Of a DNA stretch of 39,740 bases, positions 1-39,740 are shown piece by piece. The position numbers and the translations under genes were made by a program. The stretch is taken from NCBI GenBank assembly GCA_947626435.1, contig CANQSB010000028.1, forward strand, positions 1 through 39,740, given 5' to 3'. The notes below the pieces were generated by a model. That model worked only from the letters and a program-made list of their open reading frames with translations. It was not told where the DNA came from and ran no database searches. Source of the stretch: an uncultured Lachnospiraceae bacterium (GTDB lineage Bacteria; Bacillota; Clostridia; Lachnospirales; Lachnospiraceae). Position 1 is the first letter of the stretch. Every line of letters starts with the position of its first letter.

Positions 1-297
1 CCGCCTTCAGGCGGAAAAGTATTATTGGCCCAGTAGGGCCAACATCAAACCACCAGCGGGGCTGGTGGTTCGTGACTCAGACAGGGGTTGTCAGGCTTAA
101 CATATACAGGTGCGGTAATACCAAAGCGTTCGCGCCTGTGCGCATGAATGGAATATTAACTAACATTTGATAAGTAAGTCCGAAGGGCGTTGTCATTTGT
201 TCCACTAATGAGGGTAGTCTGTGGCTGTTTTTATATAGCTATGATATGGGAAGGCTTTGCCGCGGATGATGTGTCCTCGAAATGAAAGGAGCCTAAT
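1..297. other. Hairpin-rich non-coding stretch upstream of rplQ
   Basis: No credible coding region is visible. Three perfect hairpins follow one another: 1-5/10-14 (loop TTCA), 25-31/36-42 (loop AGTA) and 48-57/61-70 (10-bp stem, loop GGG). A fourth, 9-bp with one G-U pair, is 106-114/131-139. None is followed by a T-run, so they are not classical intrinsic terminators. In Clostridia rplQ normally follows rpoA within a few tens of bases, so a gap of about 300 bp is unusual. It may be a structured leader, a 3' UTR or a small RNA gene. Identity unknown. Confidence 0.5.
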
Positions 298-840
298 ATG
301 GCAGGTTATAGAAAGCTTGGTAGAACATCAAGTCAAAGAAAGGCATTGCTTAGAGGTCAGGTTACTGCTTTGATTGCAAGCAAGAATGGAAGAATAATCA
401 CGACTGAGGCAAGAGCCAAAGAAGTTCAGAAGATTGTAGAAGGCATCATTGCAATGGCTGTAAAAGAAAAAGATAACTTTGAGATGGTTAAAGTTACAGC
501 TAAGGTGCCTAAGAAAGACAAGGACGGAAAGAGAGTCAAAGAAGTAAAAGATGGCAAGAAGGTTACCATTTATGAAGAGGTAGAGAAGGAAATTAAGAAG
601 GATATGCCTTCAAGACTTCATGCAAGGAGACAGATTCTTCGCGTACTCTATCCTTATACTGAGGTACCCAAGGAGAGAGCAGGTAGAAAGAAAAACACAA
701 AGAAGGTTGACCTTGTAGCTAAGCTTTTTGATGAGATAGCGCCTAAGTATGTTGGACGCAACGGTGGTTATACAAGAATAGTCAAGATAGGACAACGTAA
801 AGGCGACGGAGCTATGCAAGTAGTTCTTGAGTTAGTCTAA
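298..840 (+). CDS. rplQ: Large ribosomal subunit protein bL17, with an internal insertion
   Basis: bL17 is a 50S subunit protein near the peptide exit tunnel. The N-terminal half ([20 protein letters not shown], then the [10 protein letters not shown] region) and the C-terminal [17 protein letters not shown] motif are typical of the family. At 180 residues it is about 50 longer than the E. coli protein. The extra length is a lysine/glutamate-rich insertion at roughly residues 56-104 and a basic segment near 125-138. Such insertions are known in Lachnospiraceae L17, so I read it as lineage-specific and not as a fusion. A good Shine-Dalgarno sequence (AAAGGAG) precedes the ATG and an intrinsic terminator follows 10 bases after the stop, so the gene closes a transcription unit. 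Confidence 0.97.
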
Positions 841-850
841 ATAATAATTA

Positions 851-878
851 AAGCTCCCATGTTTTGGGAGCTTTTTTT
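851..878 (+). terminator. Intrinsic terminator after rplQ
   Basis: A perfect 9-bp stem (AAGCTCCCA / TGGGAGCTT) with a 5-base loop continues directly into a run of T residues (872-878). It lies 10 bases after the rplQ stop and closes the ribosomal operon. Confidence 0.93.
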
Positions 879-957
879 GAAAGGCTGCGATATGCATAAA
901 TGATGAGAGTGCCCATATACTATGCTTGGATAATACTTATCGGAAGGAATTGGTGCA

Positions 958-1566
958 ATGACAAGGAAAGAAGCGAGCTATTTTTTAGGCATACGGGAAG
1001 ACGCTACGGAGGAACAGATAAAAAGAGCCTACAGGTATAAGGCGAAGCTCTATCACCCGGACGCTAATCCTGACACAGATACCCGCGAATATTATATTAA
1101 GGCACAGGAAGCATACGAATATCTGATAAATAATCCCTACATTCCGACAGCAACGGCATCGAATAACGGAAAAACGATTATAAACAGTGCGTATAATGCT
1201 CCTTTCTATTATGCGAACGTATATGCCAATATGCCGCCGCAGCAAAGACCGGCAAAGATTTTTGCCACGGACGATAAGGCTAAAGTACAATACCAAAAGC
1301 AGAAGCAAAAGGAAAAAGAACGGAAAAAGGTTCAGCAGTGGGAGAATGACAACAAAGCGGGGCGGCTTCATACTCCGCCAGTACAAGCGGGGACATCCGG
1401 ACCTAAGTCGCAGGAGGAGGAAATACTAAACAAGATAAGGGCAATATGGATTGCGGAAACAATAAAGCGCCAGATTGATTGGGACAAGCAGCATTCGGAA
1501 GCTTTGCAGCGCAGAAAGCTGTATAAGGCATTTATGCAGCAGAAAATTCAAGAGGAAGATAAATAG
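958..1566 (+). CDS. J-domain (DnaJ-like) protein of unknown client
   Basis: Residues about 1-60 form a J domain with the HPD motif at 33-35 (in LYHPDANP), which in this family stimulates the ATPase of a DnaK-type Hsp70. The rest (about 61-202) is low in hydrophobic residues and rich in Lys, Gln and Arg. It has no Gly/Phe region, no CxxCxGxG zinc repeats and no substrate-binding domain, so it is not canonical DnaJ but a short J protein. A charged helix near 100-125 may be a coiled coil. The stop is 3 bases before ecfA1, so the two genes are very probably co-transcribed. The client is unknown. A role in assembling the ribosome or the transporter would be inference from position only. Confidence 0.85.
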   Translation: MTRKEASYFLGIREDATEEQIKRAYRYKAKLYHPDANPDTDTREYYIKAQEAYEYLINNPYIPTATASNNGKTIINSAYNAPFYYANVYANMPPQQRPAKIFATDDKAKVQYQKQKQKEKERKKVQQWENDNKAGRLHTPPVQAGTSGPKSQEEEILNKIRAIWIAETIKRQIDWDKQHSEALQRRKLYKAFMQQKIQEEDK

Positions 1567-1569
1567 GGC

Positions 1570-2430
1570 ATGGGAGTTATTAAGGTTAAGGATTTAATCT
1601 TTGAATATATAAGACGCGACGAGGAAGGCAATGTCGAGGGCATAACGACGGCGGTTGACGATGTGAGCCTTGACATTAACCAAGGTGATTTTGTGTCTAT
1701 TTTGGGGCATAATGGCTCCGGGAAGTCGACCCTGGCGAAGCATTTAAATGCCATTTTATACCCTACGGAGGGGACGGTATGGGTAGACGGCAAGGACACA
1801 AAAAAGGATGAGTACTTATGGGACATAAGGCAGACTGCGGGAATGGTTTTCCAAAATCCTGACAATCAAATTATAGGTCAGGTTGTCGAGGAAGATGTCG
1901 GTTTCGGGCCCGAAAATATGGGTGTTCCCACGAAGGAAATATGGGAGCGCGTGGAGGAAAGCTTGAAGGCGGTCGGGATGTATGAATTTAGGAAACATTC
2001 ACCCAATAAGCTTTCCGGCGGGCAGAAACAGAGAGTATCTATTGCAGGGGTAATTGCCATGCACCCAAAATGCATTATTTTGGACGAACCGACGGCAATG
2101 CTTGACCCTAAAGGACGCAAAGAGGTAATACGCGCGGTGCGTGCCTTGAATGATGTGGAAAAAATCACGATAATACTTATCACGCATTATATGGAGGAAG
2201 TTATTTATTCAGACAAGGTTTATGTGATGGATAAGGGAAAGGTGGCGCTTCAAGGTACGCCAAGGGAGATTTTTTCACAGGTAGAGCGGCTTAGAAAGCT
2301 TAGGCTTGATGTGCCGCAGGTGACGCTGCTTGCCCATGAGCTTAAACAGGAGGGCTTCCCGATTCCGGAGGGCATACTTACCAAGGAGGAATTTGCGGAA
2401 GCGATAGACAGATGTGCGGACATGCTTTGA
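1570..2430 (+). CDS. ecfA1: ECF transporter energy-coupling ATPase EcfA1
   Basis: One of the two ABC ATPases of the group II energy-coupling factor (ECF) module, which powers several vitamin-binding S-components at the membrane. The ABC signatures are complete: Walker [10 protein letters not shown] (46-54), Q-loop VFQNPDNQ (Q95), signature LSGGQ (148-152), Walker B CIILDEP (168-174, catalytic E173) and switch H206. The length of 286 residues is normal for EcfA. The start is 3 bases after the J-protein stop, with the purine-rich end of that gene serving as ribosome binding site. It heads the ecfA1-ecfA2-ecfT-truA run, a conserved order in Firmicutes. No S-component gene is nearby, as expected for a shared module. 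Confidence 0.95.
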
Positions 2431-2482
2431 CTGCCTGCCGGGGCGGGCATGCGAGGTAGTACGGACGGAGAGGATGATAGCA

Positions 2483-3355
2483 ATGTCAATTATTTTGGAC
2501 AAGGTGAGCCATATATATGAAGCAGGTACGACGATGTCCGTGACGGCTTTGGATAATGTAAGCCTTGTTATACCTGACGGGCAGTTTATCGGGCTTATAG
2601 GTCATACCGGTTCCGGCAAATCCACCCTGGTGCAGCATTTAAACGGGCTGCTAAAGGCGACGAGCGGAAGCATATATTTTAACGGAGAGGACATAGACGC
2701 GGAGGATTTTGACAAGAAAAGGCTGAGAAGCAAGGTGGGGCTTGTTTTTCAATATCCGGAGTATCAGCTCTTTGAAGCGGACGTATTTTCGGACGTGTGC
2801 TTTGGACCCAAAAATCTTGGGCTCACCCCCAAAGAGGTCGAGCTTAGGGCATATGAGGCGTTGAAGCTTGCGGGCATTGAGGACGAGTATTTTTACCAGT
2901 CGCCGTTTGACCTGTCAGGAGGACAGAAAAGGCGTGTGGCGATTGCGGGAGTGCTTGCAATGAAGCCCGACGTGCTTATATTGGACGAGCCGACGGCAGG
3001 ACTTGACCCTATGGGCAGGGATGAAATTTTGGAACAGATTTCAAAGCTGAAAAAAGAAACAGGAATAACGGTAATGCTCGTGTCACACAGTATGGATGAT
3101 GTCGCAAAGTATGTTGACAGAATTATTGTGATGAACAGGGGCGGCGTAATGCTTGACGATGAGCCTGCAAAGATATTTAAGCAGTATGAGCGCCTTGAGG
3201 AAGTAGGGCTTGCCGCTCCGCAGGTTACTTATATTATGAAGGCGCTGCACGACAGAGGGTATGACGTCAGGCTTGACATAAATACCATAGATGAGGCTAA
3301 AAAGGAGATAATGAGCTACTTTTCAAGGCTTGCGGCAGCCAAAAGGAGGAGGTAG
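2483..3355 (+). CDS. ecfA2: ECF transporter energy-coupling ATPase EcfA2
   Basis: Second ABC ATPase of the ECF module, expected to pair with EcfA1. Counting from the chosen start: Walker A GHTGSGKST (40-48), Q90 in VFQYPEYQ, signature LSGGQ (144-148), Walker B LILDEP (165-170) and switch H202. The frame is open upstream to 2414, inside ecfA1. I chose the ATG at 2483 because GGAGAGG (2467-2473) sits 9 bases ahead, and because the protein then begins MSIILDKVSHIY, as in other EcfA2 proteins, at 290 residues. The ATG at 2474 touches the Shine-Dalgarno sequence and is less likely. The gap to ecfA1 is 52 bases and the gap to ecfT is 9. Confidence 0.95.
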   Translation: MSIILDKVSHIYEAGTTMSVTALDNVSLVIPDGQFIGLIGHTGSGKSTLVQHLNGLLKATSGSIYFNGEDIDAEDFDKKRLRSKVGLVFQYPEYQLFEADVFSDVCFGPKNLGLTPKEVELRAYEALKLAGIEDEYFYQSPFDLSGGQKRRVAIAGVLAMKPDVLILDEPTAGLDPMGRDEILEQISKLKKETGITVMLVSHSMDDVAKYVDRIIVMNRGGVMLDDEPAKIFKQYERLEEVGLAAPQVTYIMKALHDRGYDVRLDINTIDEAKKEIMSYFSRLAAAKRRR

Positions 3356-3364
3356 TGCCAGAGT

Positions 3365-4186
3365 ATGTTGAGAGATATAACATTGGGACAATACTATCAG
3401 ACTGACTCGGTGATACATAGACTTGACCCAAGGGTAAAGCTTGTGGCTACAATCGCCTTTATCCTGTCGCTTTTTATTTTTGACGGCGCTGCTGAGTACG
3501 CCATAGCGGCACTGTTCCTTGCAATAATGATAAAGCTGTCAAGAGTGCCGTTTAAGTTTATGGTAAAGGGCATGAAGGCGATAGTTTTCCTGCTTGCAAT
3601 CACAATAGTTTTCAACCTGTTTTTGACGCCGGGCGAGCCGGTTTTTGCCATATGGAGGCTCAGCATAACGAAGGAGGGAATACGGCTTGCATCGTTTTTG
3701 ACGGTGAGGCTTAGCTTTTTAATTATTGGTTCGTCAATTATGACATTGACGACTACGCCAAATCAGCTCACTGATGGCATGGAAAGCCTCATGAAACCGT
3801 TGAAAAAAATAAAAGTGCCGGTACATGAGATTGCCATGATGATGTCGATAGCGCTTAGGTTTATTCCTATACTTATGGAAGAAACTGACAAAATAATGAA
3901 GGCGCAGATGGCAAGAGGGGCGGATTTTGAGAGCGGCAATTTTATAAAAAAAGCAAAAAGCCTTATACCGCTGCTTGTACCGCTTATAATATCCGCCTTT
4001 AGGAGAGCGAATGATTTGGCGATGGCAATGGAAGCGCGCTGCTATCGCGGAGGCGACCACCGCACGCGCATGAAACCGCTCTGCTATAAAAAGAGGGATT
4101 TTGCCGCGTATGCCGTCATAGTGTTGTATCTGGCAGCCGGAGCAATGGCAGACAGGATTGTAAAAATGGTATTGGTTTTATTATGA
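3365..4186 (+). CDS. ecfT: ECF transporter transmembrane subunit EcfT
   Basis: Membrane scaffold of the ECF transporter, joining the EcfA1-EcfA2 pair to exchangeable substrate-binding S-components. It is strongly hydrophobic with about five to six membrane segments (for example near residues 25-60, 70-90 and 105-130, and a last one at about 250-270). It carries the two short arginine motifs of the coupling helices that touch the ATPases: MARGADFE (about 180) and MEARCYRGG (about 227). Length 273 is normal. It ends in an ATGA overlap with truA, so translational coupling is likely. Confidence 0.95.
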   Translation: MLRDITLGQYYQTDSVIHRLDPRVKLVATIAFILSLFIFDGAAEYAIAALFLAIMIKLSRVPFKFMVKGMKAIVFLLAITIVFNLFLTPGEPVFAIWRLSITKEGIRLASFLTVRLSFLIIGSSIMTLTTTPNQLTDGMESLMKPLKKIKVPVHEIAMMMSIALRFIPILMEETDKIMKAQMARGADFESGNFIKKAKSLIPLLVPLIISAFRRANDLAMAMEARCYRGGDHRTRMKPLCYKKRDFAAYAVIVLYLAAGAMADRIVKMVLVLL

Positions 4187-4947
4187 AAAGAGTAATGCTT
4201 ACAGTCGCATATGATGGGACAAATTATCATGGATGGCAGCTACAGCCGAATGCCGCTACTATCGAAGGCGAGCTGAACAAGGCGTTGAGCGGGCTTTTTG
4301 GCGAGGATGTAAGGGTGATAGGGGCATCACGCACAGATACGGGAGTTCATGCGCTTGGCAATATTGCCGTATTCGATACGGCAGCGCGAATGCCTGCAGA
4401 AAAGATATCTTACGCGCTTAACCAAAGGCTCCCCGAGGACATACGGATACAGGCGTCAAGGGAAGTGGCGCCGGACTTTCACCCAAGGCATCAAGAAAGC
4501 AGGAAGACCTACGAGTATAAAATACTAAACACCGAATTTCCAATACCGGTATACCGGTTGTATTCATATTTTACCTATGTACCGCTTGACGCGGAAAAAA
4601 TGCACATGGCAGCACAGTATTTGAAGGGCGAGCATGATTTCAAGAGCTTTTGCAGCGCTGACACGACCGCGGAAACTACAGTGAGGACGATTTATGGCAT
4701 AAGCGTGGAGAGGCTGGGCGACATGATTACCATACGCGTGACCGGCAGCGGATTCCTTTACAATATGGTGAGAATAATCGCGGGCACGCTCATGGAAGTA
4801 GGGCGCGGCAGCATGCCTGTATCACAAATTCCCGAAATCCTTGCCGCATGCAATCGCGCAAAGGCGGGACCGACGGCGCCGGCGTGCGGACTTACGCTTG
4901 TATCATACGATTATTTGAAAAATAATGAATTATCTATAAATCATTGA
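4183..4947 (+). CDS. truA: tRNA pseudouridine(38-40) synthase TruA
   Basis: Converts uridines 38-40 of the tRNA anticodon arm to pseudouridine. The family motif GASRTDTGVHALGN carries the catalytic aspartate at D52, and the second-half motif GSGFLYNMVRIIAGTL is intact. Length 254 is typical. The ATG overlaps the ecfT stop by 4 bases. The ecfA1-ecfA2-ecfT-truA arrangement just before rplM-rpsI is widespread in Firmicutes. No clear terminator follows. The next unit starts from its own promoter about 45 bases downstream. Confidence 0.97.
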   Translation: MKRVMLTVAYDGTNYHGWQLQPNAATIEGELNKALSGLFGEDVRVIGASRTDTGVHALGNIAVFDTAARMPAEKISYALNQRLPEDIRIQASREVAPDFHPRHQESRKTYEYKILNTEFPIPVYRLYSYFTYVPLDAEKMHMAAQYLKGEHDFKSFCSADTTAETTVRTIYGISVERLGDMITIRVTGSGFLYNMVRIIAGTLMEVGRGSMPVSQIPEILAACNRAKAGPTAPACGLTLVSYDYLKNNELSINH

Positions 4948-4990
4948 AAAATTATTCTGAAAAATCATTCTGAAAATCTTAAAAAAGGTG

Positions 4991-5019
4991 TTGACACGCT
5001 CGGCACCGTATAATATAAT
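4991..5019 (+). promoter_or_regulatory. Sigma-A-type promoter of rplM-rpsI
   Basis: Perfect -35 TTGACA (4991-4996) and perfect -10 TATAAT (5014-5019) separated by 17 bases. Transcription should start near 5026, giving a leader of about 175 bases before rplM. Confidence 0.9.
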
Positions 5020-5025
5020 AATTCA

Positions 5026-5199
5026 ATGTGGCGGTATGTGATTTGAAAGTATCAAAGCCCCGATATTTTTGAGTGCATGCGCCTATGGTATCTGGGTGAC
5101 TCGTGGATTAGCGAGATACGGCCGGACATTCCGTATCAGGCGGTTCAATCGGGAATATCCGTCAAAGGAGAGCCGACAGGCTTAATATATGGAGGTAAC
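5026..5199 (+). promoter_or_regulatory. Long 5' leader of rplM, candidate L13 autoregulatory element
   Basis: The leader is about 175 bases long and has a 7-bp perfect hairpin GATACGG/CCGTATC at 5115-5121/5131-5137. Structured leaders upstream of rplM that bind L13 are known in Firmicutes. I cannot confirm the family consensus by eye, so this is a candidate based on position, length and the visible stem. Confidence 0.45.
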
Positions 5200-5202
5200 A
5201 TG

Positions 5203-5631
5203 ATGAAGACATTTATGGCTAGTCCATCTACGATTAATAGAAAATGGTATGTAGTAGACGCTGAAGGCAAGACGTTGGGACGCTTGGCATCAGAGGTGGC
5301 AAGCATTTTGAGAGGCAAGAATAAGCCGACTTTCACTCCGCATATGGATACGGGCGATTATGTAATCGTCATCAATGCTGCGAAGGTCAGCGTGACAGGA
5401 AAGAAGCTTGACAAGAAGATATATTATAATCATTCTGATTATGTTGGCGGTATGAGGGAGACGACTTTGAGGGAAAAGCTTAATAAGAAGCCGGAATCGG
5501 TCGTTGAGCTTGCTGTTAAGGGAATGCTTCCTAAGGGACCTTTAGGACGTGAAATGTATAGAAAGCTTTATGTATACGCAGGACCGGAGCACAAGCATGA
5601 GGCTCAGAAGCCTGAGTTATTAACGTTTTAA
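5203..5631 (+). CDS. rplM: Large ribosomal subunit protein uL13
   Basis: Early-assembling 50S protein. From the chosen start it reads [20 protein letters not shown], the usual L13 N-terminus in this lineage, and ends with the typical [14 protein letters not shown] segment. Length is 142 residues, as in E. coli. The frame stays open upstream to 5077, but that stretch is leader RNA. GGAGGT at 5191-5196 sits 6 bases before the ATG at 5203 and only 3 before the ATG at 5200, so 5203 is preferred. It is followed after 29 bases by rpsI, the standard L13-S9 pair. Confidence 0.97.
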
Positions 5632-5660
5632 TTAAGGGACGAATAAAGGAGGAAATTAAA

Positions 5661-6065
5661 ATGGCAAAAGCAGCAAATGCTTCAAGATATTATGGCACGG
5701 GCAGAAGAAAGACATCTGTCGCTAGAGTATATTTAATGCCGGGTACAGGCAATGTTACAATCAATAAGAGGAGCATGGACGATTATTTCGGACTTGAGAC
5801 ATTAAAGGTTACAGTACGCCAGCCTTTGGTAGCTACAGATACGGTTGATAAATTTGATGTGCTTGTAAATGTATACGGCGGTGGCTACACAGGTCAGGCG
5901 GGTGCCATCAGGCATGGCATCTCAAGAGCCTTACTGCAGGTAGATGCAGATTACAGACCCGTACTCAAAAAAGAAGGCTTCCTGACGCGTGATTCCCGCA
6001 TGAAGGAGCGTAAGAAATACGGTCTCAAAGCCGCTCGTAGGGCGCCTCAGTTCAGCAAGCGTTAA
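5661..6065 (+). CDS. rpsI: Small ribosomal subunit protein uS9
   Basis: 30S head protein whose C-terminal tail reaches the P-site tRNA. Recognisable motifs are [16 protein letters not shown] at the N-terminus, [19 protein letters not shown] in the middle, [11 protein letters not shown], and the universal C-terminal SKR. At 134 residues it has full length. A strong ribosome binding site (AAAGGAGG) precedes the ATG. Co-transcribed with rplM and closed by a terminator about 45 bases after the stop. Confidence 0.98.
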
Positions 6066-6110
6066 TTTTTGCTTAAAGAGATGTTTTCACACACTATATG
6101 CAAATATGCG

Positions 6111-6148
6111 AAACCCTTGGAAATTTAGTATTTTCAAGGGTTTTCTTT
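6111..6148 (+). terminator. Intrinsic terminator after rpsI
   Basis: The stem AAACCCTTG / CAAGGGTTT at 6111-6119/6135-6143, extended inward by GAAA/TTTT, is followed by TTTTCTTT. It ends the rplM-rpsI unit. Confidence 0.88.
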
Positions 6149-6262
6149 ATGCCTAAATTTTCTCGGCTTTTGTTAAGAGGCGTAGAATTTTGAAGAGCAG
6201 CTGTAACATACAAGTAGCATATAGGTGGTACACAAATGGTGCGCATATCTGACTTAAAAAGC

Positions 6263-6291
6263 TTGTGCCATGCGCAATACTCTTGTATAAT
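6263..6291 (+). promoter_or_regulatory. Possible promoter of the Gfo/Idh/MocA gene
   Basis: A perfect -10 TATAAT (6286-6291) is preceded at 17 bases by a weak -35 TTGTGC (6263-6268). It lies about 110 bases before the gene. Nothing else is recognisable in the 6149-6401 gap. Confidence 0.4.
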
Positions 6292-6401
6292 AAATCTAAC
6301 ATGAAAAAGAACCATTTTTTATAAACCGGACAGTTTGGAAGAAAAAACTGATATATCCAAGGACATGTCAAAATAAAATTAAAAATATAAGAGGTATAAT
6401 C

Positions 6402-7535
6402 ATGCAAAAAGTAAGAATCGCCCTAATCGGCGTAGGGGTTATGGGAAAAAAATACGCTGAAATGATAACAAACGGAGCAGTACAAAACATGACTCTCACA
6501 GCAGTCGTAATACGCCGCTCTGAGCAGCAGGAATGGGGAAGGTCGCTCATAAACACAGACAATACACACCCCATTATTTATCCCTCTACAGACGCGTTAT
6601 TTGACAATCCCGACAATTACGACGCCGTCCTTATAGTCACGCCGCACAAGCTTCACCCCGAACAGGCAAAGCGTGCGTTCATGCTTGGCAAGCATGTTAT
6701 GTGCGACAAGCCCGCGGGCGCGACTATAGCCCAGGCGATGGAAATGTCGCGTGATGCCGCAAGTGCGGGTAAAATATATGCGATGATGTTTCACCAGCGC
6801 CTATACCCCAAATACCAAAAAATAAAGCAAATCCTAGAAAACGGAGAGCTTGGCAGATTAAGCCGCATTATGCTTGTAAACTCAAGGTACTTCCGCACAG
6901 CGCACTATCATGCGTCGGGAAGCTGGCGCAGCAGTTGGAACGGCGAGGGCGGCGGAGCGCTCATAAACCAAGGGCAGCATATACTTGATATATGGCAATG
7001 GCTTTTCGGAATGCCGGACAGGCTCTATGCCGACATACCCTTTGGGAAATACAACGCCTTTCATGTAGATGATGAGGCAACGATACAGATGCGCTATCCC
7101 GATAATCTAACGGCAGTGTTTATGCTTACCACAGGGGAGGCGGTCTGGGAGGAAAGGCTTGAAATCGTAGGTACAAAAGGAAAGCTGCTGCTTGAAGACG
7201 ACACGCTCCACATATGGCGCTACAGCGAGGATTCGTCGCAATACATAGCCACGCACAAGGTAACGTCGCGCGAGGAGCTTACAGTCACAGAGGAAACAAT
7301 CCGATTTGAAAAGTCAGCGGAGCCATATCCGCAGATGCTTGAAAACTTTGCAGATGCCGTAATAAAAAACGACGGCAGCCTGCTTATCGCCAAGGGGGAA
7401 AATGCCGTAAACCCGCTTATGCTTACAAATGCGGCGTATTATTCCGCATGGAGCGGTGAGGCAGTGACACTCCCGCTGTCCGCAGAGCTATACGATGCGG
7501 CGTTAGAGCGGCACTGCCGCGAAGAGCTTACCTGA
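6402..7535 (+). CDS. Gfo/Idh/MocA-family NAD(P)-dependent oxidoreductase
   Basis: The N-terminal Rossmann fold has the dinucleotide motif GVGVMG (10-15) and the family's (E/D)KP motif as CDKPAG (DKP at 102-104, with Asp in place of the more common Glu). The C-terminal half contains NQGQHILDIWQWL, with the conserved H193 and D196 pattern of the active site. Full length at 377 residues. Family members oxidise or reduce sugars, inositols or amino sugars. The substrate cannot be read from the sequence and no sugar-uptake genes are adjacent. Its + strand is markedly C-rich compared with the genes around it. It ends tail-to-tail with the next gene, overlapping it by 8 bases. Confidence 0.9.
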   Translation: MQKVRIALIGVGVMGKKYAEMITNGAVQNMTLTAVVIRRSEQQEWGRSLINTDNTHPIIYPSTDALFDNPDNYDAVLIVTPHKLHPEQAKRAFMLGKHVMCDKPAGATIAQAMEMSRDAASAGKIYAMMFHQRLYPKYQKIKQILENGELGRLSRIMLVNSRYFRTAHYHASGSWRSSWNGEGGGALINQGQHILDIWQWLFGMPDRLYADIPFGKYNAFHVDDEATIQMRYPDNLTAVFMLTTGEAVWEERLEIVGTKGKLLLEDDTLHIWRYSEDSSQYIATHKVTSREELTVTEETIRFEKSAEPYPQMLENFADAVIKNDGSLLIAKGENAVNPLMLTNAAYYSAWSGEAVTLPLSAELYDAALERHCREELT

Positions 7536-9231
7536 TGTTGAGCTCAGGGTGACGAGCCTTCAGTTCAACCTTGCGTGAATACATGGACTTGTCAGCGCGC
7601 TTCATCGTATCCCTAAGCGTATAATCAAGCTTGGCGTCAAAGCGCGCATAGCCCGCTGATATTTCCATATGTATATCGCGTTTGGGCACGATAATCCCCT
7701 CAATGCGTTTTTCGGCTATAGTACGCAGTTCCAGAAAACTCTCGTCTTCAAGGTTGTTTGCAATCACACAGAATTCGTCACCCCCAATGCGGTACACGTT
7801 GCCGCACTGCGAATAGACGTCCGATATGACTTCGCTTGCCGCAATAATGTAATAATCGCCCATATCATGTCCAAGCACGTCATTGAAATATTTGAGATTG
7901 TTTAGGTCAAGCACGATGATTCCTTTTCTTTCCCATTGCCTTTGCGTCCCCCTCATAACGTCCATCTCAAAAGTCGAGCGGTTGCGCAGCTTTGTCATAG
8001 GGTCGATAGCCGCTTCTTCCTTAATATGTTCAGCCTCAAAGCCCATCTGCACGATTGAAATAAAGTCAAGGAAAAGCGTTATGGAAATGGTAGCTATATA
8101 AATAATGTCTCCCAAACGGCAAAACTTGGCGATATCGGGAGAATTAACCATGTAATAGCGCACAAGGTCGATAAGCGAGGTCGCTATGACGGTGAGCGTA
8201 CACATAATCTGCGCCACATACGCGTTGCGTTTTTTTGACGGCAGCGCTACGATTTCCGATTCACGCAGCTTCTCGCGCAGTGATGAAATGCTTATGTATG
8301 CCGCATATGCGCCGCCGCTAAGCATGATAAAGTGCGTCGCGAAAACGGTGCTCGCAAAGTCGATACCAAATTTAAACTGCAAAATGCCAGTTACCCAGAA
8401 ATCAGCTATTGATAACAGCGTCAGGAGCTTCAAAAATCTGCTCTGCCCATGGTGAAAGGTCACATTTATAAACTGTAGAAAAGAAACTGTGGCAAGCTTC
8501 AGGCAAAGGTATGAAAGCTGGCTGAAAAAAAGCAGGTGCGTAAAGAAAAGCGAATAAACATTTGTTTCTATAGAGCTCCATATGCCCCTAAAAAGCGCAA
8601 AAAGCGCGAGCCATTTAAGCCCAAGCACAAACTGTTGGTTTTTGCGGTACAATATGCAGAATGAACCAAGCCCTATGCCTATTACGATAGTGAAAAAGCT
8701 TATCATTATGTGGACAGCTTCGAGTTTGATATAGTGAGCCGCGATTCCATGCTGTGAACCGTAATAAAACGCAGGTATGGCGACGCGCCCATCCGAATAA
8801 CATTCATATACCTGTATTGTAAGCTTTTTTCCGTTATATTCATCATACAGGGGGATAAAATTCCATTTGTTGCCGGGAGTGGAGCTTAAAGCGCCCTCGC
8901 TTGGGATAAAGCTGTAAATGAGCTCATCCTCGATATATACGCGTATCTGCTGCTGAAATGAAAAAAATCCAATATAATCGCCGTCCTGCGCCTCCGCGAT
9001 AATACGGCTGATTGACGCCGAACTCCCGCCGTCAGTATAAAGAAAATCAGGGAGCGAGTTGTAAAATAAGGCGGATGAAGGCGTGGAAATGCTCCATTCG
9101 TGATTGTAAGGCTCGCAGTCATTTATGCGCTGCGCCGTAGAAGCGCTGGCATCAGGCAGATATCTCAGGCTTATAAAAGCAAATAAAATTACAGCCAGAA
9201 TCTGAAGATAAATGATTCTAGGTTTGTTCAT
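7528..9231 (-). CDS. Membrane-bound GGDEF-domain protein (probable diguanylate cyclase)
   Basis: Probably makes cyclic di-GMP in response to an extracytoplasmic signal. The order is a signal/anchor helix (about 1-30), an extracytoplasmic sensor region (about 31-170), about seven membrane helices (about 172-400, resembling 7TM-DISM receptors) and a cytoplasmic GGDEF domain (about 405-560). The active-site loop is intact (RIGGDEF, with GGDEF at 483-487), as are DPMTKLRNR and the LDLNNLKYFND metal-binding strand. The RxxD product-inhibition site expected five residues before GGDEF is absent (SQCG there), so classic I-site feedback seems missing. Convergent with the preceding oxidoreductase. A plausible minus-strand promoter lies at 9342-9370. 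Confidence 0.9.
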   Translation of the reverse strand: MNKPRIIYLQILAVILFAFISLRYLPDASASTAQRINDCEPYNHEWSISTPSSALFYNSLPDFLYTDGGSSASISRIIAEAQDGDYIGFFSFQQQIRVYIEDELIYSFIPSEGALSSTPGNKWNFIPLYDEYNGKKLTIQVYECYSDGRVAIPAFYYGSQHGIAAHYIKLEAVHIMISFFTIVIGIGLGSFCILYRKNQQFVLGLKWLALFALFRGIWSSIETNVYSLFFTHLLFFSQLSYLCLKLATVSFLQFINVTFHHGQSRFLKLLTLLSIADFWVTGILQFKFGIDFASTVFATHFIMLSGGAYAAYISISSLREKLRESEIVALPSKKRNAYVAQIMCTLTVIATSLIDLVRYYMVNSPDIAKFCRLGDIIYIATISITLFLDFISIVQMGFEAEHIKEEAAIDPMTKLRNRSTFEMDVMRGTQRQWERKGIIVLDLNNLKYFNDVLGHDMGDYYIIAASEVISDVYSQCGNVYRIGGDEFCVIANNLEDESFLELRTIAEKRIEGIIVPKRDIHMEISAGYARFDAKLDYTLRDTMKRADKSMYSRKVELKARHPELNIR

Positions 9232-9341
9232 GATACAGTTTCCCCTTATTTTTAAGTGCGGCGTATTTTTCCCTTCTTTCTATAAAGGGTTAATCAGCCG
9301 CCTTATATTTTTCCCAATTACGCCGTATGTCTATTTTATTA

Positions 9342-9370
9342 ATTATAGTATAAATCCGAATATTTAACAA
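9342..9370 (-). promoter_or_regulatory. Promoter of the GGDEF gene
   Basis: On the minus strand a -35 TTGTTA (9370-9365) and a perfect -10 TATAAT (9347-9342) are separated by 17 bases, about 110 bases before the start codon. Confidence 0.6.
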
Positions 9371-9463
9371 CAATAAAAGTGTTTAGGTATAGATGTTTGG
9401 AAAAATTTGTTTTATAATTATGAAAAGTCAAAGGAAAGATTTACTCTAAAGAGGTGGTTTTAT

Positions 9464-10204
9464 TTGGAAAAGAATCCTGAGAAAAGAAAAAAAGCGCTGA
9501 TAACGGGTGCGTCCAGAGGCATAGGACGGGCAATCGCGTATGAGCTTGCGGCATCGGGGTATGACCTGTATTTGACCTGCCATAAAAATATGTCTATGTT
9601 GGAGGAGCTTGCGAAGGAGCTTTCACAAGCGTATGGGGTTTTGTGCCGCTGCTTTGCCTTTCCAATATATATAGAAGAAAAAGTGCTTGAAATGTTCACG
9701 CAGATACAACATCTTGACGTGCTTGTAAATAATGCGGGCATTTCATATATAGGACTTATGACAGACATGTCATATTCTGAATGGAATGAGATAATAAACA
9801 CAAACCTTAACGCCTGCTTTTTGACCTGTAAAGAAGCTGCCAAAAGAATGATATGGCAAAAAAGTGGTAAAATAATAAATATATCTTCAGTATGGGGAAA
9901 TGTCGGCGCGTCAATGGAGGTTGCATATTCAGCGTCCAAGGGTGGTCTGAATGCCATGACGCGCGCGCTTGCAAAGGAGCTTGGTCCAAGCAATATACAG
10001 GTGAACGCCATAGCATGCGGACTAATTGATACGGATATGAACAAATGCTTTAGTGAGGAAGAAATGAACGCCATTATAGCGGAGATACCTGCAGACCGCA
10101 TTGGCGGGGCTGATGAGGTGGCAAAGCTTGTGCGTATGCTCTGCGATGGAAACGATTACCTGACGGGACAGGTCATAACGCTTGATGGTGGTTGGATAGC
10201 GTGA
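9464..10204 (+). CDS. FabG-like short-chain dehydrogenase/reductase
   Basis: NAD(P)-dependent SDR, closest in pattern to 3-oxoacyl-ACP reductase. Counting from the chosen start: cofactor motif TGASRGIG (14-21), NNAG (89-92) and catalytic S142, Y155 and K159 (YSASK). The spacing and the 246-residue length match FabG exactly. The start is a TTG at 9464, placed 6 bases after GAGGTGG (9451-9457). The upstream TTG at 9407 lacks a ribosome binding site. A perfect -10 (TATAAT, 9413-9418) is just upstream but no good -35 is seen. It lies 22 bases before a thioredoxin reductase and outside any fatty-acid synthesis cluster, so the true substrate may not be an acyl-ACP. Confidence 0.88.
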   Translation: MEKNPEKRKKALITGASRGIGRAIAYELAASGYDLYLTCHKNMSMLEELAKELSQAYGVLCRCFAFPIYIEEKVLEMFTQIQHLDVLVNNAGISYIGLMTDMSYSEWNEIINTNLNACFLTCKEAAKRMIWQKSGKIINISSVWGNVGASMEVAYSASKGGLNAMTRALAKELGPSNIQVNAIACGLIDTDMNKCFSEEEMNAIIAEIPADRIGGADEVAKLVRMLCDGNDYLTGQVITLDGGWIA

Positions 10205-10226
10205 TAAGAAATGGAGGATTGCAATT

Positions 10227-11150
10227 ATGTATGATGTATTAATTTTGGGCGCAGGTCCGGCAGGGCTTGGAGCGGCTATTTACGGGATAAGGGCAGGACT
10301 GAGCCTTGCGGTGATTGACCAGAGTCCGGTAAGCGGAGGACAGGTGCTGAACACTTATGAGGTGGACAATTATCTGGGACTGCCGATGATAAGCGGCGCC
10401 GATATGTCCGATAAGTTCAGGGAGCATGCCGATAAGCTTGGCGTGGAGTTTATCACAGCTGAGATTACAGGCATAGGGCTTGGTGGGAAGCCTGAAAATA
10501 TAAAGACCGTAAAGACTGACAATGGCAGCTATGAGGCAAGGGCGTTGATACTTGCCACAGGTGCGGCGCATGTTAATCTTGGAGTGAAGGGCGAGAAGGA
10601 ACTTGCAGGCATGGGCGTTTCCTACTGCGCTACTTGTGACGGCGCATTTTTTAGGAAACGGACGGTCGCGGTTGCCGGCGGCGGCGATGTGGCGGTCGAG
10701 GACGCGATATTTCTTGCGGGGCTGTGTAAAAAGGTATATTTAATTCACAGAAGGGACAAGCTGCGCGCCGCGGATATTTTGCAAAAAAGGCTTATGTCGC
10801 TTGAAAATGTCGAGATAATATGGGACAGCGAAGTGAAGGAAATAAAAGGCAGCGATATGGTTGAAGGCGTGGAGCTTTTCAACAAAAAGAGCGGTGAAAG
10901 CGGCAGCCTTGCCGTAAACGGAGTGTTTATTGCGGTAGGAGTAAGACCACTTACGGAGCTTTTTGAGGGAATCATCGAGATGGACGAGGGCGGATATATC
11001 ATTGCGGGAGAGGACTGCCGCACTTCGATGGAGGGGATATATGCCGCAGGCGATATAAGAAAAAAGCCGATGCGCCAGATTATAACGGCAGTAGCCGACG
11101 GAGCGAATGCGGTAAATTCGCTGCAAAATTATTTGTATCTCAATAATTGA
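10227..11150 (+). CDS. trxB: Thioredoxin reductase
   Basis: Flavoprotein that passes reducing equivalents from NADPH to thioredoxin. The FAD motif GAGPAG starts at residue 8, the redox-active disulfide CATC is at 134-137, the NADPH motif GGGDVA at 151-156 and the 2'-phosphate-binding HRRDKLR at 174-180. The C-terminal FAD motif YAAGDI is intact. At 307 residues it is a standard low-molecular-weight TrxB. It has a good ribosome binding site (TGGAGG) and is probably co-transcribed with the SDR gene upstream. No thioredoxin gene is adjacent. Confidence 0.95.
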   Translation: MYDVLILGAGPAGLGAAIYGIRAGLSLAVIDQSPVSGGQVLNTYEVDNYLGLPMISGADMSDKFREHADKLGVEFITAEITGIGLGGKPENIKTVKTDNGSYEARALILATGAAHVNLGVKGEKELAGMGVSYCATCDGAFFRKRTVAVAGGGDVAVEDAIFLAGLCKKVYLIHRRDKLRAADILQKRLMSLENVEIIWDSEVKEIKGSDMVEGVELFNKKSGESGSLAVNGVFIAVGVRPLTELFEGIIEMDEGGYIIAGEDCRTSMEGIYAAGDIRKKPMRQIITAVADGANAVNSLQNYLYLNN

Positions 11151-11244
11151 TGAAATGAAAGTTTAAAAATTATTAATAAAATTAAAGATTAAAGCCGCAT
11201 AGACCTTGACATTTATGCCGAAATATGATAATTTAATTCAAGAG

Positions 11245-11261
11245 CGTAACAATTTCGTAAC
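11245..11261 (+). promoter_or_regulatory. WalR-like direct repeat upstream of the NlpC/P60 gene
   Basis: Two CGTAAC hexamers (11245-11250 and 11256-11261) are spaced by 5 bases, an 11-bp period. This is the architecture of the WalR/YycF box (TGTWAH-N5-TGTWAH), with C for T at the first position of each half. It lies about 80 bases before a cell-wall hydrolase, the classic WalR target class. A possible activated promoter with a poor -35 and -10 TATAAA (11289-11294) lies just downstream. Confidence 0.45.
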
Positions 11262-11339
11262 AATTAGACTTAAAAATGAAATATTTTATATAAAATTAGA
11301 CCTTATATAAAATTTTGCGTCACATTTGGAGGATTAACA

Positions 11340-12860
11340 ATGAACAAGTTCGGCATAAGGCTTGCGGCATGTGCTTTGGCAGGTACTGTGGCAGCCGGCG
11401 GATATCAGATGACGCTTGAGGCGAAGCTCAGCCGTACGTCTAACGTGCCCGCGGCGGGAGTTGCGGTAGTGCTTGATGATGGAAGCACGATAGAAGAGCT
11501 GCAGGCGGAGGTTATCGACAATATAGCTTATCTTGAGAGCGTATCGGGCATAAAGCCAAATACGGTGATTGCTTCCGAGCAGGTTGCCCTTGCTGAGAAT
11601 GGTTTTTCGGATATAGTTAATGAAAACGGCAAAGCTTCGTCCGGAAGCAAGCTTGATATGAATGCAGAGAGTGAGACAGATGAGAGCGAAAGCGTTGAAG
11701 CAAAAAGCACAAAAAGCGCTTCTGACAAGAAGAGCGGCAAGGCAGAGCAGACGCAGGAGGATGCGGACGCGGAGCCTCGGACGAGCGTAGGATTTTCGGC
11801 GCTTGATACATATGAAGCTTACAATACGGAGACAAAAGAGGAGGCTTCCGAGGAAGAAACCTCTGAAGAGGAGAAAGAGGAAAATAAAGAAAAAGAAGAC
11901 GAGCAGGATTTCTCAAACCTCGTAATCGCGCAGGTGAACAATTACGTAAATGTGAGAAGTATGCCGAGCGAGGAGGGCGAAATCGTCGGCAAGCTCTATG
12001 ACAAATCGGTAGGCGAGTTTATAGAGGAAGAAAACGGCTGGTACAAGATTACATCAGGAAAATGTACAGGCTATGTAAAAGGTGAATACTGTGTGACGGG
12101 CAAGGAGGCTGAAAAGCTCGCAAAGGAAGTAGGCACTACATATGCGGTAGTAAATACCACTACCCTAAAAGTTAGAAAAGACGCAGGGACAGACGCTTCA
12201 GTGCTTGGCTTGGTGCCGATGGGCGAGGAGCTTATAGTAGTCAGCGAGCTTGACGGTTGGGTGCAGATATCTATTGAAGAAGGCGACGGATATGTTTCAA
12301 GAGATTATGTAAAGCTCAGGACAGATTTCGTACACGCCGAGTCAAAAGAGGAAGAAGAAGCAAGGCTTGCCAAGGAAGCTAAAGCGCGTGAGGAAGCAAG
12401 GGCGGCAGCAGCGGCAGCTCAGGCGGCGAGAGCTGAGCTGCAGGCTCAGAAACGGGCGGACAACCAAGCGACTATAGAGGCGGCGCAGAATACGGTGGCG
12501 GCATCGTCAGGCAGCGAGAGCGGAAAGGCAGTCATTGATTACGCGTTGCAGTTTGTAGGCAATCCTTATGTATACGGCGGTTCAAGCCTTACAAACGGTA
12601 CAGACTGTTCAGGATTTGTAATGAGCGTGTATTCTAATTTTGGAGTCAGCCTGCCCCACTCGTCGACGGCGCTTAGAAGCCAGGGATATGATGTAGGGGG
12701 AGTTGCAAACGCGCAACCCGGCGATATCATATGCTACTCAGGTCATGTAGGCTTATATATAGGAAACGGTCAGATAGTACACGCCAGCACGAGCAAGACG
12801 GGCATCATAGTTTCAAACGTAAGCTATAGAAACGTGCTTTCGGTAAGAAGAATCTTCTAA
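11340..12860 (+). CDS. Secreted SH3b-NlpC/P60 cell-wall endopeptidase
   Basis: Probable peptidoglycan hydrolase cutting stem peptides outside the cell. A signal peptide (about 1-28) is followed by an acidic, low-complexity linker (about 105-190), two bacterial SH3 domains (about 195-250 and 265-327, with VNVRSMPS and LKVRKDAG), an Ala/Glu-rich helical linker (335-385, likely coiled coil) and a C-terminal NlpC/P60 domain. The catalytic triad is visible: C423 in TDCSGF, H469 in GHVGLY and H481 in IVHAS. The strong charge of the 105-190 segment suggests a flexible spacer across the wall. Single-gene unit with its own upstream region and its own terminator. Confidence 0.93.
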   Translation: MNKFGIRLAACALAGTVAAGGYQMTLEAKLSRTSNVPAAGVAVVLDDGSTIEELQAEVIDNIAYLESVSGIKPNTVIASEQVALAENGFSDIVNENGKASSGSKLDMNAESETDESESVEAKSTKSASDKKSGKAEQTQEDADAEPRTSVGFSALDTYEAYNTETKEEASEEETSEEEKEENKEKEDEQDFSNLVIAQVNNYVNVRSMPSEEGEIVGKLYDKSVGEFIEEENGWYKITSGKCTGYVKGEYCVTGKEAEKLAKEVGTTYAVVNTTTLKVRKDAGTDASVLGLVPMGEELIVVSELDGWVQISIEEGDGYVSRDYVKLRTDFVHAESKEEEEARLAKEAKAREEARAAAAAAQAARAELQAQKRADNQATIEAAQNTVAASSGSESGKAVIDYALQFVGNPYVYGGSSLTNGTDCSGFVMSVYSNFGVSLPHSSTALRSQGYDVGGVANAQPGDIICYSGHVGLYIGNGQIVHASTSKTGIIVSNVSYRNVLSVRRIF

Positions 12861-12877
12861 TAAAGGATATATTGTAG

Positions 12878-12906
12878 CGGACGGCAGGATATGCCGTCCG
12901 TTTTTT
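12878..12906 (+). terminator. Intrinsic terminator after the NlpC/P60 gene
   Basis: A perfect 9-bp stem CGGACGGCA / TGCCGTCCG (12878-12886/12892-12900) with loop GGATA is followed by six T residues. Confidence 0.93.
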
Positions 12907-13015
12907 ATGCATTATATTCGTTTTGCCTGTCTTGTAATATTTTTGTAAAAAATAGACAATTGACAGAACATGCGAGCAGTATGACACACATGTCATTTTT
13001 GGCGGATTTTGAAAG

Positions 13016-13113
13016 ATATCCACATAAAAATGAGTAAAAAAGCTTGAAAAATACACTTATACACCAAGTTATCCACAATATCCACATGTTTGAACACTTT
13101 TTCGTGTGGATTT
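13016..13113 (+). promoter_or_regulatory. DnaA-box cluster
   Basis: A perfect TTATCCACA (13069-13077) is followed immediately by ATATCCACA (13078-13086), and another ATATCCACA lies at 13016-13024 (one mismatch each). Weaker matches are TTATACACC (13057-13065) and, on the minus strand, AAATCCACA (13113-13105). Five matches in 98 bases, three of them good, are followed by a very AT-rich segment. Likely a DnaA-binding regulatory or titration site. Confidence 0.6.
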
Positions 13114-13248
13114 TGCCGCAGAAAAATATGTACAAACTTTGACATGAAGCGGATTTTTTTCAAAATTCCCTTGACAAATTAAATGTCGGAAAACAAAATA
13201 AAATGCAGGAAAATTATCAAAAAAATTAATAATAAGCGGCAAAAATTA

Positions 13249-13276
13249 TTGAAAAAATAGGTATATGTGATATAAT
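13249..13276 (+). promoter_or_regulatory. Promoter of hpf
   Basis: -35 TTGAAA (13249-13254), 16-base spacer, perfect -10 TATAAT (13271-13276) with an extended TGA just before it. Confidence 0.7.
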
Positions 13277-13311
13277 AAATATACAATTATTTACGAAGGG
13301 ACGTGAGTGTA

Positions 13312-13845
13312 ATGAAATTTATAATCAGTGGTAAAAATATTGAGATTACTCCAGGGTTAAAGTCTGCGGTTGAGGACAAGATTGGCAAGCTTGACAAATA
13401 TTTCACGCCTGAGACAGAGGTGCACGCGACATTGAGCGTCGAGAAGGAGAGGCAGAAGATAGAGGTGACTATCCCTGTAAAGGGCAATATCATACGTTCT
13501 GAGCAGGTAAGCAACGATATGTATGTGTCAATCGACCTCGCGGCGGAGGTTATAGAGAGACAGCTTAAGAAATATAAAAATAAATTCAGGGCAGAGCAGC
13601 AGGCGGGCGCGGCGAGTCTGCGCACTGATTTTATGGACAAGGATTATGGCGCTGACGACGACGAGGTTAAAATCGTGCGCACCAAGAAATTTGACATCAA
13701 GCCTATGTACCCCGAGGATGCCTGCGTGCAGATGGAGCTTTTAGGGCATGACTTCTATGTGTTCTGCAATGCGGAGACGGGCGATGTAAACGTGGTGTAC
13801 AAGAGAAAGGGCAATACTTACGGTCTGATAGAGCCTGAGAAGTAA
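13312..13845 (+). CDS. hpf: Long-form ribosome hibernation promoting factor
   Basis: Binds the 30S subunit and dimerises 70S ribosomes into inactive 100S particles in stationary phase or stress. The N-terminal RaiA/HPF fold (about 1-100, beginning MKFIISGKNIEITPGLK) and the C-terminal dimerisation domain (about 118-177, with VRTKKFDIKPMYPEDACVQM) are both present, so it is the long Firmicutes form (177 residues). A GTG at 13303 in frame is too close to the GAAGGGA ribosome binding site. The ATG at 13312 gives the family's usual N-terminus. Single-gene unit between its own promoter and terminator, downstream of a DnaA-box cluster. Confidence 0.95.
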   Translation: MKFIISGKNIEITPGLKSAVEDKIGKLDKYFTPETEVHATLSVEKERQKIEVTIPVKGNIIRSEQVSNDMYVSIDLAAEVIERQLKKYKNKFRAEQQAGAASLRTDFMDKDYGADDDEVKIVRTKKFDIKPMYPEDACVQMELLGHDFYVFCNAETGDVNVVYKRKGNTYGLIEPEK

Positions 13846-13892
13846 GGATTAAAATAATCAATAAGTAATCAATAAATTAAATATTTTTACAA

Positions 13893-13923
13893 AAAATTGC
13901 CGTATAAACGCGGCAATTTTTTT
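13893..13923 (+). terminator. Intrinsic terminator after hpf
   Basis: The stem AAAATTGCCG / CGGCAATTTT (13893-13902/13911-13920) has an 8-base loop and runs into TTT. Confidence 0.88.
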
Positions 13924-13945
13924 GTGCTCAAACCTAAAAAGCGAA

Positions 13946-15055
13946 ATGGCATCATATATTACAAGTAAAGCTATTGCGGATATATGGTGGTGTATGCGGG
14001 GCAGGATTATGTTTTTACTGATAGCGGGCGCGTTCGTGCTTGCGTCAGGGATATATTTTTACGAGGGGACGCTAAAGGAGGCAGCTACGGTAAACAGTAT
14101 GTCAACGGCAGACGGGGAGTATGTGGCGCAAAGTACGGACAGCTATATAAAATGGGTAGATTTTAACGCATCATATGAGGCGCTGAAAAAGGCGTGCCTG
14201 ATGGATATAGAAAGCTATGAAAGCGACGTGCATTTGGACTGGATTGTTCTGCTTGCGTATGCGGCTGTGCGCGGGGGCGGGGAGTTTGACGAAAACTCTG
14301 AGAAATACATTGATGGCATTGCAAAGCAGCTTTCGGAAAAAGAGATTACGAAAGAGGATTTGGCTCAGAAGTATGAATATTTTTCGTATTATTATGATGC
14401 GTACGGGGCAGTGCTTGGCGGCATGCTTGGCGAGTATGAAATTGAAGACGGAAACGGTAAAATGCAGAAAAAATATGGCTTAAAGGCTTTTTCGCCGATT
14501 GCAAAGGGATTTTCATATCAGGATTATGATGATTTTGGCGTGTCGCGCAGCTTTGGCTATAAAAGACAGCACCTTGGGCACGACATGATGGGGCTTATAG
14601 GCACGCCGATTATCGCGTGCGAGTCCGGATATGTGGAAGCGATTGGCTGGAACAGGTACGGAGGCTGGCGCATAGGCATACGCAGCTTTGACAAAAAACG
14701 CTATTATTACTATGCCCACCTGCGGCAGAACAGACCGTATGCGGAGGGGCTGAAGGAGGGCGATTTTGTCACGGCGGGAGACGTGATAGGCTATATGGGA
14801 CACACGGGCTACAGCGACAAGGAAAACGTCAACAATATAGACACTGTGCATCTTCACGTAGGGCTGCAGCTTATTTTTGACGAGTCGCAGAAGGAAGGCA
14901 ACAATGAGATATGGGTTGATTTTTACCAGCTTGCGCGTTTCCTTAGCGCAAACCGCAGCGATGTGGAGCGAAATGATAACACAAAGGAATGGCATAGACG
15001 CTACAGATTTGTCGATCCTGTCGTGGAGGAGGCAAAAAAATCTCAAAATACTTAA
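13946..15055 (+). CDS. Membrane-anchored M23-family metallopeptidase
   Basis: Probable LytM-type zinc endopeptidase acting on peptidoglycan. From the chosen start there is a short N-terminal segment, one membrane helix (about 20-38), a helical extracytoplasmic region with LDWIVLLAYAA (about 75-165) and a C-terminal M23 domain. The zinc and catalytic residues are present: H209 and D213 in HLGHD, H258 in YYAHL, and H302/H304 in HLHVG. The start is uncertain. The frame is open from 13922, inside the hpf terminator, and ATGs at 13946, 13994 and 14009 all have weak ribosome binding sites. The ATG at 13946 is the first one beyond the terminator. It has no obvious promoter and may depend on read-through from hpf. 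Confidence 0.8.
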   Translation: MASYITSKAIADIWWCMRGRIMFLLIAGAFVLASGIYFYEGTLKEAATVNSMSTADGEYVAQSTDSYIKWVDFNASYEALKKACLMDIESYESDVHLDWIVLLAYAAVRGGGEFDENSEKYIDGIAKQLSEKEITKEDLAQKYEYFSYYYDAYGAVLGGMLGEYEIEDGNGKMQKKYGLKAFSPIAKGFSYQDYDDFGVSRSFGYKRQHLGHDMMGLIGTPIIACESGYVEAIGWNRYGGWRIGIRSFDKKRYYYYAHLRQNRPYAEGLKEGDFVTAGDVIGYMGHTGYSDKENVNNIDTVHLHVGLQLIFDESQKEGNNEIWVDFYQLARFLSANRSDVERNDNTKEWHRRYRFVDPVVEEAKKSQNT

Positions 15056-15072
15056 TTATAATAATAAATAGA

Positions 15073-15090
15073 TTGCTTTTTTTTTAACAA
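15073..15090 (+). promoter_or_regulatory. Second, weaker Rex-like site over the -35 region
   Basis: TTGCTTT-TTTT-TTAACAA has a perfect right half TTAACAA and a left half that keeps TTG, again in 18 bp. It covers the -35 and spacer of the thl promoter. Confidence 0.4.
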
Positions 15091-15101
15091 TGTGATAAAA
15101 T
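15073..15101 (+). promoter_or_regulatory. Promoter of the butyrate operon
   Basis: -35 TTGCTT (15073-15078), 17-base spacer and -10 TAAAAT (15096-15101) with an extended TGA before it. The predicted start is near 15108, about 75 bases before thl. Confidence 0.65.
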
Positions 15102-15112
15102 AAGCGAAGTGA

Positions 15113-15130
15113 TTGTGATAAAAATAACAA
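15113..15130 (+). promoter_or_regulatory. Rex-like operator downstream of the thl promoter
   Basis: TTGTGAT-AAAA-ATAACAA is an 18-bp palindrome with the 7-4-7 spacing of Rex sites (TTGTGAA/TTGTTAA-N4-TTCACAA/TTAACAA). It differs only at the inner base of each half. It sits at about +5 to +22, where a repressor would block transcription. Rex control of thl/crt genes by NADH/NAD ratio is known in Clostridia. Confidence 0.6.
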
Positions 15131-15183
15131 TCAGGCAAATGTAAACCAATAAACAGCTTTATTAGCAAATGGAGGAATTGATA

Positions 15184-16368
15184 ATGGCAAAGAAAATCGT
15201 ATTGGCAGGTGCCTGCCGTACAGCAATCGGTACTATGGGCGGTTCACTCAGCACCACTCCCGCGGCGGAGCTTGGCGCTATCGTAATCAAAGAGGCTTTA
15301 AACAGGGCAGGAGTTGCACCTGAAAAGGTAGACCACGTATATATGGGCTGCGTTATACAGGCAGGTCAGGGACAGAACGTGGCACGTCAGGCGGCGATCA
15401 AGGCAGGACTTCCCATTGAAACGCCCGCCGTTACGATAAATGTAGTATGCGGTTCAGGTCTTAACTGCGTAAATATGGCGGCTCAGATGATTGAAGCAGG
15501 CGATGCTGATATCGTTGTCGCAGGCGGCATGGAGAACATGTCAATGGCTCCGTTTGCTCTGCCTAATGCGCGTTTCGGCTATAGAATGAACAACGGAGTT
15601 TTGGTTGATACAATGATTAAAGACGCTCTCTGGGATGCTTTCAATGATTACCATATGATTCAGACAGCAGACAATATCTGCGATGAGTGGGGCATCACGC
15701 GCGAGGAGCTTGACGAGTTCGCGTTAAAGAGCCAGCAGAAGACAGAGGCGGCTCAGAAGTCGGGCGCGTTTGACAAGGAAATCGTGCCTGTAATGGTTAA
15801 GAAAAAGAAAGAGACGATCGAGTTTAAGGTTGACGAGGGACCAAGACCCGGCTCTACTATGGAAGGTCTTGCAAAGCTTCGCCCCATCAACAAGGATAAA
15901 TATGTTACGGCGGGCAATGCGTCAGGCATCAATGACGGAGCTGCCGCTATCGTAGTTATGACTGAGGAGAAGGCTAAGGAGCTTGGCGTTAAGCCGATGG
16001 CAGAGTGGGTTGCGGGCGCACTTGCAGGCGTAAGGCCCGAGGTAATGGGCATAGGTCCCGTAGCAGCCACAAAGAAGGTAATGGCTAAGACAGGCATGAA
16101 GATTGAGGATTTTGACATCATCGAGGCAAACGAGGCGTTTGCGGCGCAGTCAATCGCTGTAGGCAGAGAGCTTGGCATTGATGTTGACAAGCAGCTCAAT
16201 CCCAACGGAGGCGCTATCGCGCTTGGACATCCCGTAGGCGCGTCAGGCTGCCGTATTCTTGTCACGCTGCTTCATGAGATGGAGGCAAGAGGCGCTAAGA
16301 CAGGTCTTGCTACATTGTGTATCGGCGGCGGCATGGGCTGCTCTACGATCGTAAAGAAATACGAATAA
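15184..16368 (+). CDS. thl: Acetyl-CoA C-acetyltransferase (thiolase)
   Basis: Condenses two acetyl-CoA to acetoacetyl-CoA, the first step of butyrate formation. Catalytic residues are C89 (NVVCGSG), H349 (GHPVGASG) and C379 (LCIGGGMGC). At 394 residues it is a standard biosynthetic thiolase. The frame opens at 15169 with an ATG that is itself the ribosome binding site (ATGGAGG). The ATG at 15184 gives the proper [13 protein letters not shown] start. First gene of the operon, downstream of a promoter overlapped by Rex-like sites. It is followed by a 237-base gap with two tandem structured repeats before crt. Confidence 0.97.
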
Positions 16369-16456
16369 AACAATAAGAAATTCTAGTCGCTCGCAGCAAT
16401 GGCTGCTTCGCGAAGAATTTCTAATTGTTTAGAAAAACGCAAGGACGGCGTTTTTC
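16368..16456 (+). repeat. Structured two-hairpin repeat, copy 1
   Basis: The first hairpin has an outer stem AGAAATTCT/AGAATTTCT (16376-16384/16414-16422), extended outward by AAACAAT/ATTGTTT, an inner TCGC/GCGA and an apical GCAGC-AATG-GCTGC. The second hairpin, GAAAAACGC/GCGTTTTTC (16432-16440/16448-16456), has a 7-base loop and looks terminator-like. A tandem copy follows 109 bases later. Confidence 0.85.
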
Positions 16457-16476
16457 AGGGTGAATTAAACCGATAG

Positions 16477-16565
16477 GTAAAATAAGAAATTCTAATCGTT
16501 CGCAGCAATGGCTGCTTCACGAAGAATTTCTAATTGTTTAGAAAAACGCAAGGGCAGCGTTTTTC
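16477..16565 (+). repeat. Structured two-hairpin repeat, copy 2
   Basis: Tandem copy of the preceding unit at a 109-base period. The outer stem 16485-16493/16523-16531 is identical. The middle stem is TCGT/ACGA in place of TCGC/GCGA, a compensatory change. The second hairpin is 16541-16549/16557-16565. The tail sequence (GGGTGA...CGATA) is also shared. Confidence 0.85.
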
Positions 16566-16605
16566 GGGGTGAGTGAGAACGATAAGTAAGATATGGAGGA
16601 TTAAG

Positions 16606-17391
16606 ATGGACTTTATTTTATATGAACAGAACGGTGCGGTGGGTAAAATCACTATCAACCGCGAGAAAGCTTTGAATGCCCTTAATTCACAGGTGCTTGA
16701 TGAATTAAATGCGATGCTTGACGCTGTAAATCTTGACGAGGTTAGATGCCTTATACTTACAGGTGCGGGTGCTAAATCATTTGTGGCGGGCGCGGACATC
16801 GGAGAGATGAGCACGCTTACAAAGGCGGAGGGCGAAGCATTCGGCAAGAAGGGAAATGACGTATTCAGAAAGCTTGAGACATTCCCTATCCCTGTAATCG
16901 CTGCGGTAAACGGCTTTGCGCTTGGCGGCGGCTGCGAGATAGCTATGAGCTGCGATATCAGGATATGCTCTGACAACGCGGTATTCGGGCAGCCAGAAGT
17001 AGGGCTTGGCATCACGCCGGGCTTTGGCGGCACACAGAGGCTTGCGCGTCTTGTGGGCGCGGGTATGGCTAAGCAGATGATTTATACGGCGAGAAACATC
17101 AAGGCGGACGAGGCATACAGGATAGGTCTTGTAAATGCCGTTTATTCTCAGGAGGAGCTTATGGCGCAGGCTGAAAAGCTGGCGTCAACCATAGCAAAGA
17201 ATGCTCCGATAGCTGTACGCAACTGCAAAAAGGCAATCAACGAAGGACTTGACGCTGATATGGACGAGGCGATTGTTATCGAGGAGAAGCTTTTCGGCGA
17301 CTGCTTTGAGACAGAGGATCAGAAATACGGCATGGCATTTTTCCTGGACAAGAACAAGGAAAAGGTTAAGGAGCCGTTCAAGAACTGTTAA
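16606..17391 (+). CDS. crt: 3-hydroxybutyryl-CoA dehydratase (crotonase)
   Basis: Dehydrates 3-hydroxybutyryl-CoA to crotonyl-CoA. It has the enoyl-CoA hydratase fold with the oxyanion-hole motifs SFVAGADIGEM and NGFALGGGCE, and the two catalytic glutamates E111 and E131, spaced 20 residues apart as in the rat enzyme. Full length at 261 residues. GTG-initiated upstream reading from 16573 runs through repeat sequence. The ATG at 16606 follows a TGGAGG ribosome binding site. Second cistron of the butyrate operon, separated from thl by tandem hairpin repeats that may tune its expression. Confidence 0.97.
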   Translation: MDFILYEQNGAVGKITINREKALNALNSQVLDELNAMLDAVNLDEVRCLILTGAGAKSFVAGADIGEMSTLTKAEGEAFGKKGNDVFRKLETFPIPVIAAVNGFALGGGCEIAMSCDIRICSDNAVFGQPEVGLGITPGFGGTQRLARLVGAGMAKQMIYTARNIKADEAYRIGLVNAVYSQEELMAQAEKLASTIAKNAPIAVRNCKKAINEGLDADMDEAIVIEEKLFGDCFETEDQKYGMAFFLDKNKEKVKEPFKNC

Positions 17392-17401
17392 TATTTTTCG
17401 G

Positions 17402-17428
17402 GTAAACGCAGATTACATTTGCGTTTAC
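17402..17428 (+). repeat. Intercistronic hairpin between crt and hbd
   Basis: A perfect 9-bp stem GTAAACGCA / TGCGTTTAC (17402-17410/17420-17428) with a 9-base loop and no T-run. It is probably an mRNA stability or processing element, or a weak attenuator. Confidence 0.6.
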
Positions 17429-17511
17429 TTGTGATTTATGACAATAGAAAATTTTTAAAATGCGTTTTCTGTTGTATAAAAACATATTAAAAAAGAGGAG
17501 GAATTACAAAA

Positions 17512-18351
17512 ATGAAGGTAGGTATTATCGGCGCGGGAACAATGGGTTCAGGCATTGCGCAGGCATTTGCCATGACAGACGGATATGAGGTCTGCTTATG
17601 TGATATCAAGCAGGAGTTTGCAGACGGCGGCAAGGCTAAGATTTTAAAAAATCTTAATTTCCTCGTAGGCAAGGAAAAAATTACGCAGGAGAAGGCTGAC
17701 GCGATAGCAAACAAGATTGTCACAGGCTTAAAGGACATCTGTACAGACTGCGACCTTGTTATCGAGGTTGCGCCTGAAAAGATGGAATTAAAGAAGACAA
17801 CCTTTAAGGAACTGCAGGAGATTGTAAAGCCTGATTGTATTTTCGCGACAAACACATCTTCACTTTCCATCACGGAAATGGGCGCGGGACTTGACCGTCC
17901 GCTGGTTGGCATGCACTTCTTTAATCCTGCCGACAGGATGAAGCTGGTTGAAGTTATTGCGGGCGCGAATACGCCTGCTGATTTGGTAGAGAAGATCAAG
18001 AGCATTGCGGCAGAAATCGGCAAGACGCCTGTTGAAGTAAACGAGGCGGCAGGCTTTGTTGTAAACAGGATTTTGATTCCTATGATTAACGAGGCGATTA
18101 ATGTATATGCGGCAGGCGTTGCAAGCGTAGAGGATATTGACGTGGCAATGCAGCTTGGCGCAAACCATCCGATGGGACCTCTGGCTCTTGGAGATTACAT
18201 TGGGCTGGACATCGTGCTTGCGATTATGGAGGTAATTTACGCGGAAACAGGCGATTCCAAGTATGCGCCGTCACCGCTTCTTAGAAAGATGGTAAGGGCC
18301 GGCAAGCTTGGCAAAAAGACAGGCAAGGGCTTTTATGATTACAGCAAGTAA
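17512..18351 (+). CDS. hbd: 3-hydroxybutyryl-CoA dehydrogenase
   Basis: Reduces acetoacetyl-CoA to (S)-3-hydroxybutyryl-CoA. The N-terminal NAD(P) motif GIIGAGTMGSGIAQ, catalytic H135 in GMHFFNPA and E147 (12 residues later, as in the family's His-Glu pair), S117 and the C-terminal dimerisation half with NHPMGPLALGDYIGLD are all present. Length 279 is typical. Strong ribosome binding site (AGAGGAGG). Third cistron of the butyrate operon. Confidence 0.97.
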   Translation: MKVGIIGAGTMGSGIAQAFAMTDGYEVCLCDIKQEFADGGKAKILKNLNFLVGKEKITQEKADAIANKIVTGLKDICTDCDLVIEVAPEKMELKKTTFKELQEIVKPDCIFATNTSSLSITEMGAGLDRPLVGMHFFNPADRMKLVEVIAGANTPADLVEKIKSIAAEIGKTPVEVNEAAGFVVNRILIPMINEAINVYAAGVASVEDIDVAMQLGANHPMGPLALGDYIGLDIVLAIMEVIYAETGDSKYAPSPLLRKMVRAGKLGKKTGKGFYDYSK

Positions 18352-18410
18352 TTATGCGGCAATAAATAAACTGGCATATATTTAATATATTGATATGGAG
18401 GAGTAAAAAC

Positions 18411-19577
18411 ATGGATTTTACATTAAGTAAAGAGCATGAGATGGCGAGAACTCTTTTCAAAGAGTTTGCCGAAAAAGAGGTAAAGCCTCTTGCAATCGAG
18501 GTTGACGAGACAGAGGAGTTTCCGAGAGCCACTGTAGAGAAGATGGCTAAGGCGGGTTTCCTCGGCATTCCCATTCCAAAGGAGTACGGCGGACAGGGCT
18601 GCGATGTTATGACATATGTTATGTGCGTTGAGGAGCTTGCGAAGGTCTGCGGCACTACGGCGGTTATCGTGTCTGCGCATACTTCCCTCTGCTGCGATCC
18701 CATTCTCACATACGGCACAGAGGAGCAGAAGCAGAAATACCTTCCCGACCTTGCAAGCGGCAGGAAGATTGGCGCTTTTGGTCTTACAGAGCCAGGCGCG
18801 GGCACTGATGCTCAGGGGCAGCAGACAAAGGCTGTGCTTGACGGCGACGAGTGGGTATTGAACGGTTCAAAGATTTTCATTACAAACGGCAAAGAGGCAG
18901 ACGTTTATGTTATTTTCGCCATTACAGGCATGGTTGAAAAGCGCGGCAGAATGACAAAGGAAATTTCAGCATTTATAGTAGAGAAGGGCACTCCTGGTTT
19001 CTCATTCGGTACGAAGGAGAAGAAAATGGGTATCCGAGGTTCTTCTACATATGAGTTGATCTTTACGGATTGTCGCATACCCAAGGAGAATATTCTTGGA
19101 CAGCAGGGCAAGGGCTTCAATATAGCAATGCATACGCTTGACGGCGGACGTATCGGTATCGCTGCACAGGCTCTTGGCATTGGCGAGGGCGCGCTTGACA
19201 GGACTATTGCATATGTCAAGGAGAGAAAGCAGTTTGGGCGCGCTATTGGAGCATTCCAGAATACGCAGTTCCAGATTGCCGATATGGCGACAAAGGCGCA
19301 GGCGGCTCAGCTGCTTGTTTACAAGGCTGCTATGACAAAGGACCAGTACACAAAGGATCACAAGACTTCTTACAGCGTAGAGGCTGCGCAGGCTAAGCTT
19401 TATGCTGCCGAGATGGCTATGGAGGTTACTACAAAGGCAGTACAGCTCCACGGCGGCTACGGCTATACGAGAGAGTATGAAGTAGAGCGTATGATGAGAG
19501 ACGCTAAGATTACCGAGATTTACGAGGGTACAAGCGAAGTGCAGAGAATGGTAATTTCATCAAATCTTTTAAAATAA
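18411..19577 (+). CDS. bcd: Butyryl-CoA dehydrogenase
   Basis: Flavin-dependent acyl-CoA dehydrogenase that works in the reducing direction, crotonyl-CoA to butyryl-CoA, in complex with EtfAB. In clostridia this complex bifurcates electrons from NADH to crotonyl-CoA and ferredoxin. Motifs seen are FGLTEPGAGTDA, FITNGKEADVY, RKQFGRAIGAFQ, LHGGYGYTREY and IYEGTSEVQR with the catalytic glutamate (about E372). Length 388 with the ATG at 18411 after TGGAGGAG. The frame is open from 18390, but that stretch is the ribosome binding site. Directly upstream of etfB-etfA, which supports the bifurcating assignment. Confidence 0.96.
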   Translation: MDFTLSKEHEMARTLFKEFAEKEVKPLAIEVDETEEFPRATVEKMAKAGFLGIPIPKEYGGQGCDVMTYVMCVEELAKVCGTTAVIVSAHTSLCCDPILTYGTEEQKQKYLPDLASGRKIGAFGLTEPGAGTDAQGQQTKAVLDGDEWVLNGSKIFITNGKEADVYVIFAITGMVEKRGRMTKEISAFIVEKGTPGFSFGTKEKKMGIRGSSTYELIFTDCRIPKENILGQQGKGFNIAMHTLDGGRIGIAAQALGIGEGALDRTIAYVKERKQFGRAIGAFQNTQFQIADMATKAQAAQLLVYKAAMTKDQYTKDHKTSYSVEAAQAKLYAAEMAMEVTTKAVQLHGGYGYTREYEVERMMRDAKITEIYEGTSEVQRMVISSNLLK

Positions 19578-19640
19578 AAAACTAAGCACTTCTAAGCGTA
19601 TTAAGTTTTTAAAAGAGCGCAAAGGCAGCGTTCTTTCGTT
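19576..19640 (+). repeat. Divergent copy of the two-hairpin repeat between bcd and etfB
   Basis: The first stem is AAAAACT(AA)/TTAAGTTTTT (about 19576-19584/19601-19610). The second hairpin, AAAGAGCGC/GCGTTCTTT (19612-19620/19628-19636), has the family's loop AAAGGCA and a CGATTA tail. Relative to copies 1-3, one A-T pair is now G-C and another is G-U, so pairing is kept. The central part of the first hairpin is not conserved. Confidence 0.55.
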
Positions 19641-19677
19641 AAACGATTAAAGACTATAAAATATAAGGAGAATAAAC

Positions 19678-20460
19678 ATGAAAGTTGTAGTATGTGTAAA
19701 ACAGGTACCTGATACAAAGGGTGGCGTTAAGTTTAATCCTGACGGTACACTTGATAGAGCTGCCATGCTGACTATTATGAATCCTGATGACAAGGCCGGA
19801 CTTGAAGCGGCTTTGAGATTAAAGGATAAGTATGGCGCAGAGGTTACAGTAGTTACTATGGGACTTCCCAAGGCGGAGGAGGTTCTCAGGGAGGCGCTTG
19901 CCATGGGCGCTGACAAGGGTATTCTTGTGACGGACAGAGTGCTTGGCGGAGCCGATACATGGGCGACATCACAGACGATTGCAGGCGCAATCCGCAGTCT
20001 TGAATATGATTTAATCATCACGGGCCGTCAGGCTATCGACGGCGATACGGCGCAGGTTGGCCCTCAGATTTCCGAGCATCTTGGCATTCCTGTAATATCA
20101 TATGCGCAGAATATTGAGATAGAAGGCGACAGCGTTATCGTAGAGCGTCAATATGATGACAGATATCATGTATTAAAGGCTAAAATGCCTTGCCTTATCA
20201 CGGCGCTTGCAGAGCTGAACGAGCCGCGTTATATGACGCCGGGCGGTATCTTTGACGCTTACAAGGCTGAGATAACCACATGGGGCAGAGCGGATTTGAA
20301 GGACGTAGATGATTCAAACCTTGGCTTAAAGGGTTCTCCTACACAGATTGCGAGAGCGTCTGACAAGGTAAGAAAAGGACAGGGCGAGAAGGTTACGCTT
20401 GATCCGTCTGAGTCAGTTGCGTACATTATAGACAAGCTCAAAACAAGACATGTAATCTAA
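19678..20460 (+). CDS. etfB: Electron transfer flavoprotein, beta subunit
   Basis: Partner of EtfA and Bcd. It carries part of the flavin and nucleotide sites used to split electrons from NADH. It begins MKVVVCVKQVPDT and contains LEAALRLKDKYGAEVTVVTMG and AMGADKGILVTDR, the usual EtfB landmarks. Length 260 is normal. Its TGRQAIDGDTAQVGPQISEHLGIP segment matches the EtfB signature. RBS AAGGAG. It lies behind a divergent hairpin repeat after bcd and is followed by etfA after 52 bases. Confidence 0.97.
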   Translation: MKVVVCVKQVPDTKGGVKFNPDGTLDRAAMLTIMNPDDKAGLEAALRLKDKYGAEVTVVTMGLPKAEEVLREALAMGADKGILVTDRVLGGADTWATSQTIAGAIRSLEYDLIITGRQAIDGDTAQVGPQISEHLGIPVISYAQNIEIEGDSVIVERQYDDRYHVLKAKMPCLITALAELNEPRYMTPGGIFDAYKAEITTWGRADLKDVDDSNLGLKGSPTQIARASDKVRKGQGEKVTLDPSESVAYIIDKLKTRHVI

Positions 20461-20512
20461 GAGCAAATTTTCTTATGGATTTTGAGGTTCCGCAGAATGG
20501 AGGATTAAAATA

Positions 20513-21559
20513 ATGAATTTAGAAGAATATAAAGGAGTGTTTGTCTTTGCCCAGCAGGTAGATAACAAGGTGAGCAGCATTGCGCTTGAACTGATTGGCG
20601 AGGGCAAAAGACTTGCAGAAAAATTAGCGACACAGGTAACGGCTGTTTTGGTCGGAAGCGAAGTAAAGGGGCTTGCAGACGAGCTTGCTGCATACGGCGC
20701 GGATAAGGTTATCGTGGTAGACGATCCCGAGTTAAAGGAGTACAGGACAGAGCCTTATGCCCATGCTTTGGCATCTGTTATTCAGAAATATAAGCCCGAG
20801 ATATTGCTTGTAGGCGCTACGGCTATAGGACGTGACCTTGGCCCGAGAGTGTCAGCGAGAGTACATACAGGTCTTACGGCTGACTGTACCTCACTTGAGA
20901 TAGGCGATTTCCCTATCAATCCTGTACCAGGCAAGGAGCAGAAGCACAATCAGCTTCTTATGACGCGCCCCGCGTTTGGCGGCAACACGATTGCCACAAT
21001 CGCATGCCCTGATTTCCGTCCCCAGATGGCGACGGTACGTCCCGGCGTTATGCAGAAGCTTCCGAAGAACGAGGGCGCAAAGGCGGATATTGAGGAGTTT
21101 AATCCTGGATTTACACCCGACAACAAGTATGTCGAGATAGTAAAGGTGGTTAAAAACCTTACAGATACAGTTGATATCATGGATGCGAAAATCCTTGTAT
21201 CAGGCGGGCGCGGTGTAGGAAGCCCTGAGAATTTCAAGCTTCTTGACGACCTTGCGGCTGCTATCGGAGGTACGGTAAGCTGCTCGCGCGCGGTAGTTGA
21301 CGCAGGCTGGAAGAGCAAGGAGCTGCAGGTAGGACAGACAGGCAAGACAGTCCGCCCCAATGTTTACTTTGCAATCGGTATTTCAGGCGCTATCCAGCAT
21401 TTGGCAGGAATGGAGGAGTCTGATATCATTATCGCAATCAACAAAGACGAGACAGCTCCTATCTTTGATGTAGCTGACTATGGCATTGTAGGCGATTTGA
21501 ACAAGATTGTTCCTATGCTGACAGAGCAGATTAAGGCTGAGATGGCGGCAAAGAACTAA
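20513..21559 (+). CDS. etfA: Electron transfer flavoprotein, alpha subunit
   Basis: FAD-binding alpha subunit of the Etf that feeds butyryl-CoA dehydrogenase. The C-terminal FAD domain is clear: VSGGRGVGSPENF, SRAVVDAGW, GQTGKTVRPNVYFAIGISGA and NKDETAPIFDVADYGIVGDL. Length 348 is within the range for clostridial EtfA. TGGAGG precedes the start. It ends the butyrate operon, and a long terminator hairpin follows 11 bases after the stop. No CoA-transferase or butyrate kinase is in the window, so the final step is encoded elsewhere. Confidence 0.97.
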   Translation: MNLEEYKGVFVFAQQVDNKVSSIALELIGEGKRLAEKLATQVTAVLVGSEVKGLADELAAYGADKVIVVDDPELKEYRTEPYAHALASVIQKYKPEILLVGATAIGRDLGPRVSARVHTGLTADCTSLEIGDFPINPVPGKEQKHNQLLMTRPAFGGNTIATIACPDFRPQMATVRPGVMQKLPKNEGAKADIEEFNPGFTPDNKYVEIVKVVKNLTDTVDIMDAKILVSGGRGVGSPENFKLLDDLAAAIGGTVSCSRAVVDAGWKSKELQVGQTGKTVRPNVYFAIGISGAIQHLAGMEESDIIIAINKDETAPIFDVADYGIVGDLNKIVPMLTEQIKAEMAAKN

Positions 21560-21570
21560 CTGGCAGCATA

Positions 21571-21632
21571 AAAAACCTCCGAGGAATGTTTTCATAATAT
21601 TTTGAAAAATATTTCCTTTCGGGGGTTTTTTT
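21571..21632 (+). terminator. Intrinsic terminator of the butyrate operon
   Basis: A long hairpin with outer stem AAAACCTCCGA / TCGGGGGTTTT (one G-U pair), inner GGAA/TTCC and further AT pairing in the loop, ending in seven or more T residues. Confidence 0.9.
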
Positions 21633-21852
21633 GCCGATAAATATAATGTATAATGATATTATGCTTAATAGGCGGTTGCAAAATATTTTCTAAGCCATTT
21701 GATTTGTGTGAAATATACAGCACACTGGTGTTCAATATAATGGGATTTGCAGCGGACAGTTGCTTATTTTGTATATTTCATCTAATCTTTAGGCTGCTGA
21801 ATGAATTTTTGTAAATGACTATTGTATTTAAAGGATAAGGAGATATAAGTAA

Positions 21853-22398
21853 ATGGCACTTACTGAAACAAACAGTTACACTATCAATGACGTATTTGAT
21901 TTGCCTGACGGACAGAGGGCTGAGCTTATTGACGGAAGGGTTTATTATATGTCGCCTGCAACGAGGAAGCATCAGCGCATTGTGGGCGAGCTTTTTGCGA
22001 CAATCCGCGAATACATAAAGCGCAATAACAACAACAGATGCGAGGTTGATATAGCGCCATTTGCTGTGTTCCTTGACGGCGACAACAAGACGTATGTGGA
22101 GCCGGACATAAGCATAATATGTGATTTAAACAAGCTTGACGATAAGGGCTGCAACGGCGCGCCTGACTGGATAATCGAGGTGGTTTCGCCCGCAAGCAGA
22201 AGGATAGATTACACCACGAAGCTTTTTAAATACAGGAGTGCAGGCGTGCGTGAGTATTGGATTGTCGATGAGGAGAAAAGCAGGGTCATGGTATATAACT
22301 TTACGCTTGACGAGATGAACGAGTACAGCTTTTCGGAGGATATTCCCGCGAAACTGTTTAATGATTTTACGATACGCATTTCAAATTTGGAATTATAA
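21853..22398 (+). CDS. Uma2-family (DUF820) PD-(D/E)XK-like protein
   Basis: 181-residue protein with the Uma2 layout: YELIDGRVYY-like N-terminus (ELIDGRVYYMSPA), HQRIVGEL, YVEPDISIICD and APDWIIEVVSPASRRIDYTTKLFKYRSAGVREYWIVD. The EPD and IEV acidic positions are those of the restriction-endonuclease-like fold, and no inactivating change is visible. The biological role of the family is not established. Start ATG with AAGGAGA about 9 bases upstream. Apparently monocistronic. The 220 bases between the etfA terminator and this gene show no convincing promoter. Confidence 0.88.
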   Translation: MALTETNSYTINDVFDLPDGQRAELIDGRVYYMSPATRKHQRIVGELFATIREYIKRNNNNRCEVDIAPFAVFLDGDNKTYVEPDISIICDLNKLDDKGCNGAPDWIIEVVSPASRRIDYTTKLFKYRSAGVREYWIVDEEKSRVMVYNFTLDEMNEYSFSEDIPAKLFNDFTIRISNLEL

Positions 22399-22528
22399 AA
22401 ATGACGGAAAAATCAAAGGTTGAGATGCCATGGGCAGTGAATTTTAGAATGTCATAAATGAGGATATTACCAATCAGGAGAGTAAAACCGGTATAAAAAC
22501 CGGCAAAGGACAAATTGTGATAAAAGGC

Positions 22529-22557
22529 TTGCAAATGCAGGTCGTATAACGTATAAT
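22529..22557 (+). promoter_or_regulatory. Promoter of the speD leader
   Basis: -35 TTGCAA (22529-22534), 17-base spacer, perfect -10 TATAAT (22552-22557). Start predicted near 22564, about 280 bases before the speD start codon. Confidence 0.75.
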
Positions 22558-22564
22558 AGGCTTA

Positions 22565-22669
22565 ATGAAAATTAAGGCGGTTAGAGCCTTATTGATTTGG
22601 ATTCGATTATCCGTATTTTATAAGTTGGTTACTATAAACCATGTACGTTTTCGTACAACCCGCTTGTGA
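22565..22669 (+). CDS. Possible 34-codon leader peptide ORF
   Basis: An ATG-to-TGA frame lies inside the speD leader, encoding a basic peptide with six arginines, ending FRTTRL. Its coding span covers the long-range helix and hairpin of the leader, so a ribosome on it would change the fold. Against it: the ATG falls at or next to the predicted transcription start and lacks a ribosome binding site. It may be chance. Confidence 0.25.
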   Translation: MKIKAVRALLIWIRLSVFYKLVTINHVRFRTTRL

Positions 22670-22777
22670 AAATCAATAAGAGTAGTAAAAGTAAACTTTC
22701 TTGCTATATAGACTCTAATCACCCTACTGTAAAAGCCATGTTTTTATTATAATGCGGCAAATAGTGTGAAGATATTG

Positions 22778-22814
22778 ACGAGTGGAAATCGAAAGAGATG
22801 TCCACTCGTTTTTT
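22778..22814 (+). terminator. Intrinsic terminator in the speD leader
   Basis: A perfect 9-bp stem ACGAGTGGA / TCCACTCGT (22778-22786/22801-22809) with a 14-base loop and a run of T residues to 22814. It precedes the speD start by 31 bases. Confidence 0.88.
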
Positions 22815-22845
22815 GCTTAATAAATTTAAAGAGGTTACGTCAGCT

Positions 22846-23667
22846 ATGGAGAGCAAATTGAAATTATATGGTTTTAACAATCTTACGAAGTCGTTAAGCT
22901 TTAATATTTATGATGTGTGCTATGCAAAAAGCGAGAGGGAGCAGCACGATTATATTGCCTATATCGACGAGCAGTATAATTCAGAGCGTCTTACAAAGAT
23001 TTTGTTTCATGTTACGGAAATGATAGGCGCGCATGTGCTGAACGTGTCCAAGCAGGATTATGAGCCGCAGGGCGCGAGCGTGACCTTTCTTATAGCGGAG
23101 TCAAATATGATACCTGCGGGGCATAAAAGTGCGGCGAGTGCGGCGCTGACCTATAAGGACACGCTGAAGCTTACGAATCACAATGATGAGATAGTGGCGC
23201 ATTTGGACAAGAGCCATATCACTGTGCATACATATCCGGAGTATCATCCTGAGACGAATATCGCGACGTTCAGGGTGGATATTGACGTGGCGACATGCGG
23301 GGAGATTACGCCGCTTAGCACGCTTGATTACCTGATTGGCAGCTTTGATTCGGATATTATTACTATGGATTATCGTGTGAGGGGGTTTACGCGTAATGTG
23401 GAGGGCAGAAAGCTTTTCATGGATCACAAAATTACCTCTATACAGGATTATATTGATAAAGCTGTGCTTGAAAGATACGATGTGATGGATATAAACATAT
23501 ATCAGGCAAATATTTTCCACACGAAAATGCTTATTAAGGAGATTGATTTGCAGAACTACCTGTTTAATTCGGATATATACGAGATTGCGCCGAAGGCAAG
23601 ACTTGAAATCAGCAATAATTTGAGGCAGGAAATGATTGAAATTTTCAGCGGAGAAAATATTTATTGA
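22846..23667 (+). CDS. speD: S-adenosylmethionine decarboxylase proenzyme
   Basis: Makes decarboxylated AdoMet, the aminopropyl donor for spermidine. It is of the E. coli-type SpeD family. The self-cleavage motif DKSHITVHTYPE places the pyruvoyl-forming serine at S123, after a lysine as in E. coli. The C-terminal part has GEITPLSTLDYLIGSFDSDI and MDYRVRGFTRNVEG. Length 273. The frame is open from 22798, but that ATG lies in the terminator 3' arm. The ATG at 22846 has an AAAGAGG ribosome binding site and begins MESKLKLYGFNN, as in relatives. First gene of the polyamine cluster, under the leader attenuator. Confidence 0.95.
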   Translation: MESKLKLYGFNNLTKSLSFNIYDVCYAKSEREQHDYIAYIDEQYNSERLTKILFHVTEMIGAHVLNVSKQDYEPQGASVTFLIAESNMIPAGHKSAASAALTYKDTLKLTNHNDEIVAHLDKSHITVHTYPEYHPETNIATFRVDIDVATCGEITPLSTLDYLIGSFDSDIITMDYRVRGFTRNVEGRKLFMDHKITSIQDYIDKAVLERYDVMDINIYQANIFHTKMLIKEIDLQNYLFNSDIYEIAPKARLEISNNLRQEMIEIFSGENIY

Positions 23668-23714
23668 ACAAGCGGCGTAGGATGAATGTGGATTTGGATA
23701 TAAGGAGGGGTCGC

Positions 23715-25217
23715 ATGGGAGCGTTGAATCAGTCGAGGGCGCCTGTCTTGGAGGCGTTGGAGGAAATGAAACGGAACAGACTCGTGCCATTTGACGTGCC
23801 AGGGCATAAGCGGGGGAAAGGCAATTCTGACCTTATGCAGTTTTTGGGTGAAAAGTGCCTTTCTGTGGATGTTAATTCAATGAAAATGCTCGACAATCTG
23901 TGTCACCCTGTTTCTGTGATCAAGGAGGCTGAGGAGCTTGCGGCGGATGCGTTTGGCGCGGCGCATGCTTTTTTTATGGTGGGCGGCACGACGTCGGCAG
24001 TGCAGAGCATGGTGCTTTCGGTGTGCAAACGGGGGGATAAGCTTATTTTGCCCAGAAATGTGCATAGAAGCGTGATAAATGTTATGATTTTGTGCGGAGC
24101 CGTGCCTGTATATGTCAATCCTGATATGAACCATGAGCTGGGGATTTCGCTGGGGATGCGTGTGAGCGAAGTGGAAAAGGCGATTGCCGAAAATCCTGAC
24201 GCGAAGGCTATTTTAATCAATAATCCGACTTACTATGGTGTCTGTTCAAACCTTAAGGCGATAACAAGGCTGGCGCACAGCCATGGGATGAGGGTTCTAG
24301 TTGATGAAGCGCATGGAGCGCATTTTTATTTTGACAGGGATTTGCCAATGACAGCGATGGAGGCGGGAGCGGATATGGCTGCTGTGAGTATGCACAAGTC
24401 GGGCGGTTCGCTGACACAATCGTCATTTTTGCTTATCGGACCTGATATGAGCAAGGGACATGTAAGACAGATAATTAATCTTACCCAGACGACAAGCGGA
24501 TCGTATCTGCTGCTGTCAAGCCTTGATATTTCCAGAAGAAATATGGCATTGAACGGTCAGGAAATTTTTGGCAAGGTCAAGGATATGGTTGAGTACGCGC
24601 GAAAAGAGATTAATCAGATAGGGGATTATTACGCGTATTCGAAGGAGCTTGTAAACGGTGATTCGGTCTATGATTTTGATATAACTAAGCTGTCTGTCAA
24701 TACGCTAAAGGTGGGGCTTGCGGGCATTGAGGTTTATGATTTGCTGCGGGACGAGTATGATATTCAAACAGAGTTTGGTGATATTGGGAATATTTTGGCT
24801 TATGTTTCAGTCGGAGACAGACCGAGGGATATTGAACGGCTGGTGAGCGCGCTTGCGGAAATCAGGCGGCTTTACAAGAGGGACAGGACGGGACAGATGA
24901 CGGCGGAGTATATTAATCCGAGAGTGATTTTTTCGCCGCAGGATGCGTTTTATAGTGAAAAACAGTCGGTTTTGCTGGAAAAATGCAGGGACATGGTGTG
25001 CGCGGAGTTTGTGATGTGCTATCCGCCGGGGATTCCGATACTGGCGCCGGGAGAACTGATTACGGAAGAAATTTTAAGATATATTATTTATGCTAAGGAG
25101 AAAGGGTGCCAGATGACCGGAATGGAAGATATGGAGTTGAACTCGCTTAATGTGATGAAGGGCATTAGGTCGGGGGAGATTGAGCCGGGGAAGGGAATGA
25201 GTTTGAAGGATGCTTGA
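23715..25217 (+). CDS. speA: PLP-dependent Orn/Lys/Arg decarboxylase, probably arginine decarboxylase
   Basis: Fold-type I basic amino acid decarboxylase of the short Bacillus SpeA type (500 residues, without the N-terminal wing domain of the large E. coli enzymes). Motifs are VPGHKRG (28-34), DEAHGAHFYFD (197-207) and SMHKSGGSLTQ with the PLP lysine K228. I favour arginine as substrate because an agmatinase (speB) lies in the same cluster, but lysine or ornithine cannot be excluded. The frame is open from a TTG at 23664. The ATG at 23715 has AAGGAGGGG 4-5 bases ahead. The upstream extension would be rich in Arg and unlike the family. Confidence 0.9.
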   Translation: MGALNQSRAPVLEALEEMKRNRLVPFDVPGHKRGKGNSDLMQFLGEKCLSVDVNSMKMLDNLCHPVSVIKEAEELAADAFGAAHAFFMVGGTTSAVQSMVLSVCKRGDKLILPRNVHRSVINVMILCGAVPVYVNPDMNHELGISLGMRVSEVEKAIAENPDAKAILINNPTYYGVCSNLKAITRLAHSHGMRVLVDEAHGAHFYFDRDLPMTAMEAGADMAAVSMHKSGGSLTQSSFLLIGPDMSKGHVRQIINLTQTTSGSYLLLSSLDISRRNMALNGQEIFGKVKDMVEYARKEINQIGDYYAYSKELVNGDSVYDFDITKLSVNTLKVGLAGIEVYDLLRDEYDIQTEFGDIGNILAYVSVGDRPRDIERLVSALAEIRRLYKRDRTGQMTAEYINPRVIFSPQDAFYSEKQSVLLEKCRDMVCAEFVMCYPPGIPILAPGELITEEILRYIIYAKEKGCQMTGMEDMELNSLNVMKGIRSGEIEPGKGMSLKDA

Positions 25218-25716
25218 GACAAAGGATTTGGCACTTGATAAGGCGAAGCTGTCTGATTGGAAGGATATGTATTATAATGTCTGGTCGCGTTGGGAATGCG
25301 CGCGTTATATGGCGTGGCGGCTGACGGAAAATGAGGACGAGGCTGTAGAAAGAATGCGAAGGACGATTGAGTTTCAGAAAAATCATGATACATATACTGT
25401 CTACGAGAAAGCTTGTATGCGCGCAATCGGGTTTGCGGGAGTGGAACAGATAGCGCCTGCTGCGTATGCCGAAACGGGGATTTGTCTGGGAGCGGATTAT
25501 TTTAGGCGTGGATATGGGAAACAGATAGTTTTGTGTCTTGTTGATTATTGCAGAGGACTTGGCGCGAGGGAGTTTTTTTATTCGGCGCGTGAGGAAAATG
25601 AGGCGGCGAACAGGCTGGCTGTTTCGCTGGGCTTTGCCGTTTCGGGATATGAGGAAAAGACGGATGGCAGGGATGGACACAGGTATAAGCTGGTAAAGTA
25701 TAGATTGGAGTTATAG
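25210..25716 (+). CDS. GNAT-family N-acetyltransferase
   Basis: 168-residue GNAT. The acetyl-CoA-binding motif A is seen as LGADYFRRGYGKQIVLCLVDYC (about 97-118), followed by EENEAANRLAVSLGF, the usual motif B region. It overlaps the speA end by 8 bases, which suggests coupled translation. Its place inside a polyamine cluster makes a polyamine or agmatine acetyltransferase possible, but the sequence does not show substrate specificity and it does not have the usual SpeG look. Confidence 0.85.
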   Translation: MLETKDLALDKAKLSDWKDMYYNVWSRWECARYMAWRLTENEDEAVERMRRTIEFQKNHDTYTVYEKACMRAIGFAGVEQIAPAAYAETGICLGADYFRRGYGKQIVLCLVDYCRGLGAREFFYSAREENEAANRLAVSLGFAVSGYEEKTDGRDGHRYKLVKYRLEL

Positions 25717-25728
25717 GAGGTACAAATT

Positions 25729-26316
25729 ATGCTGCCAATAAGAGCGGAGGCTGAGAGATTGTTGAGCGAGGCTGAGAAATGCAATCCGGGACCATGGGGG
25801 AATCATAGCCGAGTTGTGGCACATTGCGCTGAGAAAATAGCAGGCGCGTGTGATGATATGGATTCGGAGAAGGCGTATATATTGGGACTTTTGCATGATA
25901 TTGGGAGAAAATTCGGGGTAAGGCATCTTGGGCATGTTTCGGACGGGTATACATATATGATGTTGCTGGGATATGACGAGGCGGCGAAAGTTTGTCTTAC
26001 GCATTCCTTTAATAATCATACGGTGGATGAGTATATCGGGAATTTTGATACGTCTGATGAGGAGCTTAGGCTGATTAGGGAGACTTTAGCGTCTGTTGAG
26101 TATGATGATTACGACAGGCTTGTCCAACTGTGCGATTCACTGGCCGGCAGCGAGGGCGTGCTGGACATTGAAGAACGTATGGAGGATGTAAAGCGAAGAT
26201 ACGGCGCATATCCGCAGAAAAAGTGGGATGCGAATATTGTATTGAAGGAATACTTTGAAAAGAAGGCGGGAAATAATATTTATGTGTTGACGGAGAAAGA
26301 CACATATAGACCATGA
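25729..26316 (+). CDS. HD-domain metal-dependent phosphohydrolase
   Basis: 195 residues with an HD domain: NHSRVVAHCAEKIA (first histidine), LLHDIGRKFG (the HD pair) and a later histidine in CLTHSFNNHT. Such proteins hydrolyse phosphate esters of nucleotides or related compounds. The substrate is unknown. GGAGGT precedes the start, 12 bases after the GNAT gene, so it belongs to the same transcript as the polyamine genes. Confidence 0.85.
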   Translation: MLPIRAEAERLLSEAEKCNPGPWGNHSRVVAHCAEKIAGACDDMDSEKAYILGLLHDIGRKFGVRHLGHVSDGYTYMMLLGYDEAAKVCLTHSFNNHTVDEYIGNFDTSDEELRLIRETLASVEYDDYDRLVQLCDSLAGSEGVLDIEERMEDVKRRYGAYPQKKWDANIVLKEYFEKKAGNNIYVLTEKDTYRP

Positions 26317-26342
26317 AAAAAGGTATGGAGGACTGCTTATAT

Positions 26343-26438
26343 ATGGCGTTTGATTACAAGAAGGAATACAAGGAATTTTATATGCCAAAGAACAAGCCTG
26401 CGATTGTTGAAGTACCGAAAATGAATTACCAGATGTGA
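26343..26438 (+). pseudogene. Truncated N-terminus of a GyrI-like domain protein
   Basis: A 31-codon frame beginning MAFDYKKEYKEFYMPKNKPA and continuing IVEVPKMNY strongly resembles the first 30 residues of stand-alone GyrI-like small-molecule-binding proteins of Lachnospiraceae. These normally run past 200 residues. It stops abruptly at TGA (26436), and the rest of the domain is not visible in the following 100 bases. It retains a good ribosome binding site (TGGAGG). I read it as a deletion remnant, though a short functional peptide cannot be excluded. Confidence 0.6.
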
Positions 26439-26537
26439 TGTGAGCAGGTTAAAGACGGTTATCAGAAATCCGATTAAAAAACGGTAAGCTTTGTTTGCTG
26501 TGCCTAAGCTACGGGAAGGATAAAAAGGTGGAAAATC

Positions 26538-26969
26538 ATGTGGGGTTCGGTTTATTTGGTAGTAAGGGATTTTGACAAGTCGGTGTCGTTTTATGAAAAG
26601 ACACTTGATATGAAGGTGAGCGAGTCAAATGGAAAGCGTTTTGCAGTGTTTAAATGCGAGGGCTTAACTTTGTGCCTGATGAACGGCTATTATGATGATG
26701 AAAATCGGGACCATGTCGTCACAAAGGGCGGCTATTGGGAGATGTACGACAATATGAGCAAAATTGCCGACAGTGAAAATACGCGTAAGGTTTTTATCAA
26801 TCTGGGCGTGGAGGATTTGCAAAAGGAGTATGACAGGATAAAGGCGCTCGGCATCGCAAGGGATTTGACGCCGATACGCTACATCAATGTTTTTGTGCCG
26901 TATTGGTATTTTACATTTTCAGACCCTGACGGAAATCCGATTGAGATTACAGGCGGAATGGAGGATTGA
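26538..26969 (+). CDS. VOC-superfamily (glyoxalase/bleomycin-resistance-like) protein
   Basis: 143 residues with one vicinal-oxygen-chelate unit: SVYLVVRDFDKSVSFYEKTL at the N-terminus and YFTFSDPDGNPIEI at the C-terminus, the two signature strands of the fold. Members include glyoxalases, dioxygenases and antibiotic-binding proteins. The function here is not determinable. RBS AAGGTGG. It ends one base before speE and is certainly co-transcribed with it. Confidence 0.85.
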   Translation: MWGSVYLVVRDFDKSVSFYEKTLDMKVSESNGKRFAVFKCEGLTLCLMNGYYDDENRDHVVTKGGYWEMYDNMSKIADSENTRKVFINLGVEDLQKEYDRIKALGIARDLTPIRYINVFVPYWYFTFSDPDGNPIEITGGMED

Positions 26970-26970
26970 T

Positions 26971-27825
26971 ATGGAACTGTGGTTCACAGAGAAGCATACA
27001 GAGGATGTGAAATTTTCAATACATGTTGACCGCCAACTCTATTCGAGCCAGTCGGAATTTCAGCGGATTGACATTTTTGATTCAAAAGAATTTGGGCGTT
27101 TCCTCACGCTTGACGGATATATGATGCTTACGGAAAAGGACGAGTTTATTTATCATGAAATGATAGTGCATGTGCCGATGGCAGTACACCCAAATGTAAA
27201 GCGTGCGCTTGTTATTGGCGGAGGCGACGGAGGCGCTGTGAGAGAGCTTGCGCGGTACAAAAATATTGAGCGCATTGATTTGGCGGAGATTGATGAGGAG
27301 GTAGTGAAAGCGTGCAGGGAATTTCTGCCTCAGACGGCGTGTGGGTTTGATGACGAGAGAGTGCATATTTATTATGAGGACGGCTTAAAATTCGTGAGGA
27401 AATATATTGACGAATACGACCTTATCCTTGTGGATTCGACAGACCCGTTTGGACCGGGCGAGGGACTTTTCACAAAGGAATTTTATGGAAACTGCTATAA
27501 GGCGCTAAAGGCTGACGGCATTATGGTAAATCAGCACGAAAGCCCGTTTTATCCCGCGGATGCTTTGGCTATGCAGCGGGCGCATAAGCGCATCGTGGAG
27601 TCGTTTCCGATAAGCAAGGTTTATCAGGCGCATATTCCTACATATCCGTCCGGCCATTGGCTGTTTGGCTTTGCGTCCAAAAAATACCACCCGATTTACG
27701 ATCAAAAGGTCGAGCAGTGGAAAGCGCAGGGGATTAAGACAAGGTATTATAATGAGCAGCTTCATAGAGGGGCGTTTGCCTTGCCGAATTATGTGGAGGA
27801 ACTTTTGGAAGGGGTGGAAGCGTGA
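26971..27825 (+). CDS. speE: Spermidine synthase (polyamine aminopropyltransferase)
   Basis: Transfers an aminopropyl group from decarboxylated AdoMet (made by SpeD) to putrescine. AdoMet-type Rossmann fold with GGGDGG (83-88), LAEIDEEVV, and DSTDPFGPGEGLF with the catalytic aspartates D155 and D158. QHESPF and PSGHWLFGFAS are also typical. Length 284. The frame is open from 26887 across the end of the VOC gene. The ATG at 26971 follows GGAGG and gives MELWFTEKHTEDVKFS, the normal SpeE start. It overlaps speB by 4 bases. Confidence 0.96.
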   Translation: MELWFTEKHTEDVKFSIHVDRQLYSSQSEFQRIDIFDSKEFGRFLTLDGYMMLTEKDEFIYHEMIVHVPMAVHPNVKRALVIGGGDGGAVRELARYKNIERIDLAEIDEEVVKACREFLPQTACGFDDERVHIYYEDGLKFVRKYIDEYDLILVDSTDPFGPGEGLFTKEFYGNCYKALKADGIMVNQHESPFYPADALAMQRAHKRIVESFPISKVYQAHIPTYPSGHWLFGFASKKYHPIYDQKVEQWKAQGIKTRYYNEQLHRGAFALPNYVEELLEGVEA

Positions 27826-28688
27826 AAAAAAATGTAGAAACCTTTCTGGGCTGCGATGCGGAGTTTGACGAGGCGCGGATTGTGATTTTTGGTGCGCCGT
27901 TTGATTCTACGACATCGTACAGACCGGGGACAAGGTTTGCGAGCAGGACTATGCGGGCGGAGTCGTACGGATTGGAAACATACAGCCCGTATCAGGACTT
28001 GGACTTGGAGGACGCGAAGGTTTTTGACGGTGGTGATTTGGAGCTTTGCTTTGGCGATGCCGGGCTTGCGCTTGACGACATCAGTAGTTTTACAAAAAAA
28101 GTGCTGGCGGGCGGAAAGCTGCCGCTTATGATAGGCGGAGAGCATTTAGTGACGCTTGGCGCGGTAAGGGCTGTGGCGGAAAAATATCCCGATTTGCATG
28201 TTATTCATTTCGACGCCCACGCGGATTTGCGTGATGATTATCTTGGCGCGAGGCTTTCGCATGCTTCGGTACTGCGGCGTGTGTGGGACATAGTCGGCGA
28301 CGGCAGGATTTTCCAGTTCGGCATAAGGAGCGGTGAGCGCGCCGAATTTGAGTGGGGAAAAGAGCATGTCAGCACGCATAAATTTGATTTTGAAGGGCTT
28401 GGAGAAACGGTCGGGAAGCTAAAGGGAAAGCCTGTATATTTTACGCTTGATTTGGATGTGCTTGACACTTCCGTATTTCCGGGAACAGGGACGCCGGAAG
28501 CCGGGGGAGTCACCTTTTTACAGCTTTTGGATGCCGTTTTAAAGGTGGGCGAGCTCAATATCGTAGGGTGCGACATCAATGAGCTATCACCGCCGCTTGA
28601 CGCAAGCGGAGCGTCTACGACTGTTGCCTTGAAAGTCTTGAGGGAGCTTATATTAAAACTGGAAGAAAAATATATAAGAGTAAATTAA
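27822..28688 (+). CDS. speB: Agmatinase / ureohydrolase
   Basis: Hydrolyses agmatine to putrescine and urea. The arginase-fold manganese ligands are all present: H108 (GGEH), D131, H133 and D135 (DAHAD), and D210 and D212 (DLDVLD), plus the SHASVLRR and GTGTPEAGG loops. Length 288. It uses a GTG start overlapping the speE stop. With SpeA upstream it completes the arginine-agmatine-putrescine route that feeds SpeE. Other guanidino substrates are possible within the family. A 99-bp palindromic element begins 9 bases after its stop. Confidence 0.92.
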   Translation: MKKNVETFLGCDAEFDEARIVIFGAPFDSTTSYRPGTRFASRTMRAESYGLETYSPYQDLDLEDAKVFDGGDLELCFGDAGLALDDISSFTKKVLAGGKLPLMIGGEHLVTLGAVRAVAEKYPDLHVIHFDAHADLRDDYLGARLSHASVLRRVWDIVGDGRIFQFGIRSGERAEFEWGKEHVSTHKFDFEGLGETVGKLKGKPVYFTLDLDVLDTSVFPGTGTPEAGGVTFLQLLDAVLKVGELNIVGCDINELSPPLDASGASTTVALKVLRELILKLEEKYIRVN

Positions 28689-28697
28689 TTTAGTCAA

Positions 28698-28796
28698 GGG
28701 GCTGTCGTATTAAGAAATATGAAAACAAGATATAGTATTATTTGGTTTAGCTACAATACCATATCTTGCACATATAATCCTTATTGCGACAGCCCC
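28698..28796. mobile_element. 99-bp palindromic MITE-like element, copy A
   Basis: Perfect 10-bp terminal inverted repeats GGGGCTGTCG/CGACAGCCCC (28698-28707/28787-28796). Further internal pairing gives one long hairpin (CAAGATAT/ATATCTTG inside). No coding capacity. A second copy of exactly the same length lies at 30195. The right end supplies sequence just before the ribosome binding site of the next gene. Confidence 0.75.
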
Positions 28797-28810
28797 GGAT
28801 TGGAGGAAAA

Positions 28811-30067
28811 ATGGGACGAGCATTGATTATAGGCTGTGGCGGAGTGGCAAGCGTGGCAATTCACAAATGCTGCCAAAACAGCGAGGTTTTTGAGGAGATA
28901 ATGATAGCAAGCCGCACTAAATCGAAGTGTGACGCGCTGAAGGAAAAGCTGGGCAATGGAAGGACGAAAATACAGACTGCCCGGGTGAACGCCGACGACA
29001 AGGATGAGGTAATTGCGCTTATAAAGAGTTTTAAGCCTGATTTAGTTATGAATATTGCCCTGCCGTATCAGGACTTGACGATTATGGACGCATGCCTTGA
29101 ATGTAAGGTAAATTATATGGATACGGCAAATTACGAGCCTGAAAACATAGAGGAGCCCGAATGGAAGGCGGCATATGAAAAGCGCTGCAAGGAGAAAGGC
29201 TTTTCCGCATATTTTGACTATTCGTATCAATGGGCGTACAAGAAAAAATTTGAGGAGGCGGGCATTACCGCGCTTCTCGGTTCGGGCTTCGACCCGGGCG
29301 TGACGCAGGTGTACTGTGCTTATGCGCTGAAACACGAGTTTGACGAGATTGACACGATAGACATTCTCGACTGCAACGGCGGAGACCATGGCTATGCCTT
29401 TGCGACGAATTTCAACCCTGAAATTAATCTGCGTGAGGTATCGGCGCCGGGCAGCTATTGGGAAAACGGCCGTTGGGTAGAGGTGCCTGCTATGAGCATT
29501 AAGCGCGAGTATGATTTTGAAGGCGTCGGCAGAAAGGACATGTACCTGCTTCATCATGAGGAAATCGAGTCGCTTGCGAAAAATATCAAGGGCGTAAAGC
29601 GCATACGCTTTTTTATGACCTTTGGGCAAAGCTACCTTGACCATATGAGATGCCTTGAGGATGTCGGGATGCTTTCGACGGTGCCGATAAATTATGAGGG
29701 AAAAGAGATTGTGCCTATCCAATTTTTGAAGGCGCTTCTGCCTGACCCCGCAAGCTTAGGACCGCGTACTAAGGGCAAGACGAATATCGGCTGTATTTTT
29801 ACGGGGAAAAAAGATGGAAAAGAAAAAAAGTATTATCTCTACAATATCTGCGACCATCAGGAGTGTTTCAGGGAGGTAGGTTCCCAGGCGGTTTCCTACA
29901 CGACCGGCGTACCCGCGATGGTTGGCGCTATGATGCTGCTTACCGGCAAATGGAACAAGGCGGGCGTTTATACGGCGGAGGAGTTTAACCCTGACCCGTA
30001 TATGGAGGCGCTGAATGTCTGGGGACTGCCATGGAAAGAAAGCCGCGAGCCTGTGCTTGTAGAATAG
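28811..30067 (+). CDS. Carboxynorspermidine synthase-like saccharopine dehydrogenase family protein
   Basis: In the family, carboxynorspermidine/carboxyspermidine dehydrogenase joins aspartate semialdehyde to diaminopropane or putrescine using NADPH, and the product is decarboxylated by NspC. The N-terminal Rossmann motif ALIIGCGGVASVAIHKC, LVMNIALPYQDLTIMDACLE, TALLGSGFDPGVTQVYCAYA and the C-terminal SYTTGVPAMVGAMMLLTGKW are characteristic. Length 418 from the ATG at 28811, after TTGGAGG. The frame extends back to a TTG inside the palindromic element, which I reject. Gene context supports a polyamine role. No nspC follows. It is flanked on both sides by 99-bp palindromes. Confidence 0.82.
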   Translation: MGRALIIGCGGVASVAIHKCCQNSEVFEEIMIASRTKSKCDALKEKLGNGRTKIQTARVNADDKDEVIALIKSFKPDLVMNIALPYQDLTIMDACLECKVNYMDTANYEPENIEEPEWKAAYEKRCKEKGFSAYFDYSYQWAYKKKFEEAGITALLGSGFDPGVTQVYCAYALKHEFDEIDTIDILDCNGGDHGYAFATNFNPEINLREVSAPGSYWENGRWVEVPAMSIKREYDFEGVGRKDMYLLHHEEIESLAKNIKGVKRIRFFMTFGQSYLDHMRCLEDVGMLSTVPINYEGKEIVPIQFLKALLPDPASLGPRTKGKTNIGCIFTGKKDGKEKKYYLYNICDHQECFREVGSQAVSYTTGVPAMVGAMMLLTGKWNKAGVYTAEEFNPDPYMEALNVWGLPWKESREPVLVE

Positions 30068-30453
30068 GGGAGTAAAAATCGCCCTATTAATGGTAAGATT
30101 GGCGTTTAGGCGCTTATTGCCGTAGATGTAAAATCATGTATGTTTTTTAATAATGTTAGCTGATACGGCAGCTCAAATATAAATATATACCCATGGGGCT
30201 GCCGCACTAATGATTAAGCATACAAGATATGGTATTATACTCAAATCAAATGATACTATATCCTGCGTTTATGTTCCTTAGTGCGACAGCCCCATGTCGG
30301 GCGCATGCCATACATTTGCCGAGCGCATGTGCGTTTGAAAAAGGCGTATATTTATTAGGCAATTGAAAAATGTGTTCTAAATTCTATGTTGTCGAATAGA
30401 GTTTCGCAAATACCCGGTATATTTATATTTGAGCAGAGCCATAAGCTGATATC
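30068..30453. other. Intergenic region with a palindromic element and a base-skew switch
   Basis: 386 bases without a gene. It holds palindromic element B (30195-30293) and a possible weak GCCGTA/TACGGC pairing (30119-30124/30165-30170). No nspC, no terminator with a T-run and no convincing XerCD dif site are visible. Strand composition changes around here. Confidence 0.6.
30195..30293. mobile_element. 99-bp palindromic MITE-like element, copy B
   Basis: Terminal repeats GGGGCTG-c-CGCACTAA / TTAGTGCG-a-CAGCCCC (one mismatch) and an inner CAAGATATGGTAT / ATACTATATCCTG stem. Same length and layout as copy A. Where the two differ in the stem, pairs such as T-G and T-T in A are C-G in B, so B is the better-paired copy. 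The flanks CAT/ATG extend the palindrome. Confidence 0.75.
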
Positions 30454-31209
30454 TTAATTTCTACGGTTAGAAATCAAATCCAAATAAAAATTAGCAGATG
30501 TCATAGAAATATATGGTATAATCCACAAAAGCGCAATTCCGCAGGTTACGCTGCTGATTAATATAATCGGCACAAAGCTTGCCATCAGCAGAAAATACCT
30601 TCCCTTGTTTCCTTTCATAACAGCCACGCTCTTTCTAAGAATTTCCCCCGCGGACAAATTCGGAAAATCAAGAATCATATAATACACAGGAAAAAACGCC
30701 AGCGTCGCAATAAAGTAAACAAGCGCGCAAATCATCGTTACGGCATAAAATGACATAAATGCCCCATAGACGGCCATAAGCTCATTAGAATCAGTTATTT
30801 TTGAATAATCAATTGTAAGTAAATCCTTCTGCATAATATCACAGGGAATCATACAGACAGACTGAATGACCGCCAGAACAACCCCAACCCTGATGCACTT
30901 GTCGGGATTATTTTTAAACGCATAAAATAAATCAGAAATCCTGCACTCCATATTGCATGCCGCATGCAGATGCAGCAGGCACATACCCGTCTGCAGCACA
31001 GCCGAAATCAGCTGAACCATAAATGTCACCACATAATTAATCACATACATTACAGGCGTAGATGTCGGAATAATCGCAGCGACGAGATACAGCGCCGCAT
31101 AAGTAATCAAATTTGACAAGACCATAGCGCCGATAAGCACTCCGAACTTCCCGCTCATCTGAATACGCGCCAGCCGTTTAAGCTCCGCAAAACTTTTATA
31201 ATTTTCCAT
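30454..31209 (-). CDS. DUF975-family integral membrane protein
   Basis: About 251 residues with roughly five to six hydrophobic segments (GVLIGAMVLSNLITYAALYLVAAII, INYVVTFMVQLISAVLQTGM, a central VTMICALVYFIATLAFFPVYY and a C-terminal YFLLMASFVPIILISSVTCGIALLWIIPY). The pattern of SFAELKRLARIQMSGK, then membrane helices, then MKGNKGRYF is that of DUF975 proteins, whose function is unknown. I prefer the ATG at 31209, with GGGAG 5 bases upstream, over the one at 31221. Only minus-strand gene between 9.3 kb and the end. It is divergent from tex. Confidence 0.82.
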   Translation of the reverse strand: MENYKSFAELKRLARIQMSGKFGVLIGAMVLSNLITYAALYLVAAIIPTSTPVMYVINYVVTFMVQLISAVLQTGMCLLHLHAACNMECRISDLFYAFKNNPDKCIRVGVVLAVIQSVCMIPCDIMQKDLLTIDYSKITDSNELMAVYGAFMSFYAVTMICALVYFIATLAFFPVYYMILDFPNLSAGEILRKSVAVMKGNKGRYFLLMASFVPIILISSVTCGIALLWIIPYISMTSANFYLDLISNRRN

Positions 31210-31353
31210 AAAAACTCCCATCTGCCCGTCTTGACAGGCATTAAAATCATTAGCCTTCGACTTGAAGATTCAGCCATTACCATAAATGACCGAAATTTTA
31301 AATTGATTATTTAATAATACCACCTTTGAAATAATAACACAAGACAAAAAGCC

Positions 31354-31382
31354 TTGAATAAAACTCGTCTTTGGAATATAAT
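31354..31382 (+). promoter_or_regulatory. Promoter of tex
   Basis: -35 TTGAAT (31354-31359), 17-base spacer, perfect -10 TATAAT (31377-31382), about 36 bases before the ribosome binding site-proximal start of tex. Confidence 0.75.
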
Positions 31383-31424
31383 AAATAAGTTAGAAAAATA
31401 CTGAAAAGAGGGAAACACTTATTT

Positions 31425-33791
31425 ATGGACATTATACTCAAATTAAAAGAAGAATTAAACGTGGAAAAATGGCAGGTAGAGGCAGCAGTAAAACTTATAG
31501 ATGAAGGCAACACCATACCGTTTATCTCACGATACCGCAAGGAAGTAACAGGCTCGCTTAACGACGAGGTGCTGCGAAACCTGAACGAGCGTCTGGGATA
31601 TCTTAGAAATCTCGAAGAAAAGAAAGAACAGGTGCTCGGCAGCATAGAAGAACAGGGCAAGCTCACAGACGAGTTAAAGGAAAAAATTCTTGCCGCTGAA
31701 ACAATGGTAGCGGTAGATGACTTGTACCTTCCATACCGTCCCAAGAGAAAGACAAGGGCAAGCGTTGCCAAGGAGCGCGGCCTTGACGGTCTTGCAGACA
31801 TAATCCTTGCACAGACCACGCAGAAAAGCCTCATAGAAGAAGCCGAGAGCTACGTCAATCCCGAAAAGGAAGTAAAAAACGTAAAAGAGGCAATCCAAGG
31901 CGCAATGGACATCATAGCCGAGTCAATTTCCGACAACGCCGATTACAGAGCGTACATACGCGAGGCAACCTTTGAGGAGGGCAAAATCACAAGCCAGGCA
32001 AAAGACGAGAAAGCCCAAAGCGTATATGAAATGTACTACGCATTCGAGGAGGCAGTAAACAAAGTAGCAGGACACAGAGTATTGGCATTAAACAGGGGAG
32101 AAAACGAAAAAGTACTCACAGTAAAAATAGAAGCGCCAGAGGAGCGCATCATCCGCTACCTTGAAACAAAAATAATAACAAGCGACAACGAAAACACCAC
32201 GCCCGCATTAAAGGAGACGATCCTTGACAGCTACCAGCGCCTCATCGCCCCCGCAATCGAGCGCGATATCAGAAATGAGCTCACGGAAAAGGCAGAAGAC
32301 GGCGCAATAGCAGTATTCGGCAAAAATTTAGAGCAGCTCCTTATGCAGCCGCCAATCACAGGCAAGGTAGTCTTAGGCTGGGACCCCGCATTCAGGACAG
32401 GCTGCAAGCTTGCCGTAGTCGATGCCACAGGCAAGGTGCTTGACACCAAGGTGATCTACCCCACAGCGCCCCAGAACAAGGTCGAGGAATCAAAAAAGGA
32501 GCTTAAAAAGCTCATAGAAAAATATAACGTAAGCCTTATATCAGTAGGCAACGGCACAGCCTCACGCGAATCCGAGCAGGTAATAGTAGAACTCATAAAG
32601 GAGCTTGACAGGCCAGTCCAGTACGTTATAGTAAACGAGGCAGGCGCGTCGGTATACTCTGCCAGCAAGCTTGCCACGGAGGAGTTTCCTAATTTTGACG
32701 TAGGACAGCGCAGCGCCGCATCAATCGCAAGACGCCTTCAGGACCCGCTTGCCGAGCTGGTAAAAATCGATCCGAAATCAATAGGCGTAGGCCAGTACCA
32801 GCACGATATGAACCAGAAAAAGCTAAGCGACGCACTAAACGGAGTTGTAGAGGATTCCGTAAACAAAGTAGGCGTAGACCTGAACACAGCCTCAGCCTCA
32901 CTTTTGGAATACATCTCAGGCATAAACAAGACAATCGCTAAAAATATAGTTGACTACCGCGAGCAGAACGGCAGATTTGTCAACAGAAAACAGCTCCTGA
33001 AAGTAGCAAAGCTAGGTCCCAAGGCATACGAACAGTGCGCAGGCTTTATGCGCATATCAGACGGCGATAATCCGCTTGACGCCACAAGCGTACACCCTGA
33101 GTCCTATGACGCTGCCCTGAAACTTTTGGAAAAGCTGGGCATTTCTATGGAAGAATTAAAGGAAATACAAAAAAGGTCAGCGCAGGCAAAAACGCAAAAG
33201 CCCCAAAAGCCAAAGAACGACAGCAAAAATAAAAAGAACAGCAAAGGCATAGTAATCAAAAACACAAACACAGCAATGGGCAAAGCCTTAGCAGCGGCAA
33301 TGGGCGGAGCAGTCCTTGAAGCTCAGACGACGGATAAAAATGACATAAGTGTCATAAATGACACAAATGTCACAAACGGACAAGCCGCAGGCAGCCTTGA
33401 AAAACGCGTGAAGGACAAGAAAAAAATGGCTCAGGAGCTTGGCATAGGCGAAATTACCCTCACCGACATACTAAAGGAGCTTGAAAAGCCCGCCCGCGAT
33501 CCAAGAGCGGATATGCCCGCCCCGATACTTAGAAGCGACGTGCTGGATATGAAGGATTTAAAGCAGGGAATGATATTAAAGGGCACAGTCAGAAACGTAA
33601 TCGACTTTGGCGCGTTTGTTGACATAGGCGTGCATCAGGACGGACTTGTCCACATATCACAGATGACGGACAAGTACATCAAGCACCCTCTTGAAGCGGT
33701 AAGCGTAGGCGATATAGTAGACGTCAAGGTGCTTGATGTAGACCTTGGCAAAAAACGCATATCACTCACAATGAAGTTAAATGACAAATAA
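31425..33791 (+). CDS. tex: Tex-type RNA-binding transcription accessory protein
   Basis: Conserved nucleic-acid-binding protein implicated in transcription and RNA handling. Order: Tex N-terminal helical domain (1-about 310, with IPFISRYRKEVTG and DDLYLPYRPKRKTRA), YqgF/RuvC-like domain (about 320-440, VLGWDPAFRTGCKLAVVD), helix-hairpin-helix (about 490-560) and an S1 domain at the C-terminus (about 712-785, KGTVRNVIDFGAFVDIG). At 788 residues it is about 70 longer than most Tex proteins. The excess is a Lys/Asn/Thr-rich linker (about 585-670) just before the S1 part, containing an 18-bp duplication (NDISVI/NDTNVT). The gene is C-rich on the + strand, unlike genes to its left. Confidence 0.94.
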   Translation: MDIILKLKEELNVEKWQVEAAVKLIDEGNTIPFISRYRKEVTGSLNDEVLRNLNERLGYLRNLEEKKEQVLGSIEEQGKLTDELKEKILAAETMVAVDDLYLPYRPKRKTRASVAKERGLDGLADIILAQTTQKSLIEEAESYVNPEKEVKNVKEAIQGAMDIIAESISDNADYRAYIREATFEEGKITSQAKDEKAQSVYEMYYAFEEAVNKVAGHRVLALNRGENEKVLTVKIEAPEERIIRYLETKIITSDNENTTPALKETILDSYQRLIAPAIERDIRNELTEKAEDGAIAVFGKNLEQLLMQPPITGKVVLGWDPAFRTGCKLAVVDATGKVLDTKVIYPTAPQNKVEESKKELKKLIEKYNVSLISVGNGTASRESEQVIVELIKELDRPVQYVIVNEAGASVYSASKLATEEFPNFDVGQRSAASIARRLQDPLAELVKIDPKSIGVGQYQHDMNQKKLSDALNGVVEDSVNKVGVDLNTASASLLEYISGINKTIAKNIVDYREQNGRFVNRKQLLKVAKLGPKAYEQCAGFMRISDGDNPLDATSVHPESYDAALKLLEKLGISMEELKEIQKRSAQAKTQKPQKPKNDSKNKKNSKGIVIKNTNTAMGKALAAAMGGAVLEAQTTDKNDISVINDTNVTNGQAAGSLEKRVKDKKKMAQELGIGEITLTDILKELEKPARDPRADMPAPILRSDVLDMKDLKQGMILKGTVRNVIDFGAFVDIGVHQDGLVHISQMTDKYIKHPLEAVSVGDIVDVKVLDVDLGKKRISLTMKLNDK

Positions 33792-33839
33792 AATCCAAAC
33801 AGCAACGCACCAAAAAACGCAGAAAGGCAGGAGCCTCAG

Positions 33840-34316
33840 ATGGAAATAGAATTTGACGTAAAAGTAACAGCGTCTGCACTTTATGATTACCTTTTATACC
33901 ATACCTTCAAAAGCGCTTCAGGAATGTTGGGTACAATTGTCGGCGCTCTTATGATAGTAGTTTTTGCCGCGACAAAATATCCGATATATCTGATTGCAGG
34001 CATAGTCCTTATACTATACCTGCCCTGCACCCTGTTTGTCAGGGCAAACCGACAGGCTCAGAACAACCCCGCGTTCAAAAAGCCGCTTCATTACAAAATG
34101 ACAGACGAAGGCATAAGCGTAGCGCAGGGCGAAAATGAGGAAAGCCAAAGCTGGGAAAGCTGCGTAAAGGCAGTGTCAACCAACAAAAGCATAATCCTCT
34201 ACACCTCAAAATCAACCGCCTCAATCTTTCCCAAAAGTGATTTAGGCGAAAAAAAAGACGCGGTAATACAAATGATTTCAACCCATATGCCGCCTAAAAA
34301 GGTAAAAATAAAATAA
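33840..34316 (+). CDS. YcxB-like membrane protein
   Basis: 158 residues: a short N-terminal segment, two adjacent membrane helices (about 28-47 and 50-68) and a cytoplasmic C-terminal domain with HYKMTDEGISVAQGENEESQSWESCVKAVSTNKSIILY split around residue 82-120, the pattern of YcxB-like domains. Function unknown. RBS AGGCAGGAG is a little distant. It lies 48 bases after tex, probably in the same transcript, and is followed by a structured repeat. Confidence 0.75.
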   Translation: MEIEFDVKVTASALYDYLLYHTFKSASGMLGTIVGALMIVVFAATKYPIYLIAGIVLILYLPCTLFVRANRQAQNNPAFKKPLHYKMTDEGISVAQGENEESQSWESCVKAVSTNKSIILYTSKSTASIFPKSDLGEKKDAVIQMISTHMPPKKVKIK

Positions 34317-34318
34317 AA

Positions 34319-34409
34319 GCGTGAGAAGAAATTCTAATCACTCACAGCAATGGCTGTTTCGTGAAGAATTTCTAAATCTCACGCGGAAAACGCAAAGGCG
34401 GCGTTTTTC
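34319..34409 (+). repeat. Structured two-hairpin repeat, copy 3
   Basis: Same family as the repeats between thl and crt. The outer stem GCGTGAGA/TCTCACGC (34319-34326/34377-34384) is unique to this copy but fully paired. AGAAATTCT/AGAATTTCT (34327-34335/34365-34373) is identical to the others. The middle stem is TCAC/GTGA and the apical stem has A-T for G-C. The second hairpin is GAAAACGC/GCGTTTTTC with loop AAAGGCG. Confidence 0.85.
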
Positions 34410-34437
34410 ACGATTTTATGATTAAATGGAGATTGAA

Positions 34438-34860
34438 ATGAAGGTAATAGAAACTTACAGTTCAGAGGAGACTTTTGAAGCAGGCAGGGCGATTGGGAAG
34501 GCAGCAAAGGCAGGCGACATCTACACCTTAGACGGTGATTTAGGCGCAGGAAAGACAGTGTTTACAAAAGGAGTAGCCGCAGGACTTTCCATAAAGGAGC
34601 ACGTAAACAGCCCCACATTTACCATAATCCAGCAGTACGACACAGGCAGGCTTCCTCTGTATCATTTTGACGTCTACCGTATAGGCGACATAGAGGAAAT
34701 GGACGAGATAGGCTACGAGGATTATTTTTATGGAAACGGCGTCTGCATTATAGAGTGGGCGCATCTGATAAATGAGCTCATTCCAGAAAACGCCGCGCGC
34801 ATAACCATAGAAAAAAATCCCGAAAAGGGCTTTGATTACCGCAAAATTACGATTTATTAG
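34438..34860 (+). CDS. tsaE: tRNA t6A biosynthesis ATPase TsaE
   Basis: ATPase that works with TsaB and TsaD in making threonylcarbamoyl-adenosine at tRNA position 37. P-loop GDLGAGKT at 33-40, followed by HVNSPTFTIIQQY and YHFDVYRI, and CIIEWAHLI, all typical. Length 140 from the ATG at 34438. The in-frame ATG at 34426 forms the ribosome binding site (ATGGAGAT) and is less likely. First gene of the tsaE-tsaB-rimI group. Confidence 0.95.
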   Translation: MKVIETYSSEETFEAGRAIGKAAKAGDIYTLDGDLGAGKTVFTKGVAAGLSIKEHVNSPTFTIIQQYDTGRLPLYHFDVYRIGDIEEMDEIGYEDYFYGNGVCIIEWAHLINELIPENAARITIEKNPEKGFDYRKITIY

Positions 34861-34873
34861 ATTTGGAGGCTAT

Positions 34874-35566
34874 ATGAAAATTCTTGCACTTGACAGCTCA
34901 GGCTTAGTCGCGTCTGCAGCGATCATAGACAACGGGCTCACAATCGCGGAATATTCCGTAAACTATAAAAAGACACATTCCCAAACCCTGCTCCCAATGC
35001 TTGACGAAATCAAAAAAATGACAGAGCTGGACCTGTCAACATTGGATGCAGTAGCCATAGCAGCAGGCCCTGGCTCATTTACAGGGCTTAGGATAGGCTC
35101 AGCGACGGCAAAAGGACTTGCCCTCGCGCTGAATATTCCAATCATACCCGTACCCACGCTCGACGCACTCGCATATAATTTATACGGGAGCGATAAGCTC
35201 ATATGCCCTCTTATGGACGCCCGCAGAAATCAGGTGTACACAGGCTTATACGAATTTAAAGACAGCAAGCTCTGCATCCTTGAAAAGCAGTGCGCGGCGG
35301 ACATAGCGGAAATATCAGAAAAAATAAACGCACTAAACCGCGAAACAATATTTTTAGGCGACGGCAGCACAGTCTACGCCGAAAAATTAAATGACCTGAT
35401 AAAAGTAAAATTCACCTTCGCCCCCGCAAGCTGCAACAGACAGCGCGCGGCGTGCGTAGGCGCATTGGGCGAGGAGCTTTTCAAAAACGGCATAAGCCAG
35501 ACCGCCGCCGAACACGCCCCCGAATATCTAAGGCTGTCACAGGCAGAAAGGGAACGGCTTGGGTGA
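34874..35566 (+). CDS. tsaB: tRNA t6A biosynthesis scaffold TsaB
   Basis: Inactive paralogue of TsaD that forms the TsaBD heterodimer needed for t6A37. It begins MKILALDSSGLVASAAI and contains AAGPGSFTGLRIGSATAKGLA and LICPLMDARRNQVYTGLY, the usual TsaB signatures. Length 230 from the ATG at 34874 (GGAGG 7 bases upstream). The frame runs back to 34832 inside tsaE. The 3' end overlaps the open frame of rimI. Confidence 0.95.
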   Translation: MKILALDSSGLVASAAIIDNGLTIAEYSVNYKKTHSQTLLPMLDEIKKMTELDLSTLDAVAIAAGPGSFTGLRIGSATAKGLALALNIPIIPVPTLDALAYNLYGSDKLICPLMDARRNQVYTGLYEFKDSKLCILEKQCAADIAEISEKINALNRETIFLGDGSTVYAEKLNDLIKVKFTFAPASCNRQRAACVGALGEELFKNGISQTAAEHAPEYLRLSQAERERLG

Positions 35567-35585
35567 CAAAGCCAAGGTAACGCCT

Positions 35586-36056
35586 ATGAAATACAAAATA
35601 CGCCTTATGCAGGAGGCAGACCTCGACGCAGTCACGCGTTTAGAGGCAAGCTGCTTTTCTATGCCATGGACATACAGTGACTTCAAGGACATACTCACAA
35701 ATCCCAACAGAATTTACCTGCTCGCCGAGCTTGAAAGTGAAAATGTGCCGCAAAAAAATATAATCGGAGGCTGCGTTTTGACCGATATAATAGGTGAAGG
35801 GGAAATTTCAAACGTCGCAGTGTCTAAAGCTTGCAGAGGCAATCACATAGCGCAGAATCTTCTCACAAAACTGATGGAAATCGGCGCAGCGCAGCGAAAC
35901 ATCACAGCCTTCACGCTTGAAGTAAGGAGCAGAAACACCCCAGCGATAAATTTATACAAAAAGCTGGGATTTAAAAGCGAAGGCATAAGACCGAATTTTT
36001 ATGATAAACCCAAAGACGACGCCATAATAATGTGGAAAAGAAATAACAACAAATAA
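35586..36056 (+). CDS. rimI: Ribosomal protein S18-alanine N-acetyltransferase RimI
   Basis: GNAT enzyme that acetylates the N-terminal alanine of ribosomal protein S18 in the model case. Motifs are CFSMPWTYSDF at the N-terminus, ISNVAVSKACRGNHIAQNLL (acetyl-CoA-binding site) and LEVRSRNTPAINLYKKLGF. Length 156 from the ATG at 35586, with AAGGT 8 bases ahead. A TTG at 35559 would overlap tsaB. The tsaE-tsaB-rimI-tsaD association is common in Firmicutes and supports the name. Confidence 0.92.
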   Translation: MKYKIRLMQEADLDAVTRLEASCFSMPWTYSDFKDILTNPNRIYLLAELESENVPQKNIIGGCVLTDIIGEGEISNVAVSKACRGNHIAQNLLTKLMEIGAAQRNITAFTLEVRSRNTPAINLYKKLGFKSEGIRPNFYDKPKDDAIIMWKRNNNK

Positions 36057-36067
36057 ATGAAAGGCGG

Positions 36068-37000
36068 TTGATTAAAATACTAGACATATGTTTACTCGGC
36101 ACAGGCGGAATGATGCCCCTGCCCTACAGGTGGCTCACCTCGCTCATGGCAAGATACAACGGCACAGGCATATTGATAGATTGCGGCGAGGGCACCCAGA
36201 TAGCCATGAAGGAAAAAGGCTGGAGCCCCAAGCCCATTGACATAATGTGCTTTACCCACTATCACGCAGACCACATATCAGGGCTTCCTGGCATGCTCCT
36301 CACCATGGGCAACGCAGAAAAAACAACCCCGCTTTTGATGATAGGCCCCAAAGGGCTTACCCGTGTGGTGAACGCGCTCAGGGCAGTAGCCCCAGAGCTT
36401 CCCTTTGAGCTTGAATTTATGGAAATAACAGAGCCAAAGCAGACATTTGAATTTGACGGCTTCAAAATAGAAGCCTTCCGCGTAAACCACAACGTAACCT
36501 GCTACGGCTACAGCATTATAATAGAGAGAAAAGGCAAATTCCAGCTTGATAAAGCGCTTGCGCTTGGCATCGACAGGCGTTTCTGGAACCGCCTGCAAAA
36601 AGGCGAAACCTTGGAAATAGACGGCAAAACCTACACGCCCGATATGGTACTCGGCGCTCCCAGAAAAGGAATAAAAGTCACCTACTGTACAGACTCCCGC
36701 CCCACAGACAGCATAGCCCAAAACGCAAAAAACGCCGATTTATTTATATGCGAAGGGATGTACGGCGAGCCCGACAAACAGGAAAAAGCAAAGGAATACA
36801 AGCACATGACCTTTTACGAGGCGGCAGAGCTTGCGCGTCAGGCAGACGCATCAAAGCTTTGGCTTACCCACTATTCACCGTCGCTTTCACACCCCGAAGA
36901 CTACAAAAACGAAGTCCGCGCGATATTTCCCAATACTCACATAGCGCGTGACGGCTGGAGCGAGGAGCTTTCATTCGAGGACGAGGAAGGCGAGCTGTAA
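36068..37000 (+). CDS. rnz: Ribonuclease Z
   Basis: Metallo-beta-lactamase-fold endonuclease that trims tRNA precursors at the 3' end. The motif THYHADH gives H64, H66, D68 and H69. Further ligands are in VNHNVTCYGY, CTDSRPTDS and LTHYSPS. Length 310 is right for the short RNase Z. The start is unusual. The only candidates are a TTG at 36068 that abuts AAAGGCGG, or a non-standard ATT three bases later; no ATG fits before residue 14. The window's tRNA-Ser has no encoded CCA end, which fits a need for this activity. Sits among the t6A genes. Confidence 0.92.
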   Translation: MIKILDICLLGTGGMMPLPYRWLTSLMARYNGTGILIDCGEGTQIAMKEKGWSPKPIDIMCFTHYHADHISGLPGMLLTMGNAEKTTPLLMIGPKGLTRVVNALRAVAPELPFELEFMEITEPKQTFEFDGFKIEAFRVNHNVTCYGYSIIIERKGKFQLDKALALGIDRRFWNRLQKGETLEIDGKTYTPDMVLGAPRKGIKVTYCTDSRPTDSIAQNAKNADLFICEGMYGEPDKQEKAKEYKHMTFYEAAELARQADASKLWLTHYSPSLSHPEDYKNEVRAIFPNTHIARDGWSEELSFEDEEGEL

Positions 37001-37021
37001 AATCCGAAAGGAGGAAAGATT

Positions 37022-37585
37022 ATGTCAAAAGTAAAAACAGCCATTGTAATAGTAATAGCCATAGCGCTTATCGGAGGATATTATTTTTATCTGTCAAATA
37101 AAAACCAAAAGGAAGACGAGCTTACAGTCACGGCAGTCCAGAATGTAATAATGCGCGATTTGGAGACAAACTATCCCCCCACGCCCAAGGAAGTAGTAAA
37201 ATACTACAGCGAGCTTGCCAAATGCCTGTATAACGAGCAGTACACAGACGAGCAGCTTACGCAGATGGCGGATAAGCTTCTTGACATATATGATGACGAG
37301 CTTGCGCAAAATAACCCGCGCGAGCAGTACATCAAAGATTTGGAAAAAGAAGTTGAAGGCTTTAAGTCGGAGGGTAATTCGATAGTTTCCTATACACCGT
37401 CCTCATCTACAGATGTAGAAAAGTATATGCACGAGGGCAGGGAATGTGCCGCCATGTACTGCATATATACGATAAAAAACGGTACGCACACCACATCATC
37501 CCAACAAGAGTTTATACTTCGCAAGGATACGCAGTCAGGTCACTGGAAAATTCTCGGCTTTAGTGTAACAAATCCTTCAAAATAG
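37022..37585 (+). CDS. Small membrane-anchored protein of unknown function
   Basis: 187 residues: one N-terminal membrane helix (about 5-24, VKTAIVIVIAIALIGGYYFY) and a hydrophilic domain outside the membrane with a helical half (30-115) and a beta-rich half (118-185, ending GHWKILGFSV). I recognise no enzyme motif. Similar anchored proteins occur in Lachnospiraceae in this tsa/rnz neighbourhood as far as I recall, but I cannot confirm it. A strong ribosome binding site (AAAGGAGG) sits 22 bases after rnz, so it is in the same operon. Confidence 0.75.
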   Translation: MSKVKTAIVIVIAIALIGGYYFYLSNKNQKEDELTVTAVQNVIMRDLETNYPPTPKEVVKYYSELAKCLYNEQYTDEQLTQMADKLLDIYDDELAQNNPREQYIKDLEKEVEGFKSEGNSIVSYTPSSSTDVEKYMHEGRECAAMYCIYTIKNGTHTTSSQQEFILRKDTQSGHWKILGFSVTNPSK

Positions 37586-37623
37586 GCAAAAAAAGCAAAT
37601 CCTAAGCAAAACGAAAGGAAAAT

Positions 37624-38652
37624 ATGGAAACAAACAACGATGTTCTCATACTGGCTATAGAAAGCTCCTGCGACGAGACGGCAGCGGCAGTCGTAAGAAA
37701 CGGGCGCGAAGTTCTCTCAAACATTATTTTTTCACAAATAGACCTTCACACCATTTACGGCGGCGTAGTGCCGGAAATAGCCTCAAGAAAGCACATAGAA
37801 AAAATAAACCAGGTCATACAGGAGGCGCTTGACAAGGCAGAAGTTACATTGGACGACATCACAGCCATCGCCGTCACTTATGGCCCCGGTTTAGTCGGCG
37901 CGCTTTTAGTCGGCGTATCGGTAGCAAAGGCAATAAGCTTCGCTACAGGCAAGCCGCTTGTCGGCGTACATCACATAGAAGGCCACATCAGCGCCAATTT
38001 CATAGAAAATAAAGACCTAGAACCGCCATTTGTCTGCCTCGTTGTATCGGGAGGACATACACATCTTGTTGTGGTAAAGGATTATGGCGAATACGAAATT
38101 TTAGGCTATACGCGAGATGACGCCGCAGGCGAGGCGTTTGACAAGGTAGCGCGCGCCATCGGTCTGGGTTATCCGGGTGGTCCCAAAATAGATAAGCTTT
38201 CAAAGGAAGGAAACGCAGACGCAATAAGCTTTCCGCGTGCAAAAGTAGACAGCTCAGAGTATGATTTTAGTTTTAGTGGGCTGAAATCAGCGGTACTCAA
38301 TTACTTAAATTCATGTGAAATGAAAAACATAAAGGTAAATACGGCGGATGTGGCGGCCTCTTTCCAAAAGGCTGTTATAGATGTACTTGTCGAACACTCC
38401 ATTGCAGCAGTCAAACAATACGGCTTTACCAAATTTGCCATAGCGGGTGGAGTGGCATCAAACTCTGCACTAAGGTCAGCGTTTGAGCAGGAATGTAAAA
38501 AAAGACGTATCGAATTTTTTCACCCTTCTCCCATACTCTGTACAGACAACGCCGCAATGATAGGGACGGCAGGATATTACGAATATATAAAGGGCACGCG
38601 CAGCGGCTATGACCTAAACGCAATCCCAAACTTAAAGCTAGGAGAAAGATAA
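37624..38652 (+). CDS. tsaD: tRNA N6-adenosine threonylcarbamoyltransferase TsaD
   Basis: Catalytic subunit that transfers the threonylcarbamoyl group to A37 of ANN-decoding tRNAs. ASKHA fold: [15 protein letters not shown] at the N-terminus, the metal ligands H117 and H121 in [36 protein letters not shown] and a C-terminal CTDNAAMIG with the third ligand. Length 342 is standard. Its stop is immediately followed by the ispD start codon, so the two are translationally linked. Confidence 0.97.
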
Positions 38653-39357
38653 ATGAACACCACAGCAATAGTCCTTGCAGCAGGACAGGGAAAACGCATG
38701 AGAAGCGCCACCCACAAGCAGTACCTTCTAATAAAAGGCAGACCTGTTTTGTATTATTCGCTAAAAGCATTTGAGGATAGCTTCATAGATAATATAGTGC
38801 TCGTTACAGGAAAAGGCGAGCAGGACTTTTGCCAAAAAGAAATAATTCAAAAATACAATTTCAAAAAGGTTACAGTCATAACGGAAGGCGGTAAGGAACG
38901 CTATCATTCTGTGGCATACGGTCTGCGTGCAATAAAATGGGCATGCGATTATGTGTTTATCCACGATGGCGCGCGCCCCTTTATAGACAATGAAATACTT
39001 ACGCGTGCCCTGAATGAAGTAAAGCTTTCAGGCGCGTGCGTGACGGGCATGCCTGTAAAAGACACAGTGAAAATCGCCGATGATACCCGGTATGTCGCAA
39101 GCACTCCGTCGCGCTCGCTCGTATGGCAAATCCAAACACCGCAGGTATTTGAGAAAGACCTTATTACAGACGCATATGAAAAGCTGTTAGTCAATGAAGA
39201 AAGGCTTATTGCAGACGGCATAAGCATAACGGATGACGCGATGGTTGTAGAATATTTTTCAGATAAAAAGATAAAGTTAACAGAGGGCTCATATAAAAAC
39301 ATAAAGATTACCACCCCCGAGGATTTGAAAATAGCCCAAATTCTTCTTGACGCTTAA
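38653..39357 (+). CDS. ispD: 2-C-methyl-D-erythritol 4-phosphate cytidylyltransferase
   Basis: Third step of the MEP isoprenoid pathway: CTP plus MEP gives CDP-ME. Nucleotidyltransferase motif LAAGQGKRM (8-16) with the downstream K22, IHDGARPF, the GMPVKDTVK and QTPQVFEKDLI segments, and ITDDAMVVE are all characteristic. Length 234 is typical. The start codon directly abuts the tsaD stop, and the ribosome binding site (AGGAGAAAG) lies inside tsaD. No clear terminator follows. The next signal is the tRNA promoter. Confidence 0.96.
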   Translation: MNTTAIVLAAGQGKRMRSATHKQYLLIKGRPVLYYSLKAFEDSFIDNIVLVTGKGEQDFCQKEIIQKYNFKKVTVITEGGKERYHSVAYGLRAIKWACDYVFIHDGARPFIDNEILTRALNEVKLSGACVTGMPVKDTVKIADDTRYVASTPSRSLVWQIQTPQVFEKDLITDAYEKLLVNEERLIADGISITDDAMVVEYFSDKKIKLTEGSYKNIKITTPEDLKIAQILLDA

Positions 39358-39451
39358 TTGGTAAGAAACTTGATTTTACGGTGTTTTTGGCTAAATTCAA
39401 TTTTTAAAAATATCTGTTGAAAAAAAGTTTGAAAATTTTTGAAAAAAGTTG

Positions 39452-39480
39452 TTGACAAAATATCAGTGTTTGTCTATAAT
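39452..39480 (+). promoter_or_regulatory. Consensus promoter of tRNA-Ser
   Basis: Perfect -35 TTGACA (39452-39457), 17-base spacer, perfect -10 TATAAT (39475-39480), about 69 bases before the mature tRNA. Confidence 0.92.
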
Positions 39481-39548
39481 AGATTTTGCACTGCTGATGA
39501 AAGCAATAAAAAAAGCGAGTAAGCAGTTATAAATTTAATAACAGTTGT

Positions 39549-39634
39549 GGAGAGGTATCGAAGTGGTCATAACGAGGCGGTCTTGAAAACCGTTTGCCTT
39601 CACGGGCGCGTGGGTTCGAATCCCACCCTCTCCG
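39549..39634 (+). tRNA. tRNA-Ser(TGA)
   Basis: The acceptor stem GGAGAGG/CCTCTCC closes the molecule. The anticodon stem-loop CGGT-CTTGAAA-ACCG carries TGA, which reads UCA-type serine codons. The long variable arm typical of class II serine tRNAs and a T-arm GTGGG-TTCGAAT-CCCAC are present. The gene gives 86 bases with discriminator G. CCA is not encoded. Confidence 0.95.
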
Positions 39635-39740
39635 TTTTTATTTCTGCCAATGCAGGGATAAAAAGCACCTTGACAAATAAACAGTAATGCAGACCTGAAA
39701 ATTCTAAGAGAAAGAAAAATAGAAGTTCAGAGAACAAAAA
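39635..39740. other. Non-coding end of the window
   Basis: A short T-rich run follows the tRNA, then a TTGACA-like hexamer (39670-39675) without a matching -10. No gene is visible up to the window edge. Confidence 0.5.

Follow-up and report, generated by a model that had tools for sequence, protein, structure and literature searches.

In the literature found, strong evidence for a polyamine riboswitch exists for one class alone, a variant of the SAM-I riboswitch, as set out in the accessible part of its report (Salvail et al. 2023, PMC10853860). According to the same part of that report, the class consists of 13 RNAs of SAM-I fold from a few Gram-positive genera and metagenomes. Like the leader described here, these RNAs are located before polyamine genes and act as transcriptional OFF switches through a terminator and an antiterminator (PMC10853860, same part). 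Other candidate regulatory RNAs found before polyamine genes, again as here, include the odc1 and potE motifs (PMC8632094, accessible sections), and the speF motif is likewise the leader of a polyamine gene (PMC11477304, accessible sections).

The leader analysed here precedes speD in an uncultured Lachnospiraceae bacterium (GenBank assembly GCA_947626435.1, contig CANQSB010000028.1); the window is the whole stretch of 39,740 nucleotides that was analysed. This leader is probably a cis-acting RNA that functions as a transcriptional OFF riboswitch for a polyamine, with spermidine as the first candidate and putrescine as the second. Its conserved fold, its terminator, the alternative partner of the terminator arm and its polyamine gene context are established by computation. 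A literature search, made mostly outside subscription papers and supplements and partly over the best 12-15 matches listed, found no published description of the conserved domain. The words polyamine, spermidine and decarboxylase are absent from PMC11109978.

Architecture of the leader

The features of the leader and of the genes that follow it are collected in Table 1. An earlier note on this DNA had reported a promoter, an 11-bp helix, a hairpin with a TTTT loop and a terminator, and all four lie at the positions given for them. It had also described the long-range helix as enclosing a 6-bp hairpin with a TTTT loop; this helix is P2 of a larger fold, and several elements lie inside it, namely P3, P4, P4a and P4b. 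The transcript would be expected to start near 22563-22565. A promoter scan alone was non-significant, with 7 promoters found in the region against 7.5 expected. Upstream of the core in 14 aligned copies from the genus, TATAAT is present in 11 (in four of these farther off) and TTGCA in six.

Table 1. Coordinates of the leader elements and downstream genes in the window.
Feature	Position	Strand	Remarks
Promoter TTGCAA-17-TATAAT	22529-22557	+	TTGCAA 22529-22534, TATAAT 22552-22557
Conserved RNA domain (3' domain of the polyamine leader RNA)	22563-22724	+	Covariance-model match, 127 bits, E 8.1e-24
Helix P1, UAAGGC / GCCUUA	22573-22591	+	Homologous helix: both-side changes in 6/6 pairs
Helix P2, 5' strand CTTATTGATTT	22588-22598	+	At least 99 of 101 rows paired at each modelled P2 pair
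Helix P3, GGAU / AUCC	22599-22612	+	Homologous helix: both-side changes in 3/4 pairs
Helix P4, 5' strand	22616-22625	+	Missing from 6 of 13 other aligned genus copies
Hairpin P4a GGUUACUAUAAACC	22627-22640	+	
Hairpin P4b, UGUACG-UUUU-CGUACA	22642-22657	+	Homologous helix: both-side changes in 5/5 pairs
Helix P4, 3' strand, also antiterminator strand CCCGCUUGUGAAA	22659-22671	+	
Helix P2, 3' strand AAATCAATAAG	22670-22680	+	Perfect 11-bp match to 22588-22598
Helix P5 with near-invariant internal loop, AGAGUAGUAAAAGU ... UUGCUAUAUAGACUCU	22679-22716	+	
Terminator 5' arm and flank UUGACGAGUGGAAAUC	22775-22790	+	Predicted ON-state partner of 22659-22671, -13.5 kcal/mol
Intrinsic terminator with T-run	22777-22814	+	ACGAGTGGA...TCCACTCGT within 22777-22810
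speD, AdoMet decarboxylase	22846-23667	+	TIGR03331, 410 bits
Orn/Lys/Arg decarboxylase, ldcC/speA-like	23664-25217	+	PF01276; start and substrate uncertain; curated matches far below cut-offs
speE, spermidine synthase	26887-27825	+	TIGR00417; exact start uncertain
speB, agmatinase	27822-28688	+	TIGR01230
Carboxy(nor)spermidine dehydrogenase/synthase	28784-30067	+	NF043000, 414 bits, under the cut-off of 800; start uncertain

The last base of the terminator's T-run is 22814, which leaves 31 bases to the speD ATG at 22846. The terminator was located directly and by a folding scan; a simple hairpin scan, which considers loops of 3-8 bases only, did not return it. The 259-base leader folds with -72 kcal/mol, compared with -47.5 (sd 4.6) for 200 dinucleotide shuffles, none of which was as stable (z -5.33). 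Together with conservation and covariation in other genomes, this folding z shows a structure in excess of chance. The window's own genome holds one copy of the domain, giving a single covariance-model match at E up to 10.

A longer pairing displaces P1 when the window leader is folded at full length to minimum energy. Minimum-energy folds ending at 22725, 22813 and 22823 draw the P1 loop GGUUAGAG (22579-22586) in a long nested helix with CUCUAAUC (22713-22720) and leave P1 unformed; P1 is drawn in both antiterminator folds of the window. This loop pairing was considered as a pseudoknot and excluded from the core because it is kept in the genus by wobble-type changes only and its 3' side is unconserved in the family. 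It may be real in this genus.

The leader also contains an open reading frame of 34 arginine-rich codons beginning with ATG at 22565, so that ribosome-mediated attenuation through a leader peptide had to be weighed. Ornithine-sensing leader peptides are known for speF, and a start codon stands at the same place in two genus copies (L007, TTG, 44 codons; L010, ATG, 18 codons). Against this, ten other core-matched genus copies have no start there, the starts nearby open frames of 1-22 codons, and close copies such as L006 and L009 differ by one-base changes in length. With the start kept in only two of 12 genus copies and the frame not kept, a leader peptide was rejected as extremely improbable.

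Directly upstream of the leader, at 21853-22398, lies a Uma2-family gene (PF05685, putative nuclease); a similar gene occupies the same place in the genus relatives L005-L007, L009, L012 and L013.

Distribution of the RNA family

The domain was found by DNA search in 12 of 38 genomes of the genus, the window's own included, and covariance model R1, built from 8 copies, returned the same 12. Beyond the genus, R1 detected it in at least 55 of 397 genomes of the family, and R2, built from 32 copies, in at least 53 of 392 genomes of the order and at least 24 of 398 of the phylum, the window's genome being counted each time. These figures, and the genome counts for RF02440 given below, are lower bounds because searches of over 40 genomes use stricter filters. 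Within the genus, speD itself is present in 13 of the 38 genomes; the RNA accompanies it in 12 of these and occurs in none of the 25 genomes that lack speD. The thirteenth speD genome (G032, locus L297) gave no R2 match at E up to 10. Its speD is still preceded by a short hairpin with a T-run that resembles a terminator, as if the aptamer had been deleted.

An exact DNA pattern, blind to genes and applied to one genome per species, located at least 119 loci. Among the matches listed are Faecalibacterium prausnitzii, Acetobacterium, Paenibacillus, Agathobaculum, Neobacillus and many Lachnospiraceae, together with one contig labelled Salinivirgaceae whose copy scored 98 bits. Scoring with the covariance model covered loci L268 and L170 of this pattern set.

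The earlier note had proposed an attenuator-type leader controlling speD and the polyamine operon, and such a leader is indeed conserved in relatives. Conservation of the long-range helix and of the terminator in other leaders had been set beforehand as one point on which the proposal could fail, and both are conserved. Covariance models recovered the RNA family across genus, family, order and phylum, with pairs that covary.

Several copies in relatives are unusual. In G016 (locus L005), near-identical copies of the RNA and terminator lie in tandem before speD at 1501-1788 and 1908-2178; a promoter is present at the first copy, and the stretch before the second resembles, by eye, the start of the following gene. 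The arrangement represents either a recent duplication or a tandem switch. Genome G023 carries, besides an RNA of the genus type, a second, divergent copy on the minus strand of contig C82 (L035, 1502-1664), which has an RF02440-like module by eye and is followed by a carboxyspermidine dehydrogenase-like fragment. It looks like a relic of the leader of another lineage. Two related genomes have a c-di-GMP-I riboswitch on the opposite strand, at a distance of about 1 kb from the leader RNA (L094, 2654-2745; L096, 2667-2758).

Conservation and covariation of the fold

Fold statistics were calculated from 101 matches in 100 loci aligned to R2, an alignment that is fitted to the model. Changes on both sides were observed in 26 of 48 pairs, compared with 14.5 in shuffles. 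Paired cells amounted to 92.5%, against 87.5% in shuffled alignments and 33-41% when partners were slid, and the covariation score was 0.187, against 0.105 shuffled and 0.019-0.036 slid. None of 500 shuffles reached the observed value of any of five measures on this fitted alignment. Most of the covariation is carried by P1, P3 and P4b; P2 and P5 contribute little because both hardly vary. The register of helix 6 (P4a) in R2 is off by one, and the model was kept unchanged.

Because the 101-row alignment is fitted to the model, the count was repeated on an unfitted alignment of 32 rows. The covariation score was then 0.122, against 0.090 for shuffles (0 of 500 reaching it) and at most 0.058 for slid partners; on two of the five measures, 28 and 62 of the 500 shuffles came up to the observed value. 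A conserved, covarying, aptamer-like fold in a 5' leader, which is one hallmark of a riboswitch, is therefore present, more weakly so on the unfitted alignment.

Conservation is highest in P5, AGAGUAGUAAAAGU...UUGCUAUAUAGACUCU, in which AUAUAG is bulged out, and this helix with its internal loop is the candidate ligand-binding core. One genus copy (L010, 1410-1743) has about 155 bases inserted in the apical loop of P5, which suggests that the apical loop itself is non-essential.

Terminator and antiterminator

Hairpins followed by a T-run were sought up to about 230 nt from the domain, and 98 of 101 loci gave a terminator with an energy at or below -12 kcal/mol. The same was found in 20 of 202 dinucleotide shuffles and in 9 of 99 stretches taken 600-860 nt downstream.

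When partners for the 5' arm of the terminator were sought from the start of the domain to the terminator, the arm paired best with the 3' strand of P4, ACUUGUGAA, in 73 of 97 loci. The four rows left out of the 101 were L094, L010 and L145, in which the best terminator lies beyond 210 nt, and L012, in which the position of P4 is unaligned. Shuffled arms chose the P4 strand in a mean of 10.6 loci (maximum 19 in 50 rounds) and reversed arms in 14. In the other 24 loci, genus copies L006 and L009 among them, the best partner of the arm lies elsewhere. On the P4 strand a locus's own arm paired with a mean of -11.8 kcal/mol, compared with -9.6 for arms of other loci, an advantage reached in none of 10,000 permutations and likewise in none of 10,000 when restricted to the 89 loci with distinct arms. 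The own arm is seldom the best, with a median rank of 25 among 97 arms and a rank of 12 in the window. These shuffle and permutation counts are not probabilities, since the loci share ancestry. The two partners change together: in L051 the strand CAUUUGUG stands opposite CGCAAAUG, whereas L049 is without the usual P4 and has UAUCACUU opposite AGGUGAUA.

Minimum-energy folds of growing window transcripts follow the exchange. P4 is formed in the transcript ending at 22725, the antiterminator is the minimum-energy fold of transcripts to 22786 and 22797, before the 3' arm of the terminator, and P4 with the terminator is that of transcripts to 22813 and 22823. Of the 97 loci, 22 hold the antiterminator in the minimum-energy fold of the nascent RNA, compared with 0-3 for shuffled arms in ten rounds, and 93 form the terminator in the complete fold. 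An antiterminator that serves as nascent ground state in all species is not supported by this count of 22. The exchange is accordingly a general possibility, for which most species would need a folding order or the absence of ligand. In the six genus copies that lack the 5' strand of P4, the OFF state must differ in detail. Mutually exclusive structures of the kind that make up the expression platform of a riboswitch are thus predicted for this leader.

Downstream genes and the nature of the signal

The first recognised gene downstream was a polyamine gene in 114 of the at least 119 pattern loci; the other five are unreadable, having too little sequence, and were left uncounted. This gene was speD in 42 loci, the decarboxylase in 32, carboxyspermidine dehydrogenase in 21, potA in 18 and nspC in one. 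This census labels the first downstream ORF that resembles one of five proteins of the window (SpeD, the decarboxylase, SpeE, SpeB and the carboxyspermidine dehydrogenase), and in the 95 loci labelled by similarity to a window protein the labelled ORF starts within 500 nt of the domain. NCBIfam confirmed PotA in three loci, and similarity to one of those three supports it in each of the 18; potB, potC or potD follows potA in most. The nspC of L268 is the first identified ORF, about 1.2 kb downstream beyond a stretch that was not read.

Similar results were obtained from the aligned set of 101 rows, where labelling by similarity placed a polyamine gene first in 99 (speD 60, decarboxylase 33, carboxyspermidine dehydrogenase 6). 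The two rows labelled otherwise are L121, which is PotA-like by eye, and L132, which has a lipoprotein-like gene. In all 28 of the family loci L036-L063 the next gene recognisable by eye encodes SpeD or an Orn/Lys/Arg decarboxylase; these loci are also part of the set labelled by similarity. The consistent metabolic gene set expected behind a riboswitch is thus found, with L132 as the one exception in the aligned set.

AdoMet had been put forward in the earlier note as one possible ligand, and the RNA might accordingly sense AdoMet or decarboxylated AdoMet on the substrate side of SpeD. The first gene in the window is speD, as it is in the 42 pattern loci counted above. This ligand is nevertheless very unlikely, because the first recognised gene is one other than speD in 72 of the 114 readable loci, and the carboxyspermidine route uses no AdoMet. 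Moreover, none of Rfam's SAM riboswitch families matched the window leader at E up to 10, and none matched its relative L043, the search having been made with Rfam models rather than with an alignment of the 13 variant sequences. On the side of AdoMet, the known spermidine riboswitch is itself a variant of an AdoMet aptamer, according to the accessible part of its report (PMC10853860). The genes following the RNA serve two routes of synthesis as well as spermidine/putrescine import, and an end-product polyamine, rather than AdoMet, is therefore the more plausible signal.

Between the decarboxylase and speE, at 25210-26316, the polyamine operon of the window includes a GNAT acetyltransferase and an HD-domain protein; a link to polyamine acetylation is a guess.

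Relationship to RF02440

No Rfam family matched the window leader at its gathering score, and a lax search gave nothing better than E 0.3; its matches to rseX (covering the promoter on the complementary strand), RefA1 and sau-63 were dismissed as weak and implausible. Searches of the window leader with Rfam for T-box, and for tRNA and tmRNA, were likewise negative. RF02440 (SpF59/ldcC RNA), for which a match is taken at 37.2 bits, gave none even at E up to 10 in 22400-22900, and the window's genome (G000) has no match to it. In the domain of L043, the only Rfam match at E below 0.6 is RF02440.

Of 20 family loci scanned, 9 have RF02440 directly before the domain, and a scan of 20 phylum loci detected it in 14. 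Each of the 17 phylum-sample genomes in which RF02440 occurs belongs to the 24 that carry the domain, and the module lies directly 5' of the domain, overlapping it by a few bases in 16 and separated by a gap of 4 bases in one. The remaining 7 of the 24, including the window's, carry the domain with no RF02440 match over the cut-off. As the module is found in only part of the domain carriers, RF02440 is the optional element and the domain the more constant one. RF02440 also matches in control genomes of Lactococcus; its linkage to the domain was sampled outside Lactococcus. The window copy is a relative of RF02440 carriers and not a member of RF02440, and the window's genus either lost the module or never had it.

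The statement that the leader falls outside recognised riboswitch classes consequently needs division: the window leader is without an Rfam match at the gathering score, and the wider RNA is partly catalogued, because relatives in other genera carry the RF02440 5' module. The model of RF02440 spans 54 nt and describes the 5' module only, whereas the domain described here is about 160 nt and lies outside that model. The ldcC motif was reportedly described by Weinberg et al. in 2017. The newness of the domain was judged against the 54-nt Rfam model, and the extent of the ldcC alignment is what chiefly limits that judgement.

Rfam files RF02440 as Gene; sRNA, and in the OFF state the leader would itself yield a terminated transcript, both of which could point to a stand-alone small RNA gene with its own terminator rather than to a leader. 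The constant position on the same strand upstream of polyamine genes, and the better pairing of the arm with the P4 strand than is obtained with swapped arms, render this very improbable.

In the module-free loci L038, L039, L040, L046-L048, L061, L064 and L066 another 5' hairpin, ending UCCAUGCAAAUAUUU, is present, and L044 has a similar one. An identical or similar hairpin also precedes the RF02440 module in several module-bearing copies (L043, L050 and L055).

Proposed mechanism

For a polyamine riboswitch, the conserved 3' strand of P4, ACUUGUGAAA, would be the element on which the decision turns, since two alternative pairings are predicted for it, one within the fold and one with the terminator's 5' arm. 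Without ligand, this strand would capture the terminator arm and the polymerase would read on into speD. With ligand, the fold would be held closed, P4 would keep the strand, and the terminator would form and turn the operon off. The polyamine may bind directly in or near P5, and binding would then be what represses.

The same leader, with the same terminator and antiterminator, could also be served by an RNA-binding protein as the sensor, or respond to a general effect of polyamines on RNA folding. Protein-bound antiterminators such as that of LicT are usually much smaller, and the near-invariant P5 core with its bulge, kept across many families, resembles a ligand pocket; both points argue against a protein. 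The evidence covers the geometry of the switch and its gene context, which leaves room for either variant, and the accessible part of PMC10853860 cautions that spermidine may have effects that do not pass through a riboswitch. We consider a protein or a general effect unlikely, and direct sensing of a polyamine by the RNA is preferred. The interpretation given in the earlier note is, overall, partly supported.

We also incline, with somewhat less assurance than for the leader itself, to the wider view that this RNA is the main polyamine riboswitch of the Bacillota. It would have a fold of its own unrelated to SAM-I, would shut off spermidine synthesis by both the SpeD/SpeE and carboxyspermidine routes as well as import by PotABCD, and would use RF02440 as an optional accessory module. 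Such a role would explain the ldcC/SpF59 RNA. Polyamines are present in nearly every cell, and the leader poses a directly testable question, namely which amine is bound by the near-invariant P5 core.

Comparison with known polyamine leaders

Of the motifs that resemble this leader in position, each is set apart by its description or distribution. The potE motif is confined to Veillonella and environmental samples and has no obvious expression platform, and odc1 is a pseudoknot domain used with an upstream ORF, in both cases going by the accessible sections of PMC8632094. The speF motif is alphaproteobacterial according to the accessible sections of PMC11477304, and the window has no Rfam match to speF. 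The spermidine riboswitch, which works alike and is presented in the accessible part of PMC10853860, differs in that the leader described here has a different helix plan, has no SAM-family match and occurs at no fewer than 119 loci. If the proposed role is correct, this RNA would be a far commoner polyamine sensor in gut and soil Bacillota than the SAM-I variant with its 13 examples (PMC10853860, accessible part).
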